Source: Crossaster papposus (lineage: Eukaryota; Echinodermata; Asteroidea; Velatida; Solasteridae). Taken from it: a DNA stretch of 64,000 bases. The DNA is taken from positions 868,001 to 932,000 of the forward strand of contig JBAIAA010000110.1 in NCBI GenBank assembly GCA_037893245.1. Reading direction: 5' to 3'. Below, in pieces: positions 1-64,000 of this stretch. Made by a program: the position numbers and the translations under genes. A model generated the notes under the pieces. It had not been told where the DNA came from. It was given only the letters and a program-made list of their open reading frames with translations, and did no database searches. Position 1 is the stretch's first letter. Each line of letters opens with the position of its first letter.

Positions 1-776
1 TCTGGTGTACATAGGTACGTCCCATCCTCGCGTTCCAGCAACCAAAAGTGGGGAGGGGCTCAGTATACCTCCCTGAAGTCGTGCCGGGTTTCAAAAGACC
101 AAAAAAGCGGCAGTAGCGAAGAAGAAGAGGACACTGACAAGGGGACCCTGAAGTCTGACGGAACCTACAATGGCATCTGTAAGAGCGACAGTGGCTCAGG
201 ATTTTCCCGTTACCTCTCCCAAATGTCCCAGTACACTGGCAAGACCGAACCGACGGAAACACTCGCCCCCAAACAGGCAGCGTCGCTTCCCAATCGTTAC
301 AAACGCACAAAATCCTGGGAGGTGGGAGGTGAACCCTTGCTCGGTGATACCCCGCTTCAGTCCAAGCAGGCAAGCATCGGCAGCAAGCTGTGGGGATTCA
401 CCAAGAAGAGCCCCCTCGTCAAGCGAAAATTTAAACCCGCCAAGATCCGTAGCATGTCGGACTCTTCCCCCAAGCACGAACCTGCGTCGGAATTATGTGC
501 TCGGTACGGCTACAGCGGCACACACAAATCCTCTTCCGGGAACTTTGCCAAAGGCCCTGTTAAGCCACCTCCTAAGGGTGCCCTACATGGTCTGAGACGC
601 ATGCTGTCAAGAGAGTCGCTGAATGCAGACAAAACTGCTGCTAAGAAGAACGGAAGCAACTCCAAGGGTAGGGATTACTACGGTGTATGTAAGGCTTGCG
701 GACTGAATGTGAATGTTGGGGAGGAGCTTAGCCTTCAGGACTGTGTCTACCATACTGCTTGCTTTAAGTGCTCAAG
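1..776 (+). CDS. LIM-domain protein, partial coding exon (N-terminal part cut by window edge)
   Basis: Reading frame 1 is open from the first base to a consensus donor (AG|GTAAGT, cut after base 776), giving about 258 residues. The exon starts upstream of the window or at an acceptor I cannot see. The first 225 or so residues look disordered, basic and Ser/Lys-rich, with an acidic EEEED patch (residues 40-44) and a KPPPKG proline patch (188-193). After a DYYG motif the frame enters a LIM domain: C230-x2-C233-x17-H251-x2-C254-x2-C257. LIM domains bind two zinc ions and mediate protein contacts, often at actin-based adhesions. The YYG-x-C-x2-CG start resembles the first LIM of zyxin/LPP/Ajuba-type proteins as I know them; this is a suggestion only. 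The exon ends in phase 2, two bases into an Arg codon completed at 20622. Two overlapping frames over 170-595 are shadows of this one. Confidence 0.85.
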
Positions 777-2763
777 GTAAGTGCTGCTTCCTGCATGTCT
801 ATAAGTATGCATGAAGTCATATCTGAGCAGACAACAATGTAACTATAAGTAGTAATTTCTTCTAGTTAACCAAACTACAAATTTCTGCGAAGAAAATGTC
901 TGCACTAACCCTGTATGAACACATGTATGAACATATTAAAGCCCCCACACAGGGCCTTTAAAGCATAAAATAAAAAATAGAAAACCAACAATATTTCTAA
1001 AACAGATTTTAAGATGCTGTTTGTCTTCTCTGGTTACTGTTTGCAAACGTTTATGATAAATTGTAGGTTTTGTCCTATAAGGTAAACTCTTTGCAATAAG
1101 ATAATTAAATATTTAAGTAGAGAAAACTAGAAGAAATAAATTATAGAAAATAAAATATGACGTGCCAACATTTTGCCTCGTTTACAACGTGAAGACCTGT
1201 CGTCTGCTCACAAACTATAGATTTGACGTAATCGATTGATTAGATGCATTCAAGTAAAAAACAGACCATGCATGCATAAAATTGAATCAGAAATTGAAGA
1301 AAAAAAAGGGACTATAGTTTAGCAGCACGTTGTACTTGCTCAAAGCTGTTGAATTCATCAGTAGCTTGTAAAGTCATCAATATTTTGTTCTGCCCAACAG
1401 AGGGCAGCATTCAGTATAACCACTAGTTGTCGAGTTGTCTGCTGAGGCAGTTTTTCACTGAACAATGTATGTACACATGGTACAGCATAGCACTTGATGA
1501 AGCTGTCACAGAATTATGACCATGAGTTTATCTCTGTCTGGGCCTGGCCAAGCATACAACGAGTTTATACAGGGACACTATTTCTTTGTTTGACAAAATC
1601 TGACCGAGTTGTGAGGACATTTTTGTGTCCCTATAACATTTTGGGTCTCCAGTTAAAGGTTCTAGAAGTAGAATTGGATTAGGGTATAATGTAATAAAAT
1701 AGAGAAGAAGACAAATTAGGGTGATGTTGAAAAATTTAGGTCAATTTTTTTTCAGAGTTTGAGTTAAGGTTTAGAGAGATTTTTCTCAAGCACACAATCC
1801 CCATAACGTCATGTACCGAAAGAATGTACATGTATGTTCTGACTTTAGTGACACACAGACAGTACTTTAGAAACGGTTTCGGTGAAGAGTTTTGTACAAA
1901 CTGAAAACCTTGAAGCCACCAGCGTACACATAACTTTCAATTATGGCACTTGGGGCTGAGGAAAAACAAAACTGTCTGCAACCAAAACAAAATTTATTGA
2001 CGAAACCTCAAAATCGAGCAAGTAAATTAATTACAACCAGGTCCTACTTCAGGTCATTTTGGTTTTTTTGTTTGTACAATCTTCAGTCCTAGCAAATAGC
2101 TGTGATGCACTGCTCATTCTGACTGCCTCAACCTACACTGTAGTCTTTGCAAATTGCCCAAATGGGGCGTGACCTTTTCATGCAAATTTGACCATTTGAA
2201 TAAAGACATTTTGAAGCCTGCATTGCATATCTAATTTGCATGCGCGTAGTACGTGTTGATAATCGCGCAGTTCTGCGATCGCCGATTGGCTCCCTTGAAA
2301 AGCCTGCTTAAAAATAAGAAACAAAATGTTAAACAGCTAGAAGCAATTTGTAAAGACGTATGCGTGAGCAGAGAAGCTGGTCTATAATCCTGTAGTTATA
2401 GTAGGGGGAAAATTGGGTGAAAAGAATACGCGACGTACACGATCGAACCATCGCATTCGTCTCTGGCATAAGAACAGCCTCAACCTTGAATGCATGGCAG
2501 GGCCATTAAGACAGATGAAGACAGTCATTTCTGAGCTCATTTCTCCTGCCAAATTAGCCCCAACGGGTTTGTCCCTACGGGCTTACAAGTGTAGCGTGTT
2601 ATTTCAGCATGCAGGCATTATGTTATTTTGTTTAAGAATTTGGTGAGCATTCTCATTGTGTGTATATGTGTATTGCTACAGTTAAAAATTAAAATTTGTT
2701 TGTCACTGCAATGTGAATTAATATATTTAAATTGTATTACTAAAATTTGCAGCTCAGCTGTTT

Positions 2764-2779
2764 GGGGAGGGGGGGGGGG
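2764..2779. repeat. Poly-G tract
   Basis: A run of G interrupted by a single A. It is the first of about sixteen G or C homopolymers in the window. Confidence 0.9.
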
Positions 2780-2865
2780 AGCGAAGGACCCGTTTTATAT
2801 TAAAACCAAAACAGGAATAGCAATCGATTTTTTTTCAATTGAAAAGCGATGCTGCTCATCCTTTG

Positions 2866-2956
2866 CATCTAGAGAAAAAAAACAAAGGGGAAAAGTACCC
2901 TAGAACCTTTTCATCTAGAGAAAAAAAAACAAAAAGGGGAAAAGTACCCTAGAACC
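2866..2956. repeat. Two-copy tandem duplication, about 45-base unit
   Basis: The unit beginning CATCTAGAGAAAAA and ending AAGTACCCTAGAACC occurs at 2866-2907 and again at 2912-2956. The copies differ only in A-run length. Near-identity suggests a recent local duplication. Confidence 0.9.
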
Positions 2957-5417
2957 GAATCAACCGAATATTTGAATAGCTTTTGCCGGTTTGAACATTT
3001 GAAAAGAAAAAAATATGCATGTGCTCACACGACTTTGATGTTATTTCAATCGTAGATATGATACTTTTTGGTAGCCAGTAACTTTGTTGTTGACACCTTG
3101 GTTCCATTCTTTTAGTTAGGTAAAGTCCCTTCACATGTACAGTAGCTACACTTGCTGAAAAACACTCCAGCAACCCATAATTAATATGCATGCAACTTTT
3201 GACCAATGAGGAAGGCAGCTGCAGCTGGAGTGTGTAAAACTTGATCGGCGAGTTTATAATATTTAGTCAAGTGCATTTTCCAATATTCGAATACTAAATT
3301 ATTTGAAAATTAACAGCCGTCTGCCAGTAGGCAATCACTCAAGAGGTATATTTTAGAATCTCCAGGGACTAAAATAATTCCTGTCAAACGTGAAATTCCA
3401 GAACAGGGAGATAGTTTTGTTTTTTTGGTATCAAAAAGTCTGTTTTCATTTGATCAGGCTGTCTGAATTTCAGTCGCTGTCTAGTATTTGTTCTACGATT
3501 CCCATCTTTTCTATTGAAGTCCACAGGGAAATTTGATATTCTTTGCAAGATTAAAGAGGATGGAAAGAGGTGTCTGTAACATGGGGCTTGGTGTTCCCAT
3601 GAGTCTAGGAAAAAAAGTTACATACATTTTTAAAGAGGAGTAGAAGGATGCAACAAGAATATGTTCCTGAGAAAAAAGACACTTGAGGACCCAGCGGCCG
3701 ATTACAAGAAATGCTGTAAGATACTTAGGAAGGGTTACTCGTCACAACTCATCGTAAGATCAATTTTACCAAATTTAAGATGCATTCAACACGTCCTAAC
3801 TTCCTTAGCAATGCGGCTGATCTCGTCTTTACCTTAAGATCGGTCCCAGGACCAAGTTATCGCATTGATGAGTGCGTTAATTTGTATATCGTCTAGAATC
3901 GCATTATCCTTCAGACGAATGTTGGCCTAGAGTTATAGTTTCCAGGAAGAAACAGATTTCTGATACTTGGGTATAGTTTTAATGACATAAATTATTTACA
4001 AAATTCAGTTATAAGCCATCAACTATATTCAACTCTACTGTATCTTGTGCTGCAAAATGTGCAGAACTATACTTTATGTTTGAAATTGATTGTAATTTTG
4101 AGGGTGAAAGTTCGTGTTCTATGCACGCACGCGCGGAACGTTGATTAATGCGTTACTTTTCAATGACTGTTTCATCAAGCGGTAAAAACAAATATGAAAC
4201 GGCCATCAAATAGGTAGTTTTTATGCATCTTTTTAATATGGGTTTTAGTGCAATCGATTTTTAGGACACATCTTAGTCAAGATTAATCGAGTGGGGACTC
4301 GTCTTAAGTTCTAAGATGAGTTGCAAGATAACATGACTCTTGTAGACATATTCTCTCGGCATATAAACTGCAATAAAATTGGTATCACTGAGCTGGATTG
4401 AAACTACAATTTGGCAAAGTATTATACATAGAGCCTACTCAAATTCCTATCTTCCAGAACAAACTCATATTGCACTCCCCTTTGAGTGACAGCTTGGTTT
4501 TCGTTTTCGACACGGTTTATTATACTTGATCTAATTTGGTGTTCAAAAGTACAAAATACGATGTCAGTCTACAAAAGACCCCTTTAGACAGTCCTTGTTG
4601 ATATAACACATATGGTTTACTTGCCCAGCAGCGCTCATAACGTTGAGTGCACACAACTTGTATCCTGTTTAATTTAAGTCTTTGTGATAGGATTACTGAA
4701 GAAATCTTGTACTTTATTTAAAAGCAAACATTCGCCCCTAACCCTGCTTCTGGAAAATTACGAAGTTTAAGTAGATTACATTATATCTGGTACAAATCTA
4801 ACAAATCTATATCAACACACAAAAAAACACATGATATTGCCTTAAAACTGTTATTATTATTATTATTTGCATTTAATTTCATTCATATTTATTTCCACTT
4901 AATAAAAATGAACAGAAAAGGATTGGGCAATTATTATAACAGATAAGATTAAGCGGTTTTGGACACGACCTAATTATTATGTTGAGCTATACTGGCCATT
5001 TTCTATGCTCATCGATTGAGTCAAGCCACAACCTCTAAAATATGTTCAAAGTAAAACCTTTTTTGCTATTGACAAGAATCAATGTTGCCATGGTTTTTAC
5101 TTAAATTCCAATTTATCGCCTATTTTAGAGTAATTTACTTGTAATTGGCATTGCTCGAATTCCGGTGCAGTAATTATGTTCACTTGAGAGGGAAGGTCAA
5201 GATGGATTTTTAATTTACTTTCTGCTGATACTTTCATTAAATTTGTGTAGTTTAGCAATTGTTGATTTTTTGATCTAGGTGAGCCAGCTAGACCCCAAAA
5301 TAAAGGGACCCAACAATATATCTTTGCATGTATGTGAAGCAATTGTTAAATTTCTTTTATCAAGAATTGTAGTATCGATTCAAGCACTAATTGTCGGCAA
5401 CTAACTTTATATACTAA

Positions 5418-5582
5418 GGGAATAAATGTGTGTTCGAGAGGTTTTAATCACTCTGTTTAATACCGCTTGGAGTCTGGGTGCTGATAATTACCCGAGCCGA
5501 AGGCGAGGGTAATTATCAGCACCCAGACTCCAAGCGGTATTAAACAGAGTGATTAATACCGACCGAACACACATTTATTCCC
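5418..5582. repeat. Long near-perfect palindrome H1 (76-base arms, 13-base loop)
   Basis: The left arm 5418-5493 is the reverse complement of 5507-5582 apart from a few mismatches near the outer end. The loop reads GAGCCGAAGGCGA. The outer ends read GGGAATAAATGTGTGTTCG and its complement. The palindrome sits directly beside an ATAAATACCT motif and forms the head of the element at 5587-6171. It has no coding potential. Confidence 0.95.
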
Positions 5583-5586
5583 ATTC

Positions 5587-6171
5587 ATAAATACCTTTTT
5601 TGTAAAATTCAGCCATAAAAGCCCCGAAAATCACGGAAAATTGTCCCAAGTAAATTTTGGTGTTTCGCCATTCTGTGTGTTTTCTCCTATCCATGTTCAC
5701 GGGCCACTGTCAAATGACATGTTTCCGCCTCTGTCGCTCTACGTCACAATACATGCAATAAAGCGTATTTACCATTGATCTCCATTATATAGACTGAATA
5801 GGCCTCCGCGTCTAAATGGCGTACGCGCGCGTGTTTTTTCAAAGGGAAAAGAACGAACGTGACGCGACCGCGTTTGTGCACGACTTATGGAATTTTTTTA
5901 AAAAGTGGAAGACTTGTTTTTTCTTAAATTCGTCATATTTGGAGGAAAACAGGATTTTCCACCCGAATGGTTCAAAATAGATAAGAACAATGGTCTGCGC
6001 AGCAGTGAAGTGCCCGGAGAAGGATGTCCATTGAGTTGTCCATGTGCAGAGGCCACTTTTGTTGCCAACTGGTTTTAAACACTTCTAGCCATGTCTTTAT
6101 CGTCCGTTTAATACCGGCCACGTGACGGGCTCTCGACCAATAGGAATGCCTAAACTGTCCCAGGTATTTAT
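5587..6171. mobile_element. Hairpin-headed element 1, body
   Basis: The body opens with ATAAATACCTTTTTT right after palindrome H1 and closes with AGGTATTTAT (6162-6171), the inverse of the opening motif. Near the closing end CACGTGAC (6119), CCAAT (6137) and AGGTATTTAT (6162) are placed exactly as in the element at 52.4-53.5 kb. No long open frame is present, so it is probably non-autonomous. The type is inferred from shared architecture; no transposase family is recognised. Confidence 0.6.
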
Positions 6172-6456
6172 GAATATCTATTAAAACACTCTGTGCTCTG
6201 CAACTGCAATCCCCATAACGAAAAACCAACAGATACCTGATAGAGAAATAAAAGCTAATGAAATTTGGGCCGCTGCTAATTCAATAATAGGTTTTACATG
6301 GTCTTGGTATCTGCCCAGTGATGGTAAAATCATTGCGCCACGCCTTGACCTTACAAAAGGGCATGTTTCAGTACACATGTTGTATTCCCTGTCCCCAATT
6401 AATGGGTACTCATCACTTTAAAAGCTTGCATACTCGTGAACTCTACCAACAAACAA

Positions 6457-6523
6457 ATCAATTTTAAGCATATTGCACTTTTTGTGTGACCTACTTTCTG
6501 CTAGCTTTGTTTTATAGCACATT
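6457..6523. repeat. Source copy of a 67-base dispersed duplication
   Basis: The segment starting AATCAATTTTAAGCATATTG and ending TTTATAGCACATT recurs at 6946-7013 in the same orientation with only a few substitutions. Confidence 0.9.
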
Positions 6524-6932
6524 ATGATAGGGATTCTGACAAAATGAGACTGAACTGGGCAAAGGCTGAAATGAAGGGCTCTCGATATCAGAAAAGAGGA
6601 TGGAATTATCCTTACAATGCCATTTCTTGCACTTCCATCGGGCATTCCTTCAAAATATTTTGGCTGTTTAAAGTTCGCTTTCATCGTTAATGTAAAATGT
6701 TGAGAAAAAGTTTTGAGTTTTGTACATGGATTTTTAAAAAATACAAATTGTTTTTCTTAAAAACTCTTTTTCACACTACTTTCATACAAAATATAGTTAG
6801 TAGGCGTAGCAATGATTACAAATATCAATAAATCTGAAAATAAAAAAGAATCAGCCATTTTTCATTATTTTGCAGTTTTCTCCACTATACCCTGTGCCCA
6901 TTTCCTCTCTTTTTTCCCAGAACGCCTCACAT

Positions 6933-7026
6933 ATTTGCCGCCACTAATCAATTTTAAGCATATTGCACTTTTTATGTGACCTACATTCTGCAAGCTCTGT
7001 TTTATAGCACATTTGCCACCACTAAT
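6933..7026. repeat. Second copy of the 67-base duplication, flanked by 16-base direct repeats
   Basis: The copied segment (6946-7013) is framed by ATTTGCCGCCACTAAT (6933-6948) and ATTTGCCACCACTAAT (7011-7026). A flanking direct repeat is the footprint expected of an insertion with target duplication or of templated break repair. The segment itself has no transposon ends. Confidence 0.85.
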
Positions 7027-7383
7027 GTATTAAATCAAGTTCATTCATTATGTACATTGACCAAATGCATGCAAAACAAGAGATGACAGTGTAAAACCTC
7101 TACCCTTATTTCTCAGGCCAATAAGCATATTTCTGTTGATCTCCTTGAGAGAACTGCATTGCTAGATAATTTGTGTAAAAGGCTAATTCAATCACAGCAA
7201 CCAATTCTTGCCTAATTAAGCCCCCACAAAAATGTCACCATGTTTGGTGTGCAATTAATTTTAGTCAGCAGAATTGGCCACAAGATATTTCTTTCTAAAC
7301 TTACATTAACAATCTTCAAAGACCCTTTGGCAATGTTTTAATAAAGTTTTCGAAAACCAGATTACACTTTTTTGACAACCTCT

Positions 7384-7395
7384 CCCCCCCCCCCC
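7384..7395. repeat. Poly-C tract
   Basis: A run of about twelve C followed by a T/A-rich stretch. Confidence 0.85.
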
Positions 7396-8037
7396 TTTTA
7401 AAAAAATATTTAGCCATCTTGCATGTATAAACCAACTATATAGTCAAGACCTGGAAGTTTGAGACCAAACCCCAGGTCTCTAAAATTATATTCTTCTTGC
7501 CTATTTAGGCAAGAAAACTAGTTTAAATGTTGACAAAATGGTTCTTGCTTTTAACCAGAGCAGTGCACTCACCCCAAGCACACTTATACTGGCATGTCAA
7601 TGAACCCGAACAATCGACCCACATTTTCGTCTGTCAGATGACAAGACAGTCAAAAAACAAATATAATCCTCAGTGTGATGGGAATCATATTACATGTATA
7701 TTCCAATCACATTTTTTCTCCAAGCAGTCCACGCTCAGTGATTCCACTCCAACAACCTGGTCGGCCTATTGCAATAAAAGCTGAACAAAACGCTGTTTTG
7801 TTAAGAAAACAAACAAAACCAAAACCAGGGATTTGTGCAGACTGATCAGTAGTACGTGTCAGAATTCTCAGTATTCGTCACTATTACTCTCTTAATTTCT
7901 AAGGAGTAAAACTTCACTCTATTTCAAATAAAAAATGTCTAGCTACTCCCACCGACTCAAGCTAGGGATATGAAGATTTAGAGTGGAATTTTTCTTATAC
8001 CGCATTGAAGGAGTCTTAACTACAGTTTCTACAGGAT

Positions 8038-8325
8038 TTAATAATAATGCGTATTTAGAAACCACACCTATCCACCAGACAGGTGCCCTAGGCAATACAT
8101 CGTCATCACCCTGCTCTTTGGAGCAATGAAACATCAAATACCATCTCAGTTCCCTGGGGAGTAATACAGCTTGATGCTGCCATTTCGGAGCAAAGCAGCA
8201 GACAACGACCATCTCTGCCCTCACAGGTACCCATTTACTCCTGGGTGGAGAGAGTAACAAATTATACCCTGTCCAATTGGGCACCCACACCACAACCTCA
8301 GGCTGGACTCGAACCCAACCTGCAA
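8038..8325 (-). mobile_element. tRNA-derived SINE (SINE-C family)
   Basis: Read on the minus strand, the element has a pol III B-box GGTTCGAGTCC (8305-8315), then a body with CTCTCCACCCAGGAGTAAAT and GGGTACCTGTGAGGGCAGAG, and ends near an ATTATTATT tail (about 8038-8048). A related copy lies at 21415-21565. A 133-residue minus-strand frame across this region is an artefact of the SINE and should not be annotated as a gene. Confidence 0.7.
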
Positions 8326-9802
8326 AATTAGCCACAGACCACAAATTTAATGATGCAAATCACTTCACTTTTTGAGAGCATCTTAATAAACAAATATTTT
8401 AAATGTTTAGCTTAGGAAATAAGAATGTAAATCTGTCAACTGAGCCACAGTTGCTTCACCAAGGTTGATTCAGATCCCTGTTAACCAATTTGTCAAACAA
8501 TACTCCATTGGGCAGGGGTGTTAATAAACCATCAATTGTCTTGGTTACAATGTAAGGGTAGCCTTGTCATTTGTATTATTGTCTTCTGCAGTTATTGGCA
8601 GAGTTATATTCAAGTCCCCGCAAGTCTATCACAATTTCTTCAGTCTCAAGTCAAGTCACTAGCTGTTCGGATGAACTGTTAACAAAGGCGTTCCTTTGTT
8701 CAAACATTCCAAATATTGGTAATTAAAGTAATTTTGTACAGGTAATCGCTGTAATGTCAGAAAATCCATTTTTGTTTTAATTGTTAGCCCCGGGGCCATC
8801 AATATTAAACGGCCTTGGCAGTTACAGGTCTGGAAATAGTCCACAAGGTCTAGTTGAATTAGTTGTCGGCTGCAAGATAGTAGTTTTGTGGTTCAAGCTG
8901 GATTTTTCTGGATCATTGACTCTTCCTCAACATCCTTCAAGGATATCTATTTTAACACCAATTCTTAAATCATTTTTTGTTATCCTATTTTTTATATTTG
9001 TTTCATCTGGGTCTTCTGGAAAGTCTGTATTTCGTCACAAACACAAAAAAGCCCTAAGAATGTTTTTTTATAATATCATGCGATTGTCCATTTTTTAATT
9101 TTGTTGGTACTTAAATTTTGTTGGGTGCATTTCCCCTAGTTACATCCTCGAGCAATTCCTGTTTTTTTTATTCGAAAAAAAGAAGGGTAGATTACAGATT
9201 AAAAGCACGAATCGCCTTCCCACGACGTGTGGGTAATAATCCAGAAACACGTTTCTTCTTTGTAATCCACACTCGCCGCTCGCTCGCTGCGCAGAGCCGC
9301 AAAATGAGATTGCTTTCAGTCAACCCCTTTTGTCTCCGACTCGCTCAATTTGGCCAGTAGCCCGGGCCATTATTGAATTATTTGTACATTTTCTTAAGGC
9401 CCGCCATCTTGACCCCCAGGCAACCAAAAAAAGTCTAAAAGAAAGGTGCAGAAAAAAAAGCAAAGACAGACATAATTTTTTGTTTATTCCTTGTTGGCTT
9501 AAAGATAGTATACATCATTTGCTTTTGCTGTAATTTTCGAAAATGGATGGGTTCATGTTTATAGTAAATGTTGTGATGCTGTTTTTAAAGTTTTGTGATC
9601 TTAGATGCTGGAAAAACCAAGAACTTGGCTTCCTTCAAATGAAACAGAGCAATTTATAGATGTTGGGGAATTATCAGGTTAGGAAACCAGACTAGTTGGC
9701 TGTCACCTATTCACATATTTGTAACAGTATTGCAAATAAAATGTGGACTAACTTTTAATAAATTGAGGACAGTGCATGTTCACAAATAGTTAAAAATTAA
9801 TT

Positions 9803-9956
9803 AAAAATTCCACTTTTCTTGAAAACCATATCACATCAGGTGCCGTGATTTCACAAGATGCTTGGGACTGTTATTCACTTACAGTCTAGTTAAAGGTATT
9901 TCATAATCAAGTAGTTTTGTCTTTTGATGTTTGCAAATGGTGTATACCACCTTTAA
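9803..9956. repeat. Dispersed repeat R1, copy 1
   Basis: The region shares an ordered series of blocks with 17271-17410: AAAAATYCC, TTCTTG, ACAAGATG/ACAGGATG, TTATTCACTTA, AAGGTATTTC and GTTTGCAAATGGTGT. It ends with ACCACCTTTAA, which matches the end of the T2 family, so R1 may be a diverged or truncated T2 relative. Confidence 0.65.
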
Positions 9957-10172
9957 CTCACACACTCTCACCAGTTACTTGTTTTTAATAGGTCAATGAT
10001 CTTCTGGGATACAACGTGATAAGGTCAAAAGTACAGTAAAAACTGGGTTAATTTGATTGCATTTAATTTCAGTGTGTTCCAGACTTAATGCTTTTAACCC
10101 GATGCATATGGGATTCACTCCTGAAACAAGTCACACAGGGTGATTTTGAATCTAGACTGGTCAACTAAAATA

Positions 10173-10185
10173 GGGGGGGGGGGGG
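10173..10185. repeat. Poly-G tract
   Basis: A run of thirteen G within AT-rich DNA. Confidence 0.9.
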
Positions 10186-10435
10186 CCGGGAATGAGTGAA
10201 TTTCGCTGAAGAACCAATTTGTTTGTTCACTTTGAAATTTATGCAAATTTACCGTCTGTTTCCATTGTGGTTTATATTTGTGTATTAGTGATTTTCACAA
10301 TGTCGCTTCCCAGGTTGTATCGTAAAATCAGACGTGATCCCCTAGCCTGGCCACACAGCTTTCTGGTGTTTATGACTTCTGACCAGCGCCCTTGAACAAA
10401 GATACTGACAATTTGGGAACGGAGACCGCCAACAT

Positions 10436-10508
10436 GGGGCATGATAGCTCAGTTGGTAGAGCGCAGGTCCAGTATTCCGGAGGTTGCAGGTTCAAGTCCT
10501 GCCTTGCC
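10436..10508 (+). repeat. tRNA-like sequence (pseudo-tRNA or SINE head)
   Basis: It has an A-box-like TAGCTCAGTTGGTAGAGC and a B-box GGTTCAAGTCC with a good T-stem (GCAGG/CCTGC). The D stem GCTC/GAGC pairs. The acceptor stem has mismatches and the anticodon stem pairs poorly, so a working tRNA is unlikely. A TTTGTTCACTTTGAAAT motif occurs both before it (about 10211) and after it (about 10513), which suggests a larger repeat unit around it. Confidence 0.6.
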
Positions 10509-11051
10509 AATTTCTTTGTTCACTTTGAAATGTCTAAATTGTTTTGTACACTTAACATTTGCTGGAACCAGATAACTGATGGGTCGTATTATGTATTTAC
10601 AAATGGAAACAGATGTTCACAGCTTGATATATTACTACATGTAATAGCTAAATAATTATAATAATAATTTATCTGGAAATGGGTATATATAGGGTGACTT
10701 TCCCATAGAGGCGTGCAATTTCTGTAACCTAACCCGTTTTTCTCTAGTGCTTTTTCCACGAAATTTGGTATTTATACATTTTGGACCCTGCTCTACTAAA
10801 GTATCATATTTCAGTTTTCAGTCTTTCATTCACATTGCACAATTGCCAGTTTCCTGTGACTATACCATCCTTATATGTTCAACAAAGCGCATCAAACGTA
10901 CGCTTCAGATTATGTGCCAATTTAGCCGCTGTACTTGCAATTATATCCAGAGTCACGCTGTTTTGAAGTTCAAGGTGAACCCAAGTGAAAGCAAGTCCTT
11001 ATAGAGATAAGGCATATAGACTAAAATGGACTGAAGACATAATGACGTCAT

Positions 11052-11310
11052 TTAAAGGTAGATACACCATGCATTTGCAGATATCGAAATCTTTTACTAC
11101 CGAATTATTAATAAATATTTTACTTATTTGAAAGTAAATAACGATTGTAGGCATCCAGCAAAATTATTGCACTATAGATATCCTGTAATTGTCCCCCCCC
11201 CCAAAAATGGAATGTTATAAACAAAACGGACGGCGATCGCGAAAACCACAAGAACAAAATAAGAACAACTGCCTGATGCCAGTTGAAAACGAACGCCGTT
11301 TTCTCGCTTT
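11052..11310 (+). mobile_element. T2-family miniature element, right end decayed
   Basis: It starts TTAAAGGTAGATACACCAT and continues with the family's TTTGCAGATATCGAAA, ACTACCGAATTATTAA, AGGCATCCAGCAAAATTATTG and AGATATCCTGTAATTGT blocks. A C-run interrupts it at 11192. The GCGATCGCG core and CGAACGCCG block follow, but no matching terminal repeat is clear. Confidence 0.8.
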
Positions 11311-13385
11311 CATTGTGTGTTTTCCTATGGGAGCTAATATAAATCGGTGGATCTCAACCCCACCTGTAAACAAAAGACTGGTGTTATTTTTAGGTGTTTG
11401 GGTCTTCTGGTTGCCATACCCCCTACCATACCCCCCCCTCCCCCTTCCATTCCAATCAGGAAACCTAACCTGAAATCCCTTTCTCCTCTTTTGTTTGTAC
11501 TTTTTCAGAAGACCTCTCGGTATGTTTTGTACACGATTGTCAATCGGGGACGTTTGGAAATAGGGGACACTATTGTCCTCTTTTGTTCAATGTTTCCTAT
11601 TTGAATGCATGCATTAACAAACCCACAAACCCAGAGTCAATGACCTACTTATTACCAGTTAACAAATCCAGGGTTTTCAGGAAACTTAACATCCATAAAA
11701 GTATAGTGTTGAGTTCCACAGAAACATTGAATACATCCTCCCCTCCCCCCCTTTAACAAAAAGAGAGTATGTTTTCAATATTACATGTTTTTTGTATTGT
11801 GTCTTATGACCATGATAATTTCATGCATCTAGCACATCATAAGTTGCTGAATTTGTTTTAATTGAGCAAAATCGTGTTCTCGGATTTTATCACATGACAA
11901 CAAATTCTCATAATTTGTGTGTGTTGAGATGAGATTTCCATGCCACTTAATTCTAAAAACAGTTCTGCACTCTGCTTCTAAATTTGTGTGCAGTTGAAGA
12001 AGAACAAAAGTCTGTCCGTTTGCAATCCCCCACGATTCAAATGGTCTGTTCCTGGCAAGTAATTTTTGTGTGTTGCTGATTGTTGGTCCGTGCTCACTTG
12101 ATCAGTAGAGCCAGCAAGCAGGAGGTGGTTACCGAGGAGGGATTGGATCTGCACCACCACTGGTGATAGATTGCCGCATAATACCATCACTGTATCACTA
12201 TCACAGTAATTTTTGGCTAGTTTTTAGGTAATTAGGCAAAGATGTAAATGATGTAGACAAATTTTAATCCTGATGACTGTGTGGCTTGTTTACGATCGTG
12301 TGGATCAATTTTTAGAGACTCTTCGAATCGCCTTCATCTATAAATGAAGAGCTGTACTTTTGTTGTTGTTTTGTTTTGTTTTTTGCCACGTTGATGAGGA
12401 GTTGCAATTCTTCCGTTCTTAGCAAGTGGGATGATTGCGATGGAATTATCTCCTGGAGTGTAGAAGTCTGCTGGCCATTGTTTTGCATTTATGTGTTTGG
12501 TAAGGAGCCTATAAATCTGTCGTCTAGCTATCATCTCCATACTGTCCAGCTTTCTACCTAGACTTCCTACCATTTTCTGTAAGTTGGATGCTGAACTTTT
12601 TTGTCTTCAGAAAAGGCGCTTTTTAAATATTTGCAAGCTGATAATACGTGTGGAGCAAAACTACACACCTCATCCTCTGTGATCATCATTTCCTCATCGC
12701 GGTCATCTTGAAGATAATTCTTTTCTGTTAATCGCGTTGAGTGGTCACTTCAAAGCGGCTCAATTCTCAACGTTCGGTAGATTCCTTGTGCGCCGATTTG
12801 CTGCTGTATCAACAAGAAGCATCATTCATCGTTGTGGTCGGTGGAATGTAGCGAAGGTGGAATGTAGCGAAGGCAGATCGATCTTCTTCAACTTTGGACC
12901 CAATCAGCACTGTTTACAAGTAACAACTCCATCAGTTTGAGTGGTTTTTCTCTGCTCCATTTTGATACTGGTGCCTGTAGTTGCATCATTTACTCATTCT
13001 AGATACAAGAATTTGTAGAATTTTTCTACTGTACTTGACTAATCACCTGAGCTCTTTGTTTTCATCACTTTGTTGATAGTCGTTAATTAATGCCACGACT
13101 GCCACTCCTTGCGGTCTCCATTGTATTTTCTCCTAAAAATGTGATTTTTCTGAGAGAAAATGATTTTATTGTTGTGAATCAACAAACAAATTAAAAAATT
13201 ACCGTTTTTTATTTCAGAAATAGCACGCATCAGTGAGATTATTTTATAGCCAATTTTATAAAAAAAATATCACTAGATAGGAAATGTGGACCATTTTCTT
13301 CCACTCTAAATAAGAATAGTACAATTGACCCATGTTTTGGTTTAAGTCAATTGGTAAATTTACTTGCGTCATCATCGTTACATAT

Positions 13386-13423
13386 CTACATGTATATACA
13401 TGTAGTCATGTATATACATGTAG
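13386..13423. repeat. Perfect palindrome with partial repeat (ACATGTATATACATGT)
   Basis: CTACATGTATATACATGTAG is a perfect 20-base palindrome, followed at once by TCATGTATATACATGTAG. Confidence 0.9.
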
Positions 13424-14316
13424 TTCAGTGTAATATTTATTTAGGATGAAAATTAAAAGCCCAGCGGCAGGAATTTGGTACTTATTAATTTAATAAAAAA
13501 GAGAAAAAAAACCTGTTGGGCGCCAGACAGATTTTTCTCATTGTCAAAAGCAATTTTGTTCCTGTGACTGAGGATTTTGTACTTTTCCTTTTTGCGTGCC
13601 TGGAATTTGAAGCTTAATTTATGCCATCATCATGTTTCCATTGATCATTAACAATTTTTTACAGAGATAAGACAAGATATCTAAATTCAATAGTTTAAAA
13701 AACATACAATATAATGTTGTTGAATTATTAAGGCCATAATGTGCCTGATGCACATTTTAGATAGTGGATCGGATTTAATCGCCATTTTTGTAAAGTGAGA
13801 AACTTATTGAATTTAATAGCAATGAATTTTATACTGCAGCAAGTTTAGTATGATTTTCCTAAAAAATTAGTCTCCTTCACTGACTGTCTGAATGAATTTG
13901 AACTGCATATTTCATGAACCCTGGATTGGTCTGCATTTTTTAAACAAAAATCTTCAAGTTTTGTTCCTTCCTATTTAGAAATGAAGAGAAAAGTGCATCT
14001 AATTACTCTGTGATATTGTAAACATTGCAGTAGATTTTGAGATGCCCTTTTTTGAGAAAAAGCCCAAAATGGGTAATTTCTCTGGTTATCTGCTTTAGCT
14101 GCCGTCTTTAAACTCTTCCGGCGTTGAAGGAACAGAGCTTGATGCGTGAAGGAACGCAAGGATTGATTGTAAATGAAATGCTTAATGACAGGAACACTGT
14201 AATTGGAATATACGTCCATCCTCTAGTAGTGCACCAAGTGATTTCAAGATTCCCGTCTGGCTGGGTACATCTGCTAGCTGCCGGGGAGCAATCGACGCTA
14301 CCTGGTTTTGCAATCA

Positions 14317-14334
14317 TCATCATCATCATCATTG
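14317..14334. repeat. (CAT)n microsatellite
   Basis: Six consecutive CAT units. They encode runs of Met or Ile that make overlapping open frames look longer on both strands. Confidence 0.9.
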
Positions 14335-14763
14335 CCAAGTGAGGAGAACAGAAAGAATGACGCTCAAAACCAGAGACAGATGCAAATCTGAAAGTGGAAT
14401 GAGAGAGTAACTCTCCCGTTTGGTTTCCATCAAGTCCAGACAGGTCAGAATGCAACATGCATGGCTCGTGGTATTCCGTTGGAAAAAGAAAAATATTCGG
14501 TCGGCATTTTCTGAGGGATTCCTGAGAGTACTTGCGTTGCCATGATCGCATGACCAGTTCATGAACTCCAGCTTGTAACAAATTATTGGAGCTGCGCCAT
14601 TGATTGGTTGACCATCAGTTGACTGGTGAAGTAGCGGTTAAGTCGAGATTTCATCCACACTTGACCTGGCTTTTGGGACCTTTCCAGTCGAGATTTTCTA
14701 TGTCTTGAGTGAAAGAAGCAGAGCAGAACGTTGATGTTCTCCGCTTTTAGCTCCGTGGCAGAC

Positions 14764-14937
14764 TAAAGGCCGGTTCATACTTCACGCGAAAGCAAATACG
14801 ATGCGAATTTGACGTCGCAAAGCACTTGCTGTAAACAATTTGACGGAGTTGAAACGTGTTCAACTTTTTGCAAAACCTTCTCTGACATCCAAAATTTGGG
14901 TTTCGCGTTTTCTTTTGCACCCATGAACTGGCGTTTT
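14764..14937. mobile_element. T3-family miniature TIR element, copy 1
   Basis: The ends AAAGGCCGGTTCATAC and (reversed) AAAACGCCAGTTCATGG are diverged inverted repeats. The internal ATGCGAATTTGACGTCGCAA, GCACTTGCTGTAAACAATT and TTTCGCGTTTTCTTTTGC blocks match the copy at 23031-23215. Confidence 0.7.
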
Positions 14938-17270
14938 TGAAGAAAGGAAAGTTATCTGCATCGTCCTATCTCTTTGCTGCTGCTCTTTACTTCGTGTTTT
15001 GTACACTTGAACTCTGTAACGCCAACTTTCCTTTGCAGTCTCCGTAGCCCACGTGCTGTGGCAACCCGCGCCCCCTGCCAACCGTCCGGGGGGAAATCAG
15101 GCCACGGATCCATCACAGCCCGTCTGTGGCTCTTTACTCTATCTAAGATCATCTAGCCTGCTAGTTGCCCCACCGCCTCCACGAATTGAGCGGGGAAAAA
15201 AAATCATTGTTGGATGAACTAGTGAAGAGTCTATAGACCTCAAGAATTCTTTGTCGAAAATTGTATTATCGTCATCAAACCTGTATCGCTGAAGGGCAGT
15301 GTAACTGTGATCCCCCTCTAGTGTTGCAAAAATACTCTTTGATGTGCTGTTCTAGGTTATTTGGGGTGATCTTTGTAGGAGTTGTTTTGATTACTTATTG
15401 ATGACGGGACTTTTATTTTGGAGGAGGAGTGGCATAGTAGAGAAAAAGGTAAAGCAGGGATTAAAGGTGTAGGTTTGGACAATGTATAGGGGAATTTGAC
15501 TTGGGCGTTTGGTTTATTTTCGGGGGCGGATTGGATTAAATTCCTTGATGGTTTTTGTATCTGCTGAAAATGTCAAAGAACAAAATTGATTGTGTCATTG
15601 TCCACAGGGCGCGCTGCACTGAAATGTGATTGAACAGTTGTTTGTGCATCAGTGCGACTTCTGATGCAACCTTTTGTAACCCAGATATTTCTTGTTTTTC
15701 TGATACTGGATCTCGTTGGCATTTGAAGCTGACGCCCAACTGGCCAAACCACAGAATATCTGCAGGATCCATCACTCCTGGGAGCTATACCCTGTGTACA
15801 TAACAGCTGCTTCCAAGAGATACAACCTGTGTTTTTTGGGGAACCTTTTTATAGATCTGAGTCAAGTAAAGGAGTCCAAAGTCGCAGATTAGATCATGAT
15901 CGACATAAAACGTATCTGTGGCCTGCTTCGTCTTGCCTATAACTTGCACCCAAATCTGCGAAAGTCTCATACCTGCTTCATCATCACTGTATACAGCATA
16001 CACTGATTATTCTGTTGATTTAGGAAAGTGAAGTCCTAATTAGTTTATCCCAAGGCAGAAAGGTCAGTTGAAATCAGAGGTGTTGATCAATTAACACCTT
16101 TTTCTTTCGAAGACCTCTGAGATAAAGGAACAACTGGTTAAAGGCAACTGCTTCTCCATGCATGAGGTATCCAGAGGTGTGAATTAATTTAATGAGGGGC
16201 TGAGGATTACAGTGACTAGAGGTATTACTGACCAGCCAGAGAAGAAGGAACCTTGAGTGACCCACACGTGACTGTTCTCTCTTCATTCCCAGCTGGAGGC
16301 CGTTGTGTGTATAGTTGAGCAACCACTTGTGATAATTGGTAAAATCTCAAGATGCCATAAGTGGATTTCGCTGGACACACGTAGGTCATACACAGTTGGT
16401 GCTTGTTCTGGTGAATGGATATGAGGCTTAGCTGATTACTGCTGTGGAGCTTTTTGAAGAGTTGATAAATCTGGAGCTCATTGCTTTCTGAAAAAAAGTC
16501 TTCATTGTCGTCTTAAACAAAATTGTGTCAGATTCGGAGTTGATTGACTTCATTTTCATCAGACATTGTTGTATTTTCATCAGTTCATCTACCAGATTTT
16601 CATTAAAGTTAGGTTCGGATTCCGTGGTCTGCAAGCATTTTGATGAACATTTTGAAGACTTCTGAATCGTCTGCATTTTTGTGATACAAAAATACTAGAC
16701 ATCGAGTGAAAGTTGGGAATGGGACGATTGAAAGGAGTACAGTGAGTCCATGGAGGAAGGAATCAACTTATAGGCCTACCTCATTATAACGGCCTTCCCA
16801 TCTGTAAACTGTAGACTTAAATTCGAATAACAAATAGTAAACAACCTCCCTAATTGCCCTCTTTTATGTCATATGATGTAGAACATTTCTCTTTAGTAGT
16901 GTAGTAATTGTTTTAATTATCTCTGAGACGAGACCGCTCATTGACGGACGTTTTCACGGCCATTTGTTTTTACCGTTCGTTTTTGAAGTGGAGCGTTTGG
17001 ACACAGCGAGACCAATACAGTGCAGCCAATCATTACTGAAGGACCATATAATATTTTCATCAAACCTTTGGAATTTCCAAACTTTGGACTCGTAACTGGG
17101 ATCTTCCTCTTGGATTAAAGCACGATGAGAAGATTGGAGCGAACCTTGTCCTTGTGAGTATTTCCTTTAATGATACAAATATTTCTAGTTTAACGAGCCT
17201 TGGAATTTCAGTGGAACAGCTGGCAAATTCGTTGTGGTGGATTTTGTTTTACCATTGTTGGAAATTGGTA

Positions 17271-17410
17271 CAAAAATCCCCCTCTTCTTGTAAACGAAAG
17301 CACATCCAGTTCTATGATTTTACAGGATGTTTGAGACTATTATTCACTTAGTATTTTACTATAAGGCATTTCGAAATAATGTTTATGTTTGCAAATGTTG
17401 TGTGTTGCCT
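17271..17410. repeat. Dispersed repeat R1, copy 2
   Basis: It aligns block by block with 9803-9956, in the same orientation. The T2-like right end is degraded here (GTTTGCAAATGTTGTGTGTTGCC). Confidence 0.6.
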
Positions 17411-17599
17411 AGGCATATATACCTGGGTAAAATCAGATTGGCTTTAACAAAGTACTAGGTAAAGTGCATTTGTGCCACCACACTAGCTGTTATATTTTGT
17501 GTATAAGACATATTACATTTTTGCAGTGGTTGCCCTTCTGTAGGAATGTCAACTTGGTCCCATGTCCATACCTGTTTTGCTTGAGTGTTAATATTTGGC

Positions 17600-17850
17600 T
17601 TCGAGTTTCAAGTGGACTTTAAAAAAAACCTCAAAAAGTCAATTTAAAACTCGAAGGTCAATTCAACACTTAAAGAGTCAACTTGAAACTTGAAAATTCA
17701 ACTAAAAACTTGAAAAGTCAACTCGAACTCGAAAAATCTACTCAAAATTCGAAAAGCTGACTTGAGACTTGAAAAGTCCACTCAAAACTCAAAAAATTGA
17801 CTCAATTAAAACCTGAAAAGTTGGCTTCAAACGTGAAACTCGATTGTTGT
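17600..17850. repeat. Degenerate tandem array, about 20-base unit
   Basis: About a dozen loose copies of a unit near AAAAGTCAACTCGAAACTTG follow one another, with alternating forms such as ACTTGAAAAGTC, ACTCGAAAAATC and ACTCAAAACTC. Copies vary in length and base, which suggests an old array. Confidence 0.85.
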
Positions 17851-18683
17851 AGAGGTATTCCATTCAATACGGGGTAAAATTTTTGATTTGGTCAGGAACA
17901 ATCTAAGGATTTCTTTTGGTTAATTTTGTAATGTCAACTTTTCTTACGTTATTCCTCCTTCTGAAGATGAAGATTTCTTTCTTTCTAACAAACATCTTGA
18001 TTGGCTTTTTTTTTCATTGGGAAAAATGGTAGGCTTATCAGTAAATTATGAACTGTTTCTTTAAATTGTATTTGTATGAAAATATTACCATCACTTCTAC
18101 CTAAGCATGCAACTATTGCATAATACAATACACAAAGTCATTGGCCTTCAAACAGGAAATTGTTAACATGTTTGTAGTCAAATTGGTACAATCCATTTCT
18201 CCTCCCACCCAATCACCCATTGAAATGCCATTCTTCATTGAATGAAAAACAGGATATAAACCATTGACCTCTATCTCCTCTTTACAATGGATTGAAGAAA
18301 AACAAATCTCAAAAACCGAAACAAGTTCAGTAGGTATGTGTGAAAAAGCTGAACTAGTTAGCTTGCAGCTAGTTGCAGTTAATATGCAGTTAATTGCGTT
18401 ACATCACAAAAACTTACATATCACGTGCGTACAAACACGTGTACGCATACTGGTATGCACTTGAGTCACGGACTAATAAATCCAAGTTGTGAACGACTTG
18501 GTCAATCATTGACTAGCAAGTATTGATACAGCTTTACCCACAGGGTAGCCAAGTGCCCATTACGCGCGCCATTGAACTTAAAAAGGGAAGTGATTATTTG
18601 AGCAGTGTGTTTACGTTTTTTGGCGAATGATGGCGAATAGTTGAATGACACGTACAACTCCGATATTTGTGATAAAGAATTTC

Positions 18684-18865
18684 TAAAAAAAGTCTAAAGA
18701 GTTGTATATAAATTCTAAAGGAAATGGGCCAAAATTCTATAGAAGTTCTTTAGAATTTCTACACACATTCTATAGGATTCTTTAGAACCAAATCTATAGA
18801 AACACTATAAGAAGTTTTTATAGAAATTGTATAGATTTGTTTATAGAATTATATAGAACATTTTG
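18684..18865. repeat. TTCTATAGAA-rich self-complementary patch
   Basis: Many variants of TTCTATAGAA or TTCTTTAGAATTTC occur in both orientations within about 180 bases. Because the motif is its own complement, the strand can fold into many alternative small hairpins. Confidence 0.85.
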
Positions 18866-18867
18866 GT

Positions 18868-18949
18868 TACTTTCAAATAGGTAAGATATTTCTTAATATA
18901 GGTAGTAAACATTTTTTTTAAATCTGCAAATGGTGTATCCTACCTTTAA
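18868..18949 (-). mobile_element. T2-family fragment (terminal part only)
   Basis: It has AAGATATTTCTTAATAT, GGTAGTAAACATTT, TCTGCAAATGGTGTATCC and TACCTTTAA, the reversed left end of T2. It directly abuts the TTCTATAGAA patch. Confidence 0.75.
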
Positions 18950-19071
18950 TTGTCCATTTATAACACTCGCCCTTTGATACATGCATATGTGTACAACAAA
19001 AACTGGGTTCAGGGTCACTCTTGTATGCACTGTAGTGTTTAAAATTAATTTATTGGAGCAAGTCTACCTTA

Positions 19072-19327
19072 AAGGACATCACATTTGTCGGTTGCATGTC
19101 TAATTAAAAATTGTTGTTCGTTATTAATTTTCGCTAGATATCCTGTAATTGTTTCGAAAAATTGAACTACAAAAAAATTATTCTTGCTTTTTTTCTCGGC
19201 ATCCTTGATTGTAAAAGTTAAACGATATTTACTATAAAATACATCCCCCCCCCCTCCCCCCAAATCCACTCATTCCTGATAATTCAAGTAATTCAATTCA
19301 ATTACCAATGATGTATTCTACCTTTAA
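19072..19327 (+). mobile_element. T2-family miniature element, diverged left end
   Basis: It carries TAGATATCCTGTAATTGTTT, GTTAAACGATATTTACTATA, a C-rich run, CAAATCCACTCATTCC, and ends CAATTACCAATGATGTATTC plus TACCTTTAA. The left 50 bases do not match other copies. Confidence 0.75.
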
Positions 19328-19342
19328 ATATAAGCAGAGCTT

Positions 19343-19660
19343 AAAGGCCCAGTCACACCGGGCTTGCGACCAGGTTACGACCTAGCTGCGACCAAAAAAT
19401 GTTGCAATCCTGGGCAAATTGTACAAAGAACGTGCGACTGGTCGCAGAGGTCGTGGGTCATCGCCACAGCAAGGTCGATGCAAGGTCGATGGTCATGTTC
19501 AAAACTCCTGACCTGCGATTCCAAATTGTAAGAGGTTGCAGACAGGTCTTACATGGTCGTATCACCAGTCATGCATGCTCGCACCACCAGTCATGGATGA
19601 TCGCGGGTCCCACAGTCGCACGACTGTCGGGTACCTGGTTCCCAAACTAACCGTAAATGC
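19343..19660. mobile_element. GC-rich putative TIR element (AAAGGCCCAGTCACACCGGG end)
   Basis: The left end reads TAAAGGCCCAGTCACACCGG followed by many CGACC / GGTCG units in both orientations, so the segment is strongly self-complementary and much richer in GC than its flanks. Ends of this kind are common on animal DNA transposons. The right end is uncertain; a faint GATGTGACTG occurs near 19683. Chance open frames here reflect the GC content. Confidence 0.45.
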
Positions 19661-20621
19661 ACACCCCTCTGTGTCAACATAGATGTGACTGTCGTCTGGG
19701 AATTCCAAACTTTTTCCAAGTATATGTAATAACTGAAGCATCGTACAGTTATGTACATCAATTTGCTTACAAATGCAGTTTGCAAACTCTTATCCGGGTT
19801 TAATACAACCTTTGCTCTCTTTCAATTTTTTTTTTTAAAGTCAGTGATGCGCATGGCTTCTTGTGTAGCCATTGTCATTAAGCCGTGCAGCAGAGAGTTA
19901 TCACAGAATTTTGTACCCCCGCTGCCAGTAATAGATCTGTCCCTGTGTTAAGACAAATCCATGAGAAAAGTGAAACCATTGTTGAGAAAGGGTGAAACTA
20001 CTTTGATAGTATGACACGAACACAGAGGAATTATAACTTTTTTTGAAAAATATAAAATCCAATCATGCAAGTGAAATGGTTTCTATCACAGCACAATGCA
20101 TTTTTCAATGCTTTTGTGTTCTATTTTTACTATACACAAGGGCGGAGGACCATTGGTGTACAAACCTGGTACATACACATACATGTCTGAACATGGTAGA
20201 CTGACATTTAAGTGCGTATTCAAAGTTACAGTAGACTGCGGAGTTGCGACGAGCTTTTTGACGATTCAAACAAATCTGGAAACATGGCCGACAGCCGCTC
20301 AATGTCTTTGTTAGTATCAATCTTGAACTTAGTTTTTGTCTGTATAGACTGTATTTATAGGGCACTAAATGTATGCACTTTTAGGTTCTTTAAATAATTG
20401 TTGTTTCCTTGATCGCATTTTAACAGTTCAAATCTGGTAGTTCGATCTGCAAGGTTATGGGACCTAAGGTCTACCACATTTTTTTTATTGTATTTTTATC
20501 GCCTCCCCTAGCTTCCCCCTGATCTGCTAAATGATTCACTTGTAACGAACTGTTGAGATTGAGCCAAGAAATTTGACTAATAAACTTTCTGGTGTACGTT
20601 TCTTTCTTTTTTATTCCGCAG

Positions 20622-20660
20622 GTGTGAACAGTCCCTGTCACTGAAGTACTATCTTCAGCG
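20622..20660 (+). CDS. LIM-domain micro-exon (39 bases) of the same gene
   Basis: A pyrimidine-rich stretch ending TTCCGCAG precedes this segment and a perfect GTAAGTGA donor follows it. Joining it to the exon ending at 776 completes AGG (Arg) and then reads CEQSLSLKYYLQ plus a split Arg codon. The new cysteine (C260) falls exactly two residues after C257, which is the spacing required for the second LIM zinc finger (C-x2-C). The Leu/Tyr-rich run that follows is what LIM domains have before their last cysteine pair. Phase is 2 in and 2 out, so the exon could be skipped without a frameshift, but skipping would destroy the second finger. The final C-x2-C/H/D pair must lie in a later exon that I could not place with confidence. 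Confidence 0.85.
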
Positions 20661-20942
20661 GTAAGTGAATCTTAATTGATTGATTTCCACTTGGACTCAG
20701 TCCAGGTGGCAGGTGCACACGCACACTTCAATTTGTTCAACATGTTTAAATATCCTTTCTCTTGAATTAAATGACCATTATATTCTAATGTAGTTGGCAT
20801 TGGATGTTCTTAATTTGACACACGATTTGCTCAAAATGTATATATTTCGTTGGTTCGTGTGACAGAGTTGAGAAGCAGGTATTGCGCAGTGCATGTACCT
20901 GCTGTTCGTTAAATCTTCACCAATTAATTAATGCCATTTGGT

Positions 20943-21339
20943 GGAGTGTCGTGGCCGAGCGGTTAAGAGCTTGGTTTTCTGTTCCGCAGAGCGTGAGTTC
21001 GAGTCTCGGTGTGGACACGTGTGTCCTTAAGCAAGGCAATTAAACCACTATTGCTTCGTCCTTCGGATGGGACGTAAAGTTGTAGGTCCCGTGTGTTGTA
21101 TAATTTATAATGTGTGTATATATCTTTCCCATTATAACATTATAAAATTGTATAATGCCTGTAAAAGAACCCAGAACACTTATCGCTAAGAGAAGGGGTT
21201 TGCCCCGGTGTTCCTGGCTGACACAGCCTCTGTCTACGGGTTTCTTCAGGCTTACGAGCTACAGTGCCTTGAGCGCTTTTGAAGGATCCTTGGTTTCATT
21301 ACCAGAAATTAATAATAATAATAATAATAATAATAATTT
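20943..21339 (+). mobile_element. tRNA-derived SINE (SINE-S family), full-length
   Basis: The head has a pol III A-box TGGCCGAGCGGTTAAGAGC (from 20951) and B-box AGTTCGAGTCT (20996-21006), resembling a Leu/Ser-type tRNA. The body has GTGTCCTTAAGCAAGGCAAT, GCTTCGTCCTTCGGATGGGA, AAAGAACCCAGAACACTTAT and GGGGTTTGCCCCGGTGTTCC, and the 3' end is (AAT)n at 21308-21339. A second, 5'-truncated copy is at 40074-40421. It lies about 280 bases downstream of the micro-exon. Confidence 0.85.
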
Positions 21340-21414
21340 AACACTATCATCTTGGTTCAGCAAACGATGGACCTGTGTACACTGTGGGAAGAACAGGGTC
21401 CTATCGAATGCCAT

Positions 21415-21565
21415 ATGGCCCAGTGGTTGTGGCAGTGTTTGACTCATGTGCAATGGTGCATGGGTTCGAACCCTGTCAGTAACTTGGTGTTTGTGCCTCT
21501 GGGCAAAACACTTAACTACAATTGCCTCTTGTATCTCCACCAAGCAGTATAAATTTGACATCTGG
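21415..21565 (+). mobile_element. tRNA-derived SINE (SINE-C family), partial
   Basis: An A-box-like CCCAGTGGTTGTGGCAGTG and B-box GGTTCGAACCC are followed by GGGCAAAACACTTAACTACA, AATTGCCTC and TCTCCACCAAGCAGTATAAA. It sits just behind the (AAT)n tail of the SINE-S copy. No clear 3' tail is seen. Confidence 0.65.
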
Positions 21566-22190
21566 GAATTTCTTGGTAAGCACTTAAAGAGAGCAACCAA
21601 AATGACAACCAAAGCCGCACAACGATGTCACGTAAACCAAAGTCACATGACGGTGTTGTTTTGGTTGTAGTCAAACAGTGCCTTCTGAACATAATAAAAT
21701 GAACACGCTAGAGAGAATTTTCTGCGGTATTGTGTACATTTTAACTAGACCAATTAACGATGTGGCTCCTGCACAGATTTTGTGTTTGTTTCTTGGTTAG
21801 ATCTAATGACAAAAACAAAGTCTATAGTAATTCATCAGGCATTAATCATTGCTTCTATACTGGAAAAGCAAACAGATAACAAACTGTACACATCTTGTTT
21901 GGAATCAAATTCAGTTTAGCTTGCTGATTTGTAGCCTTATCAAACCTATTTATCCCACTACAAAGTCCAGAGTGTAACGTAAACTGAAATTTTCCCAACA
22001 GATTCGTGATGCGTTTTTGAATGCCGAAGGAAACAAATTTAGAACTAATTCGGCCATTTGCGTAAATTTGTAAACAGATTTGTGTAATGAGGCTGCATAA
22101 CTCGTTAACCTTGAATTATTGGGTGGATTCTCATCATATTTCTGGTATACATCTACCTTAATACTGATTGAAGCACGACGACCAGCATTT

Positions 22191-22580
22191 TTAAAGGTGG
22201 TATACACCATTGGTAATTGCTTGAATTAACATGAATGGGTAGATTTGGAGGGTTGTATTTTATAGTAAATATCGTTTAACTGACCTGTCCGAAATTTTAC
22301 AATCATGGATGCCGAAAAAAGCACGTAAAACAGCGTTTGTTTTCAACCGGCGTCGAGCTGTTATTCTTATGTTATTTGTGTTTTTTTCGCGATCACCATC
22401 CGGCGATCGCGAACTTTTCTTTATAAAATTCAATTTTTCAGAATAATTACAGGATATCTAGCGCAATCATTTGGCTGGATGCCTAGAATCATTATTTACT
22501 TTTAGATGAGTAAGATTTTTCTTAATAATTCGGCAGTAAATATTTTTGATATCTGCAAATGGTGTATACTATACCTTTAA
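22191..22580 (-). mobile_element. T2-family miniature element, full-length (390 bases)
   Basis: TTAAAGGTGGTATACACCAT at the left is matched by the inverse of ATGGTGTATACTATACCTTTAA at the right. The interior holds AACGATATTTACTATAAAAT (reversed), a GCGATCGCG core within a hairpin-prone CGATCACCATCCGGCGATCG, and the AGGATATCTAGCGCAATCAT block. Both ends carry TTAA, which could be a target duplication. Confidence 0.85.
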
Positions 22581-23030
22581 CATCAACTTTCTGTTTTGGA
22601 GTGTTAATGTTACAACCCCACTTGTGAAAAATGACTGCTGTGAGTTGTGAGGTGGCAGATATGGAATGCTCCATTCTACAAAGCAAAGTTGAATGAATTT
22701 ATTATTTCCATCACACGAACGTGAAACATTCATTATTAATTGGTTATAACACCTAACTGGATTCTTGTCATTTGATATTTTATGAAAAATTACTTCATGT
22801 GGTCGACGTGCATCGACATTTTTGTGTATTTCCTCAGTTTAACGTTAACCTTAGCATCGCACAAGAACTTTCGTCAAGTTGAATATTTTTAAATGAAATG
22901 AGGAAATGATTCAAAGTCATGTGACTAAATTCCACCAATCAAATGACAAGGATCGGGAGAGGTATTATATAATACCAGATCATGGATAGCCATACATATC
23001 CTGGAGCAAAAAAGTTGTCTTAGGCAATTA

Positions 23031-23215
23031 TAAAGACCAGCTGGTTCGTACATCACGAAAATCGATGTGAATTTGATGCCACAAAGCATTCACTGTAAAA
23101 TTCGCCGGATTTGAAATGTGTTTAACTTCTTGTGAATTTGTAGCACGAAAACTTCCCCCAATGTGACAAAATAGGGAATCGCGTTTGCTTTTACGAGCCG
23201 GCCTTAATTTGTCTA
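23031..23215. mobile_element. T3-family miniature TIR element, copy 2
   Basis: Its left end is AAAGACCAGCTGGTTCGTAC, its interior has GATGTGAATTTGATGCCACA and GAATCGCGTTTGCTTTTACG, and it ends GAGCCGGCCTT. It matches 14764-14937 along its length with moderate divergence. Confidence 0.7.
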
Positions 23216-23598
23216 AAAGATTTCAAGGTGAGCCTAGTCCACCATGCACATGCACTTCTGTCACTCCAACTAAGTTTGAATCGCATAATCCGCCAGCATG
23301 CAAACTTTCTGTTGGTTTCATTCTTATAAGTTACCGCCTTATACCCAACCCAGCTGGACATTTCCCGGGTGCATTTGAAATTAGTCTTTTTTTTTCGTTC
23401 TCCCTGACTGACGCTTACAAGTTGAGATCTTTACCTGAGTGTTTTTCAAGCAACGATTTTCTCAAAGCTCGATGTTTAGCCCGGGCTTTGCCGGCAGCTG
23501 TGGCCCTGCAGTATTGATCTGCGTTTTCACACTGGCAGGAGTGACACTAGGAATCTTAATTGGCCGATTTGTTTTAAACTCGGGTAGCGTCGGTGACA

Positions 23599-23626
23599 GG
23601 GGGAGGGGGAGGGGGGGGGGGGGGGG
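23599..23626. repeat. Poly-G tract with interruptions
   Basis: About 28 bases of G with two A interruptions. A chance upstream frame reads this as a Gly/Arg run. Confidence 0.9.
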
Positions 23627-24491
23627 TTCTACATAGGAGCATGGTGAGAGGGAATGATTGGGATCACTGACATGGGGAGATTAAGAACTTAAAATGGGCT
23701 TAAATAGTACCTCAGCTAAAGAAAAAAATTCACTTTTGAGTAATCCGTTTTGATATTTATAAACACTGAAGTTTTGACATGACAGATGTCTATTCTAATT
23801 AGAGCTGGTATGCTGTCATTTAGAAGAAAATAATAAAAACAAATACAAAATTGCATCTCAGCGATGCATTTTTGGAAATTTCCATCAGTCTATAGTTTAA
23901 ATCGAAATCTTAGTATACAGCATTCACAGAGCTAAAACTTTGTTAGGTTTATAGTTGTCAAGCACCATTCTTCAGCTTTTGATAACTTTTGTTGCTTGAT
24001 ATGATAAGAATGCACAACTGACAAATGGTACACTATAACTTTAAGGAACGATACAACGCCTGAATGTGTACACATTACAGTCTTTCAACAACCCCTTCTA
24101 TGTAGGCCAAAATTCCAGACTCGAAATTATTGCCAATGACTTGTTTTTTTAATCAAAAACGAGATTGCAATCATTGCCGTTTGCACGCTTTGTCGCAGAA
24201 AAATAAAAGTAGGCAAGGAGCGAGTTTAGCCCCGGGGTGTTCGGTACACTCCGTGGCCCAATTCTGGTGCGTGACTCCTTTGAATCCGAATGAAGTTAAG
24301 TCATAAGTGTGATGTTGTAATTTGTATTTGGCGACAGACAATTTTGTCTCTGAATTAAGCACTTTTTCAGAGATGGCGAAACACTACATTTGCGATTCCA
24401 CACAACGTTTTTCGGTTTGTGTAGACATTTTTTGTTTGCAGGTCCACACAACGTTTGCGTGGTTCGTACACTCCTACCCCCATACCCCTAA

Positions 24492-24513
24492 CCCCCCCCC
24501 CCCCCCCCCCCCC
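24492..24513. repeat. Poly-C tract (about 22 bases)
   Basis: An uninterrupted C run followed by an A-rich stretch. Confidence 0.9.
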
Positions 24514-25296
24514 AACAAACAAAAATCTACAAAAAAACCAAATATCCTGAACTTCGAAACCCCAGCCCTTAACCTCTTTAGAGAATACTGGCTCTACTGT
24601 GATGTCCCTGTGCAGAACAGATTTCATGACAGTCTGTCAAACTTGCACAGCCCCCTCTTTTGATCTAGATCTGCCATCGGTATAAAGAGCAAATAAAATA
24701 GAGTAAAATGGCAACATTTCTTTGGCGTTAAGTTATTTAAAGTTTTTTGTGGACTTTTGTAACTGTATTGAATATATATTGATATAGTTATTGAAGGCAT
24801 GATTTTGTAAGAATTGTACAAATAAATGATTGTTATATCTCGTGCTTGGATACTGTAATTTCATTGGCCAAACATGGCCACGTTGAATGTTAGCACAAAA
24901 TGGCTGTCATAAACAACAGTAAAAGATAACAACCAGAGAGTACATTTCAAAAATCCCATTTTAAAAAATACCCGTTTAAATATCCTTGGGTTTTTTTCTG
25001 CAGAGGAAGTTGTTAATACCTCAATGTTCACAGGTCAGACAGGGTCATTTTAGCTCATGCATGAAACCCCAGCTAATTTGGTTTGTGTATATTTCATAAC
25101 CAGGTTTTATTAGCCACTTCCTCCATTTTGGGGGGAGAATTTCCCATGGGAACCTAGCTGCTAAGAATGAAATTCCTTCAAGACTGGTGATGAATGGCTT
25201 TTGCAGACTTGACCTTGATTGCTGAACACAAATAGTACAGTATACATAATGTACATGACAGATTGGTGTCAAATAATATGATATAATTGTCCACTT

Positions 25297-25475
25297 ACAG
25301 GTATGATACACCATAAATTTGCAGATATCTAAAATATGTACAACCTAATTATTAGAAAATATCTTACTTTAATATTTCAAAGTAAATAATAATTCTAGAC
25401 ATCCAGCAAAATGATTGCCCTAGATATCCAGTAATTGTTCCGAAAAATCAAATTAAAAAAAAATCGCCGTCTTAC
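25297..25475 (+). mobile_element. T2-family miniature element, right half missing
   Basis: It starts AGGTATGATACACCAT and runs through TTTGCAGATATC, CCTAATTATTAGAAAATATC, AGACATCCAGCAAAATGATT and AGATATCCAGTAATTGTTCC, then stops matching after an A-run. Confidence 0.8.
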
Positions 25476-25852
25476 CTTTGGCACAGGGTCAGACCATTGT
25501 CAGAGTATGTCATCGAGAAAGATATTTAGCTATAGGGCCATCGCAGATTTGAATTTAAAAAAAATATATTGGTAGAATAACAAGCAATGGCAGCCATTTT
25601 TAAATTTTAGAAAAGTTGCTTGTTAATACACCTTATTTCTTTCCTTACATACTATGACTTTGTACCAAATGATTTCAAGCTTTTACATTTGATTGAACAA
25701 TGAATGTTTACGCCAATCTTGACTATGGGTCGTTCTAGAAATCCCCTGTTCTCTGAACTTTGTAACTTTCCTTTACGTAGGCCTATTTCTAAGAATGGCA
25801 GTTTGTAATTGTTTGGTATCATATAGGTGGTTTCCACAGGCTTATTTAAAAC

Positions 25853-26046
25853 TAAAGTGTTGAATCAACAATATAAGTGTGCGGTCAGTCACTACTCTTT
25901 AAAAAGTGGGATTCCATACATTAAACTGATAAATTCAACACTTAATGTGTTGAATTCACCAGTTGAATTGTTGAAATTCCAAAGTTTAAAGAGTTGTCAC
26001 TGGCTGCACACTTACATACATATTGTTGATTCAACACTTTAAGTGT
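25853..26046. mobile_element. Fold-back (long inverted repeat) element T6
   Basis: The left arm AAGTGTTGAATCAACAATAT, TAAGTGTGC, TCACTACTCTTTAAA is the inverse of the right arm GTTTAAAGAGTTGTCACTGG, GCACACTTA, ATATTGTTGATTCAACACTT. The centre is AACACTTAATGTGTTGAATT, itself palindromic. It has no coding content. Confidence 0.85.
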
Positions 26047-27478
26047 TTGAAGCGTTTTAAGTGTGCAGAGGGTGGCACAGCCTGGGGCAAAATTTGGAAT
26101 GTATGCATTAGGTGTTGTGTATTTGCATATGAGGCTTTGAGTTGTTGACAATTTGGAATGGTACTCATGGTTATTGGTTTTGATTGGTGCAAAGTTTAGA
26201 ATGGTATGTATTTGCTATTTATTGTTTTGGACTTTGGTGCAACTGTTCGGGGATGGCATGCATTATGTATTAAGAATTTCTGTTTGCATGAGATATAGGC
26301 CTAGAGTTTAAAAATCTGGGCCTATTGCACATCACAGAATTAGCTAGACTCTGAAAGTAAGTTTTGATGTCAGACTTTTAAGAATATAATAGACAAAATT
26401 GCATCATTTGCCAATTGCTGCTCAGATATTCCCACTCTACAGTGGTTTGATAGTAGTGAGCCCTCTTCTGTCACAGCCGCGTGACTTTTAGAATTGATAA
26501 AACGTGTACAAGCTCCCAGTACGTATCAATGCAAATTTTATCTGCATGATCAAAAACCCAAAGCTGACAGCGTTGTGAATACATTTTGGCCTTCTTGCGT
26601 CTTTTTGAAGGACAGTTTTAAGAGGTTGACAATATTACCTCACATACATGCATGAAGAATTGTTAACCAAATTTAAGCTATTCACCAAAGTTGAAGCTAC
26701 ACATATATAACTGTCAGAAATGCAAGACTTAAATATAAAACAAAAACAATTCAGACCTTTTTTTTTGCATATTTTGACGGCCCAAAAATTATTGGAATGA
26801 AGAAATTGGTTTTGAATTTTGTTTTCATATTTTCACAAAAATATCATAAATTGTTGCCCTTGTTTATATTATTCATTCCTGCAGCCAAGGGATAACATAT
26901 TCATCGTCATGCATTCATACAACATTTAATTGATTTATTCGTGTGTTATGAGTGCAAATATTGGCTATATTGTGAATCATTACCAAACGTATGTGTGTAC
27001 AATAACATTTACGACGTTATTTATGACTCAATCGCGTGGTATTGACGTCACACGACTCACAAAAATCAAACAGGAAGGGGTGAAATGGGCCAGTAGCTCA
27101 GATAGCTTTTTGTTACCATCAAGAGCGATAGAACACCTTGGCCCATCCAGTCTCTTATTAGGAAATGGATGCCTGGAGCTTACAGCTACCTACCTCAGAG
27201 AAGAAGAAAAGAAGAGAAAAAATTCAGAAAGTAGAAGGAAAGGATTCTTTATAGTTGATTTCCTCGGAGGCAGTTTCCTTTCCGGCGTGCGCCGTGAATA
27301 GCCGCAAATTTGCTCGGTGCCGTTATTGCTTTGCACGTTGCCAACTCCGTGATGGTGGAATGACAGGAATAATCAATGCCTAAGACCCTCTCAGTTTTTG
27401 TCTCTCTCTTTTAATATTTGTTGGTCCTCACTTCTCTAGTTTGAACATAAGAAAATGAGTAAAATGTTTGTCTGTGCT

Positions 27479-27514
27479 GGGGGAGGGAGGGGGTGGGGGG
27501 GGGGGGGGGGGGGG
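27479..27514. repeat. Poly-G tract with interruptions (about 36 bases)
   Basis: G runs broken by single A and T bases, ending in an uninterrupted run of about twenty G. Confidence 0.9.
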
Positions 27515-28794
27515 TCTAAAAGTGATGCTTTGGGCAAGACTTAAAAAAAAAAAGATTCTTAGAGTGTTTAAACAACTTCCGGCAGTTTTGGATGCACTTG
27601 GAGATTTTTTTTTCATTAGCGATCCCTGTGTCTGATGTTGAGGCGTACAAATAAAGTTTGAAGTCTTTGTAAAAAGAAGAAATCTGTACGTTCTCCCAGC
27701 ATAAACTTAAAAGTATAACTTGTATATCGTATCCAAACACCAAACCCAGCCAACACTATACACACGAAAGTTGTTGCCAATGACTTTTGCAATCGAAGGA
27801 AATTATAAGTGATCAAAGTTGGGATAGAGTCCATACCCAATCCTGATCATGCCATGTACCATCCAGTTTCATCTCCACACCCCCCTCCAACCCGCCATCT
27901 TCCCTCAACTTATATCCACCCCATCGTCTTCACCCGTCATCATTGGACCCCACAAGAGAGAACCCCCCTGTCTACATTGAAAGTGCATTAACTTAGACTC
28001 AAGAAGGGGTGATGGATTGTCCGAAGAGACATCAATATGTTTAGGAGCAATGGACGGCACCGCAGTCTCTCTCCCGCATCTTCCATCTCCGTTCTGCCTG
28101 TCAGTATCTGCCTCAAGCTACGTGACTGATTGTCATTGATTCTCTCTGCGGTGCCCGGGTCAGAGTTACAGGTTTGTTTGCATCAAGAAACTTAGAGGCC
28201 GGGATACAGTCTCTCAGCCCACCCCCTCAATTGTCTGCATACTCTGCAACAAAGTTCACTTTACGACAACCTCCGATATTTTTTCCCTTCAGCTTTGATA
28301 GCCCGGTGTTCACATCCTGAAACCTAAGAACCGAAAAGGGGAACAAATCCTTCTCATGGAAAAACGAGTAGCCAGCCAGGCGACTTTGTTAATTGCTTCA
28401 ACTTTATACTCTAATAGATTCTGAAACGTTTTACTTTCAAACAACAGATAATCAGTAACATGATCTGAGCATTCTAAAGTCGCATTAAAGTTGTGATTGT
28501 ATTGATTTGGAAGTTTATACTTTGCCATTTACTTGTTTGGGAGTAATTTTGTCCTGCATTATCATATTTGCCTGTTTGAGCTAAAATGGAGTTCAGTGAT
28601 ATTAATGTTAATCAGCCTATATTTCTGTAATTTCAAATAATTTGTGGGACTGTCAAATTTGTTTTTAGAAAAAAATGTTTGTATGATTAATATAGATCCA
28701 GTATTTTCCAGCATAAATCTTTTTTTTAATGGAGGGGGGTGGGGGAGATATTGGGAGGATATGTGTTGAAACAGCTAGTTTTGAACATGATGAT

Positions 28795-29050
28795 CAGGGC
28801 ACAATTTCTTGCTCTGCTTACCGTTAGCGAAAAATCCCTGCTTACTATAGCAGAAAATTCGGTGCTTACGGTAAAAGTATTTCACACGTTAGCGAGGAAT
28901 TTTGGTCTCTGAGCATGCGTAGAACCCGTAACTAAGGATTCTGTGCTTATACAGGGTAAGCAAATAATTTTTCTGCTATCGCGGTTAGCGGAAAATGGTG
29001 ACTGTAAGCGAGGAATTCTGCGGTTAACAGAGCCAAGAAATTGGGCCCTG
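28795..29050. mobile_element. Miniature TIR element T5 (CAGGGC end, 256 bases)
   Basis: The left end CAGGGCACAATTTCTTGCTC is the inverse of the right end GAGCCAAGAAATTGGGCCCTG. The interior repeats GTTAGCG / CTTACGGTA units in both orientations. CAGGG-type ends occur on hAT-like elements, but I see no clear 8-base target duplication, so the superfamily is only suggested. Confidence 0.8.
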
Positions 29051-30018
29051 GTCCTAAATAACAGCAACAACCCCCCTCTCCCTTGCCTCAGGCCATTAGT
29101 GACCAGATCCCAAGGCGGTTTTACAACATAATATAATTTATAGTACACTTATAGTACACTCAAGTACACTTACACTTATTAAGGTACAAGCCTACACATC
29201 AGCTATGTTTTTTTACCCTGTGGTTTTTGTGTTCATAGCAGTAATATATATGGATTTCCTTTTGATTCCTAACAAAAGTACACCCACACCCTATAGCTTC
29301 CTCGCTTCGAGATCCGTCCCCTCCTCCCCCAGCACTTTACCAAAGAACAACCACAGTCCCAGCATGCCTTTGGTCTTACTAAGGAAGCCAGATGCCTCGT
29401 TTATCTCTCCAGCTTTACCGACCACACGGTGCCCGTCACGTCCGGCAGTATCGGGAATCAATACCGAGTCAAAAGATCAGGGTTTGATGTTTACGCTGGA
29501 CCATTGAATGGTGGCTGCTATGGTAAAACAGCCAGCCAGCCCCTATTTTCTCCGAATGCACTTATTTGTTGGGATGGACCACTGGCTTCATGGTTTGTCA
29601 CGAACCACCTGCGGGTTTAGACTTCCAGATTTTCTTTTGGAGAAGATGCACAGCGCCTTCATCTGGTCTGGTGTATCTCGAGACTCATCTCACTGACTAA
29701 GGGTAGGGGACCAGTGATAAAGGAAAAATCTGTAATAGTCTCAATGCGCTCAGACGTGATCAGTGGATTTTTCCCTGTATAATATTGTGTAGTACATTGC
29801 CTACTAGCTGTCATTAAAGGTAAGGAACTTAAATCTGTTCAGTTGCAACATAATGAATACTGCATGATGTTGTTTTTGTGTGTGTAATTAATTTGTGGAG
29901 AACTCATGAAGGTGGCAATTATGTAAAAGTGTTTTTGCCTAATATTTTAAAAATTTTGATCAGCATCTTGTTGGGGCAGGCTACTCCGATGGGGGAACAT
30001 GCCTTCCTGCACACCCCT

Positions 30019-30068
30019 TCCCCTCCCCCTCCCTCCCCCCCCTCCCCTCCCCCTCCCCTCCCCCTCCC
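30019..30068. repeat. (CCCCT)n-like pyrimidine tract
   Basis: About fifty bases of C-runs separated by T or TT. The complementary strand has many runs of three to six G and could form a G-quadruplex. Confidence 0.9.
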
Positions 30069-30398
30069 CAAAACAGAGATGATGTGGCTATATTGTGTAG
30101 CTTTTGTCTATTGCAATGTAGCCACTGGATGGACTTTCCAATTGTTTGTGTTTAAGTAGAAAGTCACTATAAACTATCTCGTGTAGCGATTCTTGTTCAA
30201 AGATACTTTTCAAAGCACTTACCTATAATAAACCCGGTTTTCACTCAGCCTTGCTCTATATTCACAGGAACATTTGGCGAAGATAAAGATAAACGTTAAT
30301 GATAGCCGGATAATGACCACAGACCTTTCAATCCATAGTGCTCTCTACCAACTATAGGATATTGCGAGTTGGTTGAGGACAGCCGTTCTTTACAGTTC

Positions 30399-30620
30399 TT
30401 AACCAGTTCGCACCGGATGACGTATATAAACGCAAAGTTTTCCCCAAATTCGAAACGGATGACGCATAAACACGCCAAGGTCAAGTTCGGGAATGTCTGT
30501 CAGCAGCGAGCAAGGCTGGAAATGCGTGGGTGTGCTTCCCAGCACTATCGGCCTGAACACGCTTCGGATCGAGTTTCGTTAAAAATATTCCCGCCCCTCG
30601 GCTCGGTGATGTAGCTGATT
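30399..30620 (-). mobile_element. T1-family (subfamily A) miniature element, far end decayed
   Basis: It starts TTAACCAGTTCGCACCGG, then GATGACGTATATAAACGCAA, GACGCATAAACACGCC, GCAGCGAGCAAGGCTGGAAA, GGATCGAGTTTCGTTAAAAA and CCCGCCCCTCGGCTCGGTGA. Compared with the complete copies, the distal inverted repeat is lost near 30612-30622. Confidence 0.85.
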
Positions 30621-31602
30621 AATGTAGCTGAGTTAATTGCCATTGTTCTTTCTCATGAATAAACATTCATGCACCACCCAGCTGCTAAAAAAATAAAATA
30701 ATTGCGAACCGCTATATACAGGTTAATACCGTGTCTTCCGGTACCTCCGTAGGTCACATATATTGGCAATTATGCTCTCAACATTTTTGGCGAGCGTGCA
30801 TTGCCTCGTGCATAAATCAGTCCAACTCCAAATGGCGGGAAGATTACTGGCTAAGGTTTCCTCTCTCTTCCTAAATAAACAACTCTCCGGCACGTACATG
30901 TAAGAGTCAAACATGGAGATTTCTGTAAACGACTGCCCTTCTAAATATTGTATCAACAGACACGCTGGAATTGGCAAACGAGAACTGTTATTTTCAGTCC
31001 CGGGAACTTTTTCACTGAATGTTTGTTTATGTGACTGTTAGAGTATGTACCTGATATTACCCTCCCCCTATAACTCAAACTTGGAAAAACATTGTATCCA
31101 CTTGAAATAATTGGCATTGAGCCAAGATTCTAATTCGAAGGACCTTTAATAATACACTCATCAAACATGCATGCGTGCGTATCGAGTAGAAGTTCAACCC
31201 AATCTGCACTTACTGTAAAGTTGCTGTTATAGACAGCATTATTTGATATGTTTGTTTCCCAGACGGCATGTGGATATTTGGCTTTATCTCTAGGAAGCAG
31301 CTTGCTAGGTGTTCACCAACCATGATGGTCAATTTGTTCCCTTAGGGTTCTTGCAATAGGCTACCTTAATTTGTATTTGTATTGGCAAATTTGCAGTGAT
31401 TGGATTGAGCTTTGCACGAGTCCAATTGTTGACTGCTGTGACATGGGATATGACGTTTTGAACACCAGAGGGAAGCATTCCCCCAGTCGGCACGACGTCA
31501 TGAAGAAGCGAGGCATCCATAGCAACATGCGTTAAACCTCAAATTTGTCCCTTCGCGCTAAAGTACATAAACAATGGGAAGATAAACAAGGTTCCCAGTT
31601 GT

Positions 31603-31665
31603 CTGACCGTGTGAATAAGCACCCTTGGCTTTGCCTCGGGTGCTACTCGTCCCTCGGTTGTTCAA
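31603..31665. repeat. Decayed hairpin of the H1/H2 type (H3)
   Basis: On the minus strand, AGCACCC (31618-31624 complement) and GGGTGCT flank a 13-base loop GAGGCAAAGCCAA, comparable with GAGCCGAAGGCGA in H1. Outer arms are only partly complementary. A second possible relic, GGGAATAAATGTGTG, matching the outer end of H1, is at 32040-32054. Confidence 0.5.
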
Positions 31666-32039
31666 AAACATCATATATCCAACATCACAACAGTCAACAA
31701 TTAATTGATATACCTCTGTCTTGAAGCTCAGCAGAAAATATGAGGAATGAAGATACGAAACGTAAACATTTGTTTTACAATGCAAACAAAATAAATTTCA
31801 CGTACACTAAAAAAACAGCTGATCGTCTGCTCGTTTGCTGCTCCCCAGTTACTATTGTTAGTGTGTTGGTGAAAATTGCTCGCGTATCGATACACATCAG
31901 CTGAGAGAATTAACAGCAGACGTGTGGTATCACGCCCTCTGATGTGATATCACACGGGGGGTGGGATATGCGTTGTCATACAATGAACGCGTGATCATTC
32001 TAGACCAATAAAAATACATCTAAGACAGATTGTATTATA

Positions 32040-32160
32040 AGGGAATAAATGTGTGGTTGAATTGGCCGGTATACGTTTGTTTATTAATGCTGGCTCATGG
32101 CAGGCAGGTTTATTCAAGCCGATGAACATACAATGTACATGTACTTCTTTAATACCGGCA
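32040..32160. repeat. Relic resembling the outer arm of palindrome H1
   Basis: GGGAATAAATGTGTGGTTG followed by CCGGTATA and later CTTTAATACCGGC resemble the outer arm of H1 (GGGAATAAATGTGTGTTCG, GGTATTAA). No full palindrome remains. Confidence 0.4.
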
Positions 32161-33310
32161 AACCAATGTTGTGTTCTATAGTTGATTTTGAGTATACCGT
32201 AGATGGCAGAGGTATGCTAAATCTAGTGCTAATCTCAAATGAAAATGTTGGCTTAATGTTTGCTTGTTCTTAATCCTCCCATCTTTCATTTGGTGTAAGT
32301 TTTTGAAAGAGGGGCATTTAATCGGCCCTGGGTCTGCCCTAAATAGAAGGTGCTCATGTTTTACTAGAAAAGTAATGGCAATACCGAACTACTGCTTCAA
32401 AACCCCCACAGTCCCTTTACAGTTTTCTCTCACTTGGAATAATCTGAGCTTGTCTTAATGAAACCAGATATTGTGGGGAGAACATAGAGCTATATTAAAT
32501 TACTAGAGCGAACTCTTTATTCTTACGCGCGGAGATACTTTGAATTCATCCTTTAAACTCATGTGCGTGTTGTAGAACATAATACAAACTAGCTGGATTT
32601 AATTTTGAAAGGGTCCTCTAAATGCAATGCGCATGCAAGTAGAACAGACGCAAACAACTTAAGCCTGTCATGCCAGTAAATAATCTGCAGCAAATACGCG
32701 CACGCATTTTTGCGCTGTTTGCGCAGAGAAAAATAATAACGCTCATTTGCTGATCGTGCATTTCGGTTTTGGGCGTATCGGCTTTGGTAATACACTGTAT
32801 AGAATACAAACGCACATATGCAAATAGCCGTACAAAACATGGATGTGCCCAGCAGGCATCACTTTGTACATGAAGCCAGCGCTCTAGTAATTTAATATAA
32901 TCACCAGCCAGATGCAGAGTTTAGAAGTAAAACACATTCCTCAACAATTTCCATTATCTGCTGTTAATTGACAGACAACTTTCAGTCCCTTTTCGACCAG
33001 TGTACAGCGTATAGGCCCCTACTCCAACTGAAACTTTATAATTCTCCCCTTCATCTTTGAGTCTGCGCCAAAGTCCTCATGTTCACGAGATTCCAAGACC
33101 CAGAGATTCATATCTGGAGGAAGCGGATGTAGGTTACCGGGCCAAAAATGTATGCTTTGTAACAGCAGGCGACGTTGCCTAAGTGGTGATCCTTGTTTGA
33201 TCTAGGCCCCACACTTATGTCATATTTTATCTCCCCTCCTCTCCCCCCTTCGGATGCAGACTCGGATAATGAGGGAAAAATGGGAGGACACGGCGATATG
33301 AAAATGGAAG

Positions 33311-33460
33311 CTACTCGATCCACTCGGTAGCCTCGCTGCATTCTTCCTGCCCACGTTTCTGTTGAAGCCGCACGGCGGACCGTGTTGGAGAACCGAAGGA
33401 GAGATCAATATAAACGTCCTCGTTATCTTCCCGGGGAATCTTCCATCCGGTGTCGGGGCA
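33311..33460 (-). CDS. Weak candidate terminal exon, minus strand
   Basis: The segment is richer in GC than its surroundings. Read on the minus strand after a long pyrimidine tract (about 33480-33510) and CACAG, it gives roughly 49 codons ending in TAG at 33311, with composition like a soluble protein (CPDTGWKIPREDNEDVYIDL and then Ser, Arg, Gln and Glu-rich). I recognise no family and see no partner exon on this strand. It could equally be a conserved non-coding block or chance. Confidence 0.2.
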   Translation of the reverse strand, partial: CPDTGWKIPREDNEDVYIDLSFGSPTRSAVRLQQKRGQEECSEATEWIE

Positions 33461-33667
33461 TCTGTGAGTCATATTGCTCCCAGGAAAGTAAAGAAAGAAG
33501 AGAAAGTAGGGAGTATGTTGGTGGGATACATAGCCACCACATGTGTGCTGCACTGAGCTGAGTACATTCTTGCTGAAGGATGGGGGTGGCAGAATGCAAA
33601 TAAGGGATGAAAAAGGAGCTTGTGTTGCAAAAGCTGCCTTAGATGAGTGAGGGGCACGTGGAAGGAT

Positions 33668-33860
33668 TTCAACCAGTTCACACCAGGATTATTTTGACAT
33701 TAACCGGGCCCAGCCGCGGGTTGTTTTTAACGAACCTCGATCCGAGACGAGTTTAAACCGGCATCTGTGGGTATAGCACCCTGATATTTCTGGCCTCTCT
33801 CGCTGCAAGCCGGTCGCTGACAGATATTTTCAGCATTGCTCAAGACGTGATTATCTGTCC
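33668..33860 (+). mobile_element. T1-family (subfamily B) miniature element, right end lost
   Basis: It starts TTCAACCAGTTCACACCAGG, then ATTATTTTGACATTAACCGG, GTTTTTAACGAACCTCGATC, CACCCTGATATTTCTGGCC and GCCGGTCGCTGACAGATATT. It matches the 54319-54564 copy better than the subfamily A copies. Its right end runs into a tRNA-like segment. Confidence 0.8.
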
Positions 33861-33925
33861 TCCGTGGGAATCAAACCAATGACCCCTGCATGCTAGTGCG
33901 GTTGTCTTCCAGCTCGACCATGCAC
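33851..33925 (-). repeat. tRNA-like head, probable SINE fragment
   Basis: On the minus strand TGGTCGAGCTGGAAGACAAC (A-box-like) is followed about 35 bases later by TTGGTTTGATTCCCACGG (B-box-like). Stems are incomplete. It abuts the truncated T1 element. Confidence 0.5.
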
Positions 33926-34089
33926 TGAGCTGTGTTCAGCTGGTAGGTTCGAATTTTGATTATTGCTTCAATCAATCAATGTTTTGCATGATGGAATTTC
34001 TTTAGGATGATTGTTTGTAATTAGGATAGGATCCTTTCTGACTTTCTGAATTGTTGAAACACCCCTTCAAAAAATTAAAATAAAAAGAG

Positions 34090-34235
34090 CTTTCTTTCCG
34101 GACTACTTGAAAGAGTGAAAATTCAGTCTTTAAAAGTGATTTACACTTCTTTTGGAGTTGCTTTCACTTTAAAAAAACTAGATTTCACTCTTTTTTAGGG
34201 TGTTTTTTAAAGAGATTCACTTTTTTTTAGAGTAA
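34090..34235. repeat. AAAGTGA / TCACTTT-rich self-complementary segment
   Basis: Variants of AAAGAGTGAAA, AAAAGTGATTT, TTTCACTTTAAAA, TTTCACTC and TTCACTTTTTTTTAGAGT alternate over about 140 bases. This may be a decayed fold-back element. Confidence 0.55.
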
Positions 34236-35014
34236 GCTACATCACGGTATACAGAGAGCACAATGCAGTAAACCGATGATTTTGTATCATAATTACCCTT
34301 CCTCACTCCTGCAAAACCCAACACTTACGTGATTGTTGACTCATGATTATCATGGTAGTGTACTCCTTAACCCCATGGAAAGCATGATCAATTTACCAGT
34401 GCAGTACTCGTTCCAACAGATTCCAACTAAACATGCAGTTGGAATTTGATTGGTTCATGTGGTAATGGTATAGACTTGAAACAAAACAGTCCTCAGTAAA
34501 GTTATCCAGCTGATAAGCTTTGCAAATCCGAACCCTTTAAGATATGTTGAAGATGTACTGCATCCATATACATTTCTCACCTGCTCATACAACATGCTGA
34601 AACTTGGGCTGCTGACATGCTCCATGTACAAGTAATGTTTGTCTCCCAAAGTGACCGTATGTGCCACTGTACAAGAGAGAGACATTCAATCAGAATTTGT
34701 GCGGATAGTTGACTGACCCCGTCATCACTGGTCAGTTACCTCACGCTCAGGCAAGATCTCGATCACTGAACAGCGTCAGAGAAGCGGAGAACACAATTTG
34801 ACATTAAAAACAAATCTGGGTCTATAGCTTTTGCTAAATGTCAAAGAAGTTGACATAGGTCACTCAATTATACGGAGCTGCTGAGCAGAAGATATGGCCA
34901 ACAAGCTAGAGGGCACTTTTTTTACCACTATTGAACACACCACAAGTTTTTACTGGCATTTATACCGACTTATTTACAGGGTATACTGGGAAAAGAGAGT
35001 CAGGTTGTCATTGT

Positions 35015-35100
35015 AGTTCTAATTCCTCGTTTTCCACCACTGTGACCCGGGTTCAAATCCCACCTGGGCCAATTATGTGGATTTGGTTTTCAGTACCTAT
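35015..35100 (+). mobile_element. tRNA-derived SINE, 5' part, interrupted by a TIR element
   Basis: It contains the B-box-bearing GACCCGGGTTCAAATCCCAC, CTGGGCC, and TTATGTGGATTTGGTTTTCA. The sequence then changes at about 35100 to the T4 TIR element. After that element, GACTCCGTGGGTTTTCTCCT (about 35297-35316) looks like the continuing SINE body. Confidence 0.55.
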
Positions 35101-35288
35101 AGGTCGGGGCGGACATCCGGGAACTTTCTTTCTCACGCGTCATGCATGTATACACCGCGCCGATGAAAACAATTTCGCGCGTGCAGTACGTCTTGCATGC
35201 TGCAGTGCAGTGTCGTCATGCATTGTTTTCATTGGCGCGTTGGTTGTCATCACGTGACTACCGACCTGTGACGTATGTCCGACCTACA
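35098..35288. mobile_element. T4-family TIR element, copy 1
   Basis: Its left end is AGGTCGGGGCGGACATCCGG. Shared internal blocks with the copy at 49090 are ACCGCGCCGATGAAAAC, CGCGCGTGCAGT, GCAGTGCAGTGTCG and CATTGTTTTCATNGGCGCG. It closes GACCTGTGACGTATGTCCG. GCGCCGATGAAAAC and GTTTTCATTGGCGC form an internal inverted repeat. Confidence 0.8.
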
Positions 35289-35761
35289 TCGTACTGGACT
35301 CCGTGGGTTTTCTCCTGTAATATCTTCACATTAATTGTCTTCATTCTCACTGGGCCCGATGCGCTATCACAAAAGTGTAAAACAGTATACATTGAAGTAC
35401 CCCACATGCCTATCCCAAATGACCTTAAGCTTGGTTATTTCAGTATGCCAGAAATTTAATAAACTGAAATATTGTGAATTGTCTGTGTACTTTCAAGTGT
35501 TAGATCGAACACTTTAAAAGTGTAAAATAACATGGCTTATCCTGCTATTTTTGGGACGTAAAAAAGTACCCACAAGTTCCGAGCAGCCAGGCAATATTTA
35601 TCTGTCACTTCTGTCTGTTTGTCTGTCTCCCTGCCTCACTTGTCTCCACTCCAAAAGAGCAATTATTTCTCACTGAATATAGAATCTTTGCGCGGTCGCC
35701 CGGCTCCTCGGTTCTGCGCAAATATGTATCCAGTAAACATAGCGTGTCCCCGTGGGGGGTT

Positions 35762-35788
35762 GGGGGGGGGGGGGGGGGGGGGGGGGGG
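35762..35788. repeat. Poly-G tract (27 bases)
   Basis: An uninterrupted G run, preceded by GGGGGG at 35754. Confidence 0.9.
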
Positions 35789-36104
35789 ACACAGACTTGT
35801 TAGGACCAATTTCGGCACATAAATTTCCAGAAATGCCGGAGTGGTTATTTTTCTCATTTGATCAGACTTATGCATAATTGAAATGCGTCAGCTATTTCCG
35901 CACGGACGGAACAAACCTTTAAGCCCTGCAGGATGTTGTTTCATTTCATCACCATTTTGACGAAGCGACGAATCTTTCCAAAACCGAGATTTTAAGCAAT
36001 CTGAAATTTTTGGTTATTCAATCATTCTATGTTTACCTTTGCATGATTACCAAATCTCGAGACACAAAATTCCACCATTCGTTAATTATTCTAATTACAC
36101 AAAG

Positions 36105-36215
36105 TAATGAAGCACATGGAGGTTTGGCTGGTAACCTGTTTTTACTGAGCAAGACTTTTTTGTGCCAAGCAAATGTTTGTGCTAAACAAATTTTTGTGAA
36201 CAATTGGCACCTGAT
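36105..36215 (-). mobile_element. Degraded T7-family fragment
   Basis: On the minus strand the order CAAACATTTGCTTGGCACAA, AAGTCTTGCTCAGTAAAAAC, AGGTTACCAGCCAAACC parallels the interior of the elements at 56308 and 58755 (TGCTTAGCACAAAAGTTCTT, GGCAGAAACAGGGTTAATGG). No ends are preserved. Confidence 0.5.
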
Positions 36216-37035
36216 CTTTGGCGGTATTTGCATTCAAGATGCCACGATGAATCGCAATTCTTTTTTAAACAATTAAGTTCAAACCAGGACATTGCACTCT
36301 GTCAGAGAGGCTGTCCGGAATGATAAAGGTCGTGGTTTGGAAGAAGCTAGACCCCCAGGAAATGTTGGCCAAGCTCTCTGACAATTCACCTTAAATCTCT
36401 ATCTGTCTCCGTCAAGAGGTCCTTTCTCCTTACAGCTGGGGATAAAGATCACAGAATAAAATTTGTGAGTGTGCAGTCTAGTCCCGCAGGCAACTTTGAT
36501 GAAGAGGTTTTAGTTTTGAGTTACGAAATCGGCCCTGAGGGCTTCAAATGGTGTTCGTTCAACTTTGCTTTTTTGGAAATTCACAGATTTTAAATATTTA
36601 CAATATGTGTAACGATATGTATTTTGTGTAATGTAATGTAATGAAATGAGTTGTGTAATGAAATAATGATGTCGGAAAATATTCTTTAGCTGCAGTGTTC
36701 AGTAGTTTAACTGATGATGTTGGTGATCCTTGTGCCACACTCTGTAGTTTAGCTAAATGCTTGTTTTTTAAGAAGGTGGCAGAAGGCAGAGAAAATATCG
36801 ATTCCTGGCCAACAGAATGAGCTCAAAGTCAGACTTTTGCAGAATTGATGTATCTGGATTCTGCAGAACAAAACTATATTTCCAACAGAACATTTTAAGG
36901 GGTAATAAGTTCAGTACCCCTGAACCACCAGCTTTGGGTTGTAAAACCAGCTGTTAGCTTTTAAAAATCTGGCAGTTGTGTTATATAGTGAACTCAACTA
37001 CTAGTAATAGGTTTGGAAATAGGTTTTGAAGGAGC

Positions 37036-37275
37036 TTAAAGATAGGATACACCATTTGCAGATATTAACAAAGTACCAAAATATTAGGAAATATCTTACT
37101 TATTTGAAAGTAAATATCGATTGCAGGCATCCAGCAAAATGATTGTGACCGCGAAAAAAGTAAGAACTTTTCTCAGATTGTAAAACTTCAGACAGGTCAG
37201 TTAAACGATATTTACTATAAAATACAACCCCCCAAATCCACCCATTCCAATTACCAATGGTGTACCCTACTTTTA
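37036..37275 (+). mobile_element. T2-family miniature element, internally deleted
   Basis: It starts TTAAAGATAGGATACACCAT and ends CAATTACCAATGGTGTACCC plus TACTTTTA. At 240 bases it lacks part of the middle: the GCAAAATGATTGTGACCGCG junction skips the AGATATCCTGTAATTG block. Confidence 0.85.
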
Positions 37276-37555
37276 TTTGACAGAACAACAACATGGAGAC
37301 AGGTACCACGGGACCTACAGGGTTTTAGTTAAAAAACAAAAAGTTAACCACCTTAAAACTTTGGCTCAATTTTCCCACTGTATTGCAAAATTACCAACTC
37401 CAACTTTCAGCTCATTTTGTGGCTCCATCATTTCTTTCCTTTATTTTACAAGATGAACATTTGTTATTGTATTAGTATTTTAGTCCAAGTGCTTAGTAAA
37501 ACAACTATTTCAATGTATTTGTAAATTAACCAATAACTTTCGTTCAATGTTCTCT

Positions 37556-37604
37556 CCCCCCCCCCCCCCACGCCCCCCCCCCACGTCTCCCCCCCCCCCC
37601 CCCC
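37556..37604. repeat. C-homopolymer cluster (about 49 bases)
   Basis: Three long C runs separated by ACG and ACGTCT, followed by an A run. Confidence 0.9.
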
Positions 37605-40073
37605 AAAAAAAAAAATCCCCTCTTTTAAGCACTTGAATATGATACAGGCTAGCCTGAGGTACAGACGTTTTTTTCTGAATAATGACTTTTTTAGATTTGC
37701 AGAGTACACAATTCAAGCTGTCCCGCACTCGCTGACCAAAACAGAACATCTTTCAAGTGGTTAAATGCTGGGAAGAGATGTAGTGGGTTCTTGTTTTTGT
37801 TTGTTTCCTGCGTTGGAGACAGAGCAAATAGATGCCAGGCTGTGATATCATTGTCGAACTGCAGTGACAGGTTAATTGACTGCCGGGTCTTATCTGTGGA
37901 TGTCGGCGTAAATTTAGATGCGCCGCGAAAGAATAAAGTTTCATTGAATTTTACTTATTTTTATCATTTGCAAAATGAAAGGATTTGAATTGAACACGCC
38001 AGTAGAACATAGGCATGTTACCTAAATGTTAAAGTACCGATACGTTGAGGTATATGCCAAATTAAGATTTTACTTTTTAAGAATTAAGATTGAAAACCAG
38101 TGGTTTAGATTTGGCAGGATTTTTTCAATTTTTTTTATTGATCTGTCAGGATTTCTTTTCTAATTTTAGGATTTTGAAACAATTAATCCCTTTTGAAAAC
38201 TGGAATCCCTGAAGAAGAAAAGAAATGGGTGTTGTAATGGAAAGTTGGATTAGGAAAATACAAACATACCAATTAAACGTACATACGTGTATAATCCTTG
38301 TATCTTGCTCTGAGGCCTGACACCCCCCACGTACCCCAAACCCAACCCGGCAAAGCAGATAGAAAAACACAACCATGGTTTAATTGATTTTCCATTCAAG
38401 AGGATCACCAAATAGAACTTTAGAATCCTCATCTAATGTAAGAAACCTCATAAATGTACTTGCACCAAAAGACACTGTTAGAGTGATATAATATACACAA
38501 TCCTGTTACATGTACCAGTACACCGATAATGCAACCACACCACTAGTGGGTCCTCAAAGGGTCTGTAATCGGAGCTATCATTTCCTGTAATTCAAACCCA
38601 CCTGAACATCTGGAGTTTTTTAAGAATTAAACCATAATTTTGTTCTTATATGCCACAACTATATATAGTCTTGATCAAAGACAGGATTGGGATTTTATTC
38701 CCCTGAAGAGTGGTTGATATACTCGGTGCGGAAGTGAAGAGGCCGGACGTCAGGGCAAGTTTTCACATTGCAAATTCACAAAGGTTCAACACATTTCAAC
38801 TCTTCTTGACATAAAATACCTCAAATTGTACTCTTGGGAATGTTGGCAATGCTATACTCATGTAAAAAATATAAGCATGCATGGATAGGCATAGCTTTAA
38901 TACAGTGCCGGTAAGGTACATACGTGTACATGGCATTTCCAAGTTGACAAAATGCCCATGGATTAGAAGAATCTAGCTTGTTGATAGTGCTCTTGATGTA
39001 CTATTAAGCCTAAATAATCCCTTTTATCTGATTAGTGGTTGATGATCGTATGTCATTACATTTTTTGTCCCAACCCACAACCCTGCTGCACCACAACAGA
39101 AGTTATTCCATGGTTGAACAAAATTCCATTGCATGGTCACATGATTAGTGGTTCTGGCCAGCTAGATTATGAGAATTTATTCACGTGTTGTACTAGCAAA
39201 TTATGAATGTGAAATGGAAAAAAATAATTTCTGTCAGTAACAGATAGAATGTTCCATTCCATGCACCTGGGAGTGGAACATTCCATCTGACCATTCCTTC
39301 CTCCATGATCTAGCTGACACGATAACATTATTCTTACCATTGCACTCATGAATTCACTATTTGTACACTATTTGTACCACACTATCTGAAATAAATGGCT
39401 ATGCCACAACCTGCCGAATTTGCCATCCCACCTTAACCACTGACCGGAAACCTATCATTACCAAGTTAGATCCTAAATAAGTTGTAATAACGACTGCTCC
39501 ATGTGTTGGCAGTTAAACAAGGCACAGTATTGACTTACAGTCGAAGGTCGTTTAAATTGTCATATTTCAGATAAGTCCCCTTCTTATTGTTGAGTTTGTA
39601 GATTAAGACTGACAGGAATCGGGATATTGAAGGATATAAGCAATAACCGATCCAAAATAGCATGGTCTTTGTAAAATGCCTGCACTTGAAAAAGTTTGTT
39701 TATGCAGTTTTTGTTGTTTTAATGTATATATATAGATACAATTCAAATGTTTAAACAAAAAAATTGTAAAAAATTAGTGAGTTTTAAGCTCAAAAATTAG
39801 ATCCCGCCTTGTGACTCATTTTGAAAAGTTAATTTGTTTACAATGTTAAATTCTATAATAAAAAAAGAAGATGTTCTTAATGACAGACATTCCTGGATCA
39901 TGAAGTGCTAAGCCCAGTGCCACCTCAGAAACTGGATAAACCCTTTTGGGAGATCCTGGCTTTTTACATGTTGGTTAGCCTGACCAATACCCAGAGGAAT
40001 ATTGTGATCCTAGTCAGTTGCCATGTAGGTTAATATCCCATTAAAACCAATCTCAACTTTTTGATGGTTCTAC

Positions 40074-40421
40074 CAGAGCTTGAGTTCGAATCCCGGCAGG
40101 GACACGTGTGTCCTTAAGCAAGGCAATTAAACCACTATTGCTTCGTCCTTCGGATGGGAGGTAAAGTTGTAGGTCTCGTGTGTTGTATAATTTATAATGT
40201 GTGTATATATCTTTCCCATTATAACATTGTATAATGCACGTAAAAGAACCCAGAACACTTATCGCTAAGAGAAGGGGTTTGCCCCGGTGTTCCTGGCTGA
40301 CACAGCCTCTTTCTACGGGTTTCTTCTGGCTTACGAGCTACAGTGCCTTGAGCACTTTTGAAGGATCCTTGGTTTCATTACCAGAAAAAAAAAAAAAAAA
40401 ATAAATAAAATAATAAATAAT
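40074..40421 (+). mobile_element. tRNA-derived SINE (SINE-S family), 5'-truncated
   Basis: It joins the family consensus just before the B-box (GAGTTCGAATCCCGGC) and then follows the 20943-21339 copy almost base for base through GGTTTCATTACCAGAA. The tail here is an A-run with ATAA units instead of (AAT)n. Loss of the A-box side is typical of truncated retroposition. Confidence 0.85.
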
Positions 40422-41584
40422 TTCAAAGGACTTTACTTGGTACGTAGATCCTATTTCTGATGTCGCTAACTGAAATGCCAAATCCGAAATGCCAATTAAT
40501 TCACAGCCAACTGTACCAGCAGTGTACGATTCCTGCCCCGGATCGTAAAAACGCTGTGTGGATAGTTCATGGTATCCCAGCGACGGAGGTATTTCACTTT
40601 ATACACAGCCATTGGATTCCGGAAAGTAATAATATGATATTTCCAGGTGGCTGCATCAGCCTCCTAGCTATCGGATATCTCTGTTTCTGTGCTCTCCCTC
40701 CTCCTCCCTCGATCACCCCTCCGTCTCCCGGATCTTGAAGATGCTTGAACGTCGATGCACCAAACGCTGACAGGAAACGGAAACTCTACACCAAGACGAA
40801 ATAAATTTCAATTTAATAAGCGATCCGGCGACTCGGCTCGCCTAATGGGTCAACATTAGGTGCCATTAGATGTACATTATTGAGTTGCGTAAAACTAGAT
40901 TCTTTTAAACAGTGTGTGCATCCACGTGCAGTTTTGCTGAGACTTCCAGAAAAAGCTTATCTGTGTGTGTTCATTTTTGTGTGCTATGCACAAGTGTTCT
41001 GTCCCAAATCATATAGATTTTCACATTTTGGAATTGTAAACTTTTTTCAAAAGTGTCACTTCGCTCATGGACCTGCAACTGCCGTAAGACTGGAATTTTT
41101 TGATTTTGTAAGACTGGAGTCCTTATAAAACCTTAACATTCCTGAATCCTCCAATTTTAATAAGATTTTGCACACAACCAATATGGAGGTAGAAATGAAG
41201 GTGAAAAAACAAACAAATCTTTTTAACAATGTCAAATGTATGCTGGGTGGATAGATAAACCATGGTTAAATCTCCTCCCCCACAACTAATCGTTCTCCCC
41301 CCAACTAATCCCCTTTTCTATGACTAAACTCCCTCCCCAAACGTGATCTAGTAGCACCCACCCTCATCCAAACTCTCTCCTGGTTACAGGCCTGCCGTCA
41401 TGAAATTAGTCTGAGTAAATTACCTTCTGTCGCCTTCATTTCTTTCATTTGTAAAACGTCAGGAATTTAACAAATCAAATATAATTATTCTTGGTTTTGC
41501 TAGACCATTTCTTTTAAATATTAGACATTTATGTTCGTGTACACGTTCTTTATATTCCTTTATTGACATTTTTTTCTCGATATT

Positions 41585-41637
41585 TTCTCCATCAAACAAA
41601 TCTTTCCTCCATTAAACAAATCTTTCCTCTATGGAAT
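41585..41637. repeat. Short tandem duplication (AAACAAATCTTTCCTC)
   Basis: CCATCAAACAAATCTTTCCT, CCATTAAACAAATCTTTCCT and CTATGGAATAAAT follow in series, giving two clear units of about 20 bases and a degraded third. Confidence 0.7.
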
Positions 41638-42597
41638 AAATATTGTATTTCGTCCTCTGTCCCAATGTGCTCATATAGCTTTCCAAATTCAGTTCCCATC
41701 ATGTCACTCGATCGCTGCCAAATTCAACCTCGTTAAGATGCTTTCGCAGCTTTAACTCATTACTTTAATATATTTTCTGTTTCCTTACCCTAGGCATTTC
41801 AATACTCAATAATATGTGCCGGGATGAATATATATCCATACCAAGAATTTCCAGTTCGGGCTGGCCCAGTAGAAAAGGCCTACTTAACTTGCGTTCAGAG
41901 GAAATGAACTGGAGACATCCAAATTGAATTGATTGAACGTGGCTGATGTTTTTGCGGCATATGAATACGGTTTACAGTGTTATTTTGAACGAATAAATGT
42001 ACTGCATGTATTTAATGGCTTTACACTTGGAACGCCAAATAAAAACTGAATTTTCCTCTGAAGAAAGGAGAGATTTGTGACCTGCTTCTACAAAACCAGA
42101 CATAAGTGTTTTTTATTTTAAAGTGAGATATTGCTATTTCCATTTAGTACACATCTTCAGCTTTCATTTCATTTAGTAGGTTAGTGCGTAGTGTCGAAGA
42201 GAGTAGCGATAATCTATCGAAAATTTGATGTATTTGCTGGGGAGATATATTACCACTTTTCAGACACAGTTTGCCTCAATAAATGCATGATTTTAGTACT
42301 TTCTCATAAATTAAGCTGATTTTCAAAAAAATAACGAAAAACAAAAATCGATGTTTGCCAGAATGTTCACCCCATTTCAACGAAATAGCCTGTGTGACTT
42401 ATGTCGGCTTTCGTAGGAGTGGGTCATGCTTTTAGTTTGCTACTTTTAAATATTGATTTGTTATGTGCATGGTTTTTGTTTTTTTGCAATATATACCATT
42501 TTTTAATTAAGTATTTTCTAGGGATGATCAAGGGATTACAGACTAGGGTATTAGGATCAATTCTCTGAATTATTAATTATCCAGACGGCAAAATTAT

Positions 42598-42776
42598 GTT
42601 AAAAAAACCGCATGTCTCGGCGAGGTAAAATGAAATATCCAAACACGTTTTTTAAATGGACACTTGTTTAACAGTAGTTTCAGACACGTGTATTACAATG
42701 TAATACATTTAAAACACATTTGAAACGCGTGTTTGAATATTTCATTTTACCTCGTCAAGACACATTTTTTTTACTT
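42598..42776. mobile_element. Fold-back TIR element T8
   Basis: The left arm carries GTCTCGGCGAGGTAAAATGA, AATATCCAAACACG. The right arm carries the inverse, CGTGTTTGAATATTTCATTT, TACCTCGTCAAGAC. Both outer ends are T/A runs (TTAAAAAAACC, TTTTTTTTACTTATTAA). The arms are about 55-60 bases and the centre is AT-rich. Confidence 0.85.
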
Positions 42777-43809
42777 ATTAACCTGTATTTGAAAACTGGG
42801 TAGATACTATAGTTGGCTATGTCACTGAATTTACATTTTATTCCTTTATTACTGTATATTGTTCACTTCTCCACATAAGCTCGCTGTGGTAAATTTGAAG
42901 ATGACCCTAGCCTGCAATATGTTTAAATTTGTACATATAAATGCATTTTTTTTTCTCTCTAATTTGCCGCTGGAGGTATCTCCATATGCCAAATGCATTA
43001 TTTTCCAATCATAACAGACATTCAGAGAATTTGCCCAGGGCATTCCGAAGAAGTCACTCTCTACATCAGGAATAATCTTTGTATTGGAGGCACAGACAGG
43101 AAACTGTCGTTATTCCTTCCTAAAGATTGGATGCGATCGATTGCACAATTAAACAAATGAATAGAGGAAAATTTGGCTAGTAAGATAGAAAATACAACTG
43201 TCTTTGTATGCACATATATGTGATGCATGCATCATTAATTTGGCTAGTTGTGATGTATTTAGACATCTTCTGTTTGTTTTTGTTTACACTTGACAAAACA
43301 TGTACATGTACCATATAGTCATAATAGTCTTATTGTGTACCTATTAGATCTGCATCGCCCACCTTTCTCACCGGCATGGTTTAGTGCCCTGCCATGCAGA
43401 ATCAGAAAATGGTACGGCCCAAAAACTTTCACAAGGTCAATGGCAAAGCCGGCTGTTTCATTTTCTCCTGAGGGGGAAGCCGCGGAATTGTGTTCAACCT
43501 TTGCCCGGTGTGACGGTCGTAAAGAGGTTGTGAGTTGGTTTTAAATTGAAGATATTTGTCACTGGAGCCTTTTAATGTGACAAATGTAGAGTGGGGAAGT
43601 ATATACTCCCGGATCTTTTTTTTCTTCCCAGTGTTTGAAATTTTAAACAGGTTTTTTGTATCCGGTTCTTCATGTGATGGGATCTGCCACTAGTCTGAGC
43701 ATATGTAATGCACGCAGCACACTGTTTTTGTTAGCCCTGGCTCGTCCCATTCATTATCAGTGGCCCCGCTCATGCAGCATAATGCTGTTGCATGGTAGAT
43801 TGACAGAAC

Positions 43810-43828
43810 ACCCCCCCCCCCCCCCCCC
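43810..43828. repeat. Poly-C tract
   Basis: An uninterrupted run of about nineteen C. Confidence 0.9.
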
Positions 43829-44697
43829 AACAGCACAAAAAGGAGGGACATTCAGATAGACACACGTCTCGTGTTAGTGTGACTGAGAGAGTGTAGTCCG
43901 ACATATGTGGAGTTTGCCAGCTATAGCACGACTACAACAAGTGATTTAATTACACCTGTATCACAACTATTAATTGGAATACACATTATACTCCGGCAAT
44001 CGGGAAAGGCATGCAGCACAAAACAAGAGGATGAATGAAAGTGGACTGAGGGGTATCTACACTCACACGTGATAAACGCAGAAGAAAGGACGCAGCCATT
44101 CTTTGGAGTGGACACAATAAAGTGCATCAACGGTGACTCCTCTGTGCTCCAATACCCACCCGGTTCTTTTTGTGAGATGTTTAAGCTTTTGCGTTCGTGT
44201 CTTGCCTAATTTGTGAGGCCTTGGCTGAAGCAGTATTGGTAAATTATTGCCTGTGTTGGATATTATCCCTGCTTATCCATAAAGTATAAAGTATCACCAA
44301 CCTCAAGATTGGTAAGTTTTTATGTTTTGTTTTGGTCCGTCAAAAATTGAAATATTTAAATCGTGCTAGTTTATGGTTAATATTAACAAATTTATGACAA
44401 TTTTTTCTTGTTTAATCATTTGTTGATGTATATGTCCAAATTTGTACCTCATGGTTATAAAAAGAATTAAGCTACATGTACAAGTATGTGATGAGCTAGT
44501 GGGCATCTAGGGTAGGAATTAGTAGTAAACATACTGATGACAGACCAACAAACAAACAGGGAGAGAGAGAGATGGGCAATTCTTATTACTTAGAAATCAC
44601 TGCAATTATTTGTAAGTTTGTATATCTGTATATTCATTAGAGAGGTTTTGCATGCGAATGAATACACGTACACATACGTTTAGCTATCCGTAACTGT

Positions 44698-44823
44698 TTA
44701 ACCAGTTCGCGCCGGGATTATTTTAACATCACCGAGCCAAGGCGCAGGGATTATTTTTAACGAAACTTGATCCGAGGCGAGTTCAGGCCGATGGTACCGG
44801 AATACCCACGCATTTCCGGCTGA
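44698..44823 (+). mobile_element. T1-family (subfamily A) element, truncated right half
   Basis: It runs from TTAACCAGTTCGCGCCGG through ATTATTTTAACATCACCGAG, TTTTTAACGAAACTTGATCC and CCCACGCATTTCCGGC, then leaves the family at about 44823. The right inverted repeat is absent. Confidence 0.9.
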
Positions 44824-45679
44824 TGATGGGGATCGATTTAAGCTCACAAATCAAATCGCAAAGAAGAAAAAATGCTTAATATCAGTTCCAAACTGCATTT
44901 TGAGAATGAGAAAACAATATATCATCACACACAGAAAATCCATTGCAGCAAACACATAATAGTTTGACTGTAAATGTATAAGTTTGCACTTTTTAATAAC
45001 GATCTGAACATGTGTGAAACTCATCTTTCTCTGGTCTAAAAATAAAAGGTCACCTTAGATTAAAGTCACTTTTTTTTCTCTTTTTTTTGCTGCTGGTTGC
45101 AAATTTACAAAATAAACATATGTGTTCCATGATGCATTTAACATGCCTTGTACGTGCATTCGTATTTAAAGTTCGTGTACTATTTGTCCGTTGTGCATTT
45201 GTTTCCGTTTAAAGCAGAAAAAGTTCTCAAAATCTAAAGAACGATGTTCGACCACTAACGTGACAAAGTTTTAGCTCTGTAATTGCTGTATATTCCGAGA
45301 AAATAATATTCTAAGATTTAGATTAAATTGAACAACTACAAGTAATGGAACTTTCAAAAAATGCGTCTCTGTTGTAGAAATGCATTTTGGACTTCTTTAA
45401 TTATTTTCTTCAAAATGACAGCATGCCAGAGAAGGAACAATTTCACAGAGAGTTTAGAGACATTTTATCTGTACATCAAGTGAGCATTTGAACAATAATT
45501 CGGCTGGTTACTTTTTGAATGGTTAATTGCAAAAGGTATACCGTCCCTTTAAAGCAAACCCGTGGTGGATAATTTGCTGGTACCATACATGTACAACCAA
45601 ATCAGCTCGGGCGTGTTTTATTTGCAAAATTAGTGCATTTGTGTACGTGTACATGTACAGTTACTGTGTGTATATATAT

Positions 45680-46085
45680 AGTCTCATTTTATGTTGCTAA
45701 TTGCATGCATGGGCATGCTATATAGCCTCATTTCATGTTCATGCATGCATGGGTATATCTGCACTTGATTTATATGCTAGTCTCATTTCATGTTGCTAAT
45801 TGCATGCATGCATGGGTATATCTTCACATGCAAGTCTCATTTCATGTTCATGCATGGGTATATATCTTTACTTGATATGCTAGTCACATTTCATGTTGCT
45901 TTATTGCATGCATGCATGGGTATATCTTCACATTGATTTGCTAGTCTCATTTCATGCTGTTAATTGCATGCATGCATGCATGGGTATTACTTTGTATATC
46001 TTCACTATATGCAAGTCTCATCCATGTTGCTAATTGCATGCATGCATGGGTAGGCCTATATCTTCACTTGATATGCATACATTAA
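45680..46085. repeat. Minisatellite, roughly 60-base unit, about seven copies
   Basis: Each unit reads approximately CAAGTCTCATTTCATGTTGC, TAATTGCATGCATGCATGGG, TATATCTTCACTTGATATG. Copies differ by the number of GCAT repeats (from one to four) and by small deletions. The alternating GCATGCATGC runs are self-complementary. Confidence 0.9.
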
Positions 46086-46290
46086 TGATGACTGCTGCAG
46101 TTTTAGGCTGACAGTGACATACAGGGGGGCCCCAAAAAACAGCCAAGCACACCTCCATCACTGACCCTTATGAGGCCAAAACTATATACCTATCAACCAT
46201 GGAGAATTCTTCTAGAACGAAAATGATACCAAACAAAATTTGGCCCTAGGGCAGCGGAAGCACGCTCTCTTTTTTTCTTTTCTTTTTTAA

Positions 46291-46309
46291 GGGGGGGGGG
46301 GGGGGGGGG
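46291..46309. repeat. Poly-G tract
   Basis: Nineteen G following a T/C-rich then AA stretch. Confidence 0.9.
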
Positions 46310-46501
46310 CACCCTGTATACCGGTATAAAACTTCTGGTAAAACTTGGATCATAGGATTAAACCTACTTTTGAACTTGAATTGTTCATCCAAAAATGGCT
46401 AAAACTGGATCTATTCACAGATTACAACCAACTACTATAATGTATTCCAAAAATGCATCTCTGATACGCATCGCCAATATGTATACATGTCAAGTAAACT
46501 T

Positions 46502-46851
46502 TTAAACAATAACTTTGATTGCTTGAATTATCAGGAGTGGGTGAATTTTTGGGGTTGTATTTTCATAGTAAATATTGTTTACCTGACCCGCTGTCCGGAG
46601 TTTTACAAGAAAAAAAAGCAAAAGAAAAATGGTGTTCGTTTTCAACCGGCATCGGGGCAGTTAATGTTCTTATTGTTCTTGTTTTTTTCGCGATCGCCGT
46701 CCGACAATCATTTTTTTTTATTAAAATAATTTTGCTGGAGACCTACCAGTAGAATCATTATTTTCTTAAGTAATAAGTAAGATATTTCTTAATAATTCAG
46801 TAGTAAAAATTGTTCGATATCTGCAAATGGTGTAGCCTATCCTACCTTTAA
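46502..46851 (-). mobile_element. T2-family miniature element, left end decayed
   Basis: The right end is GTGTAGCCTATCCTACCTTTAA. Inside are TATTTTCATAGTAAATATTG, GGTGTTCGTTTTCAACCGGC, TCGCGATCGCCGTCCG and GATATCTGCAAATGGTGTAG. Overlapping short frames here are element sequence, not genes. Confidence 0.8.
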
Positions 46852-47334
46852 GGTTTCAAGCCAGTGCTAAATTCCTACCCCATTAAACCTGCACCGTGCA
46901 GTCTCGGTACCAAATATAGGCATTTATGTATTTACATACTGTGCTATGTGTATTCGGAACCAATATAAGCAGGTTTATAAGTGAAACCAAATATTTCTGA
47001 ACATTCTTTTTCCCAATTTGAATAGCACAGAAGCCCAGGGCATTGGCCACCAACAACATATGGCGACGGTTGCTGTTATCATTACAAAAATAAAGAAAAC
47101 TGATGACGATACGGCCATGACTGATGACGATACCGTTTTGATAAGAGATAATTATACAGGCCTGTAATTATACTGTATGATGTTTCTTTGTACTGGCCGG
47201 AAATACATGTAGGGGGAGCACTTTTTGTCAGAACAGCTGTGTATATTGTCAAACAAGTTTTAATTGCATTGCCGCTCCAATAACAAACACAAACTCTTGT
47301 TTCTATACCCATAGTATATAATATTCCATGCATG

Positions 47335-47639
47335 TTAAAGGTAGGATACACCATTTGCAGATATCGAAAAGTTTTACTACCGAATTATTAAGAAATATCT
47401 TACTTATTTGAAAGTAAATAATGAATCGAGGCATCCAGCAAAATGATTGCACTAGATATCCTATAATTGTTCTGAAAAATTGAATTGTATGTATACAAAA
47501 ATCACGATCGGCGAATGGCGAGAACGAACGCCGGTTTTCTTGCTTTCCTTGCGAACAGGTCAGTTAAACGATATTTACTATAAAATACAACCCCCGAATA
47601 GTCCACCCAGCAATTACCAATGGTGTATCATACCTTTAA
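47335..47639 (+). mobile_element. T2-family miniature element, full-length (305 bases)
   Basis: Both ends are intact: TTAAAGGTAGGATACACCAT on the left and ATGGTGTATCATACCTTTAA on the right, with TTAA at each edge. The interior has the AAGAAATATCTTACTTATTT, AGGCATCCAGCAAAATGATT, CACGATCGGCGAATGGCG, GTTAAACGATATTTACTATA blocks in family order. Confidence 0.9.
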
Positions 47640-47808
47640 CATCACATTTTTTGTATAGCCCGGAAGGCAAGAGGATTTTTCTAAAGATGGCAACCTTGGG
47701 GCGTCTCATGACCGAAAGATGTTCAATATTTGCCATATAGTTAATCTTCTGAAAGGAATAGCTGTTGAAAGTGGAAAGAGGATGTATCATTCTTTCAGTG
47801 AGATGGTG

Positions 47809-48040
47809 TTAACCAGTTCGCGCCGGGATTATTTTAACATCACTGAGCCGAGGGGCAGGATTATTTTTAACGAAACTCGATCCGAAGCGGGTTCAGGCCG
47901 CCAGTGCCGGGAAGCACACCCATGCATTTCCGGCCTCGCTCGCTGCTGACAGACATTTCTCATGGCATGTTTATGCGTCATTCGTTTTGAATCTGGGGAA
48001 AACTTTTGCGTATATATGTCATCCGGCGCGAACTGGTTAA
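47809..48040 (+). mobile_element. T1-family (subfamily A) miniature element, complete (232 bases)
   Basis: TTAACCAGTTCGCGCCGG on the left and CCGGCGCGAACTGGTTAA on the right are perfect inverses. The interior has ATTATTTTAACATCACTGAG, TTTTTAACGAAACTCGATCC, CATTTCCGGCCTCGCTCGCT and TTTATGCGTCATTCGTTTTG. TTAA at both edges fits a piggyBac-type target site, as known for that superfamily; no transposase is present. Confidence 0.95.
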
Positions 48041-49089
48041 GTAAGCTTTGAGACTGAGTTTAAAAATGTTACAGGGTGCAGATCGATTTGTTTATTACAG
48101 CATCTTTAATAAAAAAAATTAAAAAATTGGTTCGGACCTAACAAAAGAATGTATAAAACAGATAAATAAAATCATTAAATCTTGAAGGTTTTTTGCTTTT
48201 GCGTTTTTATGACTTCAAGATGTTTTCCCAAAATCCAAGACTAAAATTGTACTGAGGAGATAATGAAATTTTAAAAACCTTATTTTTTTCGATGATAAAC
48301 CTTTAAATTCTATACTGTGGTCGTGAATATATATATCTTCTTTCGAAAAATGATAAACGATTCCCTTTATTTGGTTTTTGAATGAGAATGTAATACACAA
48401 TTTCCTTGCCTCATCATCGCACAATGCTCAAGCATGCAGATGTTTTCACCTTGCTTCATGCAAATCTTTCCGACAAGAAGTTGTAAAAGAAAGATGAATA
48501 GGATTGAACATATGCCAAGTATGTTGCCGAGGGTATGGGCTTAGGCTTGCTTCATTACTCCTGATGGCCTTTTTAAATTATCAATAATTTTGGAGAGCCA
48601 TCCGTGACGATGCTATCTGCATCTCTTCTGCAGTGTTTGTAATAAGACAGGCCATTAACCTTTCATATTCTGATGAAGTGTACAGGCTGTAAAATATGCT
48701 GATGACATTTGCGAATAGCACATGAAGATGTATAAAGCATGAACAAAAAATAGTGCATGCTTAGTACATTTTTGTGATAAGCATGTATATCAGCCGAGAA
48801 CCAGTCACAAGTACTATCATCGCACCAAATTTCAGCTGGTAACTTTTTTTTGTTAGTTGAACCAATATTTCCTCTACTTAGTGGATTTCCGTGTGAAGTG
48901 GCGTTGTGAAATGGACCTCTGTTTTGTATAGTTGTTTTAAATGATACAAACAAAAATTGTGGCTAAGAATTTATAAATTTGTGAAAATTGCAAGCATCTA
49001 AACCTCAAAGACGGTATCAAATTAAAAGGAATAATTAGGTGTATACTTTTCAAAAAAACACTTGGCTAAAGTTTCATGAAATGCGTCTA

Positions 49090-49246
49090 TAGGTCGGGGC
49101 GGACATCCGGGAACCTTCACAATAACGCGTCATAATACGTACACCGCGCCGATGAAAACGATAATCGCGCGTGCAGTCTTGTATGCTTCAGTGCAGTGTC
49201 GGCGCGCATTGTTTTCATCGGCGCGCTGACCTGTGACGTATGTCCG
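49090..49246. mobile_element. T4-family TIR element, copy 2
   Basis: It starts TATAGGTCGGGGCGGACATC and ends GACCTGTGACGTATGTCCG, matching 35098-35288 with a shorter centre. ATCGGCGCG and CGCGCCGAT form the internal inverted repeat. Confidence 0.8.
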
Positions 49247-50333
49247 CGGTGATCAATTGCTTCATATAAAGCACTATATATCCATCTGACGCAGTAAAGA
49301 TTTAGCAGCACCCCAGTACCTTAGTACTCTACACAGTCTCCCCAACTATCAAGGCCATGCACAATATTAATAAGCCTGAGTAAACACCCTCAGGACTCAT
49401 CTTACAGTCTTCAAATCTCTCTTGTTCCAGAGTAGAAATCTGTCCTGTTTTCACCAGGTACTTGAGTGTATGGTCCTTAAATATTCATGAGCATTTTGGT
49501 TGTGTTCCCTGAATGTATTTTATAAATTGTGAACTGTTGAGTGGGATGGCGCTAGACTTTATTTGCATTTTAGTTTCACTTTCAATTTTTTTGTTTAATG
49601 TTGCTTAAAACATTAAGTTATGTTTAATTAAAAATTGTTAATAGGGGACCCTATTGTTCTCTATTGTTTTATGTCCCCTGTAATAAAAAACAAACTCACA
49701 CCCACACCTGGGGTGTGACATAACCCACTACATTAACACCGACAAACAAAACAAACTGATAATTCCTCGTTTGCTAGGCAGAATTGGCTAATAATTGCAC
49801 TGGAGTGGCCACTCCATCTCGGTAAACTGACCTTTTTATTTTAACGATCTTGACCTTTTTCTGCCACCAAATGAATGACGTTTTATGTGCCGGCAGGTCT
49901 CTGGCACATTTCGGGGCGTTGTAATCAACAGCACGGCACTCTTGTACCGTACCATTGATTATTGAAAGAGGCTGACGGACGGGCCGTGGAAAAATCTAGG
50001 TGAATGAATGGAGCGGGTATGTGTTGTGGCATGGTTGAAGATGAACTTATTGGCAGCGCGTCAGTCGTACCGGTAATTAAAGTCTACCTTTTCTTGGCAA
50101 AAGCCGATATTCAGCATAATATCCATCCCAGTTCGTTTGCAGTACTTAAATTTGCGGTGGCCTATAGTTTATCGAGACCATAAAATAGACAGAAACGTGC
50201 TAAAAAAAGAAAGGTCTTCGTGCAAATTAAGTGCGTCTTGGCATTCATAACAAGCTAATTCTCCACATAAATTAGTTTAGGAAAAACATCTGCACTCATC
50301 AGTTTGCCCAATGATCGTCTCCTAAATGTGTCA

Positions 50334-50575
50334 TTAACCAGTTCGCGCCGGGATTATTTTAACATCGCCGAGCCCACGGGCGGGATTATTTTTAACGAAA
50401 CTCGAACCGAAGCGGGTTCAGGCTGATAGTGCCGGGAAGCACACCCACGCATTTCCGGCCTTGCTCACAGCTGACATACATTTCTGAACTTGAACTTGGC
50501 GTGTTTATGCGTCATCCGTTTTGAATTTGGGGAAATTTTTGCGTTTATATACGTCATCCGGCGCGAACTGGTTAA
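50334..50575 (+). mobile_element. T1-family (subfamily A) miniature element, complete (242 bases)
   Basis: It has intact ends TTAACCAGTTCGCGCCGG and CCGGCGCGAACTGGTTAA. A TATATACGTCATCC motif precedes the right end, as in the other complete copies. Confidence 0.95.
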
Positions 50576-52259
50576 TTCCGGGTCTGCTAAAAAGCCTGGG
50601 TATATCACCTCAAATTGATAAATTAAGCCTACTGCCCATGTGGACAAGAAAAATATATGCCTTAATTTCTATAACATGCAACACATCATACTCTAGCCGT
50701 GTGCGTCATACGCAATTGTACGTATATATGCCAGACTTTTCCATGCTTATACCCTAACGATTCTATTATCCAGCCAAACTACAACACAAGGGTTTGGTAG
50801 AGTCCAGCTGTTTAGTGCACAGTTTAACAGCACAGGGTGTTGGGATTTGCAAGGATGAGGATGAGGTTCCTAGTACATCACCAAAAGGAGTTAGGGTTAA
50901 TGATCACCACAACACAAGTATTTTTGAAACTTAAAAGTATTTTTGAAAATAAATATGAAACTTGTTCAACATGCTCCCGATCATTCCAAATGCTTTTGTT
51001 CCTCTTGCTGTGGTTAATTAGTTGTCAATAGTACATGTACATGTACTGTATGTATCATTTATCCCCTGTACAGTGTTTTGTATATGATCCCATACTAGGA
51101 TAGTGTGAACTTTGTTGTATTTCATAGTTGCAGATGCACCTGTTAGCTCTGCGGTATTATCACTATTTGAATAAAATCATTCTTTGCATCACTGATGAGA
51201 CTACAAGCTAGTTGGTAGAGGCAGGTGGTGATGAGTTCCCTTTAATGGTATCTGGTGTCAATGCAACAGATGTAAGTGTCAAGCGTGACGAGGCAGAGAT
51301 CCGTCAACCATGCCTGATGAACAGTTGAGCAGATGCTAGAGTCTTCAGCCTTGAGGGATTTGTTTGGGGGAGGACCTTAAATCCACAATAGACTAGTTGT
51401 GGAAGTGGCTGTTGCCTAGTGGTCTGGAGCATTGAATTCGTGCTGGGGATGGGCTAGGAGACTAAGTTACACATGTAATATGGGTAGAGGCCTTGCTGTG
51501 GAATAGTTACCCATCCCAACTCTATCCGTGCTGTGTAGAGATATCAGAATGTCTTGTTTCAGTGTGAGGGGCTGGTTCTTCCACACATTCCTCTAGTAGC
51601 CCACACCTTGAGTGGCCTTTTTCCTTGTGATTGGCAATTTGCATAATAAAAAGAGACCAGTTTCTTAATAAATTATAAATATTCATGCATGGCAAGAAGC
51701 GAAATCCGCCGGCCCATTAAAAATGTACAGGGTTCCGAAGTTGTTTGTCATTTTCTCTCAATTTCTCCAGGACTTGTCCCATTTGTCTTTGGGGAAAGTC
51801 CCTGAAATGTTCATCTAGGTATACTTTCTGGTCTGTGTTTTTTAAGGGGGACAAAATAAAAACTATACAATTTTGTTTTTGTCTTGTACACACAAGGTTG
51901 AGCAAAATCAGCAGGGCTCATTTCTAGAATAACTGACTTTTACGGGGTACCATCCACTGCACTGCAGGCAGACGAGTGGGCCTTGCATCGCGACGTGAAT
52001 CATATTGGTTTGTGCCAATGCAAGCTGTGATTCGCGCTTTCATTCAGTGCCTGGTGCTGAGAAGAAAATTACCTGGGAACAAGACAAGATGACTTTATTT
52101 CATATGAATATTTTAACAGTTACTGTACCTGTTTTGTCTAATTGAAGTGGCCTCCAATATCAGAAAAGATGTAATCTATTTTATTGTGTTGGTAGCAAGT
52201 ATTAATGCATCAGATGGTATATTTTATTGTAATAATGATTGCTAGTAAGTGTTTTAAAT

Positions 52260-52426
52260 AGGTAATAACAGTGCGAGAACCCGGTTGTTACTGCGTGGTA
52301 ATGACCGGGTTGGGGGATGACCGCTGGTAATGGATCGAGCCGAAGGCGAGGTCCATTACCAGCGGTCATCCCCCAACCCGGTCATTACCACGCAGTAACA
52401 ACCGGGTTCTCGCACTGTTATTACCT
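52260..52426. repeat. Long perfect palindrome H2 (75-base arms, 17-base loop)
   Basis: The left arm 52260-52334 starts AGGTAATAACAGTGCGAGAA and is the reverse complement of 52352-52426. The loop reads TCGAGCCGAAGGCGAGG, sharing the GAGCCGAAGGCGAGG core with H1, while the arms have no evident sequence match with H1. The arms contain the direct subrepeat GGTAAT(A/G) at intervals. Confidence 0.95.
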
Positions 52427-52429
52427 TTA

Positions 52430-53479
52430 ATAAATACCTTTTTAACGAGAAAAATGGTGAAAATACTCCGAATTTCGCGACTTCGCGGCTTCTTTTACGC
52501 CGTTTTACAAACGCAGCTTCGTTTTCGTATTTTGGCTTTTTTCATGTAGTTTAGCAGTGGTACAGTTGTTTTCCTAGTTCCGGATTTTTTCTAGTTCCAG
52601 ATCGCTTCAAATAAAAACCTACCTTGTTATGGCTTGGTCTCCAATACTATTTGTTTAGATGAAGTGCATTTGGAAAAGAAACATACAAGCTTCTTGATAC
52701 ATAAGTAAAAATAAGTCGAAGTAAAAGTCTCAAATCTGCCAAAGACTGAACGTTCATTTTTTTTTCTAGTTCCGGATCGCCCGTAAAATACATGCATCAA
52801 CAGCACGCGCGCAAGCGATTTCATATGACGTGTTCTAATGGACCATGGAGAAATGTCTCCATGGTGGGACAAAGTTTATCGGATCGTTGCCGCGCGCAAC
52901 ACACGTACACGGACAAAACATTTCAAAGCATTTCTTTGCAAGTCCTTTTTTTTAAACTTTATTGGAAGTTAAAGTATTTGACATTTATTTTAAACTGTAT
53001 TTATATAAATTAATGAAAACTTTATCAGAAATATAGGCTTGATTCGGGTTGGTTCTAGCGTGATAATTGTTCATGTACGTACATGTACGAAGCAGTTTTT
53101 TTACTCGATCCGCGGGAATTGGTTAAGGCTGATCCACAACTAGAAAAAGGGATGTCGGTATATTTGACGTCGTACAGTATGTATTTTAAAATAAAGAAGA
53201 GCATAAATATCGAAACAAAAACTGTAGTTTCTCCATCACTCAAGGTAAACTACTAAACCTATTTCATTTAAATTTCGAGGATTAGACTTGCCGAAAACAG
53301 CCTGAATATTTTTTGCGATCCGGAACTAGGACTAACGTCTGTAAATGTGGCCAGAGTGCAGCCCAAAGCCGGGGTTTAGAAAACGGCCCTTGGAAAACCC
53401 ATGATGTTACTACATATAATGACCGGCACGTGATCGAGTCTCGGCCAATCAGAAGCCTTCAACTCTCCTAGGTATTTAT
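52430..53479. mobile_element. Hairpin-headed element 2, body
   Basis: It opens ATAAATACCTTTTT and closes CACGTGAT (53427), CCAAT (53445), AGGTATTTAT (53470), the same spacing as element 1. Within it CTAGTTCCGGAT(CGC) occurs at 52574, 52591 (one change) and 52766, and inverted at 53315-53329. Short open frames (up to about 80 residues) show no family resemblance, so it looks non-coding. Confidence 0.6.
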
Positions 53480-54318
53480 TAAAAATCTATAAATGAACCA
53501 TTGAAAAATACAACAACAAAACAATTGCTGTAGTTTTTATTTATTCATTACATTTTGTTATCCAAACAGTGTAAGGTTAGTTTTCATTGGGGTCCTACTT
53601 CCATTGGGAAAATTAAAATCCACAAAGAGTGTGCTGGTCTGTTATGATTATAAACATTAATAATTGAACATGAATATTTACACAAATAAAAAAATACTTA
53701 TACACAAACAGAAGAATACTTTGATGTTTGCCCAGTATATCTCCCTGTTCTATTTCTGTATTAGGCCTATTGACATTTCGATTTCTAGCCTGCCGGCAAA
53801 GCTGCATCGAAATACAATATCGACCTAAACCTTTCAAAACAAATGCGCAGGCATGCGCTAGTATACACTTCCCTCCAGATTAATGATAAACTATTGAATT
53901 CTAGCTGCTGCAACGTGTGTGCACTGTTGTTAAAGTAAGTTATAGTTCATGTGTCCAGCGAGACATGTTATTCAAATGTTTTTGACCCTTCTTCAACTTT
54001 TCACAGTTTCTAGGAATTTTAAAAGGGGACTTCAGTCCAAACTATAATTTGTGTTTGTAATCATATCTTTTATACATTCTCGCTGATGAAGTCCTTTTTA
54101 ATATTAAAAGGACAAGCAGTTAAACAAATTTTGTAAAATTCTCACAAATCTTTCTGTCGCATGCTGCTTTTGCAAATCCAGTGATATTTTTGTCACAGTC
54201 GTGATAATTGAAGATAGTTAACAGAATGAGGACTTGATTTATTCTTCCCTACATTCGCAGAAAATTGTGACAAGTGATCGAGAAATTTGTACTCTCAAAC
54301 CTTTTTGCCTCCAACCCC

Positions 54319-54564
54319 TAAACCAATTCGTGCAGGGATTATTTTGACATTGACCGGGCCCAAGTTCAGGATTGTTTTTCACGAGCTTCGATCTGAGATG
54401 GGTTCAGGGTGGAATCTTTGGTTAGCACACCCTGATATTTCCGGCCTCGCTCGTTGCGGGCCGGTCGCTGACAGTTATTTTCGGCCTTGCTCGTAACGCG
54501 TTTATCCGTCATTCGTTTTAAACAACTTTGCGTGTATACACGGCTTCCGACGCGAGATGGTTAA
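54319..54564 (+). mobile_element. T1-family (subfamily B) miniature element, diverged
   Basis: It starts AAACCAATTCGTGCAGGG, continues ATTATTTTGACATTGACCGG, GATCTGAGATGGGTTCAGG, CACCCTGATATTTCCGGCC and GGGCCGGTCGCTGACAG, and ends CCGACGCGAGATGGTTAA. The ends are weathered, suggesting that subfamily B is older. Confidence 0.9.
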
Positions 54565-55317
54565 AATAATTCCCATCAGACCATTTAGATATATATACCT
54601 GCTGGAAACAAAATCAGTTTTGCCTGGCAATTTAAATGTAGGTACTAAACCCCGCCCCCCCCAAAAAAAAAAAACCAAAAAAACTCACACCTTCCCTCCC
54701 AGTAGTCCTGAGACTATCGCACCATTTCACAGACACCGTGGACTATCCTGGTAAACTCAAGTGCAGCTACAAGAGCGAAGAGTTTTCCTTTGTCAGCTTC
54801 TATATTCTCTCAATTCCGGGCCTTCCAAGATTAGTTCATGAATAACTGAAGACATCAATTAGATGGTAATTATGTACCGAAGGTTACCCCAACTCTGACG
54901 TCATAGCCGGTATCATGTCACCGAACCACCCCATGCATAATATATTCTCATGCTCGGTGTATCAAATTTAGATTTTGATAAATTACTTTGACGTACCGAG
55001 TATTCCTTTCTGCACCATCTGTCTGTACAGACATACAAATGTGTTCGTATTTTTTTTTCATTTTTGGACGCGCCGAACTTCATATACTTGTATTATTCAA
55101 AACAGGAAATGTTATGGGGCAGGATCTCATGTAGACAAGCAATTTATAGGGAGGTGATTGTATTTCCTTTTAAGAAACTGCTCCTACCCTGGAAAAACTC
55201 ATGCGGGTTGGAAAATGGCCCAACCAACAGTTGACACATGAGAAAAGGAACTGTTTCTCTTTATAAAACACCAGTTCATGCTTGCTAATGCGAACTGGAC
55301 GGCAAAACAAAATAAAA

Positions 55318-55463
55318 TAATTGTTTTCGAACAATGACAGGATATCTAGCGCAATAATTTTTCTGGATGCCTATCATTATTTACTTTCAAAAAAGTAAGG
55401 TATTTCTTAATATTTCGGTAGTCAATTCTTTCGATATCTGCAAATGCTGTATACTACCTTTAA
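55318..55463 (-). mobile_element. T2-family element, half-length
   Basis: ACAGGATATCTAGCGCAATA, TCTGGATGCCTATCATTATT, AAGGTATTTCTTAATATTTC, CTGCAAATGCTGTATACTAC and CTTTAA are the reversed left half of the family. It is separated by only 23 bases from the next element. Confidence 0.85.
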
Positions 55464-55486
55464 CCTTACACCACTATGTGTGAGTA

Positions 55487-55697
55487 TTAACCAGTTCGCG
55501 TCGAAGAATGTATACACACACAACAAATTCCGTAATTCAAAACGAGGACAAATAAACACGTCACGAGGAAGGCGGTAAATATCAGGGTGTGCTATCCACA
55601 GATGCTGGCCTAAACCCGTCTTGGATCGAGGTTAGGTGAAAAACAATCTCGTCTCTGGTCCCGGTCAATGTCAAAATAATCCCGGCGCAAACTGCTT
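55487..55697 (-). mobile_element. T1-family (subfamily B) miniature element, reversed
   Basis: It starts TTAACCAGTTCGCGTCGAAG, then GGTAAATATCAGGGTGTGCT, TGGATCGAGGTTAGGTGAAA and CCCGGTCAATGTCAAAATAA, and ends CCCGGCGCAAACTGCTTG. The right TTAA is lost. Confidence 0.9.
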
Positions 55698-55979
55698 GTA
55701 TATTGCATTGTTTGTTTTTCACAATCCTCTGTTGATGAGTTGACAAATAAAGACAACATTTGTATTATTAGAAGACAAGCGTAGCAAATAGTTTCAAGAT
55801 TTTCTAGGAAATCATGCTGTCTTGACTCAAAGTTGTCTGGGACAACATGTCATCCTATTTTGTTAATTCCAGACGCCTGTTGTGATAATGCATGGTGGGG
55901 GATTGGGATGAGGTATTATTATAAGGAGGTTATTAGTAAATTAAATCTTTGCCTTCAGTGCCTCCTCTGATCCCATGGA

Positions 55980-56010
55980 GGGGGGAGGGGGGGGGGGGGG
56001 GGGGGGGGGG
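55980..56010. repeat. Poly-G tract (about 31 bases)
   Basis: A G run with one A interruption, followed by further G-rich sequence to 56040. Confidence 0.9.
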
Positions 56011-56224
56011 CATGGTGGTAGGTGCAGGGAGGGGGGTGGTTGGCATTGATTTGTTAGGGTTTAGCAGCTAGGGTAGTCCTGGTTATTACGCTCTGAGTGT
56101 CTTGTTGAGCAGAGGTAATTTGACAACCTGCACTGTTGCGCCAAATCCTGTGATGATTGATCTTCTCATAATGTGATTCTGCCCATTGGTGCCAAATTTG
56201 CAATGAGATTCTCTTTTTGTAGTA

Positions 56225-56307
56225 AATTCTTCTTCTGGTTTGTCGTCCTGCAGTGTAGCATGTGGAGTAACTCACCTCTCCATCGCTAATACAAATTTTG
56301 ATTTTGA
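56225..56307. repeat. Repeat block R2 beside T7, copy 1
   Basis: TTCTTCTTC, GCAGTGTAGCATGTGGAGTA, CTCACCTCTCCATCGCTAAT and ACAAATTTTGATTTTG recur at 58663-58740, immediately upstream of another T7 element. Element and block therefore belong to one larger repeat. Confidence 0.75.
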
Positions 56308-56551
56308 CTCCAATTTCATGGAGCTGCTAAGTGCTAACCACAGAAAAAAATGCTTAGCACAAAAGTTCTTCCTTGGCAGAAACAGGGTTAATGGCAAACC
56401 AAATTTTCAGGTAATGTTTGTTTGTGACTGGTATTCAGCTGGTTTTTGCTTAACACGAAAAGTATGAATTTTTGGCTGGGCAAGACTGAGCAAGACTTTT
56501 TTTGTGCTAAGCACATTTTTGTGCTTAGCAGCTCCATAAAATTTGCCCCAG
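56308..56551. mobile_element. T7-family TIR element, copy 1
   Basis: The left end CAATTTCATGGAGCTGCTAA is the inverse of the right end TTAGCAGCTCCATAAAATTTGCCCCAG. TTAGCAC units recur inside in both orientations. The reversed outer end CTGGGGCAAATTT is close to a CAGGG-type terminus. Confidence 0.8.
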
Positions 56552-57544
56552 ATGTTTTGATTGTCCACTATTTCCCCCAGGACCGTGCATGACGGCAAAT
56601 TGTCTCGTGGCAATCCATTGATAATCCAGATAATAAAAAACTATAAAAATTAATTGCAGCGGATTTGACATGGTCGTTTATCAGATTTCCGGCAGCAATA
56701 TTCAGCTTATCTTTAGAAAAAAACAAATAGCTATCAACATTGCTAAAATGCATTGCGGTCTGAAATTGAAAACAAAAATCAATGATTATTGTTGTAATTG
56801 GGTTATCGCAGTAATAATTAAACTTGCCTTTATCTTCTGTGGATTGAGTTTGATTTTCTAGATCAGTCAATATGTTAATTAAAGTTTAATTTCCATTTGG
56901 GTTTAGTTACAAAAATGTAATCTGATGGTAAGACAATATACAAAAAATTATTGTTTCTCATCAGAACCCTTGTGGTAAAAAGGTCCGACAGGGACATTTT
57001 GGTTTTTTTAATTCTTTTTTTTTTTAGAATAAAAATGTCCATACCAAAGACGATATGTACGTCAGGACCTTTTGTATTATATAATTTGTTCACAGCACAG
57101 AAGTTGTTTATGCAAGGATATTTGTTTGAATTGATGAGGCACACAGACAAACATTCGCACTCGGCTTAGCTTCCCTGTCCGTTGCGCGCTCCCTGATACC
57201 AGCCTAGATTTATTGATTTTCTCGGCTTCTGGCACTTGACCACTAATGTTTAGTATAGAGTTCACACGACCCGCGGTTGCCAGTGTTTATAAAAACCTCT
57301 CCAATGCGAGTTTTAACTGGTATTGTTTGCAACATTGTGTTTTTAATATAGCGTAAATATAATAAAAAGGCTGCTCTGAATTTCTGGGCATCCGGTACAT
57401 TTATATAAATACAAAAATATACAAAAATATCTACCCGGCACGAACAATTGTTAGGAAAAAATGTAGGTTTTATTTATTTTTGCCATAGACAAAAGTCTTT
57501 ATACCAACATAATATGAAGTAGAGGGTATGGCCTATCTCTTTCC

Positions 57545-57865
57545 TTATATTACTCTGTTTTGTCACATCCCTTCTTTCCCCCTTCCCCCTCCCCACCCTC
57601 CATGAACTGTCCACTTTGATCTGTCCACCTTGTTTATCTACCAGATGCATCTAGAATCGCCGCATCTTTAATCAGGCATCTCTCCAGTTCTCCCCTCCTC
57701 GTTTCTCGTTGTCTGCATCCTTCCCAGTAATCATCCGTCGTTTATCTTTCCTCCCACCTCCCGGCTAGCTATCTTCTTAGTGCCCCTAGGACCCTTTCTC
57801 ACTCCCCGTTGTCATTCCTGCACTCTTGTTTCCACCCTGCTCATTACCCAGGTCAGCTTTGTTTC
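57545..57865. other. Pyrimidine-rich strand-biased segment
   Basis: For about 320 bases the + strand is dominated by C and T (CCCTTCTTTCCCCCTTCCCC, CCACCTCCCGGC, TTTCTCACTCCCCG) with few A or G runs. No repeat unit is visible and no frame is persuasive. Confidence 0.6.
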
Positions 57866-58662
57866 ATCCTCAAATCATCTCACTGATTTGTGGCTCCGTT
57901 GTTCGTATCGCTGACCATCACTTGACTTTGGTCTGAGCACCATCCCTAATTTGTTTTTGAGTAAATTAGTATCGGGGGAAATAAGCTTGCCTCGGCTGAG
58001 CTTTGGATATTGGCAAGTACATGCCTGAATGCACATTATTGGGGTCAGTTTCAGTTTGGACATCGTTAATTAAAACTACCTGTTGTCTGTGTAAGGCAGT
58101 AAAATTTCAAAGACTAGGAATATTGTGAGGCAGTGTTGCATTACTTAATATATGAAATGGATCAGAGTGCGACCATGACTGCTGAAAAAAAAGCAAAACA
58201 ATTACATTTAGGCCAATTTTACTCACTCCGGCAGTGGTTTTACTTTCAATTCCGTCCTGTCCGTTTTTATAGGCTGTCCCTCTTTATAGGTGGTTGAAGT
58301 GGTTGCCAAGTTTCTGTCTCATAGCTGCTTTCCTCATTGTCACGAGAAATGTTTCTCACCAACGACCAAGTCCCTCAAAGATTTACAGACACTCAAGGAA
58401 AATTAATTAAAACCTTACTCTGCTTTGTGTTAATGCCGAGCAACATTCAGGGCCTGTGTGTCTTAGGACAAAACTCCGAACACGAACCTGCACTACAAAC
58501 AAATAATAATAATTTGCATGTAGCCCTGTTTCAAGAAGATTTCAACAAATTAAGATACCCCTCTTTGAATAAAATACTGTACATAATTTGTCCGCTACTT
58601 TGTATGATTCGTCCCAGTAATTCTCGCTTTTAGTCATTTTATTGAAAGGACATCATGATGAA

Positions 58663-58740
58663 CAGTTCTTCTTCACCTCCGGCAGTGTAGCATGCGGAGT
58701 AGCTCACCTCTCCATTACTAATGACAATTTGAGTTTGGCA
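58663..58740. repeat. Repeat block R2 beside T7, copy 2
   Basis: TTCTTCTTCACCTCCGGCAG, TGTAGCATGCGGAGTAGCTC and ACCTCTCCATTACTAATGAC match 56225-56307 in the same orientation. Confidence 0.75.
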
Positions 58741-58754
58741 GCAATTGCTTGAAC

Positions 58755-59283
58755 CTGGGGCAAATTTCATGGATCTGCCAAGCACAAACAAATGCTTAGC
58801 ACAAAGGTTCTTCCTCAGCAAAAACAAGGTTACAAACCAAATTTTCAGGTGGTTTATATTGTTTAATTTGTGACTGGTAGTCAGCTGGTTTTTGTTTAGC
58901 ACGAAAAGTATACATGAAGTTTTGGCTAGATAGATATATATATTTTTTTTTAGCTATTTTGGGGGCTAGTATATTCTATATTGTTTTTCTGCTTGCTTGG
59001 TTTGTTTTATTATACATTTATGTTATTTGTTTACATTTTACCGTCCTGTAATTTTCTTTGGTTATCTTGTTTGTTTTTGCATTCATACTGTTTTTACTTC
59101 TGTTTTATTAATCTGAATTTTGTTTGAGTTAGTGGTTATATAAATCTAGTGTTATTCTCTTTATATATATACAGGGGCCTCAGGGATAGCATTTTTCATA
59201 ACTGATCAGGCTACCCTGGTTAAATAAAACTGTAAAATAACCTGTAGCTAAGCTAATTTTTGTGGTTAGCAGCTCCATGCCCC
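58755..59283. mobile_element. T7-family TIR element, copy 2, split by an insertion
   Basis: It starts CTGGGGCAAATTTCATGGAT and follows the 56308 copy to TTTTGGCTAG (about 58930). An unrelated AT-rich segment follows to about 59247. The element resumes with TAATTTTTGTGGTTAGCAGC, TCCATGCCCC. The insert (about 318 bases) has TATATATATTTTTT at its left, no open frame and no recognised ends. Confidence 0.75.
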
Positions 59284-59300
59284 TCGGGAGGTGGGTGGAA

Positions 59301-59315
59301 GGGGGGGGGGGGGGG
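59301..59315. repeat. Poly-G tract
   Basis: Fifteen G immediately downstream of the split T7 element. Confidence 0.9.
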
Positions 59316-59824
59316 TTGATAAAAACAAAATCCGGCCCAATTTTTCAGCCGGCCCACTAACGCGTGCCGATTTCTCCACCAACAACAAGCCTAGCTTGGG
59401 TATCAGTCGTGCCTCGGCAGCCGAACCGAAACCCAAGCGGGGCACGCACATCGTAACCCGGCTAGGATTTATACTGTTTTAAATCGGGAGTGACTAATTT
59501 GCATTTCCCCGTCATGGCAATGTATCAGGGGATTTATGTCTCAAAAAAGGGGAGCAAGAGCTCAGAGAAAAGTTCACGGAGCCGCTACATAGGCGATTAG
59601 TTTCACTGCGCGAGAAATAACAAACCTCGGGAGACAGAACTCGTGTTTTTTTTTTGTCTGTTTGCTGTCGGCGAATTCGGGGAGCGAATAAAATGTTTGG
59701 TACCGTTCGCATCTGCATGAATGTTAACAGGCTGTAGATTAATCCAGTGAAATGTCAGAGGTTGACGTTTAAATTTGACATTTCCATTGACACGCATTAT
59801 GAAATCTAGGTATAAACACAGATT

Positions 59825-60066
59825 TTAACCAGTTCGCGCCGGGATTATTTTATCATCACCGAGCCGACGCGCGGGCTTATTTTTAACGAAACTCGATCCG
59901 AAGTGGGTTCAGCCCGATAGTCCCGGGAAGCAGACCCACGCATTCCTGGCCTTGCTCGCTGCTGACAGATATTTCCGGCCTTGCTCGTGGCGTGTTTATG
60001 CGTCATCTGTTTTGATTCTGGTAAAAAATTTGCATTTATATATGTCACCCGGCGCGAACCGGTTAA
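59825..60066 (+). mobile_element. T1-family (subfamily A) miniature element, complete (242 bases)
   Basis: The ends are TTAACCAGTTCGCGCCGG and CCGGCGCGAACCGGTTAA, one base from perfect inverses. The interior matches 50334-50575 closely, including the two GGCCTTGCTCG units. Confidence 0.95.
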
Positions 60067-61145
60067 ATCCTCAGATCTCAGCTGCTGTTTGTTATGTTTG
60101 ATTTTTGTACTAAAGAGCAATTCATGTACTGATACACGTAAGTAAAAATCAAAGTTGAGTAAATAACGTTGCCCTGTAGAAGGCTTTCAGAAACATTTTT
60201 CCTTTGGTTATGTCAATTGTGACTGATGATGACTCAATCGATGTTGGGTTAGAGGGTCCCAGTAATGGCTCCAGTGGCCAGGAGAGTGTGTTTTCATAGC
60301 GGGCAGTCCTTCTTCATGCTACATTAGCTACACAATCACTTCGCTCCTCTTGAAAAGAAAAACACCTTTTGACCAGTTGTGTGACCATCGTCACAAAAAA
60401 GTAAGCCTTGCAGCCTGTGCTAGCAACAAGTCTTTACGTTATAAGTTGGACATTTGACATTTGAAAAACATCTAAAGGGCTATAGAGAGAGCTTTAATTT
60501 GTTGATGTAAGGTAAATTTCAAAAACTGAGAACATGCAGATTTTTTATTTTTTATTTTTATATCAGAATTGTATAAGTTTACCCCAGTATCTTCACCAGT
60601 TGTAACAGTCATTGTTAAAAAAAAATATACATCTTGTTCAGTAGCATGTTCTTTTTTTAAATATAAGAAGTTGGAAAATTAGCATTTTGAAAAAAAAAAA
60701 AAAGGCGAGGGAGCCAGAAATTTTGATCAGAGCTAATCTTAAAAAAATTAAGAGCAATTTTATTTTTTTTATTTTCCCCAGAATTGTATTAACTGTTTTT
60801 TTAACTTGCATTCTCACTACACTAAGTTTTACTAAAAAAAATTTTTTGAAACAGTTAAACAATTCAGAACTAAATTGAAGCATAACGTATTTGAAGATTA
60901 TTTCACCATCATCTCAGTCAACTATCCATTTGAGCATTCCCTTTATCTTACTCAGTTTCACAGAACAACAGTCTTGAAAATTGCATCGAAATGATACACG
61001 GGAATAACAACTGAAAAGTGTTTATAGAAATTGTATTAATTGTTTGTTTTTTTAAAGTCAGTTTACATTTTTTTTGATGTAATTTTGCACTATTGGAGCA
61101 ACATTAACTCGGCCGACCTGGGCTGTTCAAATTACTTATTGCATA

Positions 61146-61233
61146 TTGTTGTGTGCCCGACAGATTACAAAGGACATATGGACGTATCCGCCAAAATGCC
61201 TAATATTCCCTTCTGCCGGGCACCCAACAATAC
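61146..61233. repeat. Small inverted repeat (about 20-base arms)
   Basis: ATTGTTGTGTGCCCGACAGA (61145-61164) is nearly the inverse of TCTGCCGGGCACCCAACAAT (about 61212-61231), with a spacer of roughly 47 bases. It underlies open frames on both strands here, so those frames are not good gene evidence. Confidence 0.65.
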
Positions 61234-62565
61234 TATATCCAGATTTCAAAATCCTAATGACATGCTCTCCAAAATCTGATGACTCGAACAAGTCCTCGAC
61301 ACTATTCGCACGTTGTCTACACGTACACGCCGGGCTCATCCAGTTTGGAGTAGATCGCGTCGCCGGCGAGTGTGCTTCACAAGCGATTCGTGCAATTTTC
61401 CTCCGGATAATTCAATTCCTCTGGCTTGTTTGGGTGTCAATTAGATTAGCACAGAAGCGTTATCCTTCTTTGCCCCATTGTTGTTTAGTAACACCCCCCC
61501 ACACACTTGTTTTTTCTTTCTTGTGTCGTACGTATGGATGGAGAATGCTTCAGGGAATGTGGGACAGCCATTTTGTTTTCGTATATGTGACATTTTCTTG
61601 GCTCCTTATAAGGCTTTTTACTTCGACCTTTAAAGAGGAGGTTGCGTGGTGTTGATGTTCTAGATTTGTCGATCTGACCAGATTTGCAAAGATCAGCAGC
61701 CACTTGCATGGTAAGTTGTTTTTACATGCTACACTGGATTTTGATGTTAGGTTGTTTGATATTTCACCCACAGATTCTGTGTCTTAATTGGCCGAGAGCT
61801 CAGTATAGTCAAATGGCATTTTCTATTTTTACTATCTTTCTGTGCACAACCAAAGTCAGACCAAAGTACTATACCCGTATCAACCAAATTACTATATACC
61901 CATGGCGCGGTATTTGTGTGCAAATGTATGTCGATGTGCACATCGTGTGTTGCGAGTGGCGCGTATTGTTCCAAAAAGCCAGCACTACAGAGCTGTGCTT
62001 TTGTGAAGGGATGGTTTTATAGAAAAAAGCAAATACATTTGCCACCAATTTTGTATTGAAATCAAAGTTCATTTTAACTTTATTTAGATTTAAATAATTT
62101 TTGTTAACCAGGCAGAATAGGTGGGTGAGGCCGGGTGTCATAAAACAAATTTTGATTTATCTCCAGATTCTTTCGCGATTGCTCTTCGACAATTGTCAAT
62201 ATTTTTAATCGGAGGACAGTTGTTCTGTCTCATTTGTCACTGTGCATCTATTTTGCCAGATAGACAAAGCACTTAAGATCTTTTTAAAGTAAGGTCGGCT
62301 TTTAAACTTGGCACAAAAATATGAAGAAATGTTGCCACAGTCTCCTTAATTAATGCAGTAATTCAAATAGGCTCTTAAAAGCACTAGCTGTTGGTGTTTG
62401 CGAAAGGAAAAAAGTACACATGCCACGCATAAAAATGGGAGGGGGATGTCACGGCTGGTTTACGGGAAGGGTTAATGAACTGTGAATCGTGTCACTCTTC
62501 CTGACTAAAAGCTTGTCACCTTACCTCGAGAAGAAGGTGAACAGAAAGATGTTTCCTTTGGTAGA

Positions 62566-62589
62566 CCCCCCCCCCCCCCCCCCCCCCCC
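62566..62589. repeat. Poly-C tract (about 24 bases)
   Basis: An uninterrupted C run followed by TCCTCCC. Confidence 0.9.
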
Positions 62590-64000
62590 TCCTCCCTTTC
62601 TGCTTCAGTGACTGCTTGTCACAGGCGTCTGAGTGCTCTGCACTTTCTTACGGTTGAAGTCGATGTACTGATAAATCTAACTGTTGCATATGCGACCTGT
62701 TCCAACGAAACCCGGACAAAGTCGAACAATGTGTTTTATTACAATGTACATGTACTCATGAAGTCATTTCAGAGTGCATTTAAACATTTTGAGGTTTTGG
62801 GTTTTTCTTAATCACAAACTATTAATCTACAATCTCCCCAAATTTGAACATATTTCGTCATCCAGTAGTGTGTTTTTTTGTTGATTTTGTGAAACAATTG
62901 TGTATACAAAATAATAGGCTTTTCTGAAATTTAAAGCTGTTTATCTCATATTTAGGTTGTCAGAGTTTTATTACTAAATCCTTCCACCAGGGGAGATAGG
63001 GTAATGGTACATATGTAAATGATACATGATTTTAAAGCTGAGAACCTAGAGAATTTATAAAGAGCAAAATATAAAAAAAACTAAATTGTCAACTTGGTTT
63101 TAGGTCCCCCCCCCCCCCTCCAATTTCATCCCCCACATTGGTAATTGTGCTTTACTAGCTCTGTGCAGTAACTGTGAATAACTCAGAAACTACAGTTTGG
63201 GGCCTCTTTTTACTTTTGGTAGAATTAATAAGAGCCAATGATTATTATTTTTAGTATCATTCTAAAATTTTAAGCAGACTTCTGTTGAATCTGATGACAC
63301 CTTTTTGTTTAGAAATTAATTTTGAACAGTTTCTTGCACTATAAAATATACTATAATATGCAGTTTTGCATATAATGTTCACAGTGCCTTGCATTATTTT
63401 CATGTTGCGTATAATGCCATCTCTGTTTTGCAGGTTGCTTTTTGGAATCTTGAATAGTTTCTTGCGGTTGGTACCATGCAAATCAGCATGTTCACAGTGC
63501 ATCACAACGATCGCCATCTTTTTTTCTGTTAATTTTATCATCTTCATCAACACTGATATGTTTACCCCAAAACTTTTCTCGGAAGTTCAAACAAGTTCTG
63601 AGAACAGCAACCAGGAAGAAAGAAATGCAAATTAGAAAAATATTGTATAAACCCTTCCTCTATGAAGGCAATTAACTGCATGGCAGTATAGTACATGTCA
63701 AATGCCATTCCTTGGAGTGATTTGGAGTGCCATGTAAAAAAAAAACTTTTGAAGTGCATAGAGTGTAACAAAAAAAAAGGGTTAATCAGTTGGAGTAAAC
63801 AATGCATAATTAATCTCAAGACTTTCAATTTTTTGTATTGCTTTTTTTCTCTCCCTTGTGAATTTTGCGTCTGATGGTAATCTTTACTTGTGCCTTAAGT
63901 TTTCACTGTGCAACTTCAAGGGGATATATAGATGAGGCTTAATGCTTGATTTTGTCTTAATTGAGTTTACTCTCGTTCCGAAGTGTCTGCCCGTACTGCG

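Follow-up and report, generated by a model that had tools for sequence, protein, structure and literature searches.

The window analysed here, a 64,000-nucleotide stretch of the Crossaster papposus genome, contains two elements headed by long hairpins that share a loop. This raises the question of what kind of element carries such a hairpin, and whether its arms are inherited from copy to copy or, as a preliminary description of the locus proposed, made independently in each copy. The element at 52 kb is termed B and its sister at 5.4 kb is termed A, with features located in the window as follows.

5416 to 6174, minus strand: element A, sister copy in the window, with T flanks at 5415 and 6175
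5418 to 5493 and 5507 to 5582: hairpin arms of element A, 76 bases with 4 mismatches
5584 to 5596: inner repeat of element A
6162 to 6174: terminal repeat of element A
52258, no strand: left copy of the one-base flank X, here A, with the same base at 53483 after element B
52259 to 53482, minus strand: element B, window copy, 1,224 bp, delimited by comparison of B copies and the empty site of locus L014
52260 to 52334, plus strand: left hairpin arm of element B, 75 bases, perfect complementarity
52335 to 52351, plus strand: loop TCGAGCCGAAGGCGAGG with apex GCC-GAA-GGC, from its sequence, the window loop matches and the predicted fold
52352 to 52426, plus strand: right hairpin arm, perfectly complementary to the left arm
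52427 to 52439, plus strand: inner (subterminal) inverted repeat of element B, TTAATAAATACCT
53417 to 53482, minus strand: end region of element B conserved with element A, by local alignment
53470 to 53482, plus strand: terminal inverted repeat at the far end of element B, AGGTATTTATTAA

The hairpin-headed element originally placed at 52260 to 53479 is present, with its ends corrected to 52259 and 53482 and one A on each side. Inverted-repeat comparison paired 75 of 75 bases between the arms around the 17-base loop. The hairpin extends to 77-base arms with a single mismatch, T.G, next to the loop, and an inverted-repeat scan of the window returned arms of 93 nt at 91 % identity. Folded as single-stranded DNA, the hairpin region reached −106.5 kcal/mol, whereas 200 shuffled sequences averaged −25.65 (sd 3.38; z −23.9) and none of them folded as low; the perfect arms around TCGAGCCGAAGGCGAGG are thus real and far beyond chance. 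The same 15-base loop core is found at 5494, and ATAAATACCT comes after both hairpins, in agreement with the shared loop and conserved adjoining sequence first described. The GCC-GAA-GGC tip and its flanking GA steps are presumably unusually stable DNA turns. An unrelated inverted repeat with 46-nt arms at 87 % identity and a 58-nt spacer lies at 42613–42762.

Both elements carry 13 bp inverted repeats that are perfect and asymmetrically placed, the outer one at the terminus and the other further in, with the hairpin beyond it. If the element is Helitron2-like, the 5′ end of element B would be at 53482 and the 3′ (hairpin) end at 52259. A coding element was rejected, as element B has no long ORF (longest stop-to-stop frame, 87 aa) and in the copy at locus L040, the longest among the 28 whose ends were delimited, frames do not exceed 156 aa. 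The length of this A copy is due to another nested insertion, an inverted-ended element (TAGCCTTGGTCAAGGCG ... CGCCTTGACCAAGGCTA) at 2,598–4,013 of the locus, within the inner repeat. CACGTG and CCAAT motifs, which are promoter-like, are conserved at the non-hairpin end in both subfamilies (6109–6174 and 53417–53482 in the window).

The 15-base loop core had 2,848 exact matches (1,666 and 1,182 by strand) in the 1.02-Gb genome, against one match for the same sequence read backwards. Exact matches to inner sequences numbered 1,602 for A (31-mer) and 506 for B (35-mer). Forty loci were fetched, covering places 1 to 41 in a list of 100 out of the 2,848, a non-random sample from low-numbered contigs; with the window they provided 43 loops, among which L043, L045, L046 and L048 are apparent duplicates of one another. 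These sorted into 21 of subfamily A (the 5.4-kb type), 21 of subfamily B (the 52-kb type) and one belonging to neither, and 25 of the 43 retained ungapped arms of at least 61 bases.

Within subfamilies, both whole arms aligned without gaps, and with no more than eight differences in either of them, in 14 of the 21 A copies and 10 of the 21 B copies, the remainder being truncated, shifted by indels or lacking one arm. Global alignment of the A and B arm consensus sequences gave 48 identical columns of 80 and a score of 11, while 2,000 shuffles had a mean of −12.3 (sd 4.4) and a maximum of 6. The non-hairpin ends of A and B also align locally. This indicates that the two window hairpins belong to one family and that, as judged from these alignments, their arms are divergent homologues that have diverged by approximately 40 % while remaining paired. 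The view that the two hairpins have unrelated arm sequences was therefore not borne out. Comparison of arms across the 43 loops, 42 of which fall in the two subfamilies, likewise went against independent regeneration, since arms align within A, within B and between A and B. The occurrence of arm-to-arm transfer and loop inversion (see below) is in keeping with arms being made afresh in every copy, but that model is refuted by these alignments and retains next to no probability. What stands from it is that loop and pairing are kept while arm sequence varies. A viral or prokaryotic origin of the loop was also rejected: a 16-mer of the loop was present in 69 IMG/VR stretches, yet the complementary arms there were at most 5 bases (75 occurrences), so that these look like chance matches.

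Evidence for exchange between arms was found in counts of arm states. The typical A copy (most of those aligned) has AGA in the left arm where the right arm would call for GTC. This AGA/GTC state had 1,265 genome matches with both arms counted jointly, a number that probably includes a tandem array. The GTC/GTC state had 258 strand matches, equivalent to about 130 hairpins because such a hairpin matches both strands, and AGA/AGA had 26 strand matches in 14 hairpins; the fourth state, almost identical to the first when reverse-complemented, did not enter the comparison. As both homogenised states exist, at least one requires that a block was copied between arms, whichever state is oldest. Moreover, the loop was inverted relative to the arms in 16 hairpins genome-wide, three of them within 5 kb on one contig that may represent one event, and two further inverted loops with altered letters lie outside these 16.

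A permutation test on the 14 A and 10 B copies with at most eight differences per arm detected an excess of identical changes on both arms for A (3 observed, 0.50 expected; p=0.025) and for B (3 observed, 0.60 expected; p=0.013). At positions where the consensus arms mismatch, agreement between arms showed no excess in A (9 versus 8.4 expected, p=0.78) and was raised in B (20 versus 11.6 expected, p=0.008), although the latter may only reflect two B sub-lineages. The T.G mismatch beside the loop was kept in 20 of 21 B copies, indicating that arm correction is not universal. In the accessible part of PMC8604942, template switching between inverted repeats is described as producing homogenised arms and inverted spacers. 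The arm exchange seen here is as expected of fold-back template switching, with a modest statistical signal in the local test. The template switching invoked previously holds in part, for local exchange between arms and loop inversion and not for fresh arms in every copy.

Insertion sites were characterized from empty paralogues and from flanks. The search for empty sites gave a spanning match, among those listed, for 3 of 12 constructs, after scoring of 40 out of 7,831 candidates. Insertion was precise, and at most one base was duplicated (seven of seven fetched paralogues for L040, four of four for L019 and one for L014). All 15 A copies had T as the flanking base X at either side; among 13 B copies, the left and right X were identical in 12. 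The target was analysed for the 28 of 43 loops for which both ends were found. A left half-site (T in 20/28 at X−4, T in 24/28 at X−3 and A in 27/28 at X−2) and a right half-site (T in 25/28 at X+7, A in 20/28 at X+8 and A in 19/28 at X+9) were apparent, with p values of 1.6e-11 to 5e-3 after correction for 45 positions and 4 bases. Together these form a dyad, TTA-N8-TAA, with 56 of 84 complementary cells in one register and at most 34 in 14 other registers, the motif having been noticed on the same 28 sites used for its test. TA-N8-TA occurred in 17 of 28 targets compared with 165 of 26,320 control windows. Both subfamilies contributed, with A at X−2 and T at X+7 in 14/15 and 14/15 for A and in 13/13 and 11/13 for B; A at X+8 was clear in B (11/13) and weak in A (9/15). 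The insertion point, between X and X+1, is off the centre of the dyad. In L040 and L019 the occupied copy has the motif base T (at X+7 and X−3, respectively) whereas G occupies that position in the fetched empty paralogues (7/7 and 4/4), reflecting either choice of a variant copy or change upon insertion.

An AT-rich palindromic target and 13-bp inverted repeats would also suit a DDE-type inverted-repeat transposon (MITE) that captured a palindrome, or made one itself, at one end. However, no duplication of two or more bases was present at the three empty-site families and head-to-tail junctions are precise, so this explanation is largely refuted and is considered very improbable.

These junctions were frequent for subfamily A, with 582 exact head-to-tail matches genome-wide (573 and 9 by strand). 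The 100 listed all had zero spacing; 13 were dispersed and 87 were located in contig C783. The B junction had 20 matches (11 and 9 by strand) spread over 18 contigs, including a pair separated by 1,204 bp, and in the 13 for which letters were shown X was T in eight, A in two and absent in three. In the predicted fold of the joined ends, for A and B alike, the outer repeat, hairpin and inner repeat merge into one palindrome with arms of approximately 90 bp, interrupted at the cut point by a 2-nt bulge. The joined ends also have TTA (B) or TGA (A) at X−4 and TAA at X+8; this TTA-N9-TAA motif is a near copy of the target dyad with one more base between the half-sites. Head-to-tail pairs could alternatively arise from insertion at the element's own, target-like end.

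This combination of target and joined ends permits a second explanation, in which TTA-N8-TAA of the target and TTA-N9-TAA of the joined ends are both bound by a recombinase dimer of the tyrosine or serine type, with strand exchange at X and the hairpin serving as a folded single-stranded recombination site, much as attC does in integrons. The target dyad, the half-sites in the joined ends and the matched X in both subfamilies argue for such a cassette. Against it, the crossover shares only one base and Helitron2 already accounts for asymmetric repeats and a terminal hairpin without extra assumptions; a recombinase cassette is a minority reading, at perhaps one chance in several. Unpaired bases play a role in recombination of integron attC sites. 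In the accessible parts of PMC2727003, PMC3053210 and PMC11641012, attC sites are likewise palindromic, show little sequence conservation and recombine as folded hairpins of one strand; they are bacterial, unlike the present element, and use a tyrosine recombinase. A broader proposal, for any enzyme, is that the joined ends of this animal element act as a giant folded recombination site, a eukaryotic counterpart of attC, with strand exchange at one matched base beside the 2-nt bulge, dyad half-sites common to target and joined ends, arms of ~90 bp and fold-back copying that keeps the arms alike. It is tentative and regarded as about as doubtful as the recombinase cassette itself.

The element is probably a non-autonomous Helitron2/Helentron (HINE) rolling-circle element whose 3′ hairpin is oversized. 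An enzyme of the Rep type, provided in trans, would nick X|(T/A)AGG at the hairpin foot, and circles or concatemers in which the ends are joined would arise. The joined ends would then refold into the palindrome with ~90-bp arms, the 2-nt bulge at the nick marking the site of cutting and rejoining. Fold-back synthesis on single-stranded intermediates would keep the arms alike, so that they drift together and the loop, hairpin foot and repeats stay. The arrangement of repeats and hairpin agrees with that published for Helitron2/HINE (available portions of PMC3627910, PMC4067079 and PMC7492417), and Helraiser forms circles with precise junctions and uses its hairpin as a terminator (PMC5876387, in the portion available). 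This layout and the Helraiser precedent favour an HUH Rep acting in trans.

Comparison with described elements was limited to the accessible text of each source. HINE, DINE-1, Cg_HINE and the present element are all non-coding, with an inverted repeat at one end and, at the opposite end, a palindrome preceded by an inner repeat (PMC4067079, PMC7492417). HINEs are further described as having a T-rich target, no target duplication and, like the present element, tandem repeats (PMC4067079, PMC7492417); here at most one base is duplicated and the target is AT-rich with a dyad. In mite HINEs the palindrome is 5–10 bp and the inner repeat lies 38–60 bp from the end, compared with arms of 76–77 bp and a distance of ~168 bp here; the dyad target and matched X are further differences from HINEs. 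Helitron2, including Fusarium FoHeli1/2, has asymmetric 8–15-bp repeats with the outer one 0–2 bp from the end and the inner one beside the hairpin (PMC3627910, PMC5148889). Helitron2/Helentron-HINE elements have their outer repeat at or within 0–4 nt of the 5′ terminus and their inner repeat directly before a 3′ hairpin; here the outer repeat is at the terminus and the inner one likewise adjoins the hairpin. Joined ends are reported for FoHeli1, whose 5′ hairpin tip, CAGCC-GAA-GGCTG, resembles the loop apex found here (PMC3627910, PMC5148889). Unlike Helitron2, no 5′ hairpin was seen: the first 63 nt gave z scores of 0.97 (A) and −0.38 (B), with 179 and 61 of 200 shuffles folding at least as well. 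The 3′ hairpin is several times longer than in Helitron2, and the FoHeli1/2 target is TNAT|A or T rather than TTA-N8-TAA. Helitron1 was rejected, as it needs 5′-TC, CTRR-3′ and insertion between A and T, and the ends here are TTCAT/TTAAT and CCTT/CCTA with TTA-N8-TAA as target.

Helitron Rep domains (PF14214) are abundant in the genome, with the best 150 of 273 candidates scored and all above the cut-off. Among the matches listed, a Rep lay within 30 kb of an exact B loop in 0 of 36 cases and within 60 kb of an A loop in 0 of 11. As no autonomous partner was found for the family, judged by Rep proximity to the listed exact inner matches, the enzyme, either an HUH Rep or another recombinase, is only inferred, as are the processed strand and the circle; the partner Rep, in comparison with Helitron2, is putative. 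The symmetric target with matched X, which is like that of site-specific recombination, and the lack of a Rep near the listed loops fit the Helitron reading poorly. In the accessible portions of the Helitron papers cited, descriptions contain no symmetric target with a matched base. On contigs C198 and C636, three Rep matches occur in mirrored order with similar spacing, probably as two haplotypes of one region, and the assembly may therefore contain both haplotypes.

The kind of element, Helitron2/HINE, is known; the size of the hairpin, the bulged palindrome of the joined ends, the dyad target and the arm exchange are new. In literature outside subscription papers and Repbase, neither the loop 15-mer nor a 14-base part of its reverse complement was matched in the text, and no HINE/Helentron paper was found that mentions a 'long palindrome'. 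The thousands of copies provide a natural experiment on how rolling-circle hairpins mark the cut site, and genome-wide counts of homogenised arms and inverted loops can serve as a measure of arm maintenance in long palindromes. Helitron targets are short and one-sided in the sources as far as accessible, and a dyad target with a matched base differs from them in a concrete way that can be tested.

Tandem copies of the type in C783 also make the conversion of a transposon into a satellite array open to study. This head-to-tail array of A, a transposon turned satellite, extends from ~24,036 to at least 75,364 on the contig, with mostly 584-bp spacing and at least 87 junctions. The plus strand carries all of the 482 junctions beyond those listed; an array of several hundred units is thus probable, and this size would explain the strand bias in the loop-core, A 31-mer and AGA/GTC counts. 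Growth of the array could alternatively have proceeded via unequal exchange. A search for Helitron tandem arrays in the literature, judged by titles, found nothing on point. At locus L030, a separate tandem array of 23-bp units with CACCTTTAATACTACCGTAA (37 exact cores) adjoins a B copy, running on the reverse strand from 3,479, ~1 kb past the loop.
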